64,000 bases of DNA from Mesorhizobium sp. AR02 (GTDB taxonomy: Bacteria > Pseudomonadota > Alphaproteobacteria > Rhizobiales > Rhizobiaceae). The stretch lies in assembly GCF_024746835.1 (NCBI RefSeq), contig NZ_CP080531.1, positions 1,674,001 through 1,738,000 of the forward strand, read 5' to 3'. Shown here in pieces: positions 1-64,000 of this stretch. The translations under genes and the position numbers were made by a program. The notes beneath the pieces were generated by a model that saw only the letters and a list, made by a program, of their open reading frames with translations, did not search any database and had not been told where the DNA came from. Numbering within the stretch: the stretch's first letter is position 1; each line of letters opens with the position of its first letter.

Positions 1-49
1 GGAAAAGAGCCTCGTTAAGCCGCTCGATGATCTGACTTTCGCCTTTCAT
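1..49 (-). CDS. bfr: Bacterioferritin, N-terminal fragment cut by the window edge
   Basis: Only the first 16 residues are inside the window; they read MKGESQIIERLNEALF, the usual opening of bacterioferritin, the 24-subunit haem-containing ferritin that oxidises and stores iron in the cytoplasm. The start codon lies inside the 3' end of the upstream bfd gene, so the two are probably translationally coupled. The adjacency to bfd, whose product reduces bacterioferritin to release iron, supports the call. The rest of the protein, including the ferroxidase residues, cannot be checked. Confidence 0.85.
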   Translation of the reverse strand, partial: MKGESQIIERLNEALF

Positions 50-326
50 GGGTTCTGCTCCCGTATCGGACGCGCAGGCCTCTGACGCGATCCAGATGTG
101 AAACGATATCCACGCCACTCGCCTCCGAGCGGGCGTGATAATTTTCGGTGACCCGAATGATCGTTTCGACCACATTTGGGAAGCAGCCGCAACAGCGACC
201 GCGCTTCTGCATCGTGTGATAGACCTTGGCCGGCACGATAAGTTGCCAGGGGTCCTGGTCCAGCAGCCCGACGATCGTCTGCTCGATCTCCCTCTCGGTG
301 ATGATGTTGCAATGGCAGATCAGCAT
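15..326 (-). CDS. bfd: Bacterioferritin-associated ferredoxin (2Fe-2S)
   Basis: 103 residues. The N-terminal half matches the BFD-like [2Fe-2S] fold: Cys4 and Cys6 in MLICHCN and Cys45 and Cys48 in GRCCGCF are the four cluster ligands in the family's CxC...CxxC arrangement. Bfd donates electrons to bacterioferritin haem to mobilise stored iron. The C-terminal ~35 residues are basic, look less conserved, and run 35 nt into bfr. The start at 326 was chosen because the conserved CHC motif sits immediately after it; the open frame extends further upstream without family similarity. It is downstream of the imelysin gene on the same strand. Confidence 0.85.
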   Translation of the reverse strand: MLICHCNIITEREIEQTIVGLLDQDPWQLIVPAKVYHTMQKRGRCCGCFPNVVETIIRVTENYHARSEASGVDIVSHLDRVRGLRVRYGSRTHERRKSDHRAA

Positions 327-390
327 ACGTTTGCTCAGATGGCTGACGGCGCCTCCCGCGCCGTTTGGCTGGTATTTACCCTGACGGCGC

Positions 391-1680
391 TTACTTGAAC
401 ACCTTGTCGGGTGCGTCGAGGCTGTCGGAGCCCTCGAAGGCGATGGCGTTAAGCTTGAGGGTGCCAACGGCGCGTTCGATCGACTTGGTCTGGTCGATCA
501 AGGCGTCGATCGCCGCCTGCACAGTGGCGTTGCCTGCCGCGTTGCCCTCGGCGATCTGCTGGTCATAGGCCTCGCCGGCGAGGGCCCGCGCCTTGATCGC
601 CTCCATCTTGGCGACGGTGACATCGAGCTTGTCAGACAGCTCCTTGTCGATCGCCGGATCGGCCGCCTTGACCATATCGTGCACCGAAGGTCCAGAAACG
701 ACGGTGCCGTCGAGGCGCGTGTAGCTGGCGAGGTAGGCGGCGCGGATGCCGATCGCATCATAGAGATGCGAATTGTAGGTGTTGTCGGAGAAGCAGTCCT
801 GCTCTTCTTCCGGATCGTGCAGCAGGAGGCCGAGCTTCATGCGCTCGCCGGCGAGCTCGCCGTAGGACAGCGAGCCCATGCCGGTGAAGATGATCGAGAT
901 GGCCGTGTTCGGCTCGCCATCGATCAGGTTCTTGCGTGCGGCGCCGTCTTCCTTCCAGTCGTTGACCATCTTCTGCAGGTCCGAAACCAGAAGGGTGGTG
1001 GCGGACTTCAGATATTCGGCACGGCGGTCGCAATTGCCGCCGGTGCAGTTCTTCAGATCATAGTCGGTGTAGGGGCGCTCGCCGGCGCCTGGGCCGGTGC
1101 CGTGCAGATCCTGGCCCCAGAGCAGGAATTCGATGGCGTGATAGCCGGTGGCGACATTGGCCTCGATGCCGTCGGCTTGCTGCAACGTGCCGGAGAGGAA
1201 TTCAGGCGAAAGCTTCGAAGCGTCGACCTTCTTGCCGTTGATCTCGATCTCCCTGTTGGCGATCACATTGGCCGTATAGAGCGAATTCGTGTCCGATTCC
1301 GTACCATAACTCTTGGCGACATAGTCGATCAGGCCTTCATCCAGCGGCCAGGAATTCACCTCGCCTTCCCAATCGTCGACGACCTTGTTGCCGAAGCGAT
1401 AGACCTCGGTCTGCTGGTAGGATACGCGCGCGGCCTTCCAGGCGTCGCGGGTGGCATCGAGCGTTTCCGCCGAAGGCTTGGCCAGCAGCGCGTCGACCGC
1501 CTTGTCGAGGGCCTGTGCCGTGGTCAGCGAATCCTCGTATTTGGCGAGCCCGATGTCGGCATAGGTCTTGATAACGGCCTTTGCATCGGTTTCCGCCTTG
1601 GCAGGCAGCACAAACACCGCTGCCGTCAGCAGCGCCGTGGCACCAATTGCCGCAAGCCTGCCGCCGTATCGTGCTGTCAT
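391..1680 (-). CDS. Imelysin-family periplasmic iron-regulated protein
   Basis: 429 residues with a signal peptide (about 1-29, ending AKA). The family signature GxHxxE is present as GYHAIE at residues 179-184. Imelysin-like (peptidase M75/ICMP) proteins are iron-regulated periplasmic or outer-membrane proteins linked to iron uptake; a true peptidase activity is doubtful for many. The start at 1680 has a GGAGAG ribosome binding site 7-8 nt upstream, while the longer frame adds 42 residues with no signal. It is the first gene of a probable imelysin-bfd-bfr transcription unit that has a perfect Irr-type operator about 255 nt upstream. In many rhizobia imelysin genes neighbour a di-haem oxidase; none is here. 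Confidence 0.85.
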   Translation of the reverse strand: MTARYGGRLAAIGATALLTAAVFVLPAKAETDAKAVIKTYADIGLAKYEDSLTTAQALDKAVDALLAKPSAETLDATRDAWKAARVSYQQTEVYRFGNKVVDDWEGEVNSWPLDEGLIDYVAKSYGTESDTNSLYTANVIANREIEINGKKVDASKLSPEFLSGTLQQADGIEANVATGYHAIEFLLWGQDLHGTGPGAGERPYTDYDLKNCTGGNCDRRAEYLKSATTLLVSDLQKMVNDWKEDGAARKNLIDGEPNTAISIIFTGMGSLSYGELAGERMKLGLLLHDPEEEQDCFSDNTYNSHLYDAIGIRAAYLASYTRLDGTVVSGPSVHDMVKAADPAIDKELSDKLDVTVAKMEAIKARALAGEAYDQQIAEGNAAGNATVQAAIDALIDQTKSIERAVGTLKLNAIAFEGSDSLDAPDKVFK

Positions 1681-1934
1681 TATCGCTCTCCAGTTTCTCG
1701 GAAATTCTATAAACGCCGCGCGCGGCGGCCGGCGCCAGGCCATGTCGATGCCAAATGCAACAAGACTTGCCGCGCCATCGCGCGGTTCGCGGAAGAAAGA
1801 CACCAAAATGCCTCCAATCGAACGGGTTCAAGGCCCAGACATCAAAGGGATGCGCCAACGCGCAGGTTCCCATAAAGCTTCGACGCCGGTGGAAGTCAAT
1901 GAAAATCGACGGGAAAAGCCAATTGAAACAATAG

Positions 1935-1951
1935 TTTAGAATTATTCTAAA
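1935..1951. promoter_or_regulatory. Iron control element (ICE), predicted Irr-binding site
   Basis: The sequence TTTAGAATTATTCTAAA is a perfect 7-3-7 inverted repeat and equals the ICE consensus (TTTAGAA N3 TTCTAAA) bound by the haem-responsive regulator Irr in Rhizobiales. One further G...C pair extends it to 1934-1952. It lies in the 433-bp gap between the imelysin gene (left, minus) and the flavoprotein gene (right, plus). The iron-storage content of the left operon makes that the likelier target, but control of both is possible. Confidence 0.85.
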
Positions 1952-2113
1952 CTGCAATGCTCAACTTTACACCCTTGCTGCACCGACCTCGCTGCGGAAC
2001 TGTACGATTGACAGCCACCATTCCGGGTGCGACCCGCAAACGCCGTCTTGCGGCGGCGTCAGACAATTGCCACCTGGCGAGGCATCCTAGAATCGAATCA
2101 GGATTGGAATGCG

Positions 2114-3361
2114 ATGAAGAACGGCGTGGTCATTGTCGGTGCGGGTCATGCGGGCGTGCAGGCGGCCGCCAGTCTGCGCGAGGACGGCTATGACGGGCCG
2201 GTGATCCTCATCAGTGACGAGAACGAACTGCCCTACCACAAGCCGCCTCTGTCGAAGACCTTCATCAAGGATGCCGAGGCCAAGCCGCAACCCTTGCGTG
2301 GCGAGGCTTTTTATACCGGCAGCGCCATCGACTACCGGCCGGGCATCCGGATTGACCGCATCGATGCCGGCCGCCTCGACATCGCCGGCGGCGGCGCGCT
2401 TGCCTTCGACCATCTGATCCTGGCGACCGGGTCGCGCCCGCGCACCCTGCCGCTGCCGGGCTCGGACCTCTCGGGCGTTCTGTCGCTGCGCTCGCTGGCC
2501 GATGCGCGGCGGATCCGGGACCTGAGCGCCCAGAGCGAGGATGTCGTCATCCTCGGCGGCGGCTTCATCGGGCTGGAGATCGCCGCGACACTGCGCGCGG
2601 CCGGCCGAACGGTAACCGTTGTCGAGGCGGTCGACCGGCTGCTCGGCCGCGCCGTTGCCCCTGTGGTGGCAAGCCATGTCCGGCAAAGGCTGGAAGCGAC
2701 CGGCGTGCGCATCCTGACTGGCACCTCGATTTCAAAGCTCGAAGGCGAAAACGGCCATGTCGTGGCTGCGATTACCTCGTCAGGCGAAAGGCTGCCGGCG
2801 CGCATGGTCATTGTCGGCATCGGCGCCGTGCCGAATGTCGAACTGGCGCAGGGCGCCGGCCTCACCATCGCCAACGGCATCCGCGTCGACCACCAGATGC
2901 GCAGCTCGGTGCCGGAAATCCTGGCCATCGGCGACGCCGCCTCCTACCGGCACTGGTTCACCGGCGGCGATGTGCGGCTGGAATCGGTGCAGAACGCCAC
3001 CGACCAGGCGCGGCTTGCCGCCCGCACCATCACGGGCCATGCCGATGCCTATTCGGCGGTGCCATGGTTCTGGTCCGACATTGGCGACATGAAGCTGCAG
3101 ATGGTCGGACTGACCGCCGGCGGCGACAGCCATGTCGTGCTGGGCGACCTGCCCGACAACAAGTTCTCGATCTACCACTATGCCGGCGACCGGCTGCTCG
3201 GCATCGAATCCGTCAACCGCCCCGGCGACCACATGCTTGGCCGCAAGATGCTCGGCGCCGGCTTCTCGCCGACGCCGGAAACGGTGGCCATAGGTCCCGA
3301 AGGGCTAAAGGCGGCGCTGGCCGAGTTTCAGACCATGGAGCCAGCCAAGGTCAGAGCGTAG
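2114..3361 (+). CDS. NAD(P)/FAD-dependent ferredoxin reductase (rhodocoxin/putidaredoxin reductase type)
   Basis: 415 residues. An FAD-binding GxGxxG motif (VIVGAGHAGVQAA) is at residues 5-17, and a second dinucleotide fold (VVILGGGFIGLEIA) near residue 143. The late motif with IGDAA (FAD contact) and a C-terminal reductase dimerisation domain follow the order of the CamA/ThcD/HcaD family, which passes electrons from NAD(P)H to a [2Fe-2S] ferredoxin. The start at 2114 is where the family begins; upstream codons are not conserved-looking. The partner ferredoxin and oxygenase are not adjacent. The intergenic ICE upstream suggests a possible iron link. Confidence 0.85.
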   Translation: MKNGVVIVGAGHAGVQAAASLREDGYDGPVILISDENELPYHKPPLSKTFIKDAEAKPQPLRGEAFYTGSAIDYRPGIRIDRIDAGRLDIAGGGALAFDHLILATGSRPRTLPLPGSDLSGVLSLRSLADARRIRDLSAQSEDVVILGGGFIGLEIAATLRAAGRTVTVVEAVDRLLGRAVAPVVASHVRQRLEATGVRILTGTSISKLEGENGHVVAAITSSGERLPARMVIVGIGAVPNVELAQGAGLTIANGIRVDHQMRSSVPEILAIGDAASYRHWFTGGDVRLESVQNATDQARLAARTITGHADAYSAVPWFWSDIGDMKLQMVGLTAGGDSHVVLGDLPDNKFSIYHYAGDRLLGIESVNRPGDHMLGRKMLGAGFSPTPETVAIGPEGLKAALAEFQTMEPAKVRA

Positions 3362-3397
3362 GGTTGCAGTTTCTGCCATACACGACAAAATGCCTGA

Positions 3398-3628
3398 ATG
3401 AGCACCATCAATATCTCACTGCCCGACAGCTTGATGCACTTTGTCGATCAACAAGTGACGGATCGAGGCTATGGCACGAGCAGCGAATATGTGTGTGAAT
3501 TGATCCGCCACGATCAGGACCGTCAACGTCTGCGCGGTCTCCTCCTTGAGGGCGCATCATCGGCGCCGGGTGCTCCCGTTGATGATGACTATTTCGACGC
3601 GCTGAGAAAACGAGCGCAGGGCCAATAA
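3398..3628 (+). CDS. parD: ParD-family antitoxin (ribbon-helix-helix)
   Basis: 76 residues. The N-terminus (MSTINISLPDSL) is the beta strand of a CopG/ParD ribbon-helix-helix DNA-binding domain. GTSSEYVCELIRHDQDR is the typical ParD helix, and the acidic C-terminus (DDDYFDALRKRA) is the segment that wraps the ParE toxin. It normally neutralises ParE and autoregulates the operon. Here the antitoxin is full length but only the C-terminal end of parE follows, so it is an orphaned antitoxin unless a second toxin exists elsewhere. Confidence 0.85.
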   Translation: MSTINISLPDSLMHFVDQQVTDRGYGTSSEYVCELIRHDQDRQRLRGLLLEGASSAPGAPVDDDYFDALRKRAQGQ

Positions 3629-3744
3629 TCAAGCGCTATCCATATCTGATTTTCTATCTTGAGCAGCCCGACCATATCGATGTGTGGCGGGTGCTGCATG
3701 CCAAGCGGGACATTCCCGCCTGGCTTCAGAATCCAGGCTCCTGA
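3628..3744 (+). pseudogene. parE: parE toxin remnant (C-terminal 38 codons only)
   Basis: Directly after the parD stop the plus-strand frame reads IKRYPYLIFYLEQPDHID followed by VWRVLHAKRDIPAWLQ, the conserved C-terminal strands of ParE/RelE toxins. The frame has no start codon and lacks the N-terminal ~60 residues, including the helical hairpin. The join sits exactly at the parD stop codon, indicating an internal deletion. Residual toxin activity is very unlikely. Confidence 0.85.
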
Positions 3745-3754
3745 CGGCACATTT

Positions 3755-3853
3755 TACCCTCCCTTGTGGGGAGGGTCGCTGCAAAGCAGCGGGGGGTCAG
3801 CGCCAAGCCCCCCACCCGGACCTGCGGTCCGACCTCCCCACAAGGGGGAGGTA
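3755..3853. repeat. Palindromic intergenic repeat (REP/RIME-like)
   Basis: About 100 bp forming a long imperfect palindrome. Outer arms are TACCCTCCCTTGTGGGGAGG at the left and its near-complement ending CACAAGGGGGAGGTA at the right, with an inner hairpin around CCGGACCTGCGGTCCG. It fills the gap between the parE remnant and gabT, and could act as a transcription terminator for either. The G/C-rich, non-coding, fold-back structure is characteristic of repeats scattered in rhizobial genomes. Confidence 0.75.
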
Positions 3854-3858
3854 GAATG

Positions 3859-5136
3859 CTAGGCAGCGCAGACTTCGCGGATCGAACTTTCCAGGATGTC
3901 GAGCGCCTCGTTCATGACCTCGTCCTGGATGGTGATCGGCGCCAGGAAGCGGATGACGTTGCCGTAGACGCCGCAGGTCAGCAGGATCAGGCCCTTGTCG
4001 AGCGCCTTCAAGCGGATCGCATTGGCGATCTCGGCCGACGGCAGGCCCTTCTTGACGTCGTTGAACTCGACCGCGTTCATGAAGCCGAGGCCACGGATGT
4101 CGACGATCTCGGGCACATCGTCGCGGATCGACTGTAGGCGCTGTTTCAGCCGCGCACCCAGCGTGTTGGCGCGGTCGCACAGCTTTTCGTCCTCGATCAC
4201 GTCGAGCACCGCGTGTGCTGCGGCGACGCCGATCGGGCTGCCGCCATAGGTGCCGCCGAGGCCGCCGGGGCCGGGCGCATCCATGATCTCGGCGCGGCCG
4301 GTGACCGCCGCCAGCGGGAAGCCGCCGGCCAGGCTCTTGGCCATGGTGGTGATGTCGGCCGCGACCTCATGATGATCCATCGCGAACATCTTGCCGGTGC
4401 GGGCAAAGCCAGTCTGCACTTCATCAGCGATCAGCAGCATGCCGTGTTGGTCACAGAGCTTGCGCAGTGCCGTCAGGAATTCACGCGGTGCGTCGTAGAA
4501 GCCGCCCTCGCCCTGTACCGGCTCGATGATGATGGCGGCGACGCGGGCCGGATCGACATCGGCTTTGAACAGCCGATCGAGTGCGGCCAGCGAATCGGCA
4601 ACCGACACGCCGTGCAGCGGCACCGGGAACGGCGCATGGTAGACGTCGCCCGGCATGGCGCCGAAACCGACCTTGTAGGGCACGACCTTGCCGGTCAGCG
4701 CCATGCCCATGAAGGTGCGGCCGTGGAAGCCGCCAGCGAAGGCGATGACGGCCTGGCGCCCGGTGGCGTTGCGGGCGATCTTGACGGCGTTCTCGACCGC
4801 CTCGGCGCCGGTGGTGACGAAGATCGTCTTCTTCTCGAACTTGCCGGGCAGCATGGCGTTCAGCCGTTCGGCCAATCGCACATAGCTCTCATAGGGCACC
4901 ACCTGGTGGCAGGTGTGAGTGAAACGGTCGAGCTGCGCCTTGACCGCCTCGATTACCCTGGGATGGCGGTGGCCGGTGTTGACGACGGCGATGCCGGAGG
5001 AGAAGTCGATGTAGCGGCGGCCTTCAACATCCCAGATTTCCGAATTTTCAGCCCGGTCGGCATAAATCTGCGTGGTCATGCCGACGCCGCGCGAGATCGA
5101 CTGGTTCTTGCGTTCGGAAATGGCTGAATTCTTCAT
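3859..5136 (-). CDS. gabT: 4-aminobutyrate aminotransferase (PLP class III)
   Basis: 425 residues, the normal length for GabT. Class III transaminase features are present: the PLP-contact aspartate in IADEVQTG (Asp238), the Schiff-base lysine in TMAKSLAGG (Lys267), and TTGAEAVENAVKIAR near residue 108. The enzyme converts GABA and 2-oxoglutarate to succinate semialdehyde and glutamate. The start at 5136 has GAGGGA 6 nt upstream; the upstream in-frame ATG at 5148 lacks one. No gabD is adjacent. A related omega-transaminase specificity cannot be excluded by sequence reading alone. Confidence 0.88.
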   Translation of the reverse strand: MKNSAISERKNQSISRGVGMTTQIYADRAENSEIWDVEGRRYIDFSSGIAVVNTGHRHPRVIEAVKAQLDRFTHTCHQVVPYESYVRLAERLNAMLPGKFEKKTIFVTTGAEAVENAVKIARNATGRQAVIAFAGGFHGRTFMGMALTGKVVPYKVGFGAMPGDVYHAPFPVPLHGVSVADSLAALDRLFKADVDPARVAAIIIEPVQGEGGFYDAPREFLTALRKLCDQHGMLLIADEVQTGFARTGKMFAMDHHEVAADITTMAKSLAGGFPLAAVTGRAEIMDAPGPGGLGGTYGGSPIGVAAAHAVLDVIEDEKLCDRANTLGARLKQRLQSIRDDVPEIVDIRGLGFMNAVEFNDVKKGLPSAEIANAIRLKALDKGLILLTCGVYGNVIRFLAPITIQDEVMNEALDILESSIREVCAA

Positions 5137-5373
5137 GATATCCCTCATCGGGCCGGCGCCCGTTCTCGTTGATCAGATGTCTTCTGACCTTATTTCACGT
5201 TTTCCTCAAGTCGGCACCATCGGCTGGCGATTGGGCCTGCGACGGGCAGGTCCCACCCTTAACCAGTCGGGCGATACGCGTACGAGACCGGTTTCCTTTT
5301 TCCGGAGATCGATTATCTTCCAGATATCCGCGAGGCATCGCGATCAGCGAGCGACCCGCGGCTGGGGGAGCCC

Positions 5374-6507
5374 ATGAGCAGGAACGTGACATCGTCCGTC
5401 TCGCCGCCATCCGTCAAAACCTCCAGCCTTTTGTCTTTTCCCTCGGCAGTGTGCGTCTGCACAGCCGTATTGCTGCTGGCCGGCTGCCAGAAGCAGGAAG
5501 CGGCGGACAAGAAACTGCCGGTCATGGTGCGCACCGAAACGGTGGCGATGGCCGACTATGCGCCGAGAACCTCGCTGACCGGGGTGATCGCGGCGCGCAC
5601 GCTGAACAATTTGTCGTTCCGGGTCGGCGGCCGCGTCGCCGAGCGGCTTGTCGATGTCGGCCAGCATGTCGACCAGGGCGCGGTGCTTGCCCGCATCGAT
5701 CCGCAGGAGCAGCAATCCGATTTGCGATCGGCGCAGGCCGATCTCGATGCCGCGCAGGCGCAGTTGACCCAGTCCGCCGCCGCCTTCGAGCGGCAGAAGA
5801 CGCTGCTTGCCCAGGGCTTCACCACGAGGCGCGACTATGACGCCGCCGACCAGGCGCTGAAGGTGGCGCAAGGCAGCGTCGATGCCGCGCAGAGCGCATT
5901 CGCCAACGCCCAGCAGAACCTGTCCTTCACCGAGCTCAAGGCGGGTGCCCCCGGCGTCATCACCGCCCGCCAGGTCGAAACCGGCCAGGTGGTGCAAGCG
6001 GCGCAAACCGTCTTCACCGTTGCCGAGGACGGCGACCGCGACGCCGTGTTCAACGTGCAGGAGACGCTGGTCGCCAGGACGCCGGCCTCACCGGCGGTGA
6101 CGATCACGCTGCTGTCCGACCCGCAGGTCCGGGCAACAGGCAAGGTGCGCGAAATCGCGCCGGCGGTCGACCAGGCCTCCGGTTCGATCCGGGTCAAGAT
6201 CGGCATTCCCGATACACCGGCCGGCATGCCGCTCGGGGCGGCCGTCATCGGCTCGGTCAGCGCCAAACCGGCGAAGGCGATCCTGTTGCCCTGGCAGGCG
6301 CTGACGTCCACCGCCGGCAAACCGGCGGTCTGGATCGTCGACCCCTCGACCAAGGCGGTGGCGACGACGCCGGTCGAGGTGCTGGCCTACGATTCGGGCA
6401 CGGTCGTCATCGCCAGCGGGTTGAACGAAGGGCAAAGCGTCGTTACCGCAGGCGGGCAGTTGCTTAGCCCCGGGCAGACGGTCGAGATATCGGGGGCGGG
6501 CCAATGA
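5374..6507 (+). CDS. RND efflux periplasmic adaptor lipoprotein (first of two)
   Basis: 377 residues. The N-terminal hydrophobic segment ends in the lipobox LLAGC, giving lipid attachment near residue 38. A membrane-fusion-protein layout follows: barrel-sandwich hybrid halves around a coiled-coil hairpin (about residues 110-185, rich in AQADLDAAQAQL) and a beta-barrel domain. It links an inner-membrane RND pump to an outer-membrane channel. GGGGGAGC precedes the ATG. Its stop overlaps the next start (ATGA), so the three genes form an operon. No outer-membrane factor gene is adjacent. Confidence 0.88.
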   Translation: MSRNVTSSVSPPSVKTSSLLSFPSAVCVCTAVLLLAGCQKQEAADKKLPVMVRTETVAMADYAPRTSLTGVIAARTLNNLSFRVGGRVAERLVDVGQHVDQGAVLARIDPQEQQSDLRSAQADLDAAQAQLTQSAAAFERQKTLLAQGFTTRRDYDAADQALKVAQGSVDAAQSAFANAQQNLSFTELKAGAPGVITARQVETGQVVQAAQTVFTVAEDGDRDAVFNVQETLVARTPASPAVTITLLSDPQVRATGKVREIAPAVDQASGSIRVKIGIPDTPAGMPLGAAVIGSVSAKPAKAILLPWQALTSTAGKPAVWIVDPSTKAVATTPVEVLAYDSGTVVIASGLNEGQSVVTAGGQLLSPGQTVEISGAGQ

Positions 6508-7580
6508 ACCAGCTGCCGCGGATCGTGCTTGGCCTGTTTGCGCTTGGCGCGCTCGCCGCCTGCTCGAAATCGGAGGAGAAGCCGCCGGAAATCATCCGAC
6601 CCGTGCTGTCGGTCGTGGTCGAGCCGCGCACCACGCAAACCTTTGGCTTTGCCGGCTCGGTCGAGCCGCAGGTCAGCGCCGACCTCGCCTTCCGCCTGCT
6701 CGGTCGGGTCGTCTCGCGCGACGTCAAGGTCGGCGACATCGTCAGCAAGGGCACGACGATTGCCGCACTCGACCCGACCGCGCTGGAGCTGGCGGTGCAA
6801 GCGGCCACGGCCGAGCTCTCCAATGCCGAGGCACAGTTCGCCAACGCCGCCGCAAGCGAGGAGCGCCAGCGCCAGCTGCTTGCCTCCACCAACACCACGC
6901 AGGCCGTCTTCGATGCCGCGCAGCAGACACGCAAAGCGGCTGAAGCGAGTGTCGAGCGGGCCAAGGCCGCGCTTGCCAAATCGCAGGAGCAGCTCGGCTA
7001 TGCCAGGCTGTTCTCGGACTTCGACGGCGTCGTCACCGCGGTCGGCGCCGAGGTCGGACAGACAGTCTCGGCCGGGCAGACGGTGGTCACCGTGGCGCGC
7101 TCGGATCTGCGCGAGGCGGTGGTCGATATTCCCGATCAGTTGACCAGCGATCTCACGGCCGGCACGCCGTTCCAGGTCATCCTGCAATCGCTGCCGACGA
7201 TCCAGACCGAGGCCAAGCTGCGCGAGATCGCGCCGCAGGCCGAGGGCTCGACGCGCACGCGGCGCGTCAAGCTGACGCTCACCGACCCGCCGCAGGCCTT
7301 CAGACTCGGCTCGACGGTGACGGCGACCCGCGTGACCAAGGTGGCGCCGACGATCGAACTGCCCATCTCCGCGCTGCTGGAAAAGAACGGTGCCGACAAG
7401 GTGTGGATCGTCGACCCACAGACATCGAGCGTGAGCGCGAAAGAGATCAAGGTGGCCGCCAAGGGTGCCGCCACCTTCACCGTCACCGAGGGGCTGGAGG
7501 CCGGCATGCGCGTCGTCACCGCGGGCGTCCACAGCCTGAGCGAAGGCCAGAAGGTCAAAGTGCCGGAGGGCGGCGTCTGA
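6504..7580 (+). CDS. RND efflux periplasmic adaptor lipoprotein (second of two)
   Basis: 358 residues, lipobox LAAC near residue 20, then the same adaptor architecture with a predicted coiled-coil hairpin at roughly 95-165. It is clearly related to but diverged from the preceding adaptor. It overlaps its upstream neighbour by 4 nt and the pump gene by 1 nt (TGATG). Two different adaptors for one pump suggest a heteromeric adaptor ring, as known for systems such as TriABC in Pseudomonas. Confidence 0.88.
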   Translation: MNQLPRIVLGLFALGALAACSKSEEKPPEIIRPVLSVVVEPRTTQTFGFAGSVEPQVSADLAFRLLGRVVSRDVKVGDIVSKGTTIAALDPTALELAVQAATAELSNAEAQFANAAASEERQRQLLASTNTTQAVFDAAQQTRKAAEASVERAKAALAKSQEQLGYARLFSDFDGVVTAVGAEVGQTVSAGQTVVTVARSDLREAVVDIPDQLTSDLTAGTPFQVILQSLPTIQTEAKLREIAPQAEGSTRTRRVKLTLTDPPQAFRLGSTVTATRVTKVAPTIELPISALLEKNGADKVWIVDPQTSSVSAKEIKVAAKGAATFTVTEGLEAGMRVVTAGVHSLSEGQKVKVPEGGV

Positions 7581-10500
7581 TGAAGGGCTTCAATCTCTCC
7601 GACTGGGCGCTCAGCCACCGCTCCATGGTCTGGTATTTCATGCTGGTCTTCGTGGTGGCTGGCATCTTCTCCTACCTCAATCTCGGCCGTGAGGAAGACC
7701 CAAACTTCACCATCAAGACGATGATCATCCAGGCCAACTGGCCGGGCGCGTCGGTCAAGGAGACATTGCAACAGGTCACCGACCGCATCGAGAAGAAGCT
7801 CGAGGAGCTCGACAGTCTCGACTACACCAAATCCGTCACCACCGCCGGCCAGACCGTCATCTTCGTCAACCTGAAGGACACCACCAAGGCGCGCGATGTC
7901 GTGCCGAACTGGATTCAGGTGCGCAACATGGTCAACGACATCAAGGCGCAGTTTCCGCAAGGCGTGCAGGGGCCGTTCTTCAATGACCGCTTCGGCGATG
8001 TCTACGGCAACATCTACGCCTTCACATCGGACGGGCTGACGCCGCGCCAATTGCGCGACTATGTCGAGGATGTCCGCACCAAGATCCTGACCGTGCCCAA
8101 TGCCGGCAAGGTCGATCTCGTCGGCGCGCAGGACGAAGCGATCTATCTCGAATTCTCGACCCGCCAGATCGCGGCGCTCGGCCTCAACCAGCAAGCGATC
8201 GTGGCAAGCCTGCAGGCGCAGAACGCGATCACGCCGTCCGGTGTCGTCCAGTCCGGACCGGAGCGCATCAGCGTGCGCGTCGGTGGCCAGTTCACCTCCG
8301 AGGACAGCCTGCGCGCCATCAATCTGCGCGTCAACGACCGCTTCTTCCGGCTGAGCGACGTGGCGACGATCACGCGCGGCTATGTCGATCCGCCGGCGGC
8401 GCTGTTCCGTTTCAACGGCCAGGACGCGATCGGGCTCGCCATCGGCATGAAGCCCAACGCCAATCTGCTGCAGTTCGGCGAGGCGCTGCATGAGGAGATG
8501 AACAAGGTGCTGGCCGACCTGCCGGTCGGTGTCGGCGTGCATCTGGTCGCCGACCAGCCCGTCATCGTCGAGGAGGCCGTCTCGGGCTTTACGCGCGCCT
8601 TGTTCGAGGCGGTGGCCATCGTGCTCGCGGTATCGTTCATCAGCCTTGGCATGCGCGCCGGCTTCGTCGTGGCGCTGTCGATCCCGCTGGTGCTGGCCAT
8701 CACCTTCACGGTCATGGAGTATCTCGGCATTTCGCTGCAGCGCATTTCGCTCGGCGCGCTGATCATCGCGCTCGGGCTGCTGGTCGACGACGCGATGATC
8801 GCGGTCGAGATGATGGTGGCGCGGCTGGAGGTCGGCGACAATCTGCGCAAGGCGGCGACCTATGTCTACACATCGACTGCCTTTCCGATGCTGACCGGCA
8901 CGCTGGTGACAGTCGCCGGCTTCATCCCGATCGGCCTCAACTCGAGTGCGGCCGGCGAATACACCTTCACGCTGTTCGTCGTCATCGCCGTGTCGCTGCT
9001 GGTGTCATGGATCGTAGCGGTGCTGTTTGCGCCTCTTCTCGGCGTCACCATCCTGCCGGCAACGATGAAAGCGAAGCATCACGACAAGCCCGGCCGCTTC
9101 ACCGCGCTGTTCCGGCGCGTGCTTGTCGGCTCGGTGCGTCATCACTGGCTGACCATCATCGTCACGGTTTTGTTGTTTGCCGGCTCGATCGCCGGCTTCG
9201 GCCTGGTGCAACAGCAGTTCTTCCCACCGTCGGACCGGCCGGAGCTGATCGTCGACTGGAACCTGCCGCAGAATTCCTCGATCGCCGACACGCGCGACCA
9301 GATGGAGCGGTTCGAGCAGCGGGCGCTGGTCGGCAATCCCGACATCGACCATTTCTCGTCCTATATCGGCCAGGGCGCGGTGCGCTTCGTGCTCGCCTAT
9401 GACGTGCAGCCGGCCAACCCCTATTTCGGCCAGACGGTCATCGTCACCAAGAGCATCGAGGCCCGCAATCGGGTGAAGCCGGCTTTGGAAAAGCTGCTGC
9501 GCGCGGAGTTCGTCGGCACCGACGCTTTCGTCAAGCCGCTGGAACTCGGGCCGCCGGTCGGCCGCCCGGTGCAGTACCGCGTCGGCGGACCCGACATCCA
9601 GACGGTGCGCGAACTGGCGCAGCAATTCGCTGGCGTCATCTCGGTCAATCCGAAGCTCGCCGCGCCAACCTTCGACTGGAACGAGCCGCAGCGCGTGCTG
9701 AGGGTCGACGTGCTGCAGGACAAGGCGCGCCAGCTCGGCATCACCTCCTCCGACATCGCCAGCGCGCTGAACAGCACGGTCGGCGGCGCCACCATCACGC
9801 AGGTGCGCGACGCCACCTATCTGATCAATGTCGTGGCGCGTTCACGCGAGGCCGAGCGCGGTTCGATCGGGACGCTGCAGAACATGCAGCTGCCGACCAG
9901 CACCGGCGAGGCGATCCCGCTCGCGGCGGTGGCCAACTTCCGCTACGACCTCGAGCAGCCGACAGTGTGGCGGCGCGACCGCATTCCGACGATCACCGTG
10001 CGCGCCGGACTGGTCGGTGACGTGCTGCCAGCCACGGTCGTCAACGAGTTGAAGCAATCGGTCGGTGCCTTCATCGCCAAGCTGCCGCCGGGCTATTCGG
10101 TCGAGACCGCCGGCTCGGTCGAGGAAAGCGCCAAAAGCCAGGGTCCGATCGCAGCCGTGGTGCCGCTGATGCTGTTCATCATGGCGACGATCCTGATGGT
10201 GCAGTTGCAAAGCTTCCAGCGCCTGTTCCTGGTCGTGGCGGTGGCACCGCTCGGGCTGATCGGCGTGGTGGCCGCCCTGGTGCCGAGCAGGGCGCCGCTT
10301 GGGTTCGTCGCCATCCTTGGCGTGCTGGCGCTGATCGGCATCCTGATCCGCAACTCGGTCATCCTGATCGTGCAGATCGAGGATCTCGTCAGGGAGGGCA
10401 AGGACCGCTGGGCTGCGGTCATCGAGGCAACCGAACACCGCATGCGGCCGATCGCGCTGACAGCGGCCGCCGCCAGCCTGGCGCTCATCCCGATCGCCCG

Positions 10501-10678
10501 CGAAGTGTTCTGGGGACCGATGGCCTATGCCATGATGGGCGGCATCATCGCCGGTACGGCAATCACGCTGCTGTTCCTGCCGGCGCTTTATGTGACGTGG
10601 TTCCGCATCAAGGAGCCGAAGCAAGGGGACAAATCATCCGTTCCGGAGAACGGCGAACTGGCGCAAAGTTCGACTTAA
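7580..10678 (+). CDS. RND-family efflux pump, inner-membrane transporter
   Basis: 1032 residues, the standard length of AcrB/HAE1-type pumps. There is an N-terminal membrane helix (WYFMLVFVVAGIFSYLNL), two large periplasmic loops, and two sets of transmembrane helices. The paired aspartates LLVDDAMIAVE in the fourth helix are the proton-relay residues. The start at 7580 overlaps the previous stop. The pump uses the proton gradient to expel hydrophobic compounds; the substrate cannot be read from the sequence. It belongs to the TriC/AcrB-like group partnered with lipoprotein adaptors. Confidence 0.9.
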   Translation: MKGFNLSDWALSHRSMVWYFMLVFVVAGIFSYLNLGREEDPNFTIKTMIIQANWPGASVKETLQQVTDRIEKKLEELDSLDYTKSVTTAGQTVIFVNLKDTTKARDVVPNWIQVRNMVNDIKAQFPQGVQGPFFNDRFGDVYGNIYAFTSDGLTPRQLRDYVEDVRTKILTVPNAGKVDLVGAQDEAIYLEFSTRQIAALGLNQQAIVASLQAQNAITPSGVVQSGPERISVRVGGQFTSEDSLRAINLRVNDRFFRLSDVATITRGYVDPPAALFRFNGQDAIGLAIGMKPNANLLQFGEALHEEMNKVLADLPVGVGVHLVADQPVIVEEAVSGFTRALFEAVAIVLAVSFISLGMRAGFVVALSIPLVLAITFTVMEYLGISLQRISLGALIIALGLLVDDAMIAVEMMVARLEVGDNLRKAATYVYTSTAFPMLTGTLVTVAGFIPIGLNSSAAGEYTFTLFVVIAVSLLVSWIVAVLFAPLLGVTILPATMKAKHHDKPGRFTALFRRVLVGSVRHHWLTIIVTVLLFAGSIAGFGLVQQQFFPPSDRPELIVDWNLPQNSSIADTRDQMERFEQRALVGNPDIDHFSSYIGQGAVRFVLAYDVQPANPYFGQTVIVTKSIEARNRVKPALEKLLRAEFVGTDAFVKPLELGPPVGRPVQYRVGGPDIQTVRELAQQFAGVISVNPKLAAPTFDWNEPQRVLRVDVLQDKARQLGITSSDIASALNSTVGGATITQVRDATYLINVVARSREAERGSIGTLQNMQLPTSTGEAIPLAAVANFRYDLEQPTVWRRDRIPTITVRAGLVGDVLPATVVNELKQSVGAFIAKLPPGYSVETAGSVEESAKSQGPIAAVVPLMLFIMATILMVQLQSFQRLFLVVAVAPLGLIGVVAALVPSRAPLGFVAILGVLALIGILIRNSVILIVQIEDLVREGKDRWAAVIEATEHRMRPIALTAAAASLALIPIAREVFWGPMAYAMMGGIIAGTAITLLFLPALYVTWFRIKEPKQGDKSSVPENGELAQSST

Positions 10679-10690
10679 GACCCTGCTGTA

Positions 10691-11029
10691 TCACTCGTTA
10701 TCGTTGGAGGGTACAGGGAGTGATTTGGCGCGCTGCCACGGCGACGATTTTGAGGTACGCCAAGCATGCCAGCCTTTTGGCAAATCGGCCAAGGCAAGGA
10801 TGCTCTCATCGAGCCGAACCACCTGTTCCAGGCCGACGAGCATTATCTCGCCCTCTTCGGCTGGTCCTGGCTCGCTGTTGTGAAATTGCCAACTGCCACC
10901 TTCATCGTTGTAGTTATCGTCGTCATCAGCTTCGTGCACAACGTATGCAATCCAGTCGCCACGTTTGAATATGCTCTTGTCCGATAGCACCGCGACATTG
11001 GGTGGATCTGCAAACTTCCATTCCTTCAT
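10691..11029 (-). CDS. Conserved hypothetical protein, 112 residues
   Basis: I do not recognise a family. It is an acidic, soluble protein without signal peptide or membrane segment, with an aspartate-rich stretch (EADDDDNYNDEGG) followed by WQFHNSEPG and a terminal basic tail. GGGGAATTCC precedes the ATG. It is convergent with the RND pump, 12 nt from its stop, and stands between that operon and the ABC importer operon. Confidence 0.6.
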   Translation of the reverse strand: MKEWKFADPPNVAVLSDKSIFKRGDWIAYVVHEADDDDNYNDEGGSWQFHNSEPGPAEEGEIMLVGLEQVVRLDESILALADLPKGWHAWRTSKSSPWQRAKSLPVPSNDNE

Positions 11030-11066
11030 GGAATTCCCCGAAGACGGTTGGTTTGCGCACAGGAAT

Positions 11067-11816
11067 TCAAGCGGTTCTCACAAACCCCTCGCTGGCGCGT
11101 AACAGATTGCGCGTATAATCCTCTGTCACGCGGTGCGCGACAAGTTGGGCCGCCGTCAGATTCTCCACCGCCTCGCCGCTTTGCATCACCATCAGCCGCT
11201 CGCACATATGGGTGATGATGGCGAGGTCGTGGCTGACCATCAGAAAGGTCAGCTTGCGTCGCCGGCGGACCTCTTCCAGCAGATTGAGCACTTCGGCCTG
11301 CACCGAGGCATCGAGCGCCGAGGTCGGCTCGTCGAGCAGCAGGATCGACGGTTCGAGGATCAGGGCACGCGCGATCGCCACACGTTGGCGCTGGCCGCCC
11401 GACAGCTGATGCGAGTAACGGAAGCGGAAACCGTTGCCGAGGCCAACCTCGTCGAGCGCCTGCTGGATGCGCTTTTCGCCGTCGGCAAAACCATGGATGG
11501 CAAGCGGTTCCTGCAGCAGGCGGTCGACGGTCTGGCGCGGATGCAGCGAGCCATACGGATCCTGGAAGACCATCTGCACCTCGCGATAAAAGGCCTTGTC
11601 GCGGCGCGCGCCAAGCCTCTTGCCGTTGACGGCGATGCTGCCCGAGGCGACCGGCGCAAGGCCGGCGATTGCCCTGAGCAGCGTCGATTTGCCGGAGCCG
11701 CTCTCGCCGACCAGGCCGAAGGATTCGCCTGACCTGACTTCGAGGCTGACGCCTTTCAGCGCGCGAAACCGGTCGAAGATCACTTCCAGCCCGTCGACGG
11801 CAATCGCTGCTGTCAT
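11067..11816 (-). CDS. Peptide/nickel-type ABC importer ATPase (DppF-like)
   Basis: 249 residues, a single ABC domain: Walker [10 protein letters not shown] (near residue 35), signature LSGGQRQRV, Walker [13 protein letters not shown] and the switch histidine in MVSHD. It energises uptake through the two permeases encoded upstream. It overlaps the preceding ATPase gene by ATGA, which fixes the start at 11816. It is the last gene of a five-gene operon. The usual C-terminal oligopeptide-ATPase extension is short here. Confidence 0.88.
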   Translation of the reverse strand: MTAAIAVDGLEVIFDRFRALKGVSLEVRSGESFGLVGESGSGKSTLLRAIAGLAPVASGSIAVNGKRLGARRDKAFYREVQMVFQDPYGSLHPRQTVDRLLQEPLAIHGFADGEKRIQQALDEVGLGNGFRFRYSHQLSGGQRQRVAIARALILEPSILLLDEPTSALDASVQAEVLNLLEEVRRRRKLTFLMVSHDLAIITHMCERLMVMQSGEAVENLTAAQLVAHRVTEDYTRNLLRASEGFVRTA

Positions 11817-12646
11817 GCCGCCCACTCCGGCTTGCGGTCGAGCACCGGCAGCGGGTGGCGCTCGAAGCCGATCCTGGGCATGCAGTTGAGCAGACCGCGG
11901 GTGTAGGGATGCTGGGCCTGGCCGAGTTCGGAGGCCTTGAGCTGCTCGACCACCTTGCCGGCATACATAACGATGACGCGGTCACAGAAGGACGAGACCA
12001 GGCGCAGATCGTGCGAGATGAAGATCAGCCCCATGCCGCGCTCGCTGACCAGCCGGTCGAGGATGCCGAGCACGTCGAGCTGCACCGTGACGTCGAGCGC
12101 CGAGGTCGGCTCGTCGGCAATCATCATCTCCGGCCCGGCGATCAGCATCATGGCGATCATGGCGCGTTGGCCCATGCCGCCGGACACTTCGTGCGGATGC
12201 AGGTCGTAGACACGCTTGGGGTCGCGGATCTGCACCGCTTCCAGCATGGCCAGCGCGCGCTCGCGTGCCTCTGCCTTGGAGACTTTCTCATGGGTGCGCA
12301 GCGTCTCGACGATCTGCCGGCCGATGCTCATCACCGGGTCGAGCGAGTATTTCGGATCCTGCAGGATCATGGCGATGCGGTTGCCCCGCAACGCCCGGCG
12401 TTGTCGTGGCGAGATGCCGAGCAGGTCGATGCCGTCGAAGGCCAATTTCCTGGCCGATATCCTGGCCTGCGGCGGCGTCAGGCCCATGATGGCGCGGCCC
12501 GTCTGCGACTTGCCCGAGCCGGACTCGCCGACGATGCCGAGCCGCTCGCGGCCGAGCGAGAAGGAGACGCCGCGCACCGCCTCGATCAGCCCGGTGCGGG
12601 TCGGGAAGGTGACGCGCAGATCGTCGACGTCGAGAAGCGTGCTCAT
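11813..12646 (-). CDS. Peptide/nickel-type ABC importer ATPase (DppD-like)
   Basis: 277 residues. Walker [10 protein letters not shown], signature VSGGMGQRA (an unusual variant of LSGGQ) and Walker [15 protein letters not shown] are visible. The C-terminal YTRGLLNCMPRIG segment is typical of the OppD/DppD oligopeptide-ATPase tail. It forms a heterodimer with the neighbouring ATPase. The gene lies 10 nt downstream of the permease and overlaps the next gene. Confidence 0.88.
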   Translation of the reverse strand: MSTLLDVDDLRVTFPTRTGLIEAVRGVSFSLGRERLGIVGESGSGKSQTGRAIMGLTPPQARISARKLAFDGIDLLGISPRQRRALRGNRIAMILQDPKYSLDPVMSIGRQIVETLRTHEKVSKAEARERALAMLEAVQIRDPKRVYDLHPHEVSGGMGQRAMIAMMLIAGPEMMIADEPTSALDVTVQLDVLGILDRLVSERGMGLIFISHDLRLVSSFCDRVIVMYAGKVVEQLKASELGQAQHPYTRGLLNCMPRIGFERHPLPVLDRKPEWAA

Positions 12647-12656
12647 TGGTCACCAC

Positions 12657-13583
12657 TCATTGGTCACCGCTACGGGGATCGAGCGCGTCGCGCAGGCCAT
12701 CACCAAGCAGGTTGAAGCCAAGGCTGACGATCAGGATGGCGAAGCCCGGCGCGCCGGCCACCCACCACTGATCGAGGATGAAGCGGCGGCCGGATGCGAT
12801 CATGGTGCCCCATTCGGGCAGCGGCGGCTGCGCGCCGAGACCGAGGAAACCGAGGCCGGCGGCGGTGAGGATGATACCGGCCATGTCGAGCGTCACGCGG
12901 ACGATCAGCGAGGAGATGCAGAGCGGCATGATGTGGCGCAGCACGATGCGGAAGGGCGACGCGCCCATCAGTTGCACCGCCTTGATGTAATCGGAATTGC
13001 GCACCGTCAGCGTTTCGGCGCGCGCGATGCGGGCATAGGGGGGCCAGGAGGTGATGGCTATCGCCAGCACCGCGTTTTCAATGCCGGGGCCGAGCGCCGC
13101 GACGAAGGCCAGCGCCAGAACCAGCTTCGGGAAAGCGAGGAAGATGTCGGTGATGCGCATCAGAATGGCATCGGTCCAGCCGCCGGCATAGCCGGCGACA
13201 GTGCCGACCAGCAGACCGATGGGTGCCGCGATAATGGCAACCAGGATGACGACATAGAGCGTCCAACGCGAGCCGTAGAGGATGCGCGAAAGGATATCGC
13301 GGCCAAGGTCGTCTGTGCCGAACCAGTGCTCAGCGCTCGGCGCCAACAGCCGGGCGTTCTTCAGATCGCCGAAGGTCGGCGAATAGGGTGCCAGCACGCC
13401 GGCAAGGGCAGCAATGACCAGCAGGGCTATGATGATGAGCAAGCCGACAAAGGCCAGCCGATTGGCGGAAAAGCGCCGCCACGCGACATAGGCGCGGCCG
13501 AGCCTCGCCTGCATGCGCGAGGCCGGCCGCTCGCTGAGCAGCCAATCGCGCCGAGAGAGAGGGCGGGCATCGGAGGCGGTCAT
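12657..13583 (-). CDS. Peptide/nickel-type ABC importer permease (DppC-like)
   Basis: 308 residues with an N-terminal membrane helix after residue 40, the DppC N-terminal domain, then five or so helices containing the EAA loop region (GASPFRIVLRHIMP). The start at 13583 (MTASDARPLSRRDW) is preferred because the longer open frame reads into the palindromic repeat at 13607-13698. It forms the pore with the DppB-like partner encoded upstream. Confidence 0.87.
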   Translation of the reverse strand: MTASDARPLSRRDWLLSERPASRMQARLGRAYVAWRRFSANRLAFVGLLIIIALLVIAALAGVLAPYSPTFGDLKNARLLAPSAEHWFGTDDLGRDILSRILYGSRWTLYVVILVAIIAAPIGLLVGTVAGYAGGWTDAILMRITDIFLAFPKLVLALAFVAALGPGIENAVLAIAITSWPPYARIARAETLTVRNSDYIKAVQLMGASPFRIVLRHIMPLCISSLIVRVTLDMAGIILTAAGLGFLGLGAQPPLPEWGTMIASGRRFILDQWWVAGAPGFAILIVSLGFNLLGDGLRDALDPRSGDQ

Positions 13584-13606
13584 GACGATGCCTCTTGAGG
13601 CTGTCG

Positions 13607-13698
13607 ACCCCCACTCCGGTCTGCTTCGCAGACCACCTCTCCCCCGTTTGACGGGGGAGAGGAAAGGCGCCAAGCGTGCGGCCGGCCGGAGTGGGGGT
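13607..13698. repeat. Palindromic repeat inside an ABC-transporter operon
   Basis: The outer arms ACCCCCACTCCGG (13607-13619) and CCGGAGTGGGGGT (13686-13698) are perfectly complementary. An inner hairpin with CCTCTCCCCC and GGGGGAGAGG encloses GTTTGAC. The element sits between the two permease genes of one operon, so it may trim or stabilise the transcript between them. It differs from the repeat at 3755-3853 but shares its fold-back design. Confidence 0.8.
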
Positions 13699-13737
13699 GA
13701 TTGGCCGCAGCCGAGCCCGAAAGTGGGATACCTCTGC

Positions 13738-14799
13738 TCATCTTACCTTCGTCCTCGGATCGAGCACGCGGTAAAGCAGGTCGGACAGAAGATTGATGCC
13801 GATGAACACCGAGCCGATGACGATGGTGCCGCCGAGCACGGCGTTCATGTCGGCGTTCTGCAGCGAGTTGGTGATGTAGAGGCCGATACCAGGCCAGGAG
13901 AAGACGGTCTCGGTCAACACCGAACCTTCGAGCAGCCCGGCATAGGAGAGCGCGATCACGGTGACCATCGGCACGGCGGCGTTGCGCAGCGCGTGGCCCC
14001 AGATGATGCGGGTTTCCGACAGGCCCTTGGCGCGCGCGGCGACGATGTATTCCTGGGCCAATTCGTTGAGCATGAACGAGCGCGTCATGCGGCTGATATA
14101 GGCGAGCGAGAAATAGCCGAGCAGCGAGGCCGGCAGGATGATGTGCCGGAAGGCGTCCCAGAAGACGTCCCACTGTCCCTGCATCGCAGAGTCGAGCAGA
14201 TAGAAGCCGGTGATCGGCGTGAAGGTGTATTCGTAGACGACGTCGAGCCGGGCCGGGAAAGCCACCCATTTCAGCTTGGCATAGAACAGCACAAGGCCAA
14301 GCAGGCCGAGCCAGAAGATCGGCACGGAATAGCCGATCAGACCGATGACGCGCACGATCTGGTCGATGAGGCTGCCGCGCTTGACCGCGGCCAGCACGCC
14401 AAGTGGTACGCCAAACAGTGCGCCGATCAGTGTCCCCAGTGTCGCCAGTTCCGTCGTTGCCGGAAGTGCGCGGCGGATGTCGGTCATGACCGGATTGGTG
14501 GTCAGCACCGAGGTGCCGAAATCACCGTTCAGGGCATTTTTCACATAGATGTAGAACTGCTCGACCAGTGGCAGGTCGAGACCCATTTCGCGGCGCGTGC
14601 GCTCGACGACATTGAGGGGCGCCCGATCACCGAGCACCGCCAGCACCGGATCGATCGGAATGACACGGCCGATGAAGAAGGTCACCGCGAGCAGACCGAG
14701 ATAGGTCGTGACCGCGATGACCAGGAATCGGCCGACCGCCGAGAGAATAACGACTGCGCGGGCGCTGCCGCGCCCGCCCTCGTTTTCAACCGCGCTCAT
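13738..14799 (-). CDS. Peptide/nickel-type ABC importer permease (DppB-like)
   Basis: 353 residues. An N-terminal helix (VITVTTYLGLLAVTFFIG-like, residues ~25-45) carries the family's start, followed by a periplasmic segment and five more helices with the conserved [13 protein letters not shown] EAA loop ([22 protein letters not shown]). It lies 18 nt downstream of the substrate-binding protein gene. Confidence 0.88.
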   Translation of the reverse strand: MSAVENEGGRGSARAVVILSAVGRFLVIAVTTYLGLLAVTFFIGRVIPIDPVLAVLGDRAPLNVVERTRREMGLDLPLVEQFYIYVKNALNGDFGTSVLTTNPVMTDIRRALPATTELATLGTLIGALFGVPLGVLAAVKRGSLIDQIVRVIGLIGYSVPIFWLGLLGLVLFYAKLKWVAFPARLDVVYEYTFTPITGFYLLDSAMQGQWDVFWDAFRHIILPASLLGYFSLAYISRMTRSFMLNELAQEYIVAARAKGLSETRIIWGHALRNAAVPMVTVIALSYAGLLEGSVLTETVFSWPGIGLYITNSLQNADMNAVLGGTIVIGSVFIGINLLSDLLYRVLDPRTKVR

Positions 14800-14817
14800 G
14801 CGGCGCGTCCGTGGGCG

Positions 14818-16461
14818 TTACTCTTTCGAGACCGGCCCGACGAAGTTGGTGTCGAAGCTCGGGCCGAGTGCAAAGCTCTTGAGGTTCTTGTGCAGGCCAG
14901 CCACTTCCAGCTGCTGATGGATGATGACGAAGGGGCTGGTGTCGAGAATCTTCTTCTGCAGATCCTTGTACATATCGGCGCGCTTGCCCGAATCCTTCTC
15001 CAGCAGTGCTGCTTCTGTTTCCTTGGTCAGATCCGGAATATCCCAGCTGTTGCGCCAGGCGAGCGTGTGGGATTTGCCGGCATCCGAATTGTCCGGGTTC
15101 GAGGCAAAGGTCTGGGCGTTGGAGTTGGGGTCGAAATAGTCCTGGCCCCAATTGCCGATATAGATGTCATGGTTGCGGGCGCGGTACTTGGTCAGCGTCT
15201 GCTTGCCATCGCCGGGGATGATCTCCAGCTTGATGCCGGCCTGACCCAGTGTCTGCTGGATCGATTCCGCCATGCCGGTGGTCGGCTGGCCGGTGCGCAC
15301 GTCCATGGTCACGCTGAAGCCGTCCGGCAGGCCGGCCTTGGCCAGAAGTTCCTTGGCCTTGGCGACATCGAGCTTGAACGGGTTGTCGTCCACGGCGCCA
15401 AGGTCGCCCTTGGGCAGGAAGGATTGGTGGATTTCGCCAATGCCCTTGAGGATGGTCGAGCTCAACGCATCGTAGTCGACGAGATATTTGAAGGCTTGGC
15501 GGACCTCGGGTTTCGCCAGATTCGGATTCTTCTGGTTGAGGCTGATGTAATAGACCGTGCCCTTCGGCGCGCTGGTGGTGGTGAGGTCGGCGTTCTTGGC
15601 GATGGCGTCGAGATCGTTCGGCTCGAGGTTGCGGGCAACGTCGATGTCGCCGGCTTCCAGCGCCAGGCGCTGGGCCGAGCTTTCCTTCATGTTGCGGTAG
15701 ATGACGCGGGCAAGCTTGGCCTTTTCGCCGTGATAATTGTCGTTGCGCTCCATGACGACGGCTTCGTTGGCCCGCCATTCACGCAGCTTGTAGGCGCCCG
15801 AGCCGGCATAGCCGGTCTTCAGCCAGGCATTGCCGAAGTCATTGTCCCATTTGTAGTCGGCGGTGGGCGCTGCCTTGACGACATGCTCCTTGACCAGCTT
15901 GGCATCGACGACCGAGGCGACGGTGGCCGAGAGACAGTTCAGCACGAAGCTCGGCGCATAGGCCTTGTCGACAGTGAACTGGAATGTGGTGTCGTCGACG
16001 GCCTTGGCCTTTTCGGCGACGTTGTCGCCGCTGATGCCGAACTGGTCGATGATGAAGGCCGGGCTCTTGTCCAGCTTGACGGCGCGCTCGAACGAATAGG
16101 CGACATCGGCCGCGGTGATCGGATTGCCCGAGGCGAATTTGAGGCCGGGCTTGAGCTTGAAGGTATAGGTCAGGCCATCGTCGGAGACGGTCCAGCTTTC
16201 GGCGAGATCGGGCTTGACCTTGGAGGTGTCGCTGAGGTCGAGGCGGACAAGCAGGTCGTAGGTGTTGCCGGTGACTTCGGCGGTCGACAGCTCGAACGCT
16301 TCGCCCGGATCCATGGTGATGATGTCGTCGATGGCGAAACCTTCGACCAGCGTGTCGGCCGGCGTGACGGCGAAGGCAGGCGCTGCGCCAATGAGCAGCG
16401 CGGACATCGCCGCGCCCGCAAGCAAGGTACGCGAGCGAAGAGCAAACTTTTCCATCATCAT
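14818..16461 (-). CDS. ABC importer substrate-binding protein, family 5
   Basis: 547 residues: signal peptide (about 1-31, ending AFA), then the DppA/OppA-type (SBP_bac_5) fold, including the motif region ESWTVSDDGLTYTFKLKPGLKF near residue 90. It is the first gene of the operon and delivers a peptide, sugar or opine-like ligand; the ligand cannot be named from sequence. AGGGAA lies 8-9 nt before the first ATG. A palindromic operator candidate is 110 nt upstream. Confidence 0.88.
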   Translation of the reverse strand: MMMEKFALRSRTLLAGAAMSALLIGAAPAFAVTPADTLVEGFAIDDIITMDPGEAFELSTAEVTGNTYDLLVRLDLSDTSKVKPDLAESWTVSDDGLTYTFKLKPGLKFASGNPITAADVAYSFERAVKLDKSPAFIIDQFGISGDNVAEKAKAVDDTTFQFTVDKAYAPSFVLNCLSATVASVVDAKLVKEHVVKAAPTADYKWDNDFGNAWLKTGYAGSGAYKLREWRANEAVVMERNDNYHGEKAKLARVIYRNMKESSAQRLALEAGDIDVARNLEPNDLDAIAKNADLTTTSAPKGTVYYISLNQKNPNLAKPEVRQAFKYLVDYDALSSTILKGIGEIHQSFLPKGDLGAVDDNPFKLDVAKAKELLAKAGLPDGFSVTMDVRTGQPTTGMAESIQQTLGQAGIKLEIIPGDGKQTLTKYRARNHDIYIGNWGQDYFDPNSNAQTFASNPDNSDAGKSHTLAWRNSWDIPDLTKETEAALLEKDSGKRADMYKDLQKKILDTSPFVIIHQQLEVAGLHKNLKSFALGPSFDTNFVGPVSKE

Positions 16462-16570
16462 GGTGATTGTTCCCTGTTTTGTTGGTTTGTTGACCTGAGT
16501 TCCCGGCTCAGGATTGCGGTGTTCTTTTCAAGACCGATAACGGCCATTTGACCGCTTACCGTCGTGGTTT

Positions 16571-16586
16571 TTGTCCAATTGGTCAA
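16571..16586. promoter_or_regulatory. Palindrome, candidate operator for the ABC importer operon
   Basis: TTGTCCAATTGGTCAA is a palindrome with only one mismatched pair (t/t at positions 4 and 13). It lies 110 nt upstream of the binding-protein gene, in a 262-bp gap. Its TGGTC/GACCA-like half sites resemble GntR-family operators, but no regulator gene is adjacent, so the binding protein is unknown. Confidence 0.4.
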
Positions 16587-16723
16587 CAGCATATCCGGCG
16601 GCCTCGTGGCGGGCAACGAGCATTTTATACGCGGACCCATTGGACCAGAATGGCGGGCAGCGCGTCGACGCATAGGCCGGCCAATCGAGGCAGTCGAACG
16701 AGAAAAATCTGCTAGTTTTCGAG

Positions 16724-17977
16724 CTATTTCAGAGCGGCAACGAGCCCGGCATCGGGAAAGCAGGTCTCTGCCTGGCCGTTCTTGGCCTGCCACTTGCCGA
16801 TCGAGCGGCGGGTCTTGAAGCCGGGCAGGCCGTCGGCGCTGCCGACATCATAGCCCTTGGCTTCCAGCGCCCTTTGCAGGGCGGCGATATCGGAGCGGTG
16901 GAGATCGCCGACCGGGCCCCAGCTGCCGGAAAAATTCTGATCGCCATGCGCGATGCGGTCGGCGCCATGGCCGATGAACAGCGCATAGAGGTCGCTGGTG
17001 TTGTATTCCTTCAGCACGTAGAAATTGGGGGTTGCGATGAAAGCCGGCCCGCTGCGGCCGGCCGGCATCAGCAGGAAGCCCTCCGCTTTCAGCTCACTCG
17101 CGGGAAATGCTTTTCCGCCGACGCGCTTGATGCCCATGTCGGCCCACTCGGAAATCTTCTTGCCCTGATCGGGGCCTTCCAGCGAGCACGAGACGCTTTC
17201 GGGCACGGTCACCTCGAAACCCCAGCCGCGCCCCCGCACCCAGCCATAATGGACGAGATAATTGGCGATCGAGGCGAGCACGTCGGGCGTCGAATTCCAG
17301 ATGTCGACGCGGCCGTCGCCATCGAAATCCATGGCATGCTTGAGGAAGGAGGTCGGCATGAATTGCGGCTGGCCGAGCGCACCGGCCCAGGACGATTTCA
17401 TCGCGCCGACCGGCGCCAATCCGCGTTGGACGATTTCAAGCGCGGCCAGAAGCTCGGTGCGGAAGAAATCCTTCTTGGTCGACATGAACGCCTTGGTGCC
17501 AAGCACCTCGAAGGCATCGTAGGGCATCTTCGCCGCGCCGAAGCCGGTCTCGCGGCCCCAGATCGCCAGAAGGATCTCGCCGGGCACGCCATAGCGTTTT
17601 TCGATTGCGGCAAGCGTCCTGGCGTTGGTGGCTTCGCGCGCGCGTCCGCCTGATGTCACTGCACGAACCGTCTTCTCGGCGAAATAGGCGCCGGGCGAGC
17701 CGAACTCGGCCTGATGCTGCTTCTGCGGCGTTTTCGGCTTCTCGCCGGGCATGACGAGGTCGGGAAGCTTCAGATTGGGCTTTATGCCGTCGAAGGCGGC
17801 ATCGAAAGTCTGCTTGGATATGCCTTTGGCCTTGGCCTCGGGCCAGAGGTCGTTCTGCAGCCAGGCGCGGAACTGGTCGTCGATCTTGGCGGCGGAGGCG
17901 GGGGCGATGAGGAAAACAGTGAGGAGAGCTGCAAGAAAGGAAAGCAGAGCCAACCTGAGAGGACGCGCAACAATCAT
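16724..17977 (-). CDS. Lytic murein transglycosylase with peptidoglycan-binding domain
   Basis: 417 residues: signal sequence (about 1-30, ASA), an MltB-type SLT_2 catalytic domain with the catalytic glutamate in IWGRETGFG, and a C-terminal PG_binding_1 domain (DIAALQRALEAKGYDVG). It cleaves the glycan strand of murein in the periplasm. The start at 17977 has GGAGAGGG 8 nt upstream. No lipobox is seen, so it is probably soluble. Confidence 0.88.
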   Translation of the reverse strand: MIVARPLRLALLSFLAALLTVFLIAPASAAKIDDQFRAWLQNDLWPEAKAKGISKQTFDAAFDGIKPNLKLPDLVMPGEKPKTPQKQHQAEFGSPGAYFAEKTVRAVTSGGRAREATNARTLAAIEKRYGVPGEILLAIWGRETGFGAAKMPYDAFEVLGTKAFMSTKKDFFRTELLAALEIVQRGLAPVGAMKSSWAGALGQPQFMPTSFLKHAMDFDGDGRVDIWNSTPDVLASIANYLVHYGWVRGRGWGFEVTVPESVSCSLEGPDQGKKISEWADMGIKRVGGKAFPASELKAEGFLLMPAGRSGPAFIATPNFYVLKEYNTSDLYALFIGHGADRIAHGDQNFSGSWGPVGDLHRSDIAALQRALEAKGYDVGSADGLPGFKTRRSIGKWQAKNGQAETCFPDAGLVAALK

Positions 17978-18003
17978 GATCCGCACCCTCTCCGCCAATC
18001 TTG

Positions 18004-18609
18004 TCAAAACGCCGTCCGCGAGCGCAGCGCGGCGGCGAGCGTGCCCTCGTCGAGATAGTCGAGCTCACCGCCGACCGGCACGCCATGCGCCAGCCTTGTC
18101 ACCTTGATGTCGAAGCCGGACAGCTGGTCGGTAAGATAGTGCGCGGTGGTCTGGCCCTCGACGGTGGCGTTGACGGCGATGATGATCTCCTTGACCTCGC
18201 CGCCGGCGACCCGGTCGATCAGCGAGCGGATGTTGAGCTGATCGGGGCCGATGCCGTCGAGCGGCGACAGCGTGCCGCCGAGCACATGGTAGCGCACGTT
18301 CATCGCCGCCGCCCGCTCCAGCGCCCAGAGATCGGAGACGTCCTCGACGACGATGAGGGTGGCAGCGTCGCGGCGCGGGTCGGTGCAGATCATGCAAGGG
18401 TCGGATGTATCGACATTGCCGCAGGTGGAACAGATGCGCACCTTGTCGGCCGCCTCGCCCATGGCGGCGGCGAGCGGCGACAGGAGCTGCTCCTTTTTCT
18501 TGATCAGATGCAGCGCCGCGCGCCTGGCCGAACGGGGCCCAAGCCCCGGCACCTTGGCCAGGAGCTGGATCAGGCGTTCGATCTCGGGACCGGCGATTCG
18601 CTTGGACAT
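18004..18609 (-). CDS. recR: Recombination mediator RecR
   Basis: 201 residues, full length. N-terminal helix-hairpin-helix ([19 protein letters not shown]), a zinc finger formed by CSTCGN...CMIC at about residues 58-74, and a Toprim domain ([14 protein letters not shown]). RecR acts with RecF/RecO to load RecA at gaps. It is in its usual vicinity of dnaX and ybaB on the same strand, but here separated from them by two other genes. Confidence 0.95.
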
Positions 18610-18698
18610 CGCCTTGATCTAGGATTTTTCGGAGCGCTTTGGAACATCCCGCATCCGCATGGCTCACCATATTACCCTGGTGGGCCGTGGAGTGCAGA

Positions 18699-19685
18699 TC
18701 AGTTGACCTCGAGCGGTCGGCTCTGGCTGGCGATCATCGCACCGATGGCGTCGGTGTTCTCAGGCGTCGACTGGAACCCCATCGCCGCCTCTTGCGGCGC
18801 ACCCTGAACCGAGGAGATGACGCGCGTGTTCAAGGCTCCGCCGAACCGGGCGGCATCCGGTTCTTCCATCGGCTCCTGCATGGCGACCATCGTCTGCTTC
18901 ATGGTCACGCGCGCCGACTTTGCCGTGGGCGCCGCGGCCGCGGTCACATAGGTCTGCTGGGCAGGGGCGATCTTGGTCTTGGGCTGAGGGGCCGGCTCCA
19001 CAGCGGCGGTCATAAAGACCTGTTGTGCCGGAGCGGTGCGGGAGGTTTTGGCCGGACGCGCGGGCTCCGCCGAGGCAACCATCGTCACCGGCGCGGCCGG
19101 CTTGACCATTTCGGGCGCCGCCGAGGCAACCATTGGTTCGTCAGGCAGCGGCTGCCAGTTGCGGCCGCGCTTTTCGTAGAAGGCATTGCCGCCGGCGACC
19201 ATGGTGTAGTGCATGTTCTTGTAGGGGAAATGCAGGCCGGCAGTGTGGAAATACATCGTGTTCTTCAGCTTGGCCTTGCGCTCGCCCTTGAGCACGGCGT
19301 CGGCGGCTTCCTCGACATCGGGCAATGCGCGCGAATTCATCGGCCTGGTCATGACGCCCGGCGCGAACTGCCCGGGTTCACCCACCACGTCACAGATGGT
19401 GCTGCCGTGGTTGCCGGAGCGCAGCCGATTCATCACCACGGTGCCCACCGCGATCATGCCGTCGCGGCTCGAGCGGTTGGATTCGAAGAACATCGCCCTT
19501 TCCAGGCATTCCCTGTCCTTCGGCGAGTGGCTGGAGGCGCGCGACGTCAGGAAACTCGGCGTGATGGCATCGGTCAGGCTTGCAACGGACATGCCGTGCG
19601 AAGTGGTCTGGCTGCAGGCAGCCAAAAACAGGGGAGACGTAATGACGCCGAGCAACAGCGGCGTCTTCCATCGCGTGACGATCAA
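18699..19685 (-). CDS. SleB-type cell-wall hydrolase, lipoprotein
   Basis: 328 residues. Lipobox LAAC near residue 24. A Hydrolase_2 (SleB) domain at about 60-165 starts with ECLERAMFFESNRSS and includes GMIAVGTVVMNRL. The C-terminal half is low-complexity, rich in Ala/Pro/Lys with repeated 'APAQQ..VTAA' units. A TTG start at 19685 is supported by GAGAGGG 7 nt upstream. It probably remodels peptidoglycan in the periplasm. Confidence 0.8.
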   Translation of the reverse strand: MIVTRWKTPLLLGVITSPLFLAACSQTTSHGMSVASLTDAITPSFLTSRASSHSPKDRECLERAMFFESNRSSRDGMIAVGTVVMNRLRSGNHGSTICDVVGEPGQFAPGVMTRPMNSRALPDVEEAADAVLKGERKAKLKNTMYFHTAGLHFPYKNMHYTMVAGGNAFYEKRGRNWQPLPDEPMVASAAPEMVKPAAPVTMVASAEPARPAKTSRTAPAQQVFMTAAVEPAPQPKTKIAPAQQTYVTAAAAPTAKSARVTMKQTMVAMQEPMEEPDAARFGGALNTRVISSVQGAPQEAAMGFQSTPENTDAIGAMIASQSRPLEVN

Positions 19686-19914
19686 CAGGTTACCCTCTCA
19701 CTTCGATGCCCGCCCCCAGGCTGCGGCAAGAATGAGACACTTTCAGGCAAAATGATGGCCAAAACGTTATTAACCGGTCACTGTTGCCGAAATGGCACAA
19801 TTTCGAGGCTTTCCAGATAGATCGAGCCGTCATTTCACAAAAGCGATGACCGCTCTCTCTTGGTTTCGCCGCAATTGCTGGAGGGAAAACCGCGTCAGGT
19901 TTTTCCGGGAATCG

Positions 19915-20322
19915 CTACCGCCCGGCCGCAATCGCCGCCGGCTGACCAGGATCGAGCTCTTCGACCTTCTCCGAAAACAAGCCGCGCCTGAGGAACAGCG
20001 CCCGAGCGGCCCTGGCAGCTGGCGCAATCTTTCCCGGCCAGTCGCTGTCGATGAATTCGGCCTTGGTGAAATCGGGATTTGTTTCGGAGGCCGCCTCAAG
20101 GAATTCGGCGATTTCCAGCACGACCGCGCGCTCCTCCTTCGAAAGCGCTGACGTGCCGGCCTCGATCGACGGGCGGTGCACGAAATCCTCGAACAGATAG
20201 AAGTAGCCCTTGATGCCGACGATATCGACGCCGGCATCGCAATCGGCAAGGATTTCCAGAATCTCGTAGATCCTGTTGCGGATACGCTGCTCGATCAGTC
20301 TTTCGGACGGCTCTTCGGTCAT
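19915..20322 (-). CDS. Conserved hypothetical protein between SleB-like hydrolase and ybaB
   Basis: 135 residues, acidic and helical, without signal peptide or membrane segment; no family recognised. The core reads IYEILEILADCDAGVDIVG followed by a phenylalanine-rich segment (YFYLFEDFVH). It lies 19 nt downstream of ybaB on the same strand, so it is probably co-transcribed with dnaX-ybaB. No good ribosome binding site is seen. Confidence 0.65.
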   Translation of the reverse strand: MTEEPSERLIEQRIRNRIYEILEILADCDAGVDIVGIKGYFYLFEDFVHRPSIEAGTSALSKEERAVVLEIAEFLEAASETNPDFTKAEFIDSDWPGKIAPAARAARALFLRRGLFSEKVEELDPGQPAAIAAGR

Positions 20323-20341
20323 GGCGCATCGCCGCTGAAGG

Positions 20342-20665
20342 CTAGAAGGGCAGTTTCATTCCGGGCGGGATCGGCAGGCCGGCGGTCAGCGCCTTGGTCT
20401 TTTCCTGCATGATCTGCTCGACCTTGGCCTTGGCGTCATTGTGAGCGGCGAGGATCAGGTCCTCGAGGATCTCGACATCGTCCTCCTTGAACAGAGACGG
20501 GTCGATCTTCAGCACCTTCATCTCGAACTTGCCGCTCAAGGTGACGCTGACCAGGCCGCCGCCGGCCTGGCCGACGGATTCGACCGTGGCGATCTCGTCC
20601 TGCATGGCCTGGAATTTGGCCTGCATTTCCTTCGCCTTGCCCATCAGGCCGAGAAGATCTTTCAT
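20342..20665 (-). CDS. ybaB: YbaB/EbfC family nucleoid-associated protein
   Basis: 107 residues with the family core [18 protein letters not shown] and the conserved [20 protein letters not shown]. It is a DNA-binding protein that forms dimeric tweezers on DNA. AAGGATCGG precedes the ATG. It sits directly downstream of dnaX, the standard bacterial arrangement, and near recR. Confidence 0.92.
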
Positions 20666-20688
20666 GATCCGATCCTTGTCTTGTTTCG

Positions 20689-22518
20689 TCAGGTCTCGTC
20701 GTCATCCGCCGGTGGCTCGACCGGCACTTCGGCCTCGGTCGTGTCTGCCTCCGGCGCGTCGGGGATGCGCACGTCGATGATCTTGGCACCGGGAAAGCGC
20801 GCCAGGATGGCGGCAACCGTCGGATCGCTCTTGGCATCGAGGAAGGCGTTTTCGCGCTTGGTCGATTCCATTTCGGCCAGCGTCTGGCCGCCCTCTTCCT
20901 TCGACAGCGACACCAGCCAGTTGCGGCCGGTCCAGGCGCGCAGTTTCGTCGTCAGCTCGTTGAGCAGCAGCTTGGGCGCATCGTCGGTCAGGCTGACATC
21001 GATGCGGCCGGGCTCGAAGCGCACGGGACGGATGCAGCGCTTGACCAGCACCTTGAAGGCGATGTCGCGCTGCGCGTCGGCAAGGGCAACAATGTCGGCC
21101 AGTGACCTGACCGGCACCTGCTGCGGCTCGGACACCGGCGCAGGAGGAGCAACGAAGGCGGCCGGCGCGGGCGTGGCCTCGACCAAACGCATGGTCTGCG
21201 CGCCACTGGACCCGGATGGCATGCGCGTCTGCGCCACCGCGCTGGCCCCACCGCCATTGCCATTGCCGTTGCCGGAACCCGCAGGCGCGCCATTCGGGCG
21301 CGATGCGCCATTTTGTGCCGGTGCTGCGCCTTCAAGCGATCGCAGCGCCTCGTCCAGCGTCGGCAGGTCGGCGGCATGCGCCAGCCGGATCAGCACCATT
21401 TCGGCGGCACTGACGGGCCGGTTGGAGGACTGCACTTCGGGAATGCCCTTGAGCAGCATCTGCCAGGTCCGCGACAGCACCCTGACCGACAGCGCCCTGG
21501 CGAAATCGGCGCCGCGCTCGCGCTCGTCCTGCGACAGCGAAGCGTCGTCCATGGCGGTCGGCACGAAACGCAGCCGGGTGACGAGGTGGTTGAACTCGGC
21601 AAGATCGGTCAGCACGGCGGCCGGATCGGCGCCGGTGTCGTATTGCGTGCGGAATTCGGCGAGTGCTGCCGCCACATCGCCCTTCATCACATGTTCGAAC
21701 AGATCGACGATGCGGGCACGGTCGGCCAGGCCCAGCATGGCCCGCACCGCCTCGGCGCTGACGGAGCCGGCGCCGTGCGCAATCGCCTGGTCGAGGATGG
21801 AGAGCGAATCGCGGGCGGAGCCTTCGGCGGCGCGGGCGATCATCGCCAGCGCGTCGTCGTCGACCGAAATGCCTTCCTTGCCGGCAATCGAGGAAAGATG
21901 CGCGACCAGCGCGCCGGCATCGATGCGCCTCAGGTCAAAACGCTGGCAGCGCGATAGGACAGTGATCGGAACCTTGCGGATTTCGGTGGTGGCGAAGATG
22001 AATTTGACGTGCGGCGGCGGCTCTTCCAGCGTTTTCAGCAGGCCATTGAAGGCCTGCGTCGACAGCATGTGCACTTCGTCGATGATGTAGACCTTGTAGC
22101 GGGCCGAGACCGGCGCATAGCGCACGCGCTCGATGATGTCCCTGATGTCGTCGATGCCGGTGTGCGAGGCGGCATCCATCTCGATGACGTCGACATGGCG
22201 GCCTTCCATGATCGCCTGGCAATGCTCGCCGAGCACGGCAAGGTCGACCGAAGGCTGGTCCACGGTCGATGTCTTGTAGTTCAGCGCCCGCGCCAGGATG
22301 CGCGCGGTGGTGGTCTTGCCGACGCCGCGCACGCCGGTCAGCATCCAGGCCTGGGCGATGCGGCCGGTGGCAAAGGCATTGGTGAGGGTACGCACCATCG
22401 GCTCCTGGCCGACCAGCTCGGAAAAATTCGACGGACGGTATTTGCGCGCCAGCACGCGATAGGCAGCGGCCTTTCCATTCTCCAGGCTTTTTGGCCCCGA
22501 ATTTCCGGCTTCGCTCAT
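20689..22518 (-). CDS. dnaX: DNA polymerase III subunits gamma/tau
   Basis: 609 residues. An N-terminal AAA+ clamp-loader module opens with [19 protein letters not shown]. Walker A is GVRGVGKTT, Walker B is YIIDEVHML and SRC is present (LSRCQRF). A Pro/Ala/Gly-rich linker (about 380-440) leads to the tau C-terminal domain ([16 protein letters not shown]). One zinc-ligand region of the classical CxxC type appears reduced, as in many alphaproteobacteria: only one Cys ([10 protein letters not shown]) is visible where four are usual. The ATG at 22518 is preferred to an upstream TTG. Confidence 0.93.
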
Positions 22519-22620
22519 TCGCCCGTTAAGCTCCAAAAGGCCGCGCCCAAAGGCGCCGATTCCTGCGCATAGTCTCGCCCGCGCTGCAATGCGTCGTCAA
22601 TGTCGCGAGGAGGGCCGATG

Positions 22621-22722
22621 AGGTGGGAGGCTGGAACAATGACCCGTTCCGGGCTCGTTAGGGCTGCTTCCTTCCGGACCTGACCCGGTTGGCGAGTGGA
22701 TCGTCCACCACCAACCTCCCGA
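22621..22722 (-). ncRNA. ffs: Signal recognition particle RNA (4.5S, small bacterial type)
   Basis: On the minus strand the segment contains GGTCAGGTCCGGAAGGAAGC, the universally conserved Ffh-binding asymmetric loop and GGAA tetraloop of SRP RNA. The ends GGGAGGTTGG and CCAGCCTCCC pair to close the hairpin, giving about 100 nt. It lies just upstream of dnaX on the same strand, a common alphaproteobacterial position. End points are judged from pairing and may be off by a few bases. Confidence 0.93.
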
Positions 22723-22874
22723 TGTCCATATCGGCAATTGCGCGATGAAATGCAAGTGCGCAGGCGATTTGGCGCACCAAACCGTGAGAGGAACAATGAT
22801 TCGCTTGCAGCCCCCGGGCCACCGCTCTAGCGTTCATGAGTTTGAGGAAACCAAGAAAAGCAAGGGAAACGCCG

Positions 22875-23294
22875 ATGCTGCCGGGCCTGAAGGCCGGATT
22901 CACGCTGGATGCCCGGCTGGAGGCGGACAGCGAGCAGTTGATGTGGCTTGGCCTGTGCGAATTGCGGGTGATGAACGACCGCCGCTGGCCATGGCTGCTT
23001 TTGGTGCCGCAGCGGCCGGGCGCGGAAGAAATCCACGACATGACGCCGCTCGACCAGGCGATGCTGACCTTCGAGACCAATATGGTGGCGCAAGCGCTGA
23101 AGAAAGTGAGCGGCTGCACCAAGATCAACACCGGCGCGCTTGGCAACATCGTGCGCCAATTGCATATCCATGTCATCGCACGGTCCGAAGGCGATCCCGG
23201 CTGGCCCGGGCCGGTGTGGGGGTACGGCCTGCGCGAGCCCTACCAGCGTTCCGATCTGCGCCGGTTTGCCGAAACGATAAGGGCGGCGCTATAA
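22875..23294 (+). CDS. HIT-family protein (histidine triad hydrolase type)
   Basis: 139 residues. The histidine-triad segment reads QLHIHVIARSEGDPGWPGP. It has two of the three triad histidines; the third position is Ile/Ala, a variant I associate with the alphaproteobacterial HIT group. The function may be dinucleoside polyphosphate hydrolysis, but the altered triad makes activity uncertain. The start at 22875 follows AGGGA at 8-9 nt. It is co-directional with nudC 70 nt downstream. Confidence 0.8.
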   Translation: MLPGLKAGFTLDARLEADSEQLMWLGLCELRVMNDRRWPWLLLVPQRPGAEEIHDMTPLDQAMLTFETNMVAQALKKVSGCTKINTGALGNIVRQLHIHVIARSEGDPGWPGPVWGYGLREPYQRSDLRRFAETIRAAL

Positions 23295-23364
23295 GCCTTC
23301 CCCAGTGTTCATCTTAAAACACGTTCATCCCCAGACATGTCCATCCCAAAGCATCAGAGTCCGC

Positions 23365-24309
23365 ATGAGCTTCCGCCTGTTTGACGCGCCCCTGCGCGAG
23401 CCGAGCCAGTTCGTCGGCTTTGCCGGCAACACGATCGATCGGCAATCCGAGAACCGCGCCGACGATTCGGTCGACAAGGCGCTGGCCGATCCGACGACGC
23501 GGCTGCTGTTGATGAATGGCGGCCGGCTCCTCCTGAAGCTCGACGGGAGCGGCGGCCTCGACCCGTGGTTCGGCGCCGGCGAGAGCGAGCCCTTCAACCC
23601 TTCCTTCGCCCAAGGTGTCCTGCTCGGCTTTTCTGAACACGGGCCGGTGCTGGCAATGCCCGTCGGCATCGACGCCGAACAACTGCCCGAGACCGTCAAG
23701 GCGATCGACTACCGGTCGGTCTATATGCAAGGGCTGATCGACGAGGCGGCCGCCGGTGCAATGGCGCAAGGGGCGGCCCTGCTTGCCTGGCATGCCAGCC
23801 ACCGTTTCTGCAGCAAATGCGGCGCCGAATCGCAGATGCGGGCCGGCGGTTACAAGCGACACTGCCCGAATTGCGGCACCGAGCATTTTCCGCGCACCGA
23901 CCCGGTGGCGATCATGCTGACGGCGACGCGGGAGAAATGCCTGCTTGGGCGCGGCCGGCATTTTGCGCCGGGCATGTATTCGGCGCTTGCCGGCTTCATC
24001 GAGCCGGGCGAAACGATCGAGGCGGCGGTGCGCCGCGAAACTCTGGAGGAAGCCGGCATCAGGCTCGGCCGCGTCGTCTACCATGCCAGCCAGCCCTGGC
24101 CGTTCCCCTATTCGCTGATGATCGGCTGTTTCGGCGAGCCGCTCAACGAAGATATCCAGGCCGACCTCAACGAGCTGGAAGACTGCCGCTGGTTTGGCCG
24201 CGACGAAGTGCGCCTGATGCTGGCCAGGGAGCATGCCGACAATCTGATCACGCCGCCGAAAGGGGCTATCGCGCATCACCTCATCCGCGCCTGGGTCGAC
24301 AGCGAATAG
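23365..24309 (+). CDS. nudC: NAD(+) diphosphatase NudC (Nudix hydrolase)
   Basis: 314 residues. Zinc ribbon from CSKC and CPNC (about 150-175), Nudix box GFIEPGETIEAAVRRETLEE plus AGI (about 210-235), and the NADH-pyrophosphatase signature SQPWPFP following it. It hydrolyses NAD(H) to NMN(H) and AMP and can remove NAD caps from RNA. The ATG at 23365 was chosen because the upstream in-frame extension is not family-like. Confidence 0.92.
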   Translation: MSFRLFDAPLREPSQFVGFAGNTIDRQSENRADDSVDKALADPTTRLLLMNGGRLLLKLDGSGGLDPWFGAGESEPFNPSFAQGVLLGFSEHGPVLAMPVGIDAEQLPETVKAIDYRSVYMQGLIDEAAAGAMAQGAALLAWHASHRFCSKCGAESQMRAGGYKRHCPNCGTEHFPRTDPVAIMLTATREKCLLGRGRHFAPGMYSALAGFIEPGETIEAAVRRETLEEAGIRLGRVVYHASQPWPFPYSLMIGCFGEPLNEDIQADLNELEDCRWFGRDEVRLMLAREHADNLITPPKGAIAHHLIRAWVDSE

Positions 24310-24340
24310 CCAATACTGAAAGTCATCGCAGGAGAGACAA

Positions 24341-24646
24341 ATGATCCGTCACACCGTCGTCTTCACGCTGAAGCATGCACCGCACTCGCTCGACGAAAAG
24401 CGATTCCTTGTCGACGCCAAGAAAATCCTCTCGGCGATCCGCGGCGTCACGCATTTCGAACAGCTGCGGCAGATCAGCCCCAAGAACGACTATCAGTTCG
24501 GCTTCTCGATGGAGTTCGCAGACCAGGCCGCCTATACGAGGTACAACGACCATCCCGACCATGTCGCCTTCGTGCGCGACCGCTGGGTGCCGGAGGTCGA
24601 GAAATTTCTCGAGATCGACTACGTGCCGCTGGGCTCGGTCGTTTAG
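24341..24646 (+). CDS. Dabb-family stress-responsive alpha/beta-barrel protein
   Basis: 101 residues, a single dimeric alpha-beta barrel domain starting with MIRHTVVFTLKH and including the YTRYNDHPDHVAFV segment typical of the family. The function is unknown in most members. GGAGAG precedes the ATG by 7 nt. Its stop codon overlaps the stop of pheA on the other strand by 3 nt. Confidence 0.85.
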   Translation: MIRHTVVFTLKHAPHSLDEKRFLVDAKKILSAIRGVTHFEQLRQISPKNDYQFGFSMEFADQAAYTRYNDHPDHVAFVRDRWVPEVEKFLEIDYVPLGSVV

Positions 24647-25506
24647 TCCGCCACCTTCCACTGCTCACGCGACTCGCTGGCCGGATAGACGCCCAAAATC
24701 CGCACTTCGCGGGAGAAGAAGCGAAGCTCGTCCAGTGCCAGCTTGACCAGCGGATCGTCGGGATGACCCTCGATGTCTGCGTAGAACAACGTCGCCGTGA
24801 AAGCCCCCAGCTGGTAGCTCTCCAGCTTGGTCATGTTGATGCCGTTGGTGGCGAAGCCGCCCATCGCCTTGTAGAGCGCGGCCGGCACGTTGCGGACGCG
24901 GAAGATGAAGGTCGTCATCATCTTGACGTCCGGTGACGGACGCTCGGCCCATTGCTTGCTCTTGGTCAGGACGACGAAGCGGGTGACGTTGGAATCGGTG
25001 TCCTCGACATTCTCCTCGATGATGTCGAGCCCATAGAGCGTCGCGGCCAGCGCCGGCGACAGCGCCGCCATGGTGCGGTCCTTGACCTCGGAGATCATCT
25101 TGGCCGCACCCGCCGTATCGCCGGCGACGACCGCCTTCCAGCCGTTCTTGCGGATGTATTTCCGGCACTGGCCAAGCGCATGGATATGGCTGTGCACGGT
25201 CTTGATCTCGTCGCGCCTGACGCCGGGCAGCACCATCAGCTGGAAATGGATCGGCAGGAAATATTCGCCGATGATGTGCATCCTCGATTCCGGCAGCAGA
25301 TGGTGGATGTCGGCGACACGTCCGGCAATGGTGTTTTCGATCGGGATCATGGCGAGATCGGCCTTGCCGGTCTCGACCGCGTTGAACGCGTCCTCGAAGG
25401 TCGGGCACGGCAACGGCTCCATCGAGGGATAGGCGTTGCGGCAGGCAGTGTCGGAATTGGCACCCGGCTCGCCCTGGAAGGATATTCTGTTGGTCTTTTC
25501 AGGCAT
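24643..25506 (-). CDS. pheA: Prephenate dehydratase
   Basis: 287 residues. A periplasmic-binding-like catalytic domain opens with ISFQGEPGANS. The catalytic TRF motif is present (SNVTRFVVL, near residue 170), and a C-terminal ACT regulatory domain carries KLESYQL, the phenylalanine-binding ESRP-equivalent. It converts prephenate to phenylpyruvate for phenylalanine synthesis and is likely feedback-inhibited. The start at 25506 (MPEKTNRIS) fits the rhizobial family. It is followed upstream by kdsB, a typical rhizobial pairing. Confidence 0.93.
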   Translation of the reverse strand: MPEKTNRISFQGEPGANSDTACRNAYPSMEPLPCPTFEDAFNAVETGKADLAMIPIENTIAGRVADIHHLLPESRMHIIGEYFLPIHFQLMVLPGVRRDEIKTVHSHIHALGQCRKYIRKNGWKAVVAGDTAGAAKMISEVKDRTMAALSPALAATLYGLDIIEENVEDTDSNVTRFVVLTKSKQWAERPSPDVKMMTTFIFRVRNVPAALYKAMGGFATNGINMTKLESYQLGAFTATLFYADIEGHPDDPLVKLALDELRFFSREVRILGVYPASESREQWKVAD

Positions 25507-25556
25507 GGCAGGGTCTCGATTCAAGGGGTCGAAGAAATCTCGGTTTACGGGGATGG

Positions 25557-26285
25557 TCAGTTTGCCAGGATCATCCTGGCGCGCTCAAGGTCTTCCGGCG
25601 TGTCGACACCGAGCGGCAGCGACTGGACGATCTCGGCGTCGATGCGCATGCCGGCTTCGAGCGCCCGCAATTGTTCAAGCCGTTCGCGGCGTTCCAGAGG
25701 CGACGGCTTCAGCGCGACGAAGCGTTCAAGTGCCGAGCGGCGATAGGCATAGAGGCCAACATGGTGATAGAGCGGCCCCTCGCCCCAAGGGGCTGTGGCG
25801 CGGGTGAAATAGAGCGCCCGCAGCCGCGTCGCCGACAGTGGCGACCCGACGATCTTGACGACGTTGGAATTGGTCTTTTCCTCCTCGCGGACGATCTCGA
25901 CGCCGAGCGTGGCGATATCCACCGCCCCGTCTTCGAACGGCCTGAGCGAGGCAGCGATGATGCCGGGATCGATGGTCGGCAGGTCGCCCTGCACATTGAC
26001 GATCGTTTCGACCTCGTGTCGGGGATCGAGCGCGACCAGCGCCTCGTGGATGCGATCGGAGCCCGACTCGTGGTCGATGCGGGTCATCACCGCCTCGAAC
26101 CCATGCGCGCGCGCAGCTTCAGCGACGCTTTGCGTGTCGGTCGCCACCACCACCCGGCCGAGGCCGGCTTCGGCCGCGCGGCGGGCGACATGGACGATCA
26201 TCGGGGCGCCGGCGATGTCGGCCAGCGGCTTGCCCGGCAGGCGGGTCGAGGCCATGCGGGCCGGTATCAGGATCAAGGTGGACAT
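25557..26285 (-). CDS. kdsB: 3-deoxy-manno-octulosonate cytidylyltransferase
   Basis: 242 residues, complete. The N-terminal nucleotide-binding motif is [25 protein letters not shown] and HVGLYAYRR are conserved CMP-Kdo synthetase segments. The enzyme activates Kdo with CTP for lipopolysaccharide core assembly. The open frame continues upstream of 26285, but homology begins at [10 protein letters not shown]. It is 50 nt upstream of pheA and divergent from the cytochrome gene. Confidence 0.93.
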
Positions 26286-26478
26286 CGCTATGGCAAGGCG
26301 TTCGAAAAGAGGAGGGGAAAAGTGGCAAAAGGTCTCACTGGCAGCGCCCTTATAGGTGTTGCAACGCCCGAGCAAAAGACCTAGTTTCCGCCCGATTTGA
26401 CCGGCTCTGGAGGGCAGGTCTCGATACCGACGGACGGAGTGGACGGTTCGGTCCGCCGGAAAAGGGAGCAAGGGGCGT

Positions 26479-27159
26479 ATGGATTCCAACGAAGTCAACA
26501 AACTGCTCGCCGGATTGCTTGGAACCGTATTCGTCGTTTTCTCGGTCGGCCTGGTGTCGGACGCGCTGTTTGCCTCGCCGGCTCCTGAAAAGCCCGGCTT
26601 CGCCATCGAGGCCACGGAGCCCGCCGAAGGCGGCCCGGCCGCGCCCGCCGCCGAAGCCAAGCCGATCGCCGATCTGCTGCAGACCGCCAATGTCGAGGCC
26701 GGCGCTGCCGTGTTCAAGAAATGCCAGGCCTGCCATTCCGGCGAAAAGGGCGGCCCCAACAAGGTCGGCCCCGATCTGTGGGACCTCGTCGACCGTCCGG
26801 TCGCCGAACATGAGGGCTTTGCCTATTCGGCCGGCATGAAGGAATTTTCCAAGGGCGGCACCGAGAAGTGGACCTATGACAACATCAACCACTTCATCAC
26901 CTCGCCGAAGAAGTTCGTGAAGGGCACGGCGATGGGCTTCGCCGGCCTGCCCAAGGACGAGGATCGCGCCAACGTCATCGCCTATCTGCGCACGCTGTCG
27001 GACAATCCCAAGCCGCTGCCGGCACCGGGTGCCGCCGCTGACGCCTCCGCGCCCGCCAAACCGGCCGATGCAGCCGCTCCGGCAAAGCCGGCTGACGGCG
27101 CAGCGCCCGCTAAGCCTGCGGCTCCCGCTGCACCAGCTCCGGCCGCGCCCGCCAAATAA
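26479..27159 (+). CDS. cycM: Membrane-anchored cytochrome c (CycM/c552 type)
   Basis: 226 residues. An uncleaved N-terminal helix ([18 protein letters not shown]) anchors the protein. The haem motif is CQACH near residue 77 and the distal methionine lies in GTAMGFAG. The class I cytochrome domain ends near 178, and the last ~45 residues are a low-complexity tail of Ala-Pro-Lys repeats (about five copies of APAKPA). It likely carries electrons to a terminal oxidase. It is divergent from kdsB and ends before a strong terminator. Confidence 0.9.
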
Positions 27160-27182
27160 CCAATAGCTTCTCGATGACCTTG

Positions 27183-27210
27183 AAAAAGCCGGGTTCAGCC
27201 CGGCTTTTTT
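27183..27210 (+). terminator. Rho-independent terminator after the cytochrome c gene
   Basis: AAAAAGCCGGG and CCCGGCTTTTTT form an 8+ bp stem around a TTCA loop with a run of six T. It lies 23 nt past the cytochrome stop codon and, being nearly symmetric with an A-tract, could also act on the other strand. Confidence 0.9.
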
Positions 27211-27325
27211 GTTGGGAAAATGCCGGGTGCGGCGACAAAGCCGGCGCATTGCGGTTTTCACCAGCGTCAAATCATCTAGGATCGCGTTCTGGATGATCAG
27301 GCACACATCGCGAAGAGGATAGTGC

Positions 27326-29203
27326 ATGACGGTTGGCCGAACGCTTCTCAAGTCGCTGCTGGCGGCGGGCCTGCTGGCGGCGGGATTGCAGACGACCCGG
27401 GCCGACGAGTGGCGCACCACCTCATCTCTGATCGGCCCTTCCAAATACGGCGACAATTTTCAGCACTACGACTACGTCAACCCGAACGCGCCCAAGGGCG
27501 GTACCTTGAATTCGGTGCTGCTCGGCACCTATGACAGCTTCAACCCCTATATCGTGCAGGGATCGCCGGGGGCGGGCCTGGTCGGCTTCGGCGGCGGCCT
27601 GCTCTACGACACGCTGATGGAGCAGGCGACCGACGAAGGCAGCACCAGCCATCCGCTGATCGCCAATGCCTACAAATATCCTGCCGACTATTCCTCGGCG
27701 ACCTACCGGCTCGACCCGCGCGCGAAATGGCATGACGGCCAGCCGATCACCGTCGATGACGTGATCTGGTCGTTCCAGGTGCTGAAGGCAAACAGCCCGC
27801 AATACAGCCGCTATTTCGAGAACGTCACCGATGCGGTGGCGATCTCCGACCGCGAGGTCGAATTCCATTTCAACCAGAAAGGCAACCGCGAGCTGCCGAA
27901 GATCATCGGCGACCTCGCCGTGCTGCCGAAACACTGGTGGGAAGGCATCGATGCCAGCGGCAAGAAGCGCGACATCACCAAGCCGACGCTGGAAATCCCG
28001 CTGGGATCGGCGGCCTACAAGATCGCCAGCTTCAAGCCGGGCTCGGAAATCGTCTGGCAGCGCGTGCCGGACTATTGGGCAGCCAAGCTGCCGGTGAAGA
28101 TCGGCCGCGAGAATTTCGACACGCAGCGTTTCACCTATATCCTCGACGACAATGCCGCATGGCTGGCTTTCACCAAGGGCGGACTGGAAGATCTCAACCG
28201 CGAATACAGTTCGCGCAAATGGGCGACGGCCTATACTTTCCCGGCCATCAAGGCTGGCGACGTCATCAAGAAGAGTTTCGAGAGCCACTCGCCGCAGCCG
28301 ATGCAGGGCTTTGTCCTCAATCAGCGGCGGCCACTGTTCCAGGACCGGCTGGTGCGTGAGGCGCTGACCATTCCGTTCGATTTCGAGTCGATGAACCGCA
28401 CCTTGTTTTTCGGCTTCAATACCCGCACGTCTAGCTATTTCCAGGGCACGGACCTGGCTTCCAGTGGATTGCCGCAAGGCAAGGAACTGGAAATCCTGGA
28501 AAAGTATCGTGACAAGCTGCCGCCAGAGCTCTTCACGCAGGAGTTCAAGCTGCCGGTCTACGATTCGCCGCAAGCGGAACGGAAGTATCTGAAACAGGCA
28601 GTCGATCTCTTCGCCAAGGCCGGCTGGGTGATCAAGGGCGGCAAGATGGTCAATGCCAAGACCGGCGAACCGTTCAAGTTCGAGATCCTCGGCTGGAACG
28701 ACACCGACCAAGTGATCGCCAGTCCCTACATCGCCAATCTGCGCAAGATCGGGGTCGACGCTTCACTGCGCATCATCGACCAGACGCAGTACATCAACCG
28801 CGTCACCCATTTCGATTTCGACGTTGTGACGGGCCTGTTCGGCCAGTCGGACTCGGCCGGCAACGAGCAGCGCGATTTCTGGGGCTCGAAGGCCGCGGAC
28901 ACGCCCGGCTCGCGTAATCTGATGGGCATCAAGGATCCGACCGTCGACGCGCTGGTCGACCGCGTCATTTTCGCCACCGACCGCGAGGATCTCGTCGCCG
29001 CCACCCATGCGCTCGACCGGGTGCTTTTGTGGAACTTCTACGTCGTGCCGCAATATTATCGCTCGGCGATCTGGCTGGCTTACTGGGACAAGTTCGGCAT
29101 CCCCGAGAAGCAGCCGGCCTATGCAGGCTATGACCCCGACTCCTGGTGGATCGACCTCGACAAGGAAAAGGCGCTGGCGACCAAATACAAGGGCGGCAAT
29201 TGA
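27326..29203 (+). CDS. yejA: YejA-type ABC substrate-binding protein (first copy)
   Basis: 625 residues: signal peptide (~1-27, ending TRA), then a long family 5 solute-binding protein of the YejA class, with YDYVNPNAPKGG (near residue 50) and WHDGQPITVDDVIWSF, both typical. It binds peptides for the YejBEF permease. In Sinorhizobium YejABEF imports peptides and affects resistance to plant NCR peptides. Its last codons lie in a 15-bp tandem repeat that also supplies the start codons of the next gene. Confidence 0.9.
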   Translation: MTVGRTLLKSLLAAGLLAAGLQTTRADEWRTTSSLIGPSKYGDNFQHYDYVNPNAPKGGTLNSVLLGTYDSFNPYIVQGSPGAGLVGFGGGLLYDTLMEQATDEGSTSHPLIANAYKYPADYSSATYRLDPRAKWHDGQPITVDDVIWSFQVLKANSPQYSRYFENVTDAVAISDREVEFHFNQKGNRELPKIIGDLAVLPKHWWEGIDASGKKRDITKPTLEIPLGSAAYKIASFKPGSEIVWQRVPDYWAAKLPVKIGRENFDTQRFTYILDDNAAWLAFTKGGLEDLNREYSSRKWATAYTFPAIKAGDVIKKSFESHSPQPMQGFVLNQRRPLFQDRLVREALTIPFDFESMNRTLFFGFNTRTSSYFQGTDLASSGLPQGKELEILEKYRDKLPPELFTQEFKLPVYDSPQAERKYLKQAVDLFAKAGWVIKGGKMVNAKTGEPFKFEILGWNDTDQVIASPYIANLRKIGVDASLRIIDQTQYINRVTHFDFDVVTGLFGQSDSAGNEQRDFWGSKAADTPGSRNLMGIKDPTVDALVDRVIFATDREDLVAATHALDRVLLWNFYVVPQYYRSAIWLAYWDKFGIPEKQPAYAGYDPDSWWIDLDKEKALATKYKGGN

Positions 29204-29235
29204 TGGGGCGGCAATTGATGGGGCGGCGATCGATG
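29191..29235 (+). repeat. Three tandem 15-bp units carrying three in-frame start codons
   Basis: GGGCGGCAATTGATG occurs at 29191-29205 and 29206-29220, with a diverged copy GGGCGGCGATCGATG at 29221-29235. Since 15 is a multiple of three, each copy gives an in-frame ATG for the second yejA. The first ATG overlaps the TGA of the first yejA. Confidence 0.95.
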
Positions 29236-31101
29236 GCAATGCTGCCCCGCCGCGATTTCCTGGCGTTGGGTGGTGCCGCAGCCGCCACCGCGCTGCTGCC
29301 GGGCAAGGCCTTTGCCGACATTGCGACCGGCGTGAAATTGCACGGCCTGTCGGCCTTCGGTAACCTCAAATACAAGCCGGATTTTGCGCATTTCGACTAT
29401 GTCAATCCGGACGCCCCCAAGGGCGGCCAGATGAATTTCGCACCGCCCAACGCAACCCTCAATCAGAGCTTCCTGACTTTCAACACGCTGAATTTCCTGG
29501 TGTTGAAGGGGGAGGCGCCGCCGCGCGCCGAACTGTGTTTCGATTCCCTGATGGCAAGTGCGCTCGATGAGCCGGATGCGGTCTACGGCTTGCTTGCCGA
29601 GTCCGTCACCTTGTCGCCCGATCGCAACGGTTTCCGCTTCGCGCTTCGGCCGCAGGCGCGCTTCCACGACGGCTCGCCGCTGACCGCTGAAGACGTAGTC
29701 TTCGCGTTGAAGCTCTACAAAGACAAGGGTCACCCGAACCTTTCCAAGGCATTGCGGTACATGACCGACGCGGTCGCAGCCGATCCCGTCACCCTTGACC
29801 TGACCTTCAATGGCGAACAGTCGGCGCAAAATATCCTGGCGGTCGTGGGAATGCCGATCGTGTCCAAGGCCTTTTATACGGCCAATGAGTTCGATGCCTC
29901 GACGATGACGCCACCGCTTGGCTCGGGACCCTACAAGATTGGGCGCGTGTCCGCCGGACAGACCGTCGAATATGAACGCGTCGCTGACTATTGGGGCCGC
30001 GATCTCGCGGTGAACCGCGGCCAGTACAATTTCGACCGTATCCGCATCGACTTCTATCTCGACCGGCAGGCCGCATTCGAGGCCTTCAAGAAAGGCGATA
30101 CGCATTTTCGCGAGGAATTCACCTCGCGGGTATGGGCGACCGGATACGACTTTCCGGCGTTGAATGATGGCAAGGTCGTCAAACGGGAATTTCCCGGCGA
30201 GAAGACGCCGGACATGCAGGGCGTCGCGCTGAACCAGCGCCGCCCGCAATTCCGCGATGAGCGTGTGCGACGGGCGATCGCCAACTGCTTCGATTTCGAA
30301 TGGATGAAGCGCGCTCTGTTTTACGGCTCTTACGAGCGCTCGCAATCGAACTTCGAACGGTCGGACTACAAGGCCGAGGGCCTGCCCTCGCCAGGGGAAT
30401 TGGCCCTGCTGGAGCCATTACGGGCCGAGTTGCCGCCAGAGGTCTTTGGTGAAGCGGTAACGCAGCCTCTCTCGGACGGTTCAGGCCATGACCGCAAGCT
30501 GCTGAGCGCGGCTTCGAAACTGCTTGCCGAAGCCGGCTGGAAGCGCGCGGGCAGTTTTGTCGTCAACGACAAGGGCGAACGGCTGCGGGTGGAAATGCTG
30601 GCGGAGGACGATGGCATCGTTCGCATTTTCACCCCGTGGTCCGAGAACATGAAGGCGATCGGGATCGACGCCTCGATCCGGCAGGTCGATTCGGCGCAAT
30701 ATGAACAACGGCAGAGTGATTTCGATTTCGACCTCAACGTCCTCCATTGGTCGATCGGAGCAACGCCCACGGCCGACAGCCTGGAGATGCTCTACGATTC
30801 CCGGATGGCGAACACGCCGGGGCAGCGCAACTATCCAGGCACCGAAAGCAAGGCTATCGACGCCTTGATCGTGGCAGCCGGCAAGGCGCGCAGCCGGACA
30901 GAACTCGTCACCGCGCTCAGAGCGCTCGACCGGGTCTTGCGCGCGCGGCTAGACTGGATTCCAACATACTATCTGGCGAATCACCGCGTCGCCTATTGGG
31001 ACATGTTCGGCTTTGTCGAGCAAAAGCCCGATTTCGGCTTTCCGGTCGAGGCGCTGTGGTGGTTTGATAAGGGCAAGGCGGCAAAAATTGGCAAAGGCTG
31101 A
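29203..31101 (+). CDS. YejA-type ABC substrate-binding protein (second copy)
   Basis: 632 residues from the first of three in-frame ATGs (29203, 29218, 29233). The TGATG overlap at 29203 argues for coupling, while the signal sequence fits any of them. The signal carries RRDFLALGG and ends with GKAFA, resembling a twin-arginine signal. The mature protein is a paralogue of the preceding gene (FDYVNPDAPKGG; FHDGSPLTAEDVVFAL). Two binding proteins probably widen the peptide range of one YejBEF transporter. Confidence 0.88.
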   Translation: MGRQLMGRRSMAMLPRRDFLALGGAAAATALLPGKAFADIATGVKLHGLSAFGNLKYKPDFAHFDYVNPDAPKGGQMNFAPPNATLNQSFLTFNTLNFLVLKGEAPPRAELCFDSLMASALDEPDAVYGLLAESVTLSPDRNGFRFALRPQARFHDGSPLTAEDVVFALKLYKDKGHPNLSKALRYMTDAVAADPVTLDLTFNGEQSAQNILAVVGMPIVSKAFYTANEFDASTMTPPLGSGPYKIGRVSAGQTVEYERVADYWGRDLAVNRGQYNFDRIRIDFYLDRQAAFEAFKKGDTHFREEFTSRVWATGYDFPALNDGKVVKREFPGEKTPDMQGVALNQRRPQFRDERVRRAIANCFDFEWMKRALFYGSYERSQSNFERSDYKAEGLPSPGELALLEPLRAELPPEVFGEAVTQPLSDGSGHDRKLLSAASKLLAEAGWKRAGSFVVNDKGERLRVEMLAEDDGIVRIFTPWSENMKAIGIDASIRQVDSAQYEQRQSDFDFDLNVLHWSIGATPTADSLEMLYDSRMANTPGQRNYPGTESKAIDALIVAAGKARSRTELVTALRALDRVLRARLDWIPTYYLANHRVAYWDMFGFVEQKPDFGFPVEALWWFDKGKAAKIGKG

Positions 31102-31131
31102 GATATCAGTCCAACGAGGGCAGGACGCCTG

Positions 31132-32226
31132 ATGGGCGCCTATATCCTGCGCCGCATCCTTTTGATGATCCCGACCCTGTTCGGCATCATGGCGATCTCC
31201 TTCGCCGTCATCCAGTTCGCGCCCGGCGGCCCGGTCGAGCAGATCATCGCCAAGCTGACCAACCAGGGCGGCAGCGACCGCCTCGGCGGTGGCGGCGGCG
31301 ATGCAGGTGGTTCCAATTTCGACGTCGCCGGCGACGTCAGCTCGAAATATCGCGGCGCGCAGGGGCTCGACCCGGAATTCATCAAGAAGCTGGAGAAGCA
31401 GTTCGGCTTCGACAAGCCGCCACTCGAGCGCTTCGGCATGATGCTGTGGAATTATATCCGGTTCGACTTCGGCAACAGCTACTTCCGCGATATCTCGGTG
31501 CTCGACCTGATCCTCGAGAAAATGCCGGTGTCGATCTCGATCGGGCTTTGGATCACGCTGCTGTCCTACCTGATCTCCATCCCGCTCGGCATCCGCAAGG
31601 CGGTGAAGGACGGTACACCCTTCGACATCTGGACGAGCGGCGTCGTCATCGTCGGCTATGCCATTCCGGGCTTCCTGTTCGGCATCATGCTGATGGTGCT
31701 GTTCGCCGGCGGCTCGTTCTGGGACTGGTTCCCGTTGCGCGGCATCGTCTCGGACAATTGGGACCAGTTGTCCTGGCCGGCCAAGATCGTCGACTATTTC
31801 TGGCACATGACCTTGCCGCTGACCGCGCTGGTGCTGTCGGCCTTCGCCACGACGACGCTCTTGACCAAGAACTCGTTCCTGGAAGAGATCCGCAAGCAGT
31901 ATGTGGTGACGGCGCGCGCCAAGGGCCTTTCGGAGCGGCAGGTGCTTTACGGCCATGTCTTCCGCAATGCCATGCTGATCGTCATTGCCGGTTTCCCCGG
32001 TGCCTTCATCTCGGCCTTCTTCACCGGCTCGCTGCTGATCGAGAACATTTTCTCGCTCGATGGCCTCGGCTTGCTCGGCTTCCGCTCGGTGGTCGAGCGC
32101 GACTATCCCGTCGTGTTCGCCAACCTCTACATCTTCTCGCTGCTTGGGTTGTTTGTCGGATTGCTGTCCGACCTCATCTACACCTGGGTCGATCCGCGCA
32201 TCGATTTCGAGCGGAGAGACATTTGA
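31132..32226 (+). CDS. yejB: Microcin C/peptide ABC permease YejB
   Basis: 364 residues. The N-terminus [20 protein letters not shown] is the first helix of YejB. An unusual glycine-rich periplasmic stretch ([14 protein letters not shown], about residues 47-60) follows. The EAA loop ([22 protein letters not shown]) lies near residue 258. It forms the channel with YejE. The stop overlaps the yejE start (TGATG). Confidence 0.92.
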
Positions 32227-33371
32227 TGTCGGAGGCAAGCGTTACTGCCGGCGTGGTGCCGGCGCGGATGCCACGGCCGTTTTTGTCGCCGCTCAACAAG
32301 CGTCGCCTGCAGAATTTCAAGGCCAACCGGCGCGGCTACTGGTCGTTGTGGATTTTCCTCGTCCTGTTCGTGCTGTCACTGTTTGCCGAATTCATCGCCA
32401 ACGACAAGCCGATCATTGCTTCCTACAAGGGCGAGATCCTGTTTCCGGTGCTGGTCGCCTACCCCGAGGAAAAATTCGGCGGCTTCTACGCCGTCACCGA
32501 TTATCGCGACCCGGTGATCCAGGACGAGATCAACGCCAATGGCTGGATGATCTGGCCGCTGATCCGCTATTCCTACCAGACCGTCAACAACGCCATTCCG
32601 GAAGCCGCACCCGCCAAGCCGTCGTGGGAATATGACGCCAAGATGCGCTGCAACCAGTATCCGCAAGGGGCCACCGATCCGGCCTGTATTGTCGGCAACT
32701 GGAACTGGCTCGGCACCGACGACCAGGCGCGCGACGTCTTGGCGCGCGTCATCTACGGCTTCCGCATTTCGGTGCTGTTCGGCCTGATCCTGACCGCCGG
32801 CTCGGCCCTGATCGGCGTCGGCGCCGGCGCCTTGCAGGGCTATTTCGGTGGCTGGACGGACCTACTGTTTCAGCGCTTCATCGAAATCTGGTCGGCGATC
32901 CCGGTGCTTTATCTCCTGCTCATCGTCGCCGCCATCCTGCCGCCGGGCTTCTTCATCCTGCTCGGCCTGATGCTTTTGTTTTCCTGGGTGGCGCTGGTCG
33001 GCGTGGTGCGGGCGGAGTTTCTGCGCGCCCGCAACTTCGAATATGTCAACGCCGCCCGGGCGCTCGGCGTGCCCAACCGCACCATCATGTTCCGGCATTT
33101 GTTGCCCAACGCCATGGTGGCGACATTGACCTTCCTGCCCTTCCTGCTCTCAGGCTCGATCTCGACGCTGACCTCGCTCGATTATCTCGGCTTCGGCCTG
33201 CCGCCGGGCTCGGCCTCGCTCGGCGAATTGCTGAAGCAGGCGCAGCGCAACCTCAATGCGCCGTGGCTCGGTATTTCCGGCTTCGTCGTCATCTCGCTGA
33301 TGCTGTCGCTGCTGGTCTTTGTCGGCGAGGCGACGCGCGACGCCTTCGATCCGCGCAAGACGTTCAAATGA
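32226..33371 (+). CDS. yejE: Microcin C/peptide ABC permease YejE
   Basis: 381 residues. After an N-terminal cytoplasmic stretch (LNKRRLQNFKANRRGYWSLW) come one helix, a periplasmic insert of ~110 residues characteristic of YejE, and five helices with the EAA loop NAARALGVPNRTIMFRHLLP. It pairs with YejB. It overlaps the ATPase gene by ATGA. Confidence 0.92.
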   Translation: MSEASVTAGVVPARMPRPFLSPLNKRRLQNFKANRRGYWSLWIFLVLFVLSLFAEFIANDKPIIASYKGEILFPVLVAYPEEKFGGFYAVTDYRDPVIQDEINANGWMIWPLIRYSYQTVNNAIPEAAPAKPSWEYDAKMRCNQYPQGATDPACIVGNWNWLGTDDQARDVLARVIYGFRISVLFGLILTAGSALIGVGAGALQGYFGGWTDLLFQRFIEIWSAIPVLYLLLIVAAILPPGFFILLGLMLLFSWVALVGVVRAEFLRARNFEYVNAARALGVPNRTIMFRHLLPNAMVATLTFLPFLLSGSISTLTSLDYLGFGLPPGSASLGELLKQAQRNLNAPWLGISGFVVISLMLSLLVFVGEATRDAFDPRKTFK

Positions 33372-34999
33372 GCGAAGCGCCTCTGCTCAGCGTACAGGAC
33401 CTCAGCGTCGCCTTCAGCCAGGGCGGCGGCCAGTCTGTCGCCGTCGACCACATATCGTTCGACATCGCCAAGGGCGAGACGGTGGCGCTGGTCGGCGAAT
33501 CCGGCTCCGGCAAATCGGTGTCGGCCTTGTCGGTGCTGAAGCTCCTGCCCTATCCGACGGCGAGCCACCCCTCGGGAAAGATCCTGTTCCAAGGCGCTGA
33601 CCTGCTGGCCATGAACGAGAAGCAGTTGCGGCAGGTGCGCGGCAACAAGATCACCATGATCTTCCAGGAGCCGATGACCTCGCTCAATCCGCTGCATACG
33701 ATCGAGCAGCAGATCGTCGAGATCCTGAAGCTGCATCAGGGCATGGCCGACCGCCCGGCCAAGGCACGCACGCTTGCGCTGCTCAAGGAAGTGGGTATCC
33801 GCGAACCGGAAAAACGCCTCGACGCCTATCCGCACCAGCTCTCCGGCGGTCAGCGCCAGCGCGTCATGATTGCCATGGCGCTGGCCAACGAGCCGGAACT
33901 CCTGATCGCCGACGAGCCGACGACGGCGCTCGACGTCACCGTGCAGGCACAAATCCTCGAACTGCTGGCGGGGTTGAAGAGCCGCAAGGGCATGTCGATG
34001 CTGTTCATCACCCATGATCTCGGCATCGTCAGGAAGATTGCCGACCGGGTCTGCGTGATGACCAAAGGCAAGATCGTCGAGACCGGACCGACCAAGGACA
34101 TCTTCGCCAACCCGCAGCACGCCTACACCAAGCATTTGCTGGCGGCCGAACCGAAGGGCAAGCCGCCGGCCGCCAACGATGCCGCCAAGCCTGTCATGAC
34201 CGGCAAGGACATCAAGGTCTGGTTCCCGATCAAGAAGGGGTTTTTCCGAACCACCGTCGACCATGTGAAGGCGGTCGACGGCATCGATGTCACCGTGCGC
34301 GCCGGCCAGACGCTGGGCGTGGTCGGCGAATCCGGCTCCGGCAAGACGACGTTAGGGCTGGCACTGGCGCGGATGATCTCGTCGACCGGAACCATCCAGT
34401 TCAACGGCCGCGACATCAACCAGCTCACCTTCAACGCCATGCGGCCGCTCAGGCGCGAATTGCAGATCGTATTCCAGGATCCGTTCGGCTCGCTCAGCCC
34501 GCGCATGTCGATCGCCGAGATCATCGAGGAAGGCCTGAAGATCCACGAGCCGAAGCTGTCGCCCGATGAGCGTGACGACAAGGTGGCCGCCGTGCTGAAG
34601 GAGGTCGGCCTCGATCCGGCAACCCGCAACCGCTATCCACACGAGTTTTCCGGCGGCCAGCGCCAGCGTGTCGCGATCGCGCGCGCCATGGTGCTCAACC
34701 CGCGCTTCGTCATGCTGGACGAGCCGACATCGGCGCTCGACATGAGCGTGCAGGCGCAGGTCGTCGACCTCCTGCGCAATCTGCAGGCCAAACACGACCT
34801 CGCCTATCTCTTCATCAGCCATGACCTCAAGGTCATCAGGGCGCTTGCCAACGACGTCATCGTCATGCGCAACGGCCAGATCATCGAAGCCGGTCCCTCT
34901 CAGCAGATTTTTGAAAATCCGCAAACCGACTATACTCGGGCACTGATCTCGGCCGCCTTCAAGATAGAGACGGCGCCGGTCGGCATCGTCAGCGAGTGA
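33368..34999 (+). CDS. yejF: Microcin C/peptide ABC transporter ATPase YejF (two ABC domains)
   Basis: 543 residues, a fusion of two ABC domains. The first has Walker [10 protein letters not shown] and signature LSGGQRQRV. The second, after a linker near residue 270, has [18 protein letters not shown] and Walker [13 protein letters not shown]. It energises YejBE. The start at 33368 overlaps the yejE stop; this is the last gene of the yej operon. Confidence 0.93.
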
Positions 35000-35028
35000 T
35001 TTGCATAAAAAAGGACTAGAATACCGCA

Positions 35029-35970
35029 ATGGAAAAAGGCCGCATCCTGCTTGCCGTCACCGGCTTTCATCCGCAGCGCTGGCGCGACCTGTTGTCGGCC
35101 GAGCGTGAAGTGGTGCTGGAGCCGGACGGCGCCAAGGATCCGTCGATCACCTATGCGGTGGTGTGGAAGCAGAAGCCCAACCTGTTGTCGTCGCTGCCCA
35201 ATCTACGCGCCATCTTCTCGATCGGCGCCGGCGTCGATCATATCTTCGCCGATCCCGGCCTGCCCGACGTGCCGATCGTCAAGGTGGTCGCCGACAACCT
35301 CACCCAATACATGACCGAATATGTCGTCTGGCGGGTGCTCGATCATCATCGCCAGGGCCTGCTCTACCGGCAGCAACAGCCGAAGAAGATCTGGCACGAT
35401 CCGCCGCAAAGGCCAGCCGGCGACATTTCCGTCGGCATTATGGGGCTCGGCAATCTTGGCCGTGCCGCGGCCTCGGTGCTGCTGTCGCTCGGCTTCGCTG
35501 TCAATGGCTGGTCGCGCAACGACCGGCCGATGCAAGGGGTGGCGACCTATTCCGGCGAGGCCGGGTTGATCCCCTTCCTCAAGGCGACCGATATCCTCGT
35601 GGTGCTGTTGCCGCTGACGCCGGATACGCAAGGCATCATCAATTACGGCGTGCTGAAGGAATTGCGCAAGCGTAACGGCCTCGGCGGCTCGGTGCTGATC
35701 AATGCCGGACGCGGCCGCCTGCAGAAGGACGCCGACATCGTGCGGGCGCTGGATGATGGCACGCTGAAGGAGGCGAGCCTCGACGTGTTCGAGGTCGAAC
35801 CGCTGCCGAAGACCAGTCCGTTGTGGAACCATCCGAAGGTGTTCGTGACGCCGCATTCCGCGGCGACCTCCGATCCCATGCATCTGGCGCCGATCATGCT
35901 GCGCCAGATGGACGCCTTCGAGCGCGGCGAAAAGCTCGACAATCTGGTGGACCGCAAGGCGGGATATTAG
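35029..35970 (+). CDS. ghrA: Glyoxylate/hydroxypyruvate reductase A type 2-hydroxyacid dehydrogenase
   Basis: 313 residues. NAD(P)-binding GIMGLGNLGRAAAS near residue 140, the catalytic arginine region LINAGRGRLQ, the glutamate in FEVEPLP, and the catalytic histidine in VTPHSAAT. It reduces glyoxylate and hydroxypyruvate; related 2-ketoacids are possible substrates. It lies 29 nt downstream of yejF on the same strand and may be read through from it. Confidence 0.88.
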   Translation: MEKGRILLAVTGFHPQRWRDLLSAEREVVLEPDGAKDPSITYAVVWKQKPNLLSSLPNLRAIFSIGAGVDHIFADPGLPDVPIVKVVADNLTQYMTEYVVWRVLDHHRQGLLYRQQQPKKIWHDPPQRPAGDISVGIMGLGNLGRAAASVLLSLGFAVNGWSRNDRPMQGVATYSGEAGLIPFLKATDILVVLLPLTPDTQGIINYGVLKELRKRNGLGGSVLINAGRGRLQKDADIVRALDDGTLKEASLDVFEVEPLPKTSPLWNHPKVFVTPHSAATSDPMHLAPIMLRQMDAFERGEKLDNLVDRKAGY

Positions 35971-36073
35971 AGCAATTCCAGGAAAAGTGTGAAACGGTTT
36001 CCGTCCGAAATTGCGTCAAAACAAAGAGTTAGAGCAGCTCGCCGTTTCCGTGAAACGGTGAACTGCTCTAACC
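35971..36073. repeat. Rhizobial intergenic palindromic repeat after ghrA
   Basis: The segment begins AGCAATTCCAGGAAAAGTGT, which I recognise as a dispersed ~100-bp intergenic element of mesorhizobia. It ends in a hairpin whose arms TTAGAGCAG (36029-36037) and CTGCTCTAA (36063-36071) enclose complementary CGTTTCCGTGAAACG. It separates the converging ghrA and P-loop kinase genes and may serve both as terminator. Confidence 0.75.
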
Positions 36074-36080
36074 AGGATTC

Positions 36081-36608
36081 TTACCTGGCCAGGTCCCACT
36101 GCCGGAAGCATTGCTTGATTGCTCTCACGGAGGATAGCTGCAGCTTTGGCAGGTCGAGCTGCTCGAACATCGCCTGGTATCTCCGGCGGTTTTTCGGCGT
36201 GGTCACGGCAATATGGTGGATCATGTCCCATTTGACGCTGTCGCGCCCGCCCTCCAAGGCACCGCGCCTCTCGTTCTCGAACAAGGTTCGCCTGAAATAG
36301 CGCAGCAAACTTGCCGGCGTGGAGATATCCAGCAGGATCAATCCCGTCGCCCGCTGAAAGCGTTGCGGCATGCCGACCGAGTAATTTCCATCCATCACCC
36401 AACGCTCACCGGCAATCGCAGCGTCATGCAAGGCGATGAATTCGCCCTTTGGACGCGGATCCCAGTCGGTGTTGGGCAGATGATGAAGCAGATCGAGGTG
36501 AATAGGCTCCAGGCCACGCTTGCGGGCAATCGCGTCGGCCAGGGTCGACTTGCCACTGTTGGACGGCCCCAGGATGCAGATGCGGTCACCAAGGTCCGCG
36601 AGTTTCAT
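36081..36608 (-). CDS. P-loop nucleotide kinase-like protein (FlaR/adenylate-kinase-like)
   Basis: 175 residues. Walker A GPSNSGKST lies at residues 14-22, followed by the pattern of small kinases that phosphorylate nucleotides or similar (GLEPIHLDLLHHLPNTDW; GERWVMDGNYS). The family is often annotated 'DNA topology modulation protein FlaR', though no function is proven. The start at 36608 is chosen by homology; an alternative ATG at 36632 adds eight residues. Confidence 0.75.
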   Translation of the reverse strand: MKLADLGDRICILGPSNSGKSTLADAIARKRGLEPIHLDLLHHLPNTDWDPRPKGEFIALHDAAIAGERWVMDGNYSVGMPQRFQRATGLILLDISTPASLLRYFRRTLFENERRGALEGGRDSVKWDMIHHIAVTTPKNRRRYQAMFEQLDLPKLQLSSVRAIKQCFRQWDLAR

Positions 36609-36679
36609 CCGATAGTGCCCTCGCGAGGACATAGCCTGCTGCCTGCGACCAATTTTCGACCAGTAGCTATGCCGTATCC

Positions 36680-37042
36680 TTAACTCGGCAGAGCGAACTT
36701 CTTCTTCTGATTGTCCGGCTTGCCGCAGTCGCGGCGGTCGATGGAGCGGTTCATGGCGTCGATCTCGCCTGCCGCCTTGTCGCTGTCGCGCTGGGCCTTG
36801 GAGCGCATATCGGGCGTGAACGGGCCGAAACCCATCGCGGGATTGTAGAAGGTCGGCTTCGCGGTCACCGGAAGGTTGTTCTGCTGCGCCAACCCATTGC
36901 GCTGTGCCAGCAACTGATCGCATGGCACGGTGTCATATTGCAGGGAGGACTCGATGTTGGCGTCCTGCCGCTCGGACATCGAATTGCCGACGCAGCCAGC
37001 CGTTGCCAGGCAAGATGCCAAGATCATCATGTTCCAGCGCAT
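36680..37042 (-). CDS. Small hypothetical lipoprotein
   Basis: 120 residues with a short signal ending in the lipobox TAGC (Cys17), then a polar domain with two further cysteines and a basic end. It is predicted to be a lipid-anchored envelope protein of unknown function. GGAG lies 8 nt before the ATG, and the upstream in-frame extension is rejected for that reason. It is monocistronic as far as can be seen. Confidence 0.7.
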   Translation of the reverse strand: MRWNMMILASCLATAGCVGNSMSERQDANIESSLQYDTVPCDQLLAQRNGLAQQNNLPVTAKPTFYNPAMGFGPFTPDMRSKAQRDSDKAAGEIDAMNRSIDRRDCGKPDNQKKKFALPS

Positions 37043-37196
37043 CGAATATGCTCCCTCCTGATATTCCGCGCGCGCGCCCCGTGTTACCCGCGCACGCGAT
37101 TCGGGCTTTTTCGCAGCAGAAGCTTCACAGAGACAAGTGGGGCAGTACCCCTTTGGGGTTGGGAAGGATCGCCGCATTGGCCCGATTATGAACGCT

Positions 37197-38114
37197 TCAG
37201 GCTGCGTGGATTTTCCCGGCCACAACGACCAGGCCGTCGACCGGTTCCCGACGATCCTGCCGGATCACGGTTGTTTCCAAGGATAGGATCGAAAATCCGT
37301 TGGCGGCCAGGATTTCACGCACATAGGTTTCAGAGTGCGCGTAGCGGCGCGATGGCTGCAACACGAAACCGCCACTGCCGCTCAACCTCTCTACGGAAAA
37401 GGCGAAGAGGCCATCCCCGGCCAGCAAGCCGGCGATCGTCTTCAGCATGCCGTCGAGCGCGCCGACATAGATGAAGACGTCGGCCACTGCCACCAGCTCG
37501 GCTTTCGGGCCGGCATAGGAAAAATCCCGCAGATCGGCCTTGCCCAGGAAATCGTAGACGCCCTTGGCCCGCGCCCGTTTCAGCATTCCAGTCGAAATGT
37601 CATAGCCCTCCAACCGGTCGGCAATCGGCCGCAGTCTCTGTCCCATCAGGCCGGTGCCGCAGCCGAGATCGAGCGCCAGCGGGAAGCGACCCGGCCTTGC
37701 CGTTCGAATGGCTTGGTCCAGCAGCTCAGGCAGCCGGTAACCCAGCCTATCGACCAGCGATTCATCGAAGCTCTCGGCGTAGTGGTCGAACAGTGTCTCG
37801 ACGAAAGCGCTGGGGAGCGCGTCGGACGCCGGCGCCTTGCCTATCAATTGCAGGTTCAGCGCAGCACCCTGACGATCCGTCGGATCGAGTTGCAGCGACA
37901 CCGTCCATGCCTGCGCGGCCAGATCCGATGCGCCCGCCGCCTGCTGCATTTCGCCGAGACGAAACCAGCCCATCGCCCATTGCGGTGTCAGTTCCAGTGC
38001 ATCAAGCAGCAATTCCGCCGCCGCCGCGTGATCGCCATCCGCATGAAGCATCTCGGCATAGTCGGCGCGGCGATCGGCGTTCAAGTCGCCGGATGAGGTC
38101 TGGAGCGGTTTCAT
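37197..38114 (-). CDS. SAM-dependent methyltransferase with N-terminal TPR-like helices
   Basis: 305 residues. Residues ~15-85 form TPR-like helical repeats (AAAAELLLDALELTPQWAMG). A class I methyltransferase domain follows with motif I LALDLGCGTGLMG near residue 158 and YDISTGML as the acidic loop. The substrate is unknown; this architecture is widespread in rhizobia. AGGA lies 9 nt upstream of the ATG. Confidence 0.82.
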   Translation of the reverse strand: MKPLQTSSGDLNADRRADYAEMLHADGDHAAAAELLLDALELTPQWAMGWFRLGEMQQAAGASDLAAQAWTVSLQLDPTDRQGAALNLQLIGKAPASDALPSAFVETLFDHYAESFDESLVDRLGYRLPELLDQAIRTARPGRFPLALDLGCGTGLMGQRLRPIADRLEGYDISTGMLKRARAKGVYDFLGKADLRDFSYAGPKAELVAVADVFIYVGALDGMLKTIAGLLAGDGLFAFSVERLSGSGGFVLQPSRRYAHSETYVREILAANGFSILSLETTVIRQDRREPVDGLVVVAGKIHAA

Positions 38115-38265
38115 ATCGATGGGTCCTGCCTGCAACTGAGCCGGCGTGCGTGTATGTAGAGCAAAGGATGCTGAAACTGAACCAAATTGAGCATCCTTTG
38201 CTCAGGAGTCAGCAGTCATTTACAACAGGCTTCCCGCGGCGGAATTATATCCTATCTTGGGGACC

Positions 38266-39273
38266 ATGCGCGCCAGCGACCTGCTTCATCCCCGGCCCGA
38301 GGGCCTTTATTGCCCGCCGGGCGACTTCTTCATCGACCCGGTGCGACCGGTGAACCGGGCGCTGATCACGCATGGCCATTCCGACCATGCGCGTTCCGGC
38401 CACAGCTCGGTGCTGGCGACGCAGCAGACGCTCGACATTATGGGCCTGCGCTACGGCGAGGATTTTGCCGGAACGACCCAAGCGGCTCGGCTTGGCGAGA
38501 CGATTGCCCTCGGCGGCGTCAACGTCAGCTTCCATCCGGCCGGCCATGTGCTGGGTTCGGCGCAGATATCGGTCGAACATCAGGGCATGCGCATCGTCGC
38601 CTCCGGCGACTACAAAAGGCGGAAGGATGCGACCTGCGCGCCGTTCGAGCCGATCCGCTGCGACGTGTTCATCACCGAGGCGACTTTCGGCCTGCCGGTG
38701 TTTCGTCATCCACCCGACACCGAAGAGATCGCCCGCCTGCTGAAATCGGCGGCGCAGTTTCCCGAACGCTCGCATCTGGTCGGCGCCTATGCGCTGGGCA
38801 AGGCGCAGCGGGTGATGCGGCTGTTGCGCGATGCCGGCTATGACAAGCCGCTCTACATCCACGGCGCGCTGGCCAGGCTCAGCGAGTACTATCAGAGCCA
38901 GGGCATCGATCTGGGGACACTCGAACCGGCGACGGTGGAAGGCGGCAGGCAAGATTTCGCCGGCGCCATCGTCGTCGGCCCGCCATCGGCCTTCGCCGAC
39001 CGCTGGGCGCGGCGCTTTCCCGATCCGATCTCGTGCTTTGCCTCCGGCTGGATGCGCATCCGCCAGCGTGCCAAGCAAGGCGGCGTCGAGCTGCCGCTGA
39101 TCATCTCGGACCATGCCGACTGGGACGAGTTGATCGCCACCATCAAGGAGACTGGAGCCGAGGAAATCTGGGTCACGCATGGCCGCGAGGAAGCGCTGGT
39201 GCGCTGGTGCGAGCTGGAAGGCATCGCCGCAAAGCCACTGCATCTGGTGGGCTACGAGGACGAGGGCGATTGA
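38266..39273 (+). CDS. Ligase-associated DNA exonuclease (metallo-beta-lactamase fold)
   Basis: 335 residues. The metal-binding HxHxDH motif (THGHSDH) is near residue 36, with GHVLGSAQ and SGDYKRRKD typical of the beta-CASP/SNM1-like group, and a C-terminal SDHADWDEL. It matches the Exo component of the Lhr-MPE-ligase-Exo repair gene set described in bacteria. Only the ligase accompanies it here. It is separated from the ligase by 4 nt. Confidence 0.88.
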   Translation: MRASDLLHPRPEGLYCPPGDFFIDPVRPVNRALITHGHSDHARSGHSSVLATQQTLDIMGLRYGEDFAGTTQAARLGETIALGGVNVSFHPAGHVLGSAQISVEHQGMRIVASGDYKRRKDATCAPFEPIRCDVFITEATFGLPVFRHPPDTEEIARLLKSAAQFPERSHLVGAYALGKAQRVMRLLRDAGYDKPLYIHGALARLSEYYQSQGIDLGTLEPATVEGGRQDFAGAIVVGPPSAFADRWARRFPDPISCFASGWMRIRQRAKQGGVELPLIISDHADWDELIATIKETGAEEIWVTHGREEALVRWCELEGIAAKPLHLVGYEDEGD

Positions 39274-39277
39274 GGGC

Positions 39278-40879
39278 ATGAACCGCTTCGCCGAACTTCT
39301 CGACCGCCTGGTGCTGACGCCATCGCGCAATGGCAAGCTGACGCTGCTGGTCGACTATTTCCGCACCGTCGAGGATCCGGATCGCGGGCTGGCGCTGGCC
39401 GCCATCACCGGCGATCTCAGCATTGCCGCGGTCAAGCCGGCTATGCTGCGCACGCTGGTCACCGAACGCATGGACCCGGTGCTGTTCGGCTATTCCTACG
39501 ACTATGTCGGCGATCTCGCCGAGACGGTGTCGCTGGTCTGGCCGCAGACGCCTGGCAAGATCCCCAACCGCGAGCCGACGCTTGGCGAGGTCGTGGCAAA
39601 ACTGCAGGCGGCAAGCCGCTCCGACGGGCCGAAGGTGCTGACGGGGCTGCTCGACAGCGCCAGCATCTCGGCGCGCTTCGCCATCATCAAGCTGGTCACC
39701 GGCGGACTGCGCATCGGCGTGTCGGCGCGGCTCGCCAAACAGGCGCTGTCGGATTTCGGCAAGGTCGAGGTCGCCGAGATCGAGGAGCTCTGGCACGGGC
39801 TGTCGCCGCCTTACACGGCGCTGTTCGCGTGGCTGGAAGGCAAGGCCGAAAAACCACGCAACACAGCGATGGCGCTGTTCCGCCCGGTGATGCTGTCGAA
39901 CCCGGTTGGCGACGGCGATCTCGAAAAGCTCGATCCGGCGGACTATGCCGCCGAATGGAAATGGGACGGCATCCGCGTCCAGGCGGTGGCGGAAGGCGGC
40001 ATCCGCCGGCTCTATTCGCGCACCGGCGACGATGTCTCCGGCGCCTTTCCCGACCTTGCCGACGCCATGCATTTTTCCGCGACGCTCGACGGCGAGTTGC
40101 TTGTCGGCGATCCGCGAGAGGCGACGGGAACCTTCTCGGATTTGCAGCAGCGGCTGAACCGCAAGACGGTGACACTGAGGATGCAGCAGCAATATCCCGC
40201 CTTCATGCGCTGCTACGATTTGCTGCAGATCGGCGATGAAGACCTCCGCACATTGTCGTTCCGCGAACGGCGTGGCCGCCTCGAAGCCTTCGTGAAAACG
40301 CTCGACCCGAGCCGTTTCGACCTGTCGCCCTTCGTCGACTTCGCGGACTGGCAGGCGCTCGAAGACCTGCGCCGGGCGCCGCCGCACCCGATCATCGAAG
40401 GCGTGATGCTGAAGCGCTGGGATTCGCCCTACGTCGCCGGCCGGCCGAAAGGCCCCTGGTTCAAATGGAAGCGCGATCCGCACACGGTGGACGCGGTGCT
40501 GATGTATGCCCAGCGCGGCCACGGCAAGCGCTCGAGTTTTTACTCCGACTACACGTTCGGCGTCTGGTCCGGGGCCGAGGGCGAGGAGGAACTGGTGCCG
40601 GTCGGCAAGGCCTATTTCGGCTTCACCGACGAGGAGCTGAAGCAGATCGACAAATATGTCAGGGACAACACGGTCGAGCGCTTTGGGCCGGTGCGTTCGG
40701 TGCGGGCGGACCGCGACAATGGCCTGGTGCTGGAAGTCGCTTTCGAGGGGCTCAACCGCTCGACCCGGCACAAATCCGGCGTCGCCATGCGCTTCCCCCG
40801 CATTTCACGGCTGCGCTGGGACAAGCCGGCCAACGAGGCCGACCGCATCGAGACGTTGCAGGCGCTGCTCGACCGCTAA
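39278..40879 (+). CDS. ATP-dependent DNA ligase (exonuclease-associated type)
   Basis: 533 residues. An N-terminal helical DNA-binding domain is followed by the nucleotidyltransferase domain with the adenylated lysine in EWKWDGIR (Lys228), and an OB-fold domain to the C-terminus. It seals nicks using ATP, separately from the NAD-dependent housekeeping ligase. The start at 39278 follows TGAGGGC 1-4 nt after the exonuclease stop, so the two are co-translated. A DNA-repair role with the exonuclease is expected. Confidence 0.9.
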   Translation: MNRFAELLDRLVLTPSRNGKLTLLVDYFRTVEDPDRGLALAAITGDLSIAAVKPAMLRTLVTERMDPVLFGYSYDYVGDLAETVSLVWPQTPGKIPNREPTLGEVVAKLQAASRSDGPKVLTGLLDSASISARFAIIKLVTGGLRIGVSARLAKQALSDFGKVEVAEIEELWHGLSPPYTALFAWLEGKAEKPRNTAMALFRPVMLSNPVGDGDLEKLDPADYAAEWKWDGIRVQAVAEGGIRRLYSRTGDDVSGAFPDLADAMHFSATLDGELLVGDPREATGTFSDLQQRLNRKTVTLRMQQQYPAFMRCYDLLQIGDEDLRTLSFRERRGRLEAFVKTLDPSRFDLSPFVDFADWQALEDLRRAPPHPIIEGVMLKRWDSPYVAGRPKGPWFKWKRDPHTVDAVLMYAQRGHGKRSSFYSDYTFGVWSGAEGEEELVPVGKAYFGFTDEELKQIDKYVRDNTVERFGPVRSVRADRDNGLVLEVAFEGLNRSTRHKSGVAMRFPRISRLRWDKPANEADRIETLQALLDR

Positions 40880-40883
40880 AGTC

Positions 40884-42029
40884 CTACGGCTCGATCGAGA
40901 CGCGGATCTCGTAGATGTTGACCGCCTTGCCTTGCTTGTCGAAATCGGAATTGACGGCGATGGTCCCGGCCGAGCCGGGATGCTTGTCGGGGAACTGCAC
41001 GTCGAACAGATATTCGTTGCGCTGCTGGCCGACCGCGTAGCGCTTGCGGCCGCAGTCGCCAAGCTCGCCGAAATTGCAGTCGACGGAGATCTGCGTGTCC
41101 TTGCCGTCCTCCGCGCGCGCGATGATGTCGAAGACGGCGTGCTTGCCGGCGAGTTTCTCCAGCACGCCCTGCCCGACATCGAAGGCGACCGCCGAACCGG
41201 AAGGGCCGGACTGGATGCGCAGGAACGGACCGGTGTCGTCCTTCATCACCGAGGCCTTGGCGTCCGACGGAGCGGCGACATGCGTCGGGTCCGTCGGCGA
41301 GAACACATTGATCCAGTTGCGCGACTGGTCCGCGGCACCAGGCTTTGCCGGCGCGTTGGCGCCGCCGGCCGGGGTGAAATCGTCACCTTCGACGGTTGGT
41401 GGCGCCTCCGGCGGCGCGGTGTTGAGCTGTGCCGCCGTCTTGAACACACCGGTCTGGATGGCGAAGAACACGCCGATGCCGACCGCCGCAAGCAGGGTCA
41501 CCGTGAAGAAGATGGCGGTCAGCGGCAGGCGGCGCCCGCGAATGCGCCGCTCATCGCGATCGGGCGCCACTTCCGTCGCGGCACCGGAAGTGGCGGGAAC
41601 GGACATATCGATGGCCGGCGCACCGGGGAGGGTCGCGTCCGGCATGATGTCGGGAACGACCGGCAGCACGCGCGAGCGCGGCGTATCGGACGCTGGCTGC
41701 ACAGGCCCGTCGACGGTGACGGCGGGCGATGGCGTCTTGTCGCCGATCTCGATCGCGGGCGCAGCAGTGGCCGCGGGCTCGCCCGCGGGGGCGTCGACCT
41801 CCAGGCCAACATCCGGCACTGCCGGCAGGAATTCGGATTCGATTTCGGTGATCGTCGCCTGGATCGCCTTGCGGCGCTTGATGGCGACTTCCACGGTCAC
41901 GCCGGGATTGGCCTGGAGCGCACGGTCGAGCGCGGCAAAGGCCGACCGATAGACCCTCTCGCGGAACGCGCGGTCCTCGGCATTGCCCTTTTCCAAGGCG
42001 TTCCGGATCGCTTTTTCGATCGCGTCCAA
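40884..42029 (-). CDS. Hypothetical inner-membrane protein with one transmembrane segment
   Basis: 381 residues from a TTG start preceded by AGAGGGATC. The N-terminus (~1-60) is a charged helix (LDAIEKAIRNALEKGNAEDR). A proline/alanine-rich cytoplasmic stretch follows, then one membrane helix (PLTAIFFTVTLLAAVGIGVF, ~175-195) and a C-terminal periplasmic domain of ~170 residues with a beta-rich look. I know similar rhizobial proteins only as hypothetical. It converges on the ligase gene with 4 nt between stops. A longer frame upstream is not protein-like. Confidence 0.72.
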   Translation of the reverse strand: MDAIEKAIRNALEKGNAEDRAFRERVYRSAFAALDRALQANPGVTVEVAIKRRKAIQATITEIESEFLPAVPDVGLEVDAPAGEPAATAAPAIEIGDKTPSPAVTVDGPVQPASDTPRSRVLPVVPDIMPDATLPGAPAIDMSVPATSGAATEVAPDRDERRIRGRRLPLTAIFFTVTLLAAVGIGVFFAIQTGVFKTAAQLNTAPPEAPPTVEGDDFTPAGGANAPAKPGAADQSRNWINVFSPTDPTHVAAPSDAKASVMKDDTGPFLRIQSGPSGSAVAFDVGQGVLEKLAGKHAVFDIIARAEDGKDTQISVDCNFGELGDCGRKRYAVGQQRNEYLFDVQFPDKHPGSAGTIAVNSDFDKQGKAVNIYEIRVSIEP

Positions 42030-42318
42030 GCGGGATCCCTCTGCAAATTGCCCCAATCTTCCCTGATGGTTAGCCGTAGGCGACCAATCAATCAACGGGC
42101 GAGCGGCCGCATTCTGCCTCGACGGGCCGTCCAAAGTCCATCTTGGCGATGTTCCGGCAAACAAAATCGGCATGTGCCGGCGATTCTCGCACAAACGGAG
42201 GCGCGAACCCCTGGTTTCGGTGGCGGCGGGCGCTCGTGCATGATTTGGCAAGTCGCATCTTGAATTCGCCGCCGGTTGAGTCTATCACCCCCGCATCTTG
42301 GAGGCCCTGGCCTCCCGG

Positions 42319-42394
42319 GCCGCTTTAGCTCAGTTGGTAGAGCACATCATTCGTAATGATGGGGTCAGGTGTTCGAGTCACCTAAGCGGCACCA
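42319..42394 (+). tRNA. tRNA-Thr (anticodon CGT)
   Basis: A 76-nt cloverleaf: acceptor GCCGCTT pairs with AAGCGGC, the D arm has AGCTCAGTTGGTAGAGC, the anticodon loop is TTCGTAA (CGT, reading ACG), the T arm has GTTCGAGTC, and CCA is encoded. Genes up to here are core; immediately after it the accessory region begins, so its 3' end may be an integration site. Confidence 0.97.
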
Positions 42395-42810
42395 TTTTTC
42401 TCTTATTAATTCAATATCTTAATTTTTGAATCCCCAACCTTGATAGGCAGTGACGTTGCCGGGGCACCCCCCGGGCACCCCCGGAAGCAGTTTCGCCCCC
42501 TTGGCCACACCCTTTTGGGGCTCACGCTGAATGCGGTCCTCCCTTTCTCCCGGATGGGCGGGCTCTTTGATGTTGGCTCGCCCATCCTGGCAACGCTTCC
42601 ATTTCTCCGTCCTTGCCTTCGCGCCGGCCGGTTTCGCCGCGCGGGTTGGGGAGATGCGGATGACCCTACTGTGGCTGAGCGATGACTGGGTCCAGCACTG
42701 AAATGGGATCGATCCATTCCTCCGATTATTCTCTGGCTGGTCAATCGGTAGCGGGATACTCGACCACTTCATCCATCCGACCAGCAAACCCATGCGGCAG
42801 ATTGCAGGAG
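42395..42810. other. Non-coding stretch after tRNA-Thr
   Basis: 416 bases with no protein-like frame. A G/C-rich block near 42460-42485 (CGGGGCACCCCCCGGGCACC) forms short direct repeats. I see no integrase gene and no copy of the tRNA end. Confidence 0.5.
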
Positions 42811-43191
42811 CTATGCCAATGCAATTGCGGCGATGGAAATTTTCATTCCGGGAATGCGGACGGGCAGTTTGGCAGCCTGGCGTGCGGGAGGGCTATCAGG
42901 AAACCACTTGACCCATTCTTCGTTCATGCCGGTGAAATCGGCTTCTTCGAGCAGTATGACCGTCGCGCTAGCGACTTGAGAAAGCGACGATCCCGCTGCC
43001 GCAAGAATGGCGGAAATGTTCTTTAGGCACTGTCGAGTCTGTTCTTGGATTGTGACGCCAGTGACTGCGCCTGTCACTGGATCATACGGACCCGTACCTG
43101 ATACGAAAATCAACCCGGCCGCCTTCACAGCTTGGCTATAAGTGGATGGCGACTTTGGCGCGTCGGTTGTGCGGATGATTTCAATAGGCAT
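42811..43191 (-). CDS. RidA family protein (reactive imine/enamine deaminase type)
   Basis: 126 residues, the single-domain Rid fold. The family elements are visible: SPSTYSQAVKAAGLIFVSG and GVTIQEQTRQCLKNISAIL. The arginine in the C-terminal signature is in PPARQAA, but the typical RxxVxVxxLP reads AKLPVRIPGMKI, so the exact subgroup is uncertain. It is the first gene after the tRNA and is read towards it. Confidence 0.82.
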   Translation of the reverse strand: MPIEIIRTTDAPKSPSTYSQAVKAAGLIFVSGTGPYDPVTGAVTGVTIQEQTRQCLKNISAILAAAGSSLSQVASATVILLEEADFTGMNEEWVKWFPDSPPARQAAKLPVRIPGMKISIAAIALA

Positions 43192-43477
43192 AGGAGCAGC
43201 GAGCCTCAATGGCACTGAGCGGACGCGAGGTGAGTAGTATCTGCCATATGCAGTCTTGGCAACGTTGCCCGCTTTAGGAGCGCCCGGAGGCCCATTTCTC
43301 TCAGCGGTAGCGGCCGCAATTCAGAGTAGTGTCGCGATGTTCTCCGAAATGATGGCGCAATGACGCGCTGGCCGCCCGCCGCCGCTATCCGCCGTTGAAT
43401 GCAACTCGTGACTGTGAGGTCGTGTTTGATGGCTGGACTGCTCTTGTGGCGTTCGCCGCTGATCATGCAATAGCGCT

Positions 43478-44539
43478 CTATTGCGTCAGCGCCGTCAGCG
43501 AGGGGCGCTGGTTGAAGTCGCATTTGCCGGTGACGGTGTAGAAGAAGTCGGCACTAGTGATGGGTTCCGGCAAGGGGAGGGAACCGCCGTCCTCCCAGGC
43601 CTGCGTGCTGGTCTGGCCACAAGGCACCGCGGTGAAGATGTCGATAGCCTGCCCGAGCGGCATTTCGACAGCAGTCGTGTCGGTTGCACCAATGAACATG
43701 TAGTTCGACGTGGTTGGATCGTTCGATTTCAGCACCTTTCGCGAAGCGGACGGAACGTCCATCTCCAGGTAAAGGTCATTCATCTGGCTGACGTCGATGA
43801 CCGCTCCAGAGCCGTTCGCCGGCGTGGTGACGCAGGTGGTCAGATATTTCTTGTTGCCGCTTGTCTGCTGGATCGACCCGGCCGGGGCATTGTTGAAGTT
43901 GGGCACCGTGGCGGTGGTGCACACCTGTTGCTGCACCTGCGTCAGGTTGGTGCCGCTGACAGTCGACACGGTAGTTGTGCCATAGCCCTTAGGATCGCCG
44001 AAGCCATTGTAGGTATAGGTGATCTGCAACAGCTTCTGCGCCGTGGTGGCGCCGAACTGCGTGCCGTAGAGATAGATGGTCTTGTTCCACCAGCCCGAGG
44101 CTTTGTCGACCTTGAAGGTGGCCTGCACCAGGGCCGGCGCCTTGCTGACCCCTGAATTGACCGCGACCGGCACGGTGTTGATCCTGGCGATGGTCATGAA
44201 ATTGGTCGGCATGGCGAAGCTCGCCGAGGTCTGCGCGGTGGAGGTGCCATCAGCGGCGACGTTGAAGCTCACCAGCGTGGCGGCGCCTTGTCCGTTGTTG
44301 GCGACGAAATTGTCCTGTAGCGCCTGCTGGCGGGCGGCCGTTGTCGTGGTCGTCGGCAGCGTGGTGATCGCCAGCGTCGCGGCATCCAGCGCTTCCTGCA
44401 TGTTGGACCGGGTCTGGACGGCATCGGTATAGTCGACCGAGAAGCCGATGGCGGTGATCAATGGCACCAGGCTCAGGAAGAACAGCGGCATGATAGAACC
44501 ACTGCGGGAACGGGCAAACCCGCCTGCAACTTCCAGCAT
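43478..44539 (-). CDS. TadG-like pilus-assembly/membrane protein
   Basis: 353 residues. The N-terminus has a TadE/TadG-type signal-anchor (SGSIMPLFFLSLVPLITAIG) followed by DYTDAVQTRSNMQEALDAATLA, the hallmark of TadG-like proteins. The remainder is a secreted Thr/Ser/Asn-rich domain with a few Cys. It probably resides in the envelope. No other tad genes are nearby, so it is an isolated member. GGGGGTAAAG precedes the ATG. Confidence 0.78.
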   Translation of the reverse strand: MLEVAGGFARSRSGSIMPLFFLSLVPLITAIGFSVDYTDAVQTRSNMQEALDAATLAITTLPTTTTTAARQQALQDNFVANNGQGAATLVSFNVAADGTSTAQTSASFAMPTNFMTIARINTVPVAVNSGVSKAPALVQATFKVDKASGWWNKTIYLYGTQFGATTAQKLLQITYTYNGFGDPKGYGTTTVSTVSGTNLTQVQQQVCTTATVPNFNNAPAGSIQQTSGNKKYLTTCVTTPANGSGAVIDVSQMNDLYLEMDVPSASRKVLKSNDPTTSNYMFIGATDTTAVEMPLGQAIDIFTAVPCGQTSTQAWEDGGSLPLPEPITSADFFYTVTGKCDFNQRPSLTALTQ

Positions 44540-45100
44540 TTCTTTACCCCCAAAGACATTAGCAACCGCGCAAATACCACGCAGCCGGCAAACCAAGGTC
44601 TAATGGGATCGATCAAAGTTTAAACATCTCTAGCCGCCGGGCAGGTATTTTTGGCTTTTTGGCCCTGCCCGCCGATTTGTGATCGCCGGGGCGGCCCTTG
44701 CGCCGCAAGCCTTGCCGCCGCTTGCCAAGCGGTTACCGTGCTGTCCGGCACCGACTTGCGCCTGTTCAGCATCAAGCGCCCAGCAATATAATTAGCTCCT
44801 GGCAGGCCGACCCTTTCCCACCCGCCACGCTGTAGAGCAGCTCGGCCTCCTCCATGGCGAAGCCGTCGAACGCGGCACGAAATTGATCGACAGGATGAAC
44901 CGTCCCTTGATGGTGCGGGGGCCTCGTGCCAACTGTTCTTGCGCGGCGGCTTTCTAGGTTTCTGGCTTTCCCGCCTTCCGGCCCCGCCATTTCCCGCTGA
45001 ACCCTACGATTTCCGGGTTTTTCCAGCCGCGCCCAACTAATCCAGCCTAATTCCGGCTATTCCCGCCAACTGCCATCCGTTCTTGCGGGTTACACTTTTC
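44540..45100. other. Non-coding stretch upstream of the first RiPP-like gene
   Basis: About 560 bases with no convincing gene. One 72-codon open frame on the minus strand (44772-44990) has no ribosome binding site or recognisable similarity. Nothing else is seen. Confidence 0.4.
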
Positions 45101-45101
45101 T

Positions 45102-45135
45102 GCCCGTCTCGGCGTCGCGCCGGGGTGGGCTCTTT
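45102..45135. repeat. Hairpin, copy 1 of a duplicated palindrome flanking the small YxxP gene
   Basis: GCCCGTCTCGGCGTCGCGCC followed by GGGGTGGGCTCTTT folds into a stem-loop. A near-identical palindrome is at 45318-45347 (AGCCCGTCTCGGC ... GGGGCGGGCT). The two lie on either side of the small gene at 45207-45296. Each could act as a terminator, although the T-run after them is short. Confidence 0.7.
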
Positions 45136-45143
45136 CCGTGAGG

Positions 45144-45172
45144 TTGACAATGTGCACCAGCACGTTGCATCT
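45144..45172 (+). promoter_or_regulatory. Candidate promoter of the small YxxP gene
   Basis: TTGACA at 45144-45149, a 17-nt spacer and GCATCT as a weak -10. The same -35 with the same spacing precedes the second YxxP gene on the other strand, which supports the assignment. Confidence 0.45.
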
Positions 45173-45206
45173 GAGTTGAGGGAAAGTCTGCAACACAGGG
45201 GTCATT

Positions 45207-45296
45207 ATGAAGAAGTACGAAAAGCCGACACTCGTCAAGCGCGAGTGCCTGTCTAAGGTTGTCGCCGCGACGGTGACGTCCAAGCCCGTCGCCTGA
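45207..45296 (+). CDS. Putative RiPP precursor peptide with YxxP leader (29 residues)
   Basis: The peptide begins MKKYEKPTLVKRECLSKV and ends TSKPVA. The Y-E-K-P-x-L motif followed by a charged stretch and an LSxV segment is the leader pattern recognised by RRE (PqqD-like) domains in lasso-type and related RiPP pathways. Rhizobial homologues are usually listed as putative RiPP precursors. AGGGG precedes the ATG by 7-8 nt. The short C-terminus lacks the Gly1 and acidic ring residue of a true lasso core and has one Cys in the leader part. No maturation enzymes are visible nearby. Confidence 0.7.
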   Translation: MKKYEKPTLVKRECLSKVVAATVTSKPVA

Positions 45297-45317
45297 CGGT
45301 TAAGGCTGCAGCCACCA

Positions 45318-45347
45318 AGCCCGTCTCGGCTCACGCCGGGGCGGGCT
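45318..45347. repeat. Hairpin, copy 2 of the duplicated palindrome
   Basis: AGCCCG (45318-45323) pairs with CGGGCT (45342-45347), and inner CGGC pairs with GCCG. It begins 21 nt after the stop of the small YxxP gene and next to the end of the convergent gene, so a terminator role is likely. Confidence 0.7.
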
Positions 45348-45836
45348 CTATCGGGCCGTCTTTATCAGGCGCTCCAAAACGGGAAAGTCGTCAAGGTCCC
45401 TATACGGCGTCAGATCCAAATCGCCAGGCACACGCTTGAGCGTCTCTTCGTCGATTTGTTTCTCGTGAGCCTTCATCACTGCTTGGTAATCTCTCCACGT
45501 GAGGCCGGCACCCCTCACAGCATCTCGCTCGGCCCGAAGGGCGATCTGGTGGGCGTGGAGGTAATGCAACCTGAGCTCGTCCAGAAGCGCTTTCTCGACG
45601 ACCTCGTGCGTGACCAGGAATGGCGCAAGTCTGACGTCCACGCCCTCCCGTCCGATAGTTCGTGGCAGGTGCCGGTCGATATAGATGGTCTTCGCATCCA
45701 CGCTGTAGCCGGCAATGTAGGGGATATCGAATTCGTGGCTAACCGTGACGCGCCGTTCAAGAGCCGTTACCACATCGGCCAGTACGTCATCGTCAACGTC
45801 TTCGGATTTGTGACGGACCTCATTTTCAAGCTTCAA
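45348..45836 (-). CDS. Hypothetical protein with HExxE...HxxHxH pattern (paralogue 1)
   Basis: 162 residues from a TTG start with GGAG 8 nt upstream. It shares many identities with the protein at 49031-49696: DIPYIAGYS, KTIYIDRHLP, HEVVEKALLDEL, LHYLHAHQIA, TWRDYQAVM and DLTPYRDLDD. The conserved His77, Glu78, Glu81, His91, His94 and His96 have the same spacing in the paralogue and could bind metal. No known family is recognised and no signal peptide is present. It is convergent with the YxxP gene at 45207-45296. Confidence 0.72.
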   Translation of the reverse strand: MKLENEVRHKSEDVDDDVLADVVTALERRVTVSHEFDIPYIAGYSVDAKTIYIDRHLPRTIGREGVDVRLAPFLVTHEVVEKALLDELRLHYLHAHQIALRAERDAVRGAGLTWRDYQAVMKAHEKQIDEETLKRVPGDLDLTPYRDLDDFPVLERLIKTAR

Positions 45837-45872
45837 GACAATGCTCCATAGGCCCGTGCAGAATTTTTGCCG

Positions 45873-46059
45873 TTAGTCCTTGGCTTTCTTCCCTGCCGCC
45901 GCTGGATTTTGGCCAGTTGGGGCCGTCGTCTTCGCGTCTTTCGAGTGGGCAGCCAAGGCCGGACCTGCGCCAGTTGCCTTGCGCATATCACCGCTTCGCT
46001 TTTCTGGCTTTGAACGCTTGCTAAAAATGGCCTGAGAAATACTTGCCGAAGAATCCCAT
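45873..46059 (-). pseudogene. Small Lys/Ala-rich gene with apparent frameshift
   Basis: A perfect AGGAGG ribosome binding site precedes ATG at 46059, but that frame stops after 12 codons (MGFFGKYFSGHF). From there a +1 frame continues AIFSKRSKPEKRSGDMRKAT and ends about 35 codons later in AAAGKKAKD. The layout suggests one base has been gained or lost in or near the T-run at 46023-46027. Alternatively the 12-residue peptide is genuine. No family is recognised. Confidence 0.3.
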
Positions 46060-46330
46060 GCTTTCCTCCTGTTTGGCTGGCCTGGTATAAGCTAGGAATT
46101 TGAGCGGGCCGAATTCGTTCCGCCACGGGTTGCGTCCATTACCTCACATGCCAGCCTGACCTCGGCCCTGGTGCGACACGACAGTTTTTAGGCGAACCGT
46201 CCATCTCCCACACTATCATGCCGGGCCGGACAATTTCTATCATTCGTAGACCCTGCCCGCATCTCGCTCAAAACGCTTCCGGAACCATTTCCGCGCAAGC
46301 TAATTGAATCGCGGCTTGCGAGTCCTGTGC

Positions 46331-47233
46331 ATGCGTTTGAAGTTCGTCGCGCCCCTGATGCCGACCCTTGTCGAGCAGCCTCCCGAAGGCGACGGATGGA
46401 TTCACGAGGTCAAGTTCGACGGCTACCGCTCGCAGCTCATCATCGATGAAGACGGCACGCGGATCTACACGCGCAACGGCCACGACTGGACGGCGAAATA
46501 TCGGGACCTGATAGAGGAGGCAAAAAGCCTACGCGCGGAGAGCGTGATCATCGACGGCGAAATCATCGTCTTGAATGAAGCCGGGCTTTCGGACTTCGGC
46601 GAGTTGCGGAAGGCGATCACCCGCCGGCAGCATGACCTATATTTCGTCGCGTTCGATCTGCTCCATCTCAATGGCCATGATTTGCGCGACATGGCGCTGG
46701 AGGAACGTCGCGAAATCCTGGCCAGCATGATCGAGCCGGGCTGGCGTATCCAGTTCAGCGAGCCGCTGCCGGGCGAAGCCAAGGCCATCTTTCATCTGCT
46801 CGACCAAGCAGGATTGGAGGGGATGGTTTCAAAGCGGCGAGACAGCAAATATCGCAGCGGTCCCTCAACGAACTGGCTGAAAGCCAAATGCTACTCCATC
46901 GACGAATATGAATTGCTGGGTGTCGAGCGCGAGGCTGGCAAGCCGGCCTTCGCGCTGATGGCAGAACGAGCGACCGGCCGCTATGTCGGCAGCGCCTTCA
47001 TCACCTTGAACCGGGAGGTGCGTGAACGCCTCTGGCAACGTGTCCAGGAGCGCCCAGGCACGACGCCGAAGGGGATGAAGCGGCCGGCGACGCAATGGGT
47101 TAAGCCGGGGCTAATTGGCCGTGTGAAGCATCTGCGTAGCGAGGACGACCTGCGGCACGCATCGCTGCAGGATTTTCGGGAGGAAGAAGACGATGGCCTC
47201 GAACTTGGCGCGGCATCGCTCAATAACAAATGA
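46331..47233 (+). CDS. Stand-alone ATP-dependent DNA ligase domain (LigD type)
   Basis: 300 residues. The adenylation lysine is in HEVKFDGYR (Lys28), followed by IIDGEIIVL, LEGMVSKRRDSKY and WLKAKC, the successive nucleotidyltransferase motifs of LigD-like ligases, then an OB-fold C-terminus (YVGSAFITLNREVRE). It lacks the polymerase and phosphoesterase domains of full LigD. No Ku gene is adjacent. Rhizobia often carry several such ligases on accessory DNA. Start: an ATG at the beginning of homology. Confidence 0.87.
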   Translation: MRLKFVAPLMPTLVEQPPEGDGWIHEVKFDGYRSQLIIDEDGTRIYTRNGHDWTAKYRDLIEEAKSLRAESVIIDGEIIVLNEAGLSDFGELRKAITRRQHDLYFVAFDLLHLNGHDLRDMALEERREILASMIEPGWRIQFSEPLPGEAKAIFHLLDQAGLEGMVSKRRDSKYRSGPSTNWLKAKCYSIDEYELLGVEREAGKPAFALMAERATGRYVGSAFITLNREVRERLWQRVQERPGTTPKGMKRPATQWVKPGLIGRVKHLRSEDDLRHASLQDFREEEDDGLELGAASLNNK

Positions 47234-47312
47234 TGTAAAAAGCGGAAAATTTCGTCGGGAACAATTTAAAAAGTCAGCCATTTTTAGCCCGTCAGGCCAA
47301 GGGAGGCTGCAG

Positions 47313-47489
47313 ATGAAGCGTCGCAAGGTTGATCGTGAAAGGATCAAGAGAGCGGATCGAGAAAGCAGGCTCGTTCTTGATGCGGAGCGGCAGGCCCGTG
47401 AAGCAAAGACCGCCCGGTTGAGGGAACAGCGGCTCAAAAAAGCGACTGAGACGTCGCTGGCGGAACTCAACCGGCTGGGCGAGCTTTAA
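47313..47489 (+). CDS. Small basic coiled-coil protein, unknown
   Basis: 58 residues, about 40 percent Lys/Arg/Glu, predicted to be one long helix (RADRESRLVLDAERQAREAK). GGAGG lies 6 nt before the ATG. It is 79 nt downstream of the ligase and 5 nt upstream of the DUF768 pair, so it is part of the same run of genes. No function is known. Confidence 0.55.
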   Translation: MKRRKVDRERIKRADRESRLVLDAERQAREAKTARLREQRLKKATETSLAELNRLGEL

Positions 47490-47494
47490 GCTCA

Positions 47495-47716
47495 ATGAGC
47501 ACGCGCGGGATCAATTTCCTGGATCAATGGATTGCCAACAACGTCCCCGAGACGTCTAGGGCTGATGTAATTTCTATCGATGAATTGACGCACAAGTTGA
47601 TTGCCGATGCGAACGCGCTTGGGATTAGGCGGGTCGAGATCGACGAAGAGGTCGACAGCCTCTATCGCACCATCCTCGATGCTATCGTCCACTACGACCC
47701 GGGACTGCCCGAATGA
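47495..47716 (+). CDS. DUF768 family protein, copy 1
   Basis: 73 residues. The opening MSTRGINFLDQWIANNVP is the DUF768 signature, a family I know essentially from Mesorhizobium. No membrane segment or catalytic motif is present and no function is known. Its stop overlaps the start of the second copy by ATGA. Confidence 0.82.
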   Translation: MSTRGINFLDQWIANNVPETSRADVISIDELTHKLIADANALGIRRVEIDEEVDSLYRTILDAIVHYDPGLPE

Positions 47717-47934
47717 GCGCCCGTGGGATGGACTTCCTCAACAATTGGGTGGCGGAACATTTGCCGATTGCCAGCACAGGCGACCCAATCGCCGCCAGCG
47801 ACTTGGCAGATCAAATGATGAAAGCCGCCCAGGAAGCAGGGATCAAGGCTGACGAGATCAATGAGGAGGTCTGGAGCGTTTTCGAAGTCATCTTCGAGGC
47901 GTTGCATCGAAGAGACGGCAGCCGAACGGGTTGA
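47713..47934 (+). CDS. DUF768 family protein, copy 2
   Basis: 73 residues, paralogue of the preceding gene (MSARGMDFLNNWVAEHLP; INEEVWSVFEVIFEAL). It is translationally coupled to it. The pair may have arisen by tandem duplication. It is followed by a terminator 128 nt downstream. Confidence 0.82.
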   Translation: MSARGMDFLNNWVAEHLPIASTGDPIAASDLADQMMKAAQEAGIKADEINEEVWSVFEVIFEALHRRDGSRTG

Positions 47935-48062
47935 CTCGATCCCAGTCCGTTCCGAGATGTGATGGTTTATGCACAGATTCGATGCACCCCCCTAAAGTCT
48001 CGCTCAAGGACCAAGCGCATCATCGCCATGTGGCCATCTCGATGGCCCTGTCCCTACGCTTT

Positions 48063-48097
48063 AGCCCGACGCCAAACCCTCGGCGGCGGGCTTTTTT
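48063..48097 (+). terminator. Rho-independent terminator after the ligase-DUF768 run
   Basis: AGCCCGACGCC pairs with GGCGGCGGGCT across an AAACCCTC loop, followed by six T. It ends the transcription unit from the ligase to the DUF768 pair. Confidence 0.85.
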
Positions 48098-48522
48098 ATG
48101 GACTGGCGTATTCCCGGGCGCCTTCCGGTATGAGCGCGGCGCGCTGGCACTAGAAGGAATGTCGCTTCTTGCAGGCTATCGACCCGGCCGACTTCCTAAA
48201 TTGCTTGGACAGAGGACGGCGATCCTCATGAACCTCGACGACTTCGCGCTTCGGCTGCTTTTGGGTCATGAACCCCACCCCTGATTGCGACCAATTTAGC
48301 GCAAGCGATATTTCGTCGACCACAAATAACGAAGCGGCCCGGCAGTCGTCGTTGGGGTGTTGTGTTGACTGGCCGCCGGGCCTGGCCGACTCATCCGCGG
48401 CGAGCCGACCAGCGCGACCGTAATATTAGCAAGTCTGCAACATAACCCTGCGCTGGCGTTTTCCCCCGGTATCGTCCCATTTTGGGACGGGCGTTCTGGC
48501 ATTGCTCTTGCGTCAGACAGTG

Positions 48523-48610
48523 TGCCGGTTGATCCCGGCCCTGATCGCGTACCTGATCAGGTAGTAGGCTCGCCGGGCTTGAGGTGGTTGGGGTCTTCGC
48601 CCGGCGGGTT
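48523..48610 (+). ncRNA. Candidate small RNA with three stem-loops
   Basis: GCCGG TTGATC CCGGC (48524-48539), CCTGATC...GATCAGG (48540-48561) and a long stem CGCCGGGC...GCCCGGCG (48571-48606) followed by TTTT occur in series, an arrangement typical of a trans-encoded sRNA ending in a terminator. There is no protein-like frame. It lies antisense to nothing known and 70 nt from the second YxxP gene. Only structure supports it. Confidence 0.4.
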
Positions 48611-48681
48611 TTCCCTATTTGGCCTTTTGTTTTGCGGCCCTGTATTCAGAAGGCCGCCCCGGCGTCACCCGAGACTGGCTT

Positions 48682-48777
48682 TCAGATCTGCGACTGTCCG
48701 GAGGCGACCGTAATGGCCGTAACCGCCGACAGCTTCTCTCGCTTGGTCAGGATCGGCTTTTCGTAGGTTTTCTTCAT
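48682..48777 (-). CDS. Putative RiPP precursor peptide with YxxP leader (31 residues)
   Basis: The peptide begins MKKTYEKPILTKREKLSA followed by VTAITV and ends SGQSQI. The YEKPxL leader motif and LSAVTA segment match those of the gene at 45207-45296, though the last ten residues differ. AGGGG lies ahead of the ATG by 8 nt. It looks like a RiPP leader with a short core. The core has no Cys and no acidic residue, so a classical lasso or lanthipeptide is unlikely. No modification enzymes are nearby. Confidence 0.7.
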   Translation of the reverse strand: MKKTYEKPILTKREKLSAVTAITVASGQSQI

Positions 48778-48809
48778 TTGTCGTCCCCTATTTCGCCCTG
48801 AAGGCTAAG

Positions 48810-48838
48810 GATTGCCTCGCGACGAGGCGACCTGTCAA
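48810..48838 (-). promoter_or_regulatory. Candidate promoter of the second YxxP gene
   Basis: On the minus strand TTGACA (48838-48833), a 17-nt spacer and GCAATC (48815-48810) precede the gene by 33 nt. The arrangement parallels that at 45144-45172. Confidence 0.45.
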
Positions 48839-49030
48839 GGATCGAGGGCAAAACGAAGGGCCGGGTCGCCAGATCAGGCGTTGCGAAACGTGCGATGCCC
48901 TAGCGCCTGAAATCACCGCGTGCTCGCCGTGCTCTCTCCAAGGAGTGTAGGAAGTCGAGGAACGGCGCCTCCCTGCCGATGACTACGACGATCGATTGCA
49001 ACGGCAAAACCCAGTCCTGACTTGCCTTGG

Positions 49031-49696
49031 CTAACGCGGCCCCGTCGCCTTCTTCGCGGCAGGGTTGGCCTTCGCCGCCGCACGGCCCTTCGGCTGATGT
49101 GTGTGGGTCATGACCGTCTTAAGTTGGGCCTTGATCTTGGCGTGCAATTTAGCCTTGTCGACGCCTGCGGGGTAAATGCCCTTCTCAATACTAGTCGCCA
49201 TGCGCTCCAGCAGATCGGTATCGTGTTCGTCGCGGTAGGGTTTTAGGTCGAGGTCTGCCGGCACTTTGGTAAGCCGTTCATCGTCCATCGTCTTCACGTA
49301 CTTCTGCATGAAGCGGTCATAGTCACGCCAGGAGATGCCGGCCGCTCGCACTGCGGCTTCTTCCGCCCGAGTGGCGATTTGGTGGGCGTGCAGATAGTGC
49401 AGGTCCAATTGGTCGATCAAAGACTTCTCGACCTCCTCGTGCAACAATAGGAAACGGTCGGTGTTGATCTTGCGGCCCTTATATTCCCATTCGCTGGGCA
49501 TATGCCGGTCGATATAGATCGTCTTTCCATCTTTCGAATAGCCGGCGAGATAGGGGATGTCGTGCTTGCGGTCGAGAGTCTTGACCTTGCGCACCACAGC
49601 ATCGAGCGCCCTATCCATCATAAGGCTGGAAACATACCAGTTGGGCAAGCGCAGCTTTTTGTGCGGCGCGGTCGGATGGCAATAGTCGAACGCCAT
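49031..49696 (-). CDS. Hypothetical protein with HExxE...HxxHxH pattern (paralogue 2)
   Basis: 221 residues. It is the paralogue of 45348-45836 with the same blocks (DIPYLAGYSKDGKTIYIDRH; HEEVEKSLIDQLDLHYLHAH). His86, Glu87, Glu90, His100, His103 and His105 keep the same spacing. It adds about 50 C-terminal residues, ending in a basic Ala/Lys tail (AAAKANPAAKKATG). GGGGAG precedes the ATG. The function is unknown; a metal-dependent hydrolase is possible but not shown. It lies upstream of the second YxxP gene on the same strand, 253 nt away. Confidence 0.75.
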   Translation of the reverse strand: MAFDYCHPTAPHKKLRLPNWYVSSLMMDRALDAVVRKVKTLDRKHDIPYLAGYSKDGKTIYIDRHMPSEWEYKGRKINTDRFLLLHEEVEKSLIDQLDLHYLHAHQIATRAEEAAVRAAGISWRDYDRFMQKYVKTMDDERLTKVPADLDLKPYRDEHDTDLLERMATSIEKGIYPAGVDKAKLHAKIKAQLKTVMTHTHQPKGRAAAKANPAAKKATGPR

Positions 49697-49798
49697 GGGT
49701 ATTCTCCCCCCTGCAAAGCGTTCGAATGATAATTGCACGTCATTCCATGTCGGGCAATTCGCATGCGTTGGATAGGCAGCCGGAAAGCGACATCGCAG

Positions 49799-50002
49799 TT
49801 ATTCGGCTGATCCATTGTCAGTGAAGGGCGACGCGCCGGGGACGCATTGCAACGACCAACCAGTCGGCGCCGGCTGCTTCTGATATTCGGCGATGGCAGC
49901 AGTGCACTGATCGCGCTTGTCGAACGTGCTGGGCAGCACGACCATTCCGCCCTGCGGGCCGGCGATTACCAGATACCAGACCAAAACTGCGGTAGCAGCC
50001 AT
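49799..50002 (-). CDS. Small hypothetical protein with N-terminal hydrophobic segment
   Basis: 67 residues. An N-terminal hydrophobic stretch (AATAVLVWYLVIAGPQGGMV) could be a signal or anchor. Two cysteines (QCTAAI, LQCVPG) may form a disulphide outside the cytoplasm. GGAGTTCAC directly precedes the ATG. No family is recognised. Confidence 0.55.
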   Translation of the reverse strand: MAATAVLVWYLVIAGPQGGMVVLPSTFDKRDQCTAAIAEYQKQPAPTGWSLQCVPGASPFTDNGSAE

Positions 50003-50038
50003 GTGAACTCCTTTGTACTCAGTAGAACACGTGGAGGG

Positions 50039-50182
50039 CTATGAACGCGCTTCGGGTGGCGGAAGAAAGGCCACGCCGCACGATATAGCTACCCGGACCC
50101 GCGTTGTCGCCGACTTGAAAAACAATTCTTCGTTGTCATTGTCATAAACAGTCATTTCCCATTGCATGCTTTTCGGCGGCAT
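50039..50182 (-). CDS. Possible small hypothetical protein
   Basis: 47 residues (MPPKSMQWEMTVYDNDNEEL...) with no strong ribosome binding site; a second ATG five codons on is equally possible. The acidic, plausible composition and its place 38 nt after the membrane protein at 50221 argue weakly for a gene. No family is recognised. Confidence 0.3.
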   Translation of the reverse strand: MPPKSMQWEMTVYDNDNEELFFKSATTRVRVAISCGVAFLPPPEARS

Positions 50183-50220
50183 AGGACGGCGGCCAGCCGA
50201 AACGCGCGCTGGTGAGCAGT

Positions 50221-50607
50221 TCAGAGATAGCGCAGACCGAGGCTGTCGAGCCGCTTCTTCTGACGTCGTAGCCGGCGGAGCAAAAAGCCGCAATGGACGC
50301 GAAGGGCGGTTAGGATCACAACGGCCAGGACACAGCCGGCGCCCAATGCCGCAGTCCCTGCAGAAGGAGCCTCCGTCCGGTAGATGGCATATACGACGAT
50401 CCCGATCGCCCAGGCAGCGGCTATCACTGCGTAGGCGACGAATCCGTCGCATTGATCCTCAAGGTGAAGTTCCTCGTACATCATATGGCGGGAAACCTGC
50501 TCGATCGCGTAGTCATCCCAAGGGTCGCGCTTCGGCGGCCCTGTAGGCCTCGCTGGCATCGGAGCATTCAACTGAGCCTCGACATCGTCCCAATTTGGCT
50601 CGTCCAT
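50221..50607 (-). CDS. Hypothetical membrane protein with two helices
   Basis: 128 residues. The N-terminal ~55 residues are polar and acidic (DWDDVEAQLN-like; KRDPWDDYAIEQ). Two helices (GFVAYAVIAAAWAIGIVVYA and TAALGAGCVLAVVILTALRV) and a basic tail follow. GGAGGG lies 12 nt upstream of the ATG. No function is recognised. Confidence 0.55.
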   Translation of the reverse strand: MDEPNWDDVEAQLNAPMPARPTGPPKRDPWDDYAIEQVSRHMMYEELHLEDQCDGFVAYAVIAAAWAIGIVVYAIYRTEAPSAGTAALGAGCVLAVVILTALRVHCGFLLRRLRRQKKRLDSLGLRYL

Positions 50608-50650
50608 ACTATTTTAGGCCCTCCCTGTTCATTTCGGGCAACGTGTCCCA

Positions 50651-50672
50651 GGTAGTGTCTCAGTTTGAAATT
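50651..50672. repeat. Left terminal inverted repeat of the 1.41-kb segment
   Basis: 22 bp starting GGTAGTGTCTCAGTTTGA and ending AATT; it is the exact reverse complement of 52039-52060. Confidence 0.95.
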
Positions 50673-50743
50673 TGACGCCATGCTTGTCGTGATCTCGGCC
50701 AATCTCCTATATGCTTACCGCAAAGCATCCGGGAGAAAATCTG

Positions 50744-50962
50744 TTGCGCGTTCCCTGCATAATAGAGATTGAAGACGTAGCGTATAAGCCACGCAAGCCG
50801 TACGAATTTTCGGTCGTGCCGCGCATCGGCGAGCATCTATCGCTTGAATGGGATGGCGAGAGATACCCTAAGTTCGTGGTCTACGACATCGTGCATGTCC
50901 CGGACGAAGTTCAAGAGATGCCGGCATTCGTGGTATTGTACGTAAGAAGGGTCAAACGCTAA
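50744..50962 (+). CDS. Small hypothetical beta-rich protein inside the inverted-repeat segment
   Basis: 72 residues from a TTG at 50744 preceded by GGGAG at 8 nt; an ATG at 50711 gives 83 residues. It reads LRVPCIIEIEDVAYKPRKP and continues EFSVVPRIGEHLSLEWDGE, ending in VVLYVRRVKR; a short beta-barrel-like domain is likely. It overlaps the next gene by TAATG. The function is unknown. Confidence 0.6.
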   Translation: MRVPCIIEIEDVAYKPRKPYEFSVVPRIGEHLSLEWDGERYPKFVVYDIVHVPDEVQEMPAFVVLYVRRVKR

Positions 50963-51474
50963 TGCCCACCGGACCAAAAGGCCAAAAGCGCCCCGCCGAT
51001 GCATCCGCAGATGATCCATCGCTGCCCCTAGCCACCCATCAAGGGAAGATGACGGTCGGATCCCTCGATCTCGATTGCTATGTTCTGGAAGATGGTCGCC
51101 GTCTTTTCCATAAGCGTGGCATGGCCCGCGCACTGGACATGAAGTCGGGCGGCGGGAATGTCTTTATGCGCGCTTTGGCATCGCAGGCGAGGATCCTTCT
51201 CGCTCTGGTCAATGGACGATCTTTGCGAGAAGATGGACGCCGTTGCGCCGAAGCCGGGCAAGCGGGGGCCATACAAAAAGACGGCCTAAAAAAGGAAAAC
51301 CCCAGACACCGGGGCGCTGGGGTGGTTGCGTTGAGAGCAACGCAACGATGTGGGCATAAGGTAATCAAGGCTTGGGTAAAAATCAAGAACCGCCTGAAGG
51401 AAAACGTGCCGCGCTATATGTTGACGGCTTCAACCTCTACCATCCAATCCATGAGCGAAACGAGCCGTTTTTGA
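50962..51474 (+). pseudogene. Truncated P63C-domain-like gene
   Basis: The first ~75 residues resemble the beginning of P63C-domain proteins (GPKGQKRPAD; LDCYVLEDGRRLFHKRG; MARALDMKSGG). After that the similarity to any protein stops and the frame runs through two hairpins at 51300-51346 and into the NYN gene by 103 nt. The main P63C domain is missing. This looks like a 3'-truncated gene whose tail was replaced by the NYN gene. Confidence 0.55.
51300..51346. repeat. Two adjacent stem-loops between the P63C-like and NYN genes
   Basis: CCCCAG (51300-51305) pairs with CTGGGG (51317-51322), and GTTGCGTT (51325-51332) with AACGCAAC (51339-51346). They sit inside the C-terminal end of the truncated gene's open frame. 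They may be an attenuator or the original end of that gene. Confidence 0.6.
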
Positions 51475-52040
51475 AATGGGCGAGCCTGTGGAAGCTGGGC
51501 GAAATCTTCTGCCGACCTAAGGGTTTGGACCTCGTAAAGGTCTGTTTCTGCACCGCAGTTCCGCAGGACGACACCGGCAAACGCGACCGTCACAACACGT
51601 TCAACGCAGCTCAACTGGCAAGTGGCGTGACCATCTACAAGGGCCATCACGTCATCGATGACACAGGGAAGCGTTCAGAAAAACAATCTGATATCAATTT
51701 GGCCCTATCGTTGATGATGGACGCGGAAGACGATCTCTTTGATTGGGCTTTCTTGTTAAGCGCCGATTCGGATCAAGGCGCTACTGCACGGTTCTTTTCC
51801 GAACGCCATCCAAAGAAAGCCTTGGTAGGCGTAGCGCCGTTTACCAAGGCCGTCCCGGACAAAGTAATCCCCTATTGCATATCTCATTTCGTTATGACGT
51901 TGGACCAGCTTGAGGAAGCGGTAATGCCGGCGTTCGTGCCGGGTTTGACGGGCAATCTGATCCGGCGTCCCGCTGAATATGGGCGGCCTGATGGCTGGGT
52001 CCACCCAGATGACCGGCCAAAGAAAAAGCCAAAGGCCTAA
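51372..52040 (+). CDS. NYN-domain (PIN-like) ribonuclease protein
   Basis: 222 residues. The NYN motif YVDGFNLYH places the first catalytic aspartate at Asp18. EKQSDINLALSLMMDA and FLLSADSDQG carry the other conserved acidic residues of the PIN-like nuclease core. These proteins cleave RNA and often take part in RNA or phage-related functions. A TTG start (51372) is used because no ATG precedes the motif. It ends inside the right inverted repeat, so the stop codon is part of the segment boundary. Confidence 0.82.
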   Translation: MGKNQEPPEGKRAALYVDGFNLYHPIHERNEPFLKWASLWKLGEIFCRPKGLDLVKVCFCTAVPQDDTGKRDRHNTFNAAQLASGVTIYKGHHVIDDTGKRSEKQSDINLALSLMMDAEDDLFDWAFLLSADSDQGATARFFSERHPKKALVGVAPFTKAVPDKVIPYCISHFVMTLDQLEEAVMPAFVPGLTGNLIRRPAEYGRPDGWVHPDDRPKKKPKA

Positions 52041-52060
52041 TTTCAAACTGAGACACTACC
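52039..52060. repeat. Right terminal inverted repeat of the 1.41-kb segment
   Basis: It is the reverse complement of the left repeat, ending CTGAGACACTACC. The stop codon of the NYN gene (TAA, 52038-52040) overlaps its first bases. Confidence 0.95.
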
Positions 52061-52176
52061 GTGTCCACGATCCCTATCCGAAGCCAGCAAAGGATGGAGT
52101 ATTCGCAGTATGCGCGCAAGCTTCGCCCCGGAAGGGCGCAGATCATGCTGCGTAATGTTACGCGGCCGCTAGAACA

Positions 52177-52554
52177 TCACTCAATTGCCCCGTTCCCATC
52201 GTCAGGATTTATCACGTCTACTCGACCAGAGGATCCTAAAGAGATTTCGCAGACGATATGCGCCCGATCGCTTGAGAATAAAGCATTCAAAATCAGCGCT
52301 GTGCCGGTTGGCAGTTCTCGATAGCTGACATACCCTCCAGCATTTCGGTAGGAGGTTTCGTCAATACCTTCCTCGGTCATGGCGGCTCGGCATCTTCCCT
52401 CATTCTCTGAACGTGCGGCGTCGAGGAGAGCATGCTCGATAGCAGACCTTTTACGGGCCTCAGGAACAGCAATTCCAAAGTACATTCCCGCAACAGCAAG
52501 ACCAGCTGCAAGCGTAGAGATCGAGATCACCATCGGCACCGTGACCTCCTTCAT
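52177..52554 (-). CDS. Hypothetical small membrane-anchored protein
   Basis: 125 residues. An N-terminal hydrophobic helix (TVPMVISISTLAAGLAVAGM) acts as anchor. The rest is soluble and acidic with two Cys. Its start overlaps the stop of the XRE gene by ATGA. GAGG lies 9 nt upstream. No family is recognised. Confidence 0.55.
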   Translation of the reverse strand: MKEVTVPMVISISTLAAGLAVAGMYFGIAVPEARKRSAIEHALLDAARSENEGRCRAAMTEEGIDETSYRNAGGYVSYRELPTGTALILNALFSSDRAHIVCEISLGSSGRVDVINPDDGNGAIE

Positions 52555-52793
52555 TTCTTAAGCCTCACCCCGGCGCCGCCGCCGTTTTCTGGGATGAAGA
52601 CGACGCCAGCCGTCTCCAGCGCGCTCTGTACTTTTGAAACGGTGTCGAGCCCGCTCACAAGAATCTCGGCGCCTCGCGCTTCCATATTGCGGATCGTATT
52701 CACGTTGACGCCGGATCGGACTGCAAGCTGTTCCTGATTGAGAGACGCCAGCGCCCGCGCCGCCTTCAACTGATTGCCCGTTCGAAGGCCCAT
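52551..52793 (-). CDS. XRE-family transcriptional regulator
   Basis: 80 residues. A Cro/CI-type helix-turn-helix (KAARALASLNQEQLAVRSGV; NVNTIRNMEARG) occupies residues 10-42. The C-terminal part (LVSGLDTVSKVQSALETAGV) resembles the tail of small repressors with a VFIP motif. It is divergent from the gene at 52883, with an operator between them, and overlaps the next gene by ATGA. It is the likely repressor of the module. Confidence 0.85.
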   Translation of the reverse strand: MGLRTGNQLKAARALASLNQEQLAVRSGVNVNTIRNMEARGAEILVSGLDTVSKVQSALETAGVVFIPENGGGAGVRLKK

Positions 52794-52803
52794 TGTGTTT
52801 TTT

Positions 52804-52876
52804 ACCTATTCCAGTGTTGACGTCACCTAATAGCGATGGTACATAATGCATTAGGTGAAATACACAAGCAATAGGT
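52804..52876. promoter_or_regulatory. Nested inverted repeats, candidate operator of the XRE regulator
   Basis: TCACCTAAT (52823-52831) and ATTAGGTGA (52850-52858) are exact inverted copies. ACCTATT (52804-52810) and AATAGGT (52870-52876) form a second outer pair. Four half sites with one consensus around AGGTGA/TCACCT lie in the 89-bp gap between the divergent genes, as expected for an autoregulating repressor. Confidence 0.7.
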
Positions 52877-52882
52877 GCCGCC

Positions 52883-53161
52883 TTGGTTAATCGCTCGGAG
52901 ATCATGAAAGCAGCCTTGGCCAAATGGAACGCGCATTTCTCCGCGCGCCCTCACCTGATTCGCAAGTTCGATCGAGCGGATTTTGGATTTTACCTCGCCA
53001 GCGCATGGCACGAAGCGAAGTCCGGCCAGATGACCGCTGAGGCCCGTCGGGTCGACACCATTCGGGCAGAGATCGACGGCCTCAAATTCAAGTCGCTTCG
53101 GGTCAACATCGAGCCGCGCCGCCGCATTCTTGAAGCCGAACTTTCCAGCATCGCAGCCTAA
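52883..53161 (+). CDS. Hypothetical protein, helical, next to the XRE regulator
   Basis: 92 residues from a TTG preceded by AGGTG; an ATG at 52904 gives 85. It is charged and helical (RADFGFYLASAWHEAKSGQM) and resembles small DNA-associated proteins of mobile regions, but I recognise no family. It is divergent from the XRE gene and 27 nt before the next gene. Confidence 0.6.
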   Translation: MVNRSEIMKAALAKWNAHFSARPHLIRKFDRADFGFYLASAWHEAKSGQMTAEARRVDTIRAEIDGLKFKSLRVNIEPRRRILEAELSSIAA

Positions 53162-53187
53162 CCAACATCAACAATTAGGAGCTTACA

Positions 53188-53937
53188 ATGTCGAACGTTC
53201 ACGTTCCGGCAGCCGCCGAAGGTATGCCCACTCTCAACCGCCGCACCGCCCTTGCCGTCACCAGCGCAGGGTTCGTCTCTGCGATCACCGTTCTTTCGAC
53301 GCCTGCCAAGGCTGTGCCTGTCGAGGCCACCCCAGTGTCAACCGAGTTGCTGGCGCTGATTGATGCCAAGCATGCCGCTTACGCCCGCTTCGAAGAGGCG
53401 ATCGAACGCGCCACCCCCTTGGAAGAGGAATACCTGCCGAAGACAGCCGAGCTTTATGTTCCGCTGTCCATCGGGGGCGGGCAATCGCACAGCCTTCGCT
53501 ATTCGGAACTGGAGCGCGTGGAAGACGATCTGCGCGACGACATCAAGCGCCGCTACCGTGAGCAGGCGCAGAAATTGATTGCGCTGCACAAGGTCGCCCC
53601 CGATCTGGGGAAGCAGTCGGCAGCCGCGCTACGCAAGGCGGAGCAGGCCGACCTGCGGACATTGAAGCGCATCGTCAAGCAAGAGCGCGCAAGGCGTAGC
53701 GCTGTGGGCCTTGAACAGGCGATCAACGAACGCAACGAGGCATCCGACGCCGAGCGCTCCGCACTGAATGCCGTGTGCGCCTATCGCTGCACCACCATGG
53801 AGGAACACCGCGTCAAGGCCGAGTTCTTAAAGGAGTTCGCCACCGGCAAATATGGCGACCTTCAGCCCGAAGACGTTGACGCGTTGCTTTGGTCGTTCCT
53901 CCCGTCTGACGTTGCCGAGGAAGGCGGTGCCGCATGA
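53188..53937 (+). CDS. Hypothetical protein with twin-arginine-like signal and coiled coil
   Basis: 249 residues. NRRTALAVTSAGFVSA near residue 17 followed by TPAKA looks like a Tat signal. The rest is a long charged helix region (ELERVEDDLRDDIKRRYREQ; ERARRSAVGLEQAINER). Similar proteins are known to me only as accessory-region hypotheticals. Its stop overlaps the start of the next gene (ATGA). SD AGGAGC precedes the ATG. Confidence 0.65.
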   Translation: MSNVHVPAAAEGMPTLNRRTALAVTSAGFVSAITVLSTPAKAVPVEATPVSTELLALIDAKHAAYARFEEAIERATPLEEEYLPKTAELYVPLSIGGGQSHSLRYSELERVEDDLRDDIKRRYREQAQKLIALHKVAPDLGKQSAAALRKAEQADLRTLKRIVKQERARRSAVGLEQAINERNEASDAERSALNAVCAYRCTTMEEHRVKAEFLKEFATGKYGDLQPEDVDALLWSFLPSDVAEEGGAA

Positions 53938-54407
53938 GGGCCGTCTTGAAGCCCCTCGGGATGCCGAAGGGGATGGACCCTCGCCAGTGGCGCCAGTCGG
54001 TCGAGAAGCGCCTGAACGACCTCTTGGACCGCGCCATGAGCCTCATTACAGCGCTCGACGTGATGGAAGCCGAGAGCATGGATCTGGAGGAAGTGGGCGA
54101 CGACGAACCGTCAATCGGCTGGACGGCTCGCGGCCCGCAAGCTGGCGGGCTGAACGATGATTGCGAATTGGACGATGCTGATAGAGAGGACAGCGGGGAC
54201 GAGCACGAACCGTCTCTTGGCTGGTCTGCCGCAACCGATCAGCATCTAGCCTTGGCTGACTACGGTACGGCGCGCGATGTCTGCTTCTTCGATGGCGAGC
54301 AGGACACAGCTGACGAGCCGACAATGGGAACAGCCGAGGCGTGGGGCCAAGGACCGATCGTTGGCGTGAACTGCCACGCATTAGAAATCATCGGCAACGA
54401 GGATTGA
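53934..54407 (+). CDS. Hypothetical acidic protein with EPSxGW repeats
   Basis: 157 residues, strongly acidic. The sequence DEPSIGWTA recurs as EHEPSLGWSA, and DEPTMGTAEAWG is a third related copy. I know similar short repeat-bearing proteins in rhizobial mobile regions without known function. It is coupled to the previous gene. Confidence 0.65.
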   Translation: MRAVLKPLGMPKGMDPRQWRQSVEKRLNDLLDRAMSLITALDVMEAESMDLEEVGDDEPSIGWTARGPQAGGLNDDCELDDADREDSGDEHEPSLGWSAATDQHLALADYGTARDVCFFDGEQDTADEPTMGTAEAWGQGPIVGVNCHALEIIGNED

Positions 54408-54479
54408 TCAATTGCCCTTGGGACACTTGATAGCCCGCTGCCTCACGGTGGCGGGCCACTCAGCGGTAGAGTCCGCGCC

Positions 54480-54698
54480 CTAGCTGGTCCCTTGCGGGGT
54501 GTAGCTGAACCCTATCGTCCTGCCTTTGCAATTTGGGCAGCGAACTTTCGGCGAAAGGTAAGACGCCATGGCCGACGCGTCGGCACCGTGCGTGTCGCGC
54601 CATTGAACGAGGTCAAGCTTCACTGTGTGGCCACAACGCGCGCAATGCGCCGTTATTCCCATGCCCGCATCAATCAGGCGCCTAAAAGTCCAATTCAT
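54480..54698 (-). CDS. Small zinc-ribbon-like protein
   Basis: 72 residues with two CxxC pairs (HCARCGHTVKLD; VRCPNCKGRTIG) spaced ~35 residues, a probable zinc-binding fold. The family occurs in rhizobial accessory DNA with unknown function. An alternative TTG start at 54707 adds three residues. Confidence 0.72.
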   Translation of the reverse strand: MNWTFRRLIDAGMGITAHCARCGHTVKLDLVQWRDTHGADASAMASYLSPKVRCPNCKGRTIGFSYTPQGTS

Positions 54699-54892
54699 CC
54701 GGCTCAAACTCTTTGATCGTTCGATTTCCTACGTTTTCATATCCAGGCGGGTTTCGGGTGAGGACGCGGACAGACTGTCGCAGGAGTTCGGAAGAAAATC
54801 ATTCGCCGGCCCCGGCGACATGCCCACGTTTACCCGTCCGGCTGGTCATACTTGTAATTGGCGCGAGCGCCGCTACGTCCAGATGGAATAAA

Positions 54893-54932
54893 AAAGCCCG
54901 CTGCCGGCCTGAGGGGAGCGGCAGCGGGCTTT
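54893..54932. terminator. Strong inverted repeat, bidirectional terminator
   Basis: AAAGCCCGCTGCC (54893-54905) is an exact inverted copy of GGCAGCGGGCTTT (54920-54932), a 13-bp stem around GGCCTGAGGGGAGC. A-tract and T-tract lie on the two sides. Confidence 0.85.
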
Positions 54933-55684
54933 AAGCGAGGGCGGGTCCGGGGCCTAGGGGGGCTTTGGTTTTGGACCCATCCGAACGATGCGCCGCAATG
55001 ATGACCGAGTCCTTAACGAGATCGCGACCGTTTTGTCGGCCTGAGCAATCCTGTGGGAAACCTTTGATCGAACTCAAGCTGAATGGGCCAAGACCTGGGA
55101 CGAAGGTCACAAAGCCCACGAGAGGAGAAGCAGACCAACTGCGACAGGCAGCACGGCCGCCAGAACGCCCTCGATCATCAGCAATTCGTTACGATTGAAC
55201 ACTTGGAACCTCGCTCTAGTGGAACCTGGATAGAATTTCCAAATCCCCAGAGAGTTCCGTACTCCTCCGAAAGTCTTGCAGCCCGAACTTCGGACAGCAG
55301 TTCGATCAGCGCAGGCAAAACAGCCAATTCAAGTCAACAATGGGTCTGGGACGAGTACAGGCTCGTTAGTTCAGCCAGACGGGTCCAAGCGCCCACAAAT
55401 TGTCGTTCAGCCCTCCCATCGAACCGGACGACAATAGCCAGGGCCTGGTGGCAGCCGAAGCGCTGCATCTGAGCATCGTCAAGCCGTTCATATCGCCACA
55501 TTGCGACCACTACCGGGCTACACGTGTCTTGCATGATGTGATGTTGAAGGCCGTACGGGATGACACCACAGGACCGGTGCGACCGCCTGCGGCACCTTGA
55601 CGGAATATTAGCGACCTCTAAAAGTTTGTGCTGCGGCAGGCGATGTCTCAGCAACACCCCTGCCGAAGATCGGCCCTCCGATCG
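54933..55684. other. Mostly non-coding stretch
   Basis: About 750 bases. A 23-residue hydrophobic peptide can be read on the minus strand at 55107-55178 (MIEGVLAAVLPVAVGLLLL...), and a weak 66-codon frame lies at 55334-55534. Otherwise nothing is recognisable. Confidence 0.4.
55334..55534 (-). CDS. Possible 66-residue hypothetical protein
   Basis: The frame MQDTCSPVVVAMWRYERLDD continues with QMQRFGCHQALAIVVRFDG. The amino-acid composition looks protein-like, but there is no ribosome binding site and no family. It may be a decayed gene end. Confidence 0.22.
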   Translation of the reverse strand: MQDTCSPVVVAMWRYERLDDAQMQRFGCHQALAIVVRFDGRAERQFVGAWTRLAELTSLYSSQTHC

Positions 55685-55717
55685 GCCCGCGCTTGCCCGC
55701 AAGCGGCGCGGGCTTTT
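55685..55717 (+). terminator. Hairpin with T-run
   Basis: GCCCGCGC (55685-55692) pairs with GCGCGGGC (55706-55713), and inner CTTGC pairs with GCAAG. TTTT follows. It lies just before the small gene at 55736, with no clear gene upstream on this strand. Confidence 0.7.
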
Positions 55718-55735
55718 GTGACCTGGAGAGAAGAG

Positions 55736-55897
55736 ATGACCGACGAGCCGGAAACGACCTACGTCGTGAGCGTCTACGAGGCGCCGCATTGGCGCACAGT
55801 GCTTACCACCAAGGATAAGGCCAAAGCACTCGCCTGGGCGAGAGAGATCGGCGACAAGGTGCGGATCGAGGAGATCACGCCGAAGGTGAAGCGCTAG
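55736..55897 (+). CDS. Small hypothetical protein
   Basis: 53 residues (MTDEPETTYVVSVYEAPHWR...), ending VRIEEITPKVKR. GGAGAGAAG directly precedes the ATG. A degenerate copy of its C-terminal end is present at 57367-57438. No family or function is known. Confidence 0.55.
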   Translation: MTDEPETTYVVSVYEAPHWRTVLTTKDKAKALAWAREIGDKVRIEEITPKVKR

Positions 55898-55933
55898 AGC
55901 CTTACCCTTTTGAAGCGCCCCTTGGTGGTGGCG

Positions 55934-56146
55934 CTAACCGCGCGGTCTGGATTTCGGTGCTGGCAAACTCTCACACGGATTAGCGGCCAATCTGGCGGAT
56001 CGCCGATGATCTCTTAGCCACAGGAACTTCATTCTTCTAGCCAGCCTCTTATCGCGATCGCCATCACCAGCGGTCGCTCGGCCATGCGTTGCAGCGATCA
56101 CATAGTCGGCTCTGTTCGTTCGGTAGTCTTCTTTTTGTACAGACAT
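55934..56146 (-). CDS. Small basic hypothetical protein
   Basis: 70 residues, Arg-rich (DRDKRLARRMKFLWLRDHRR). GGGAGGAAACG precedes the ATG, a near-ideal ribosome binding site. No family is recognised. The upstream gap has the palindrome TGTAT...ATACA (56239-56255), a possible operator. Confidence 0.5.
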   Translation of the reverse strand: MSVQKEDYRTNRADYVIAATHGRATAGDGDRDKRLARRMKFLWLRDHRRSARLAANPCESLPAPKSRPRG

Positions 56147-56699
56147 CGTTTCCTCCCAGTCCGCGCGGCCTTTTTCCCTCCTTTTGGCCTGGAGGAGACA
56201 CTAGCTGCCGATGTGTCGCAGGAGTCAACCAATTGGGGATTGTATTAAAATGATACACTCTGCCGTCGCGCCTAGGCGACAAAGGTGCGGAGCAGGGCAA
56301 GGACGGCGCCGGCCGTGCAGCCTTTGGGCAAGCCACGAGCTAATGACAGCAGTGCCGGCAGGTCGGCAGGCAGCCATGGCGTGATCGCGGAAGCCAGGGC
56401 GCGCGTCCTATGCCCTTCGCAGCTCACGACGATTGCTCATCGGACTCCCCGCTGGCCAGCTTCAGTCAGGATTAAAAACTCGACGCTTTCGGGATGCCCT
56501 TTTGCTGCCCTGGACCGTAGTGAAATTTTTCGTGCGAACTCTTTCAGAGGGTTTTGGCGGCTCTTTTGAGTGCGGGAGCGGAACCGCGACTGGAAGCGGA
56601 CTTTCAATCGTTGAATATTCCGCCCTGTTGCAAAAGTAGCGCAGACTCTTCGTGAGAAAATGAGCAAAGCTAGAAGTTGATGAATTTGGAGACGAAGGC
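56147..56699. other. Non-coding stretch upstream of the porin
   Basis: 553 bases without a convincing gene. It has the TGTATTAAAATGATACA palindrome at 56239-56255 and is AT-richer near 56220-56260. It probably holds the promoters of both flanking genes. Confidence 0.4.
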
Positions 56700-57362
56700 A
56701 TGAAACTCGCGCTCATCTGTTCCGCTGCGTTTCTGGCAGCATCGTCGCCTGTTCTGGCTGCTGACCTCGTCGAGCCTGTTGCTGCCGCGCCTTTTTCATG
56801 GACCGGCTTTTACATCGGCGCCCAGGCGGGCGGCGGGTGGAACGACAGTCGCTGGTCGCAAACGGGCAGTCCTACCTTCAACACCAACGGCTCAGGCGGT
56901 GTTTTCGGCGGCCAGATTGGCTACAACTACCAGATCAACCAGTTTGTCATCGGCATTGAAGGCGACCTTGCGGGCTCGACTGTAAAGGGTGACGCCCAAT
57001 GTTCGACCACCGCAGGTTCCGTCTGCGAGACCAAGCAGGATTATCTGGGTTCCGTGCGCGGACGTCTCGGATACGCGTTCGACCGGTTCCTTGTTTATGG
57101 CGACGGTGGTGTTGCATTCACGAAGTATAAATTCGCCGAAACCCAGCTTTTCCTGCAATCGTTTGACGGCGGGTCCCGGGTTGGCTGGACCGCTGGTCTG
57201 GGCGTCGAATATGCATTCACTGACCATTGGACCGCAGGTGCCGAATGGAACTATTACGACTTTGGCTCGAAAAGTGGTGCGAGCAGCGTAAATCCAGGCT
57301 TCTCGGTCGACAATCGCGACACGGAGAATGTTGTTGTAGGCAAGATCAACTACAAGTTCTGA
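56700..57362 (+). CDS. Outer-membrane beta-barrel porin-family protein (Omp25/31-like)
   Basis: 220 residues: signal peptide (1-20, ending VLA|AD), then an eight-stranded barrel typical of rhizobial and Brucella Omp25/Omp31 proteins (SWTGFYIGAQAGGGWN; NFVIGIEGD-like; YGDGGVAFTKYKF; GWTAGLGVEYAF). It ends in a C-terminal KINYKF with terminal Phe, the outer-membrane targeting signal. It has a structural role in the outer membrane. A single accessory-region copy; core copies are expected elsewhere. Confidence 0.88.
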   Translation: MKLALICSAAFLAASSPVLAADLVEPVAAAPFSWTGFYIGAQAGGGWNDSRWSQTGSPTFNTNGSGGVFGGQIGYNYQINQFVIGIEGDLAGSTVKGDAQCSTTAGSVCETKQDYLGSVRGRLGYAFDRFLVYGDGGVAFTKYKFAETQLFLQSFDGGSRVGWTAGLGVEYAFTDHWTAGAEWNYYDFGSKSGASSVNPGFSVDNRDTENVVVGKINYKF

Positions 57363-57366
57363 GATA

Positions 57367-57438
57367 GTCCGCGCGGTGGTCGAGGACGGAGTGAGGGCGC
57401 GGATCGAGGAGTTCGTGCCGAGGGTTAATAGGCGCTAA
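57367..57438 (+). pseudogene. Degenerate copy of the C-terminus of the gene at 55736
   Basis: Right after the porin stop the frame reads VRAVVEDGVRARIEEFVPRV then NRR and stop. It aligns with the end of the gene at 55736-55897 (AREIGDKVRIEEITPKVKR). The 5' part of the copy is missing, which suggests it was lost when the porin gene arrived or by deletion. Confidence 0.5.
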
Positions 57439-57711
57439 AGTCCTAAGCGGTGCCGCCCGCGCCACCGCCGCCGGATTCAATTATCCTAACGAGCGCGCGT
57501 CCACTGGTCGCCGGCCCTGAGCTGCACGAAAGCAAAATCATCACTGCCGCAGTTGCCGGGTCCTCCCGATATTGGACGACCATCAACGCCGGGCATGGAG
57601 CTTTGTTTCCTTCGCGGAGCAACCAACCCAGCACTTCAGTCCGGCTGCTTCAAAAGCCCGTCCCAGGTCGACCCGGGACGGGTATGAAATTGCGCCAGAA
57701 ACGCTACCGAA

Positions 57712-57933
57712 TTATTTGCAATCAGCCAGAAGCTTCAACGCTTTGTCGGCGTCGCCCTTAGTGGCGTAGGTTTTCTTGCCGGCATCGATCAACTTCGTGC
57801 CGTCCGGCTTTTTCATAACGACTTCACACTTCTTCGTGGCGGCATCCTTTGCCACCCAGTATTCCGTGGCAGCGAAAGCGGGCATGCTGCAAACGGTTAC
57901 GAGTGCAGCGGCAACGGCTACTTTGCGAAACAT
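57712..57933 (-). CDS. Small periplasmic hypothetical protein
   Basis: 73 residues: signal peptide (MFRKVAVAAALVTVCSMPAFA), then a 52-residue mature domain (ATEYWVAKDAATKKCEVVMK) ending in ADC. Two cysteines may bond. The start at 57933 has GGAGG 7 nt upstream; an ATG 6 nt earlier is too close. The family is of unknown function and common in rhizobia. Confidence 0.75.
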   Translation of the reverse strand: MFRKVAVAAALVTVCSMPAFAATEYWVAKDAATKKCEVVMKKPDGTKLIDAGKKTYATKGDADKALKLLADCK

Positions 57934-58108
57934 CTTCATTCCTCCATTCAGAACTTGTCCCTCCATTCCCAAGTTCGTGCACGACTTTGACGCCAGCGTG
58001 GCGGTAAGTTTACAAAACCGTATGGAACTGGACCGCAGAGCCCTGCCGTGGCGGATAAAAGCGCCCGGCAGGCAATTGAAGCGCAGATCCAGCGGTTGAC
58101 GGTGCCCT

Positions 58109-59080
58109 TCAATTGGCATTCTCCTGGATCGCAGAAAGCAGCCATGGTTGCCCAGTCTCGCGAGTGAAGGTCCACAACTCGGTTGTTTCGACAGGATTGT
58201 AGGGATCTCCCTTCTCGATCGCGCCTGTTTGACGGTTGCGCATCACATCGATAGCAGACCAACGCATAGCCACGGTCGCGTAGTCGCGCATGCCCTCGCG
58301 CCACGCTTCGGAGACCTCACCGTTCAAAAACTGAAGCTTTGATACGTCGTTCTTCAGGCCTTTGGTGGCGTTATCCGCCAACTCCTCTGAGAGGTAGGAA
58401 ACCATTTCGGGAGTGGTCAGCCGGCGTAGCGCTTGGTGGTCTTCGCGGGTGAACGCCGCTTGCAAGTCCGCGAGAATGCGCTCGAAAGCAGAACGATCGG
58501 CGTCGGTAATCCCGATTTCGTCTGCGCTGGTTGCGCCACTTGCCCCCGTGCCGGCGGCTGGTGGGCTGTAAGTTTGCGCGTCGGTTCCAAAACCCTGCCG
58601 GCCAAACGGAAAGCCAAGACTTCTCGCCTCGGCCGGAGCCGTATTGTTGCGGTTGAAAAACCGCATTGCCAACATGACGACACCGCCGATCAGCAACAAC
58701 TGGATTATGAAGCTGAGGCCGCCACCGATGCCGCCAAATCCGTGGCCGAACATCATGCCAAAAATGCCATTGAAGAGCAGCCCTCCGACCAACCCGCCAA
58801 CCAGCCCTCCGCCGAAACCGCTCCAAAAACTTGGCCGTGGCTGAGCAAGCGACGGCTGCGACGGCGACACCGGCTGGGCGGGAGCCGGCGTCATCGAGCG
58901 CTTTACGGGCGCGGTATACGGTACAGTAGTCGTCGGGGCTGGTGCTTGGAAAGTCCGGCTGCCGCGACTGCCAAAACTGCCGCCCCTGCGTGCTTCTGCC
59001 GGGTTGAGCGATATGCTCCCAAGTGCCGTCGAGAGTATCAACAGTATCGACGCTACTTGGATCAGCCGTGACTTAGACAT
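58109..59080 (-). CDS. Tim44-like domain protein with signal and glycine-rich region
   Basis: 323 residues. A signal or anchor (RLIQVASILLILSTALGSIS) is followed by a Pro-rich stretch, then a Gly-rich membrane segment (FGGGLVGGLVGGLLFNGIFG) and a second helix (LSFIIQLLLIGGVVMLAMRF). The C-terminal ~130 residues form a Tim44-like domain (FERILADLQAAFTREDHQAL). This is the typical envelope Tim44-like layout of Proteobacteria; function is unknown. Confidence 0.83.
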   Translation of the reverse strand: MSKSRLIQVASILLILSTALGSISLNPAEARRGGSFGSRGSRTFQAPAPTTTVPYTAPVKRSMTPAPAQPVSPSQPSLAQPRPSFWSGFGGGLVGGLVGGLLFNGIFGMMFGHGFGGIGGGLSFIIQLLLIGGVVMLAMRFFNRNNTAPAEARSLGFPFGRQGFGTDAQTYSPPAAGTGASGATSADEIGITDADRSAFERILADLQAAFTREDHQALRRLTTPEMVSYLSEELADNATKGLKNDVSKLQFLNGEVSEAWREGMRDYATVAMRWSAIDVMRNRQTGAIEKGDPYNPVETTELWTFTRETGQPWLLSAIQENAN

Positions 59081-59367
59081 CCTAAAATCCTTCGGTAGGT
59101 ACCGGTTATCCGCCTCGTAGGCTAGATATGGTGCGGCAGCCCTTACCGTTGAATCTCTCCCGCCATACAATTTGGTAAGCCTTCGCCCTCTTATGAGCCC
59201 AGCGAGGATGAAGAATATCCCGATATGGTGATGCTCAAGGGCGGCTATTCCCGCTGGTGATCCACCCCAAGCCGTGGTGTGCCTTGCACATTGTCGAATC
59301 GTACGCGATTGTCTCGGTGCCTTGGGAGGGCTTGGAATTAAACGACATAGATGGGCGGCGCGAATAT

Positions 59368-59805
59368 ATGATCAAGCGAAGCCTCGCTTTGCTGGCTTTC
59401 CTATCGGCATGTGATGCTGGCGGCAGTAATTCGGCTTCGCGCATAGTCGCGGAATGCCTGCTCCCATTCTCGCAGACGGCAATCTGCGGCGACAACACCG
59501 AATATTCCGTCGAAAAATTCACGGTCAACCCTGCCGGGAATGTCGTCCATCGAGAATGGCGGACTGTGACGGGCCCTAATGCAGGAAACAATGGCGCCTA
59601 TTTTCTGGACGGGTGCAAGGTTCTCGACACAACCAACTGGCGCTGCGAGAAGCCTGTTCCGAATGGCCTTGATGTCTGGAAAATGGAAGACGGGATTTAT
59701 TCAGAAACCTATATCGGAACTGGGATCTCGCTTAGCTCGTCTGATCTCGAATATTACCTCTATGAGATCGGATTTCATTCGGCAGCAGACGGCTTTAAGC
59801 CCTAA
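59368..59805 (+). CDS. Hypothetical lipoprotein
   Basis: 145 residues. The N-terminal MIKRSLALLAFLSAC is a short signal with lipobox LSAC (Cys15). The mature part has several further cysteines (CLLP, CGDN, DGCKV, WRCEK) likely to form disulphides. No family is recognised. The ribosome binding site is weak. Confidence 0.6.
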   Translation: MIKRSLALLAFLSACDAGGSNSASRIVAECLLPFSQTAICGDNTEYSVEKFTVNPAGNVVHREWRTVTGPNAGNNGAYFLDGCKVLDTTNWRCEKPVPNGLDVWKMEDGIYSETYIGTGISLSSSDLEYYLYEIGFHSAADGFKP

Positions 59806-60060
59806 CGCGTTAAGCGGGGAGGCTATTGCGCGCTCGAATGTCCAACGCTATCAGCCGGTTATCAAGCTGACTTGTCTATTTCGCCCTACTTTAGGTGCGC
59901 CGCGCGCGTCGCACCGCGCCCTGAGTTGGAAGCGCGTTCCATCAACAACAAAAATGCCCGCCTGTCGGATACCGGTAAGACTGCTTCTCAATCCCCAATG
60001 AAGCAACTATCCTGCCTGTCGGTCTTGCAGGAACAATCGCGCACTGGCCTGGGGTAAGAA

Positions 60061-60957
60061 TTGAAAACGGAGAGCGTCGCCAGCCAGCAGGCCAACCCAT
60101 ACTTGGCGGTTGTTGTAATTGGGTACCGAGCGCCGGCAAGTATCATCGGTTCAGTCAAATCTCTTATCGATCAGGGCATGCCCCTCGAAATCTTGGTGGT
60201 CAACTCTGGCGGAGGGGATGCAAAGTCGCTTCTGGGCGACGCCGGTATCAATGTACCGGTGATTGAAATTGCCAGGCGAGTCTTCGTTGGTGCTGCGCGC
60301 AATGTCGGGATTGCCTCCACGGAGGCGCCTTTCGTTGCTTTCCTTGCAGACGATTGCCTTGCTTGCCCAGGTTGGGCAGAGGCACGACTTCGCTGGCACC
60401 TTTCGGGGGCAGCCACGGTTTCGAGTGCGATTGCGAACAGCCATCCCCGCAATCCGTTTGCCTGTGCCGCATATCTTGCGCTGTTCCCGCGCCGCCTTCC
60501 AGGCCTTCCCGCAGAACTGGCGCTGCGCTACGGCGTCTCCTTCGATCGCCGGTTGTTTGGGGAATACGGTCTGTTCGACGAAACGATGCGAGTCGCCGAG
60601 GACACGGAATTTCTCGAAAGGTTGCCGCCCGCGCTTAAGCCCATCTGGGAGCCTGAGGTCAAAACCATCCACCGCAACGAAACGCGGTTACGTGGTTTGC
60701 TGGTAGACCAGTACAGGCGTGGCTATCGCAGCGGCGCCTATTATTCCGGGGCACCAGCGATGAGCCCTTTTCGACTTGCTCGCAACAATTTTAAGGATCG
60801 CCGACAGATCCGCAAACTGGCAAGGATTGGACTATCGGAACCGGAGTTGAGCTTCGCCATCCGTTCGATGCCGATTGTTCTGTTAGCTCTGTCTGTAAGG
60901 TCTCTAGGCATTTATTTCGGCGCTCGCTATCGCTTAAAACAGAAAATCGAAAACTGA
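60061..60957 (+). CDS. Glycosyltransferase family 2 protein
   Basis: 298 residues from a TTG preceded by GGGGTAAG. The GT-A fold begins with YLAVVVIGYRAPASIIGSVK and has VVNSGGG. FLADDCLACPGW carries the DxD-like metal site and EYGLFDETMRVAEDTEF the catalytic acidic region. The C-terminal part is a helix and a basic tail. It probably adds a sugar to an envelope polysaccharide. No other glycan genes are adjacent, which points to acquisition as a single gene. Confidence 0.82.
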   Translation: MKTESVASQQANPYLAVVVIGYRAPASIIGSVKSLIDQGMPLEILVVNSGGGDAKSLLGDAGINVPVIEIARRVFVGAARNVGIASTEAPFVAFLADDCLACPGWAEARLRWHLSGAATVSSAIANSHPRNPFACAAYLALFPRRLPGLPAELALRYGVSFDRRLFGEYGLFDETMRVAEDTEFLERLPPALKPIWEPEVKTIHRNETRLRGLLVDQYRRGYRSGAYYSGAPAMSPFRLARNNFKDRRQIRKLARIGLSEPELSFAIRSMPIVLLALSVRSLGIYFGARYRLKQKIEN

Positions 60958-61059
60958 TTAGCAGCCATATCAAGCCAGTTGATGGGTAACCGCGCGCCTC
61001 GGTCCGAACTTGCATTTGCATTTGTGACTGCCGGTCGCCACCCGAGATTTAGCTTATCA

Positions 61060-61418
61060 TCAATTCACCGCCGGTCCCGACCCGGTGAATGTTTCGGCCC
61101 GAAGCCCGGAGATGCCCTCCAAGGTCTCAATAGTCCGATCAATTAGGTGGCGGACGCACTCTGTTTCCATGCGCTCGCCGGCATCATTCACAGATGCGAA
61201 TGCCAACGGTAGCAAGGTGCGGGCTGTGGCCGCCAATGCCAGTGCGTCGGCCGGAGTTTCAGATCGTGACCAATCAGGCTGACCAGCAATTTCAGCAGGT
61301 GATCGCCATGCGTCGGCGCACCCAGCGAATTTAGCCGAACCGCCGAAGCCATCTCCTGCGCCACACTGGTTGCCCGCCGAAGATCTTCGCTGGCAGTCGG
61401 AAGCTCGTCATTCATAAG
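61060..61418 (-). pseudogene. Frameshifted hypothetical gene in the phage-like cluster
   Basis: From ATG at 61418 the frame is protein-like (LPTASEDLRRATSVAQEMAS; AVRLNSLGAP) to about 61280, then degrades to a His/Trp-rich tail. From the same place the -1 frame becomes protein-like (SETPADALALAATARTLLPL; ETECVRHLIDRTIETLEGI) and stops at 61060. The two halves together give a normal gene of ~118 codons, so one base is gained or lost near 61265-61300, or the ribosome shifts there. No family is recognised. It overlaps the next upstream gene by 11 nt. Confidence 0.5.
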
Positions 61419-61683
61419 CGCCTCCGGTAATGTGACGGATCGTTTCGTTTGCGCAGGCCACGAGATCGGCAATGGAACGCCGTGTGGCCACGGCCTCGCA
61501 TGTGAACCGACCGTGACGATAAAGGCCGTGCAAAGGCCCTTTAGGCGCTCCACCACCGGCTCCATGAAACCGGCAAACTCGATGCCCGCGCTTGGCCGGT
61601 GCCTTGCATCCGATCCCGCTCCGCTTGCTGCGAGCTTGGCACCGTGGCGCCGCGTGCGCCTTGTCCATGGGGTTACCGATCAT
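61408..61683 (-). CDS. HGG-motif zinc-finger-like protein of phage-type clusters
   Basis: 91 residues. CQARSKRSGIGCKAP and VCRFHGAGGGAPKG form a Cys/His pattern (Cx7C...CxxH) followed by the conserved HGAGGGAP-HGLYRHG motif. I recognise this family from terminase-adjacent regions of rhizobial prophages. Its start overlaps the previous gene by 11 nt. The function is unknown; DNA binding is plausible. Confidence 0.75.
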   Translation of the reverse strand: MIGNPMDKAHAAPRCQARSKRSGIGCKAPAKRGHRVCRFHGAGGGAPKGPLHGLYRHGRFTCEAVATRRSIADLVACANETIRHITGGAYE

Positions 61684-62326
61684 TTTCTTGACCCACCCCA
61701 CCCCCGTGGGCGACGTTGCCGACGATCGCCTGGCCGCCCTTCTCGACGGTGACGCGCTCCACAATGACCCGCTGCTCGCCCTTGCTGCGATAGCGCTTCA
61801 GCGCCTCCACCTGGGCCGCAAAGGTACGCGCAAGCTTGTTGAAGGTCTTCTCGGCACTGTCCTGCTGCGGAATGGTGTCGACGTTCGCGAGCCGCCTCGC
61901 AAAGGTCATCGTAGCTATGTGCACTGCGGCCATCTGAGCGGCCAACATCGCCTCAACCTGGTCCTGGGGGGCGATGCCGCCAACGATTGCAAGGGCGAAG
62001 TTGGTGCCGGATTCGTCCACTACCTGACCTTGGCTGCCGATGTTGACCAGTTGCCCGATCATGCCTTTTGCGAAATCGTCACTGGTGGTTCCCATTGCCT
62101 CCATCAGCAGGGCACAGCCGACACTGTGGTCAGTATGGTCGTTTGTTATCTGGATGCCGGAAACCTTGATCCGAGGTACGACAGGCGCCTTTTTGCGACG
62201 AGCATAGTGCTTGGCTAGTGTCGCCTCTTCGCGCTCGGCCTTCTCAGGCGAGATAGCCGGCACAAATTTTCCGGCATCATGCAGCGGCGGAGCGTCAGGC
62301 TGTTTCTTAATCGGTACGACAGTCAA
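61673..62326 (-). CDS. Hypothetical phage-cluster protein
   Basis: 217 residues from a TTG preceded by AGGAGAG at 7 nt. It is Ala-rich and helical (VEAMLAAQMAAVHIATMTFA), with a Lys/Arg-rich middle and a C-terminal KGGQAIVGNVAHGGGVG. It resembles conserved proteins found beside the HGG and small-terminase-like genes. The function is unknown. The frame continues upstream of 62326 without protein-like sequence. Confidence 0.7.
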   Translation of the reverse strand: MTVVPIKKQPDAPPLHDAGKFVPAISPEKAEREEATLAKHYARRKKAPVVPRIKVSGIQITNDHTDHSVGCALLMEAMGTTSDDFAKGMIGQLVNIGSQGQVVDESGTNFALAIVGGIAPQDQVEAMLAAQMAAVHIATMTFARRLANVDTIPQQDSAEKTFNKLARTFAAQVEALKRYRSKGEQRVIVERVTVEKGGQAIVGNVAHGGGVGQENDR

Positions 62327-62375
62327 AGGCGTCTCTCCTGGTGAGGTCCAATCAATATCTGAACGTGAGGATGCG

Positions 62376-62849
62376 TCACTTCCCACTCGGGATGCCTCTT
62401 GTGGCTCCGTCCACGGCTGCGAGCAGGCTGGCAATTGAAGTTTCAACCGTACCTGACAGCTCGGTCATTACCCTGTTGCCGTATTTCTTCGGCCGCATGC
62501 GCTCCGCGATCCATTTGCGAGTATCGACACGCAGGCGCGACCGCTGGATATGCTCGCTGTTGACCTGCTGGTAGGTCGATCCGTCCGCATTTTCCTTGGT
62601 GCTGAAATCGTTGCTACCATCGTCGGCGATATCCACCATGTCATCGACGTGAATATCGGCCTGGATCTCACGCGCACGCGTGTACTGGTCACAAAATTCG
62701 GAGCGATCTGGATCAAGTAGCCAGCGCAGCACGGTTGTCTTCGAGGGCATGTCATCCGTAAGGCAGATCGAACGAAGGCTTTTACCATCCGCCAACCTTT
62801 CGCAGATTGCGGACGCCACCTGTTCAGTGAATTCACTTGGTCTGGCCAT
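62376..62849 (-). CDS. Terminase small subunit-like protein
   Basis: 157 residues. The N-terminus (EFTEQVASAICERLADGKSL; TVLRWLLDPDRSEFCDQY) has a helix-turn-helix like that of phage small terminases. It would bind packaging DNA and guide the large terminase, but no large terminase, portal or head gene is in the window. The start at 62849 overlaps the preceding gene by 17 nt. Confidence 0.72.
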   Translation of the reverse strand: MARPSEFTEQVASAICERLADGKSLRSICLTDDMPSKTTVLRWLLDPDRSEFCDQYTRAREIQADIHVDDMVDIADDGSNDFSTKENADGSTYQQVNSEHIQRSRLRVDTRKWIAERMRPKKYGNRVMTELSGTVETSIASLLAAVDGATRGIPSGK

Positions 62850-63153
62850 TGGTCGTCTCATCGCTGTTTGACGGTTTATAGAAACTCGCCGTCTCGACTC
62901 TTCCAAAGACTGACGGCATCATCCTTTTAGTTTCTCGAAAGGAACCGAAATGGCCGACACTCCCGATGCACCTATCCCAACCTTCCATAACCCTGGCACA
63001 GCTCCAGTCCGTGTCGTCGGTTTCTTCCTCACCCGTATGAGCACAAAGATAGATTTCCTCATCAGTGCTCAAGTCCTCCACGGCGATGAAACCTGTAGCG
63101 AGCAAGCCGGCCCGTAGTGCCTCGATGATTTCAGTGCGCGTCATGCGGATCAT
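62833..63153 (-). CDS. Small hypothetical protein at the head of the phage-like cluster
   Basis: 106 residues, acidic (EEETDDTDWSCARVMEGWDR). GGGACGA precedes the ATG at 63153; an ATG at 63144 is an alternative. No family is recognised. It overlaps the next gene by 17 nt and is probably the first gene of the transcription unit. Confidence 0.55.
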   Translation of the reverse strand: MIRMTRTEIIEALRAGLLATGFIAVEDLSTDEEIYLCAHTGEEETDDTDWSCARVMEGWDRCIGSVGHFGSFRETKRMMPSVFGRVETASFYKPSNSDETTNGQTK

Positions 63154-63245
63154 TCGTCCCGTTCAGGCGGCCGGTGTAATTACGGGCACCCTATACGAAA
63201 ACAGCTTGTCGCGCAAATTTAGCTAATCATTTCAATGGCTTGTCC

Positions 63246-63290
63246 TAGTGTATCCCTAGGTGCCCCGGTGTATCCCCGGGTATCCATTTT
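63246..63290. repeat. Short direct repeats in the non-coding gap before the last plus-strand gene
   Basis: GTGTATCCCTAGG, GTGTATCCCCGGG and a partial GGTATCC occur in series with TGCCCCGG between them. The region 63154-63478 holds no gene apart from this. It could be a protein-binding array such as an arm site, but no integrase is visible. Confidence 0.5.
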
Positions 63291-63478
63291 GGACGGCAGC
63301 CTTGAGTGCATGGGGTCAAAAAAGCACAATAATTCCTCAAATTCCGCGCAATCAAAACCGATTTTCTACAGGACACGGCAAAGATGGCGTACACGTCTCG
63401 CCATCAGCTCGTAATATTGACATGTTTTAGAATCTACTGTCGGCCGGAAGGGCAAAAATAGTAGGGAAGGATAATTTC

Positions 63479-63754
63479 ATGAACTTCAAAACTGCCTGTT
63501 TCGGCGCACTTGCTTTCACCATTGTCGGCGGCGCGGCGCTAGCCGGCGCGCTGGACGAACCCAAGATGATGGCGCCGTTCTTCACCGACGCGAGCATGAA
63601 GACGATGAAGTCGGACGCCGATATGAAAAAGGCCTGGGCGGGACTGGCCAAGGCTGATCAGGATAAGATGATGAAGGAATGCAACGATGCGGCGATGAGC
63701 AAGCCGCATGCGCAATTCTGCGTGAAATTGAAGGCCCTCGGCGGCTCGAAGTAA
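63479..63754 (+). CDS. Small periplasmic hypothetical protein, Lys/Met-rich
   Basis: 91 residues: signal peptide (ACFGALAFTIVGGAALAGA), then a charged helical domain with many Lys, Asp and Met (DASMKTMKSDADMKKAWAGL) and two Cys. AAGGATAATTTC precedes the ATG. No family is recognised. A hairpin terminator follows. Confidence 0.72.
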   Translation: MNFKTACFGALAFTIVGGAALAGALDEPKMMAPFFTDASMKTMKSDADMKKAWAGLAKADQDKMMKECNDAAMSKPHAQFCVKLKALGGSK

Positions 63755-63772
63755 CCTCAGCTGCATAGACCG

Positions 63773-63795
63773 GTGGCGGGACACGTGCCCGCCAC
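63773..63795 (+). terminator. Hairpin after the small periplasmic gene
   Basis: GTGGCGGG (63773-63780) is the inverted copy of CCCGCCAC (63788-63795), around ACACGTG. A T-rich stretch (ATTATTTTAGG) follows soon after. Confidence 0.7.
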
Positions 63796-63820
63796 CCCAT
63801 TATTTTAGGCGCAAGCCTAG

Positions 63821-64000
63821 TTAAGCGTCTATTTCGCCAGCTTTCCCTGTGTTCCCACTGAGAACCCCTAGGCCTTTGAACAGGCGTTCAATCAAATCGC
63901 CCAAGGTCGAAGCCTCGTCGGCGTCGAGGAAGATCGAGACGCTGCTCTCGTGTTGTGTGTCATGGAAATCTATTGAGAGACCCTTTCTGGAGGGTTGGCC
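63821..64000 (-). CDS. C-terminal end of a hypothetical protein, cut by the window edge
   Basis: On the minus strand the frame is open from the window end to a TAA at 63821, 59 residues. It contains SIFLDADEASTLGDLIERLF and ends NTGKAGEIDA. The composition is protein-like but no family is recognised, and the start lies outside the window. Confidence 0.6.
   Translation of the reverse strand, partial: GQPSRKGLSIDFHDTQHESSVSIFLDADEASTLGDLIERLFKGLGVLSGNTGKAGEIDA

Follow-up and report, generated by a model that had tools for sequence, protein, structure and literature searches.

Dispersed short peptide genes in Mesorhizobium co-occur with an orphan lasso-type locus that has no cyclase

Introduction

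The closest described systems to the peptide genes reported here are phosphorylated lasso peptides and linear polyphosphorylated peptides (LPPs). In paeninodin-like systems, HprK-type kinases phosphorylate a Ser of the precursor; the pseudomycoidin NTase is reported to place a hexose on the phosphate, though an alternative is also allowed for (PMC9266682). In bsf lasso leaders the motif YxxPxL spans positions -17 to -12, and Ile or Val at -2 is noted for phosphorylated lasso peptides (excerpt of PMC10368454). The LPPs, published in 2026 and described in the excerpted text as restricted to Bacillota, are phosphorylated at Ser3 of a linear core (PMC13381572).

RiPP mining usually seeks precursors beside their enzymes, and a family whose members are mostly unlinked and about 30 residues long is therefore easily missed. 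Among the open-licence PMC papers listed, none appears, judging by title and abstract opening, to describe the precursor family reported here. We analysed a 64,000-nucleotide stretch of Mesorhizobium sp. AR02 (contig NZ_CP080531.1, positions 1,674,001 to 1,738,000), henceforth termed the window. The family to which one tiny gene in it belongs appears to point to an undescribed kind of linear, probably phosphorylated peptides.

A tiny gene of the window and its dispersed family

The gene under study (copy 1), a second precursor gene (copy 2) and their surroundings comprise the following features of the window:

45207..45296, + strand: open reading frame of copy 1, 29 codons, translation MKKYEKPTLVKRECLSKVVAATVTSKPVA
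45207..45266, + strand: predicted leader, 20 codons, MKKYEKPTLVKRECLSKVVA, placed by its register against bsf lasso leaders (excerpt of PMC10368454)
45267..45296, + strand: predicted core ATVTSKPVA plus stop, from the translation; its Ser is core position 5
45197..45201, + strand: AGGGG, a G-rich ribosome binding site, from the sequence and a comparison with the upstream stretches of other copies
45144..45149, + strand: TTGACA, -35-like, 63 nt 5' of the copy 1 ATG, from the sequence and the upstream comparison of copies
45102..45130, + strand: hairpin 5' of copy 1, resembling the 3' hairpin (folding; -22.5 kcal/mol, z -3.2)
45318..45347, + strand: hairpin 3' of copy 1 (folding; -27.2 kcal/mol, z -4.0)
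48682..48777, - strand: copy 2, MKKTYEKPILTKREKLSAVTAITVASGQSQI, from translation and genome search
48833..48838, - strand: TTGACA 61 nt 5' of copy 2, from the sequence and upstream comparison
48653..48679, - strand: weak hairpin 3' of copy 2 (folding; z -1.6)

The sequence-only reading had described copy 1 as having a G-rich ribosome binding site, a candidate TTGACA promoter and duplicated flanking hairpins. The ribosome binding site is present, and so are the hairpins, which have a 12-nt direct repeat. Neither hairpin was called a terminator by the scan, which gave two terminator-like sites where shuffles led to an expectation of 0.7; one of the two (45344-45357) lies at the foot of the 3' hairpin, which is possibly the end of a small transcript. 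As for the promoter, the TTGACA motif recurs with at least five of six letters 45-75 nt upstream of 16 of the 20 family copies in the host genome, compared with 10% for randomly chosen positions there, but scanning for the consensus gave 0 sites with a complete sigma-70 promoter. Rfam models at gathering cut-offs matched only one tRNA and one SRP RNA in the whole window, and the earlier statement that no maturation genes are close is borne out, with neither a B2 (PF13471) nor a PqqD/RRE (PF05402) match in these 64 kb.

Copy 1 is a real, coding gene, and the 8.9-Mb host genome (4 contigs) holds 20 copies of its family on three contigs, C2, C3 and C4, after removal of two unrelated long frames from 22 matches. 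The leader follows the consensus MKKTYEKPTLxKREKLSAV[T/V]A across the 20 copies; the tail is hypervariable, 7-14 residues long, with a Ser in every one. Among the 18 copies with a standard leader, the fraction of minor letters at codon positions 1, 2 and 3 is 0.153, 0.144 and 0.389 in the leader, and in the tail, for 18 of the 20 copies, it is 0.48, 0.51 and 0.56. Since leader variation sits mostly at third codon positions, the leader is held at the protein level and the tail is much freer. Homologues with the conserved leader extend beyond the host, and the lack of them that was to refute the earlier reading is thus not what was observed: at E 0.05 the family is matched in 103 of 146 genus genomes, in two only weakly, and near relatives of copy 1 with a similar leader and altered tails occur, for example, in genomes G130, G095, G017 and G046. 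A plasmid search matched two Mesorhizobium plasmids, with no feature annotated under the matches in an incomplete gene table.

The window and contig C4 have segmentally duplicated DNA in common (82% identity over 658 nt). The C2/C4 common segment holds a precursor together with its neighbour gene, and at least one copy has therefore spread by segmental duplication. Two related proteins of the window without a Pfam match (45348-45836 and 49031-49738, both on the - strand; 55% identical) each lie near one precursor, and a third relative (87%) adjoins a precursor on contig C4. The same contig carries pieces resembling the DNA ligase gene of the window (46304-47233), at L012:8130-8222 and 17636-17853, which are apparently left over from related duplicated DNA. 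Elsewhere on C2, a hot spot (G000:C2:5160483-5234429) packs eight precursors into less than 75 kb, and three of these form a tandem array on a single strand.

Leader register and core residues

Register and residue counts cover the 20 own copies, 42 copies found in cis inside the orphan-B2 loci described below (45 rows, less two wrong-start duplicates and one degenerate row from L121) and 37 peptides of other genera. When the cut is placed behind the conserved [T/V/A]A, 98 of the 99 peptides begin their YxxP motif at position -17. This lasso register, along with RRE and B2 proteins encoded elsewhere in the genome, upholds the earlier view of the tiny YEKPTL gene as a precursor with an RRE-type leader. 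With the inferred cleavage site as zero, the window leader has Tyr at -17, Pro at -14, Leu at -12 and Val at -2. The first letter of the motif is Tyr in 60 of the 62 own and cis copies (one His and one Cys in the others), and Leu stands at -12 in 59. Leader models scanned at E 1 against 17 of the 20 own copies gave weak matches (Pfam DUF5972 in 10, NCBIfam lasso_cyano in 9); both window peptides, whose scores alone were examined individually, fall below the curated cut-offs (lasso_cyano: no match to copy 1, 19.7 against 33 bits for copy 2).

Every one of the 62 own and cis cores has a Ser, in 61 cases within the first six residues, and all 37 other-genus cores have Ser or Thr, eight of them Thr without Ser; the first Ser ranges over core positions 1-10. 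These counts come from related sequences and are not independent. Residues suited to a lasso ring are scarce. The window core has no Asp or Glu, none of the 20 own cores starts with Gly, and one has Asp or Glu at positions 7-9, there as the last residue, in keeping with the earlier judgement that a core without Gly1 and an acidic ring residue is, if modified, not of a known lasso type. Acidic residues at 7-9 occur in one of 42 cis copies and in eight of 37 other-genus copies, two of the latter with Gly1. The two cores that combine Gly1 with Asp8, GTGGTAPDISAGG and GPGGTEPDIRPQ, belong to one array of another genus (L156).

Two lasso-type loci in the host genome

Searches of the complete genome found two B2-family (PF13471) and three PqqD/RRE-family proteins. 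They identified two main loci:

G000:C2:1,902,280-1,905,126 (L031): orphan locus, from profile searches; B1, B2 and an HprK-like kinase on one strand, with a convergent NTP_transf_5 (NTase) gene
G000:C2:1932142-1938012 (L033:9143-15013): canonical lasso locus, from profile searches and inspection; precursor, B1, B2, cyclase (NF033535, 797 bits) and an HprK-like protein

The orphan locus lies 185 kb from copy 1 and about 27 kb from the canonical one; neither a cyclase nor a precursor was seen in it. Its kinase falls short of the family cut-offs (HprK_rel_A, 31 against 200 bits; Hpr_kinase_C, 18 against 33). The precursor of the canonical locus has a YETPSL leader at -17 and a GGGGSTAID... core, predicted as GGGGSTAIDASFPAHTPIGDLTFS. 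An ABC transporter of that locus, named by inspection, consists of two overlapping frames, and the gene therefore looks frameshifted in the host genome. The third PqqD-like protein is encoded at L034:9722-14000 (G000:C2:2217221-2221499), followed by an HprK-like protein below cut-off; glycosyltransferase-like frames (by inspection) are also present there, and a PF13471 B2 is not. Both this region and the orphan locus adjoin what look like dihydroxyacetone-kinase genes.

Because the host's orphan locus has no precursor copy of its own, the dispersed copies are its only known putative substrates in this host. This bears on whether the copies might be decaying duplicates, mostly unexpressed, with only the cis copies of other species being of consequence. 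Relics would fit the pair lying in segmentally duplicated DNA and the degenerate copy in L121, but the constraint on first and second codon positions of the leader, the intact frames, the TTGACA element upstream of most copies and a host locus without a copy of its own make such decay very unlikely in our judgement.

Linkage of precursors and enzymes in other species and genera

Near relatives of the host's orphan B2 were compared at 74 loci, with up to 10 kb on each side; the named ones are mostly Mesorhizobium, and a few come from other or unclassified Alphaproteobacteria. B1, B2 and HprK are present in all 74 and the NTase in 73, and a lasso cyclase was found within 10 kb in none. A pattern search over whole loci found a GxGK..DD kinase-type and an RRC..AH.W B2-type pattern in all 74. 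Of these loci, 32 contain precursors, which in 21 of the 32 end no more than 150 nt before the B1 match. With the transporter pieces of the lasso locus as queries, no dedicated exporter was found near the orphan locus: 57 of the 74 loci gave ABC-domain matches of about 30% and no membrane-domain match, at about 8-10 kb from B2 in the six loci whose positions were seen.

The association extends to other genera of the bacterial family. Twelve regions were taken from nine of the 13 precursor-bearing other-genus genomes, and in six of them 1-10 precursors adjoin B1, B2, HprK and NTase genes, with no cyclase match in these precursor-bearing loci. In L162, precursor, B1, B2, kinase, NTase and an AMP-binding ligase follow one another on one strand in overlapping or adjacent frames. 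A B2 over cut-off was found in 13 of 13 precursor-bearing other-genus genomes and in none of 18 without precursors (the first 18 of 375 negatives; two weaker matches), and beside B2 at the 13 loci, each about 3.3 kb, HprK occurs in 12, B1 in 11 and the NTase in eight. Precursors also occur in nine genomes from four further families of the order (15 positives among 397, six of these from the same genus).

No lasso cyclase over cut-off was found in any of the 13 precursor-bearing genomes, and weaker asparagine-synthase-like matches occur in 10 of the 13 and in six of 14 control genomes. In genome G409 (contig C84), a precursor at L201:7830 with the core AIQNSLQKLP is followed after about 20 nt by an asparagine-synthase gene (L201:7944-9818, + strand) that scores 371 bits with TIGR01536, over cut-off, and 164 against 525 with the lasso cyclase model; the B2 and kinase of G409 are on another contig. 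Given this neighbour and the Gly1/Asp8 cores of L156, ring chemistry may occur in some family members. The cyclase control (0/13) and these exceptions pull in opposite directions.

In two other genera, an AMP-binding ligase gene lies within the precursor cluster (L162:5645-7072, - strand; L156:10758-12164, + strand), which suggests an extra modification step there. Such other chemistry, and the weak profile scores of the kinase, would suit a product that is simply trimmed and unphosphorylated, the kinase-like protein and the NTase doing something else. We regard this as unlikely, in view of Ser or Thr in 99 of 99 cores, the kinase-type pattern in every one of the 74 loci and, in the excerpts at hand, related kinases that phosphorylate a precursor Ser in lasso and LPP systems (PMC9266682, PMC10368454, PMC13381572).

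Co-occurrence across the genus

Across the 146 genus genomes, the orphan B2 is present in 97, and any precursor match coincides with it closely (both in 97, precursor only in six, B2 only in none, neither in 43); the six exceptions hold one or two precursor matches each. All 97 genomes with the orphan B2 have at least three precursors (3-29 per genome) and none of the 49 without it does (0-2), the threshold of three having been chosen after the counts were seen. Precursor counts used a threshold of E 0.05 and a ceiling of 55 scored candidates for each genome, so that high counts may be lower bounds.

The lasso cyclase, matched at E 1e-80 in 106 of the 146 genomes, behaves differently. Five of the 106 matches fall below the family cut-off, four of these among the 15 genomes with a cyclase match and no orphan B2. 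Those 15 hold 0-2 precursors, whereas six genomes with the orphan B2 and no cyclase match at this threshold hold 6-16 (one of the cyclase-less genomes, G123, is only 79% complete). Because the discordant genomes split in this way, the precursors follow the orphan locus and not the lasso cyclase. For an rpoB tree, 30 genomes were chosen, including 21 discordant for cyclase and orphan B2, and G123, with a partial rpoB, was left out. On the resulting tree of 29 genomes, the orphan B2 changes at least four times and precursors follow in four of four independent pairs, too few for significance (sign test, p 0.125); the lasso cyclase has no such relation to the precursors.

These data also weigh on the idea that the canonical lasso locus (G000:C2:1,932,142 onward), with its own B1, B2 and cyclase, acts on the peptides, which would become lasso peptides or decoys. 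Its leader register is identical, with YETPSL at -17 in the lasso precursor, the two host loci are neighbours at about 27 kb, the cyclase is widespread in the genus, and two L156 cores have Gly1 and Asp8; at this distance, cross-talk of the precursors with the canonical B1, B2 and cyclase may occur. The split of the discordant genomes runs against full dependence on that locus, as do the precursor-bearing other-genus genomes without a cyclase over cut-off and the near-absence of ring residues from the host's own cores. Cores of 7-14 residues also look too short for a threaded lasso. We consider this reading highly improbable.

Proposed system

The data establish the gene family and the constraint on it, an upstream element that most copies share, and the orphan locus, which co-occurs with the precursors and is linked to them in other species. 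We think it likely that copy 1 belongs to a lasso-derived RiPP family without a cyclase, whose roughly 20 scattered precursors in this genome are matured in trans by the orphan locus. The stand-alone RRE (B1) would bind the leader through YxxPxL, the HprK-like kinase would phosphorylate the conserved core Ser, and the NTP_transf_5 protein may add a further group to the phosphate. B2, a Cys/His peptidase of the lasso type, would cut after V/T-A and release a short peptide, for copy 1 ATVTSKPVA, which would stay linear, as no macrolactam cyclase is there to form a ring. From the register, the Ser conservation and the precedents of paeninodin, pseudomycoidin and the LPPs, we infer a leaderless, Ser-phosphorylated linear product, perhaps a strain-variable signal or effector peptide.

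A broader reading, to which we give about even credence, is that of a combinatorial system in Mesorhizobium and related Alphaproteobacteria, where one orphan set of RRE, kinase, NTase and B2 matures 3-29 short linear phosphopeptides that are spread over the genome and diversify fast, encoded on several replicons under a common promoter; their phosphate may bear a sugar or nucleotide. If true, every strain gets its own peptide set. Such a system would provide one enzyme set with a natural library of hypervariable cores, and in a nitrogen-fixing symbiont genus a peptide signal would be of interest. It would also part leader removal and kinase tailoring from ring formation within the lasso lineage, beyond Bacillota and while keeping the original B2 peptidase, and would therefore bear on the origin of linear phosphopeptide RiPPs.

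Comparison with known systems

Prochlorosins are lanthipeptides made by ProcM. They resemble the present family in the use of many hypervariable precursors by one enzyme (excerpt of PMC10783134), as is proposed for the orphan set, and a like layout was found, with 20 copies on three of four contigs and one orphan B2; their enzymes and leader are unrelated to the precursor family described here.

Phosphorylated lasso peptides (paeninodin, pseudomycoidin, bsf), as excerpted from PMC9266682 and PMC10368454, have B1, B2, an HprK kinase and in some cases an NTase in common with the orphan system, along with YxxPxL at -17 to -12, Thr, Ile or Val at -2 and Ser as the phosphate acceptor. The lasso features found here are the YxxPxL leader spacing and the co-occurrence of an RRE (B1) and a Cys peptidase (B2) with the precursor. 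The lasso systems encode a cyclase and close their N-terminal ring on Asp or Glu, whereas the orphan locus has no cyclase and the cores have few such residues. The family is not a lasso peptide family, two defining features being absent, the macrolactam cyclase from the cluster and, with few exceptions, the ring residues from the core. An assignment of copy 1 as a lasso peptide proper was rejected on its lack of ring residues, the locus without a cyclase and the discordant genomes.

The LPPs, in the excerpted text of PMC13381572, are alike in their discrete RRE, HprK kinase (below cut-off here) and NTP transferase, in the missing macrolactam cyclase, and in a YxxP leader, a variable C-terminal part and a lasso locus that often coexists. 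They differ in using an SpI-like peptidase, a role that here would fall to the lasso B2 Cys peptidase, and their cluster has an MsbA-like transporter (same excerpt). By inspection, the LPP leader YxxPxVLxHQxIxFETxxS is not matched by our consensus. Each LPP cluster has 1-3 precursors of 35-200 residues in Bacillota, according to that text, whereas the present precursors, of about 30 residues and 3-29 per genome, belong to Alphaproteobacteria and are mostly unlinked in the host genome. Because peptidase, leader consensus, precursor size, number, dispersal and phylum differ, we do not file the family as LPP.
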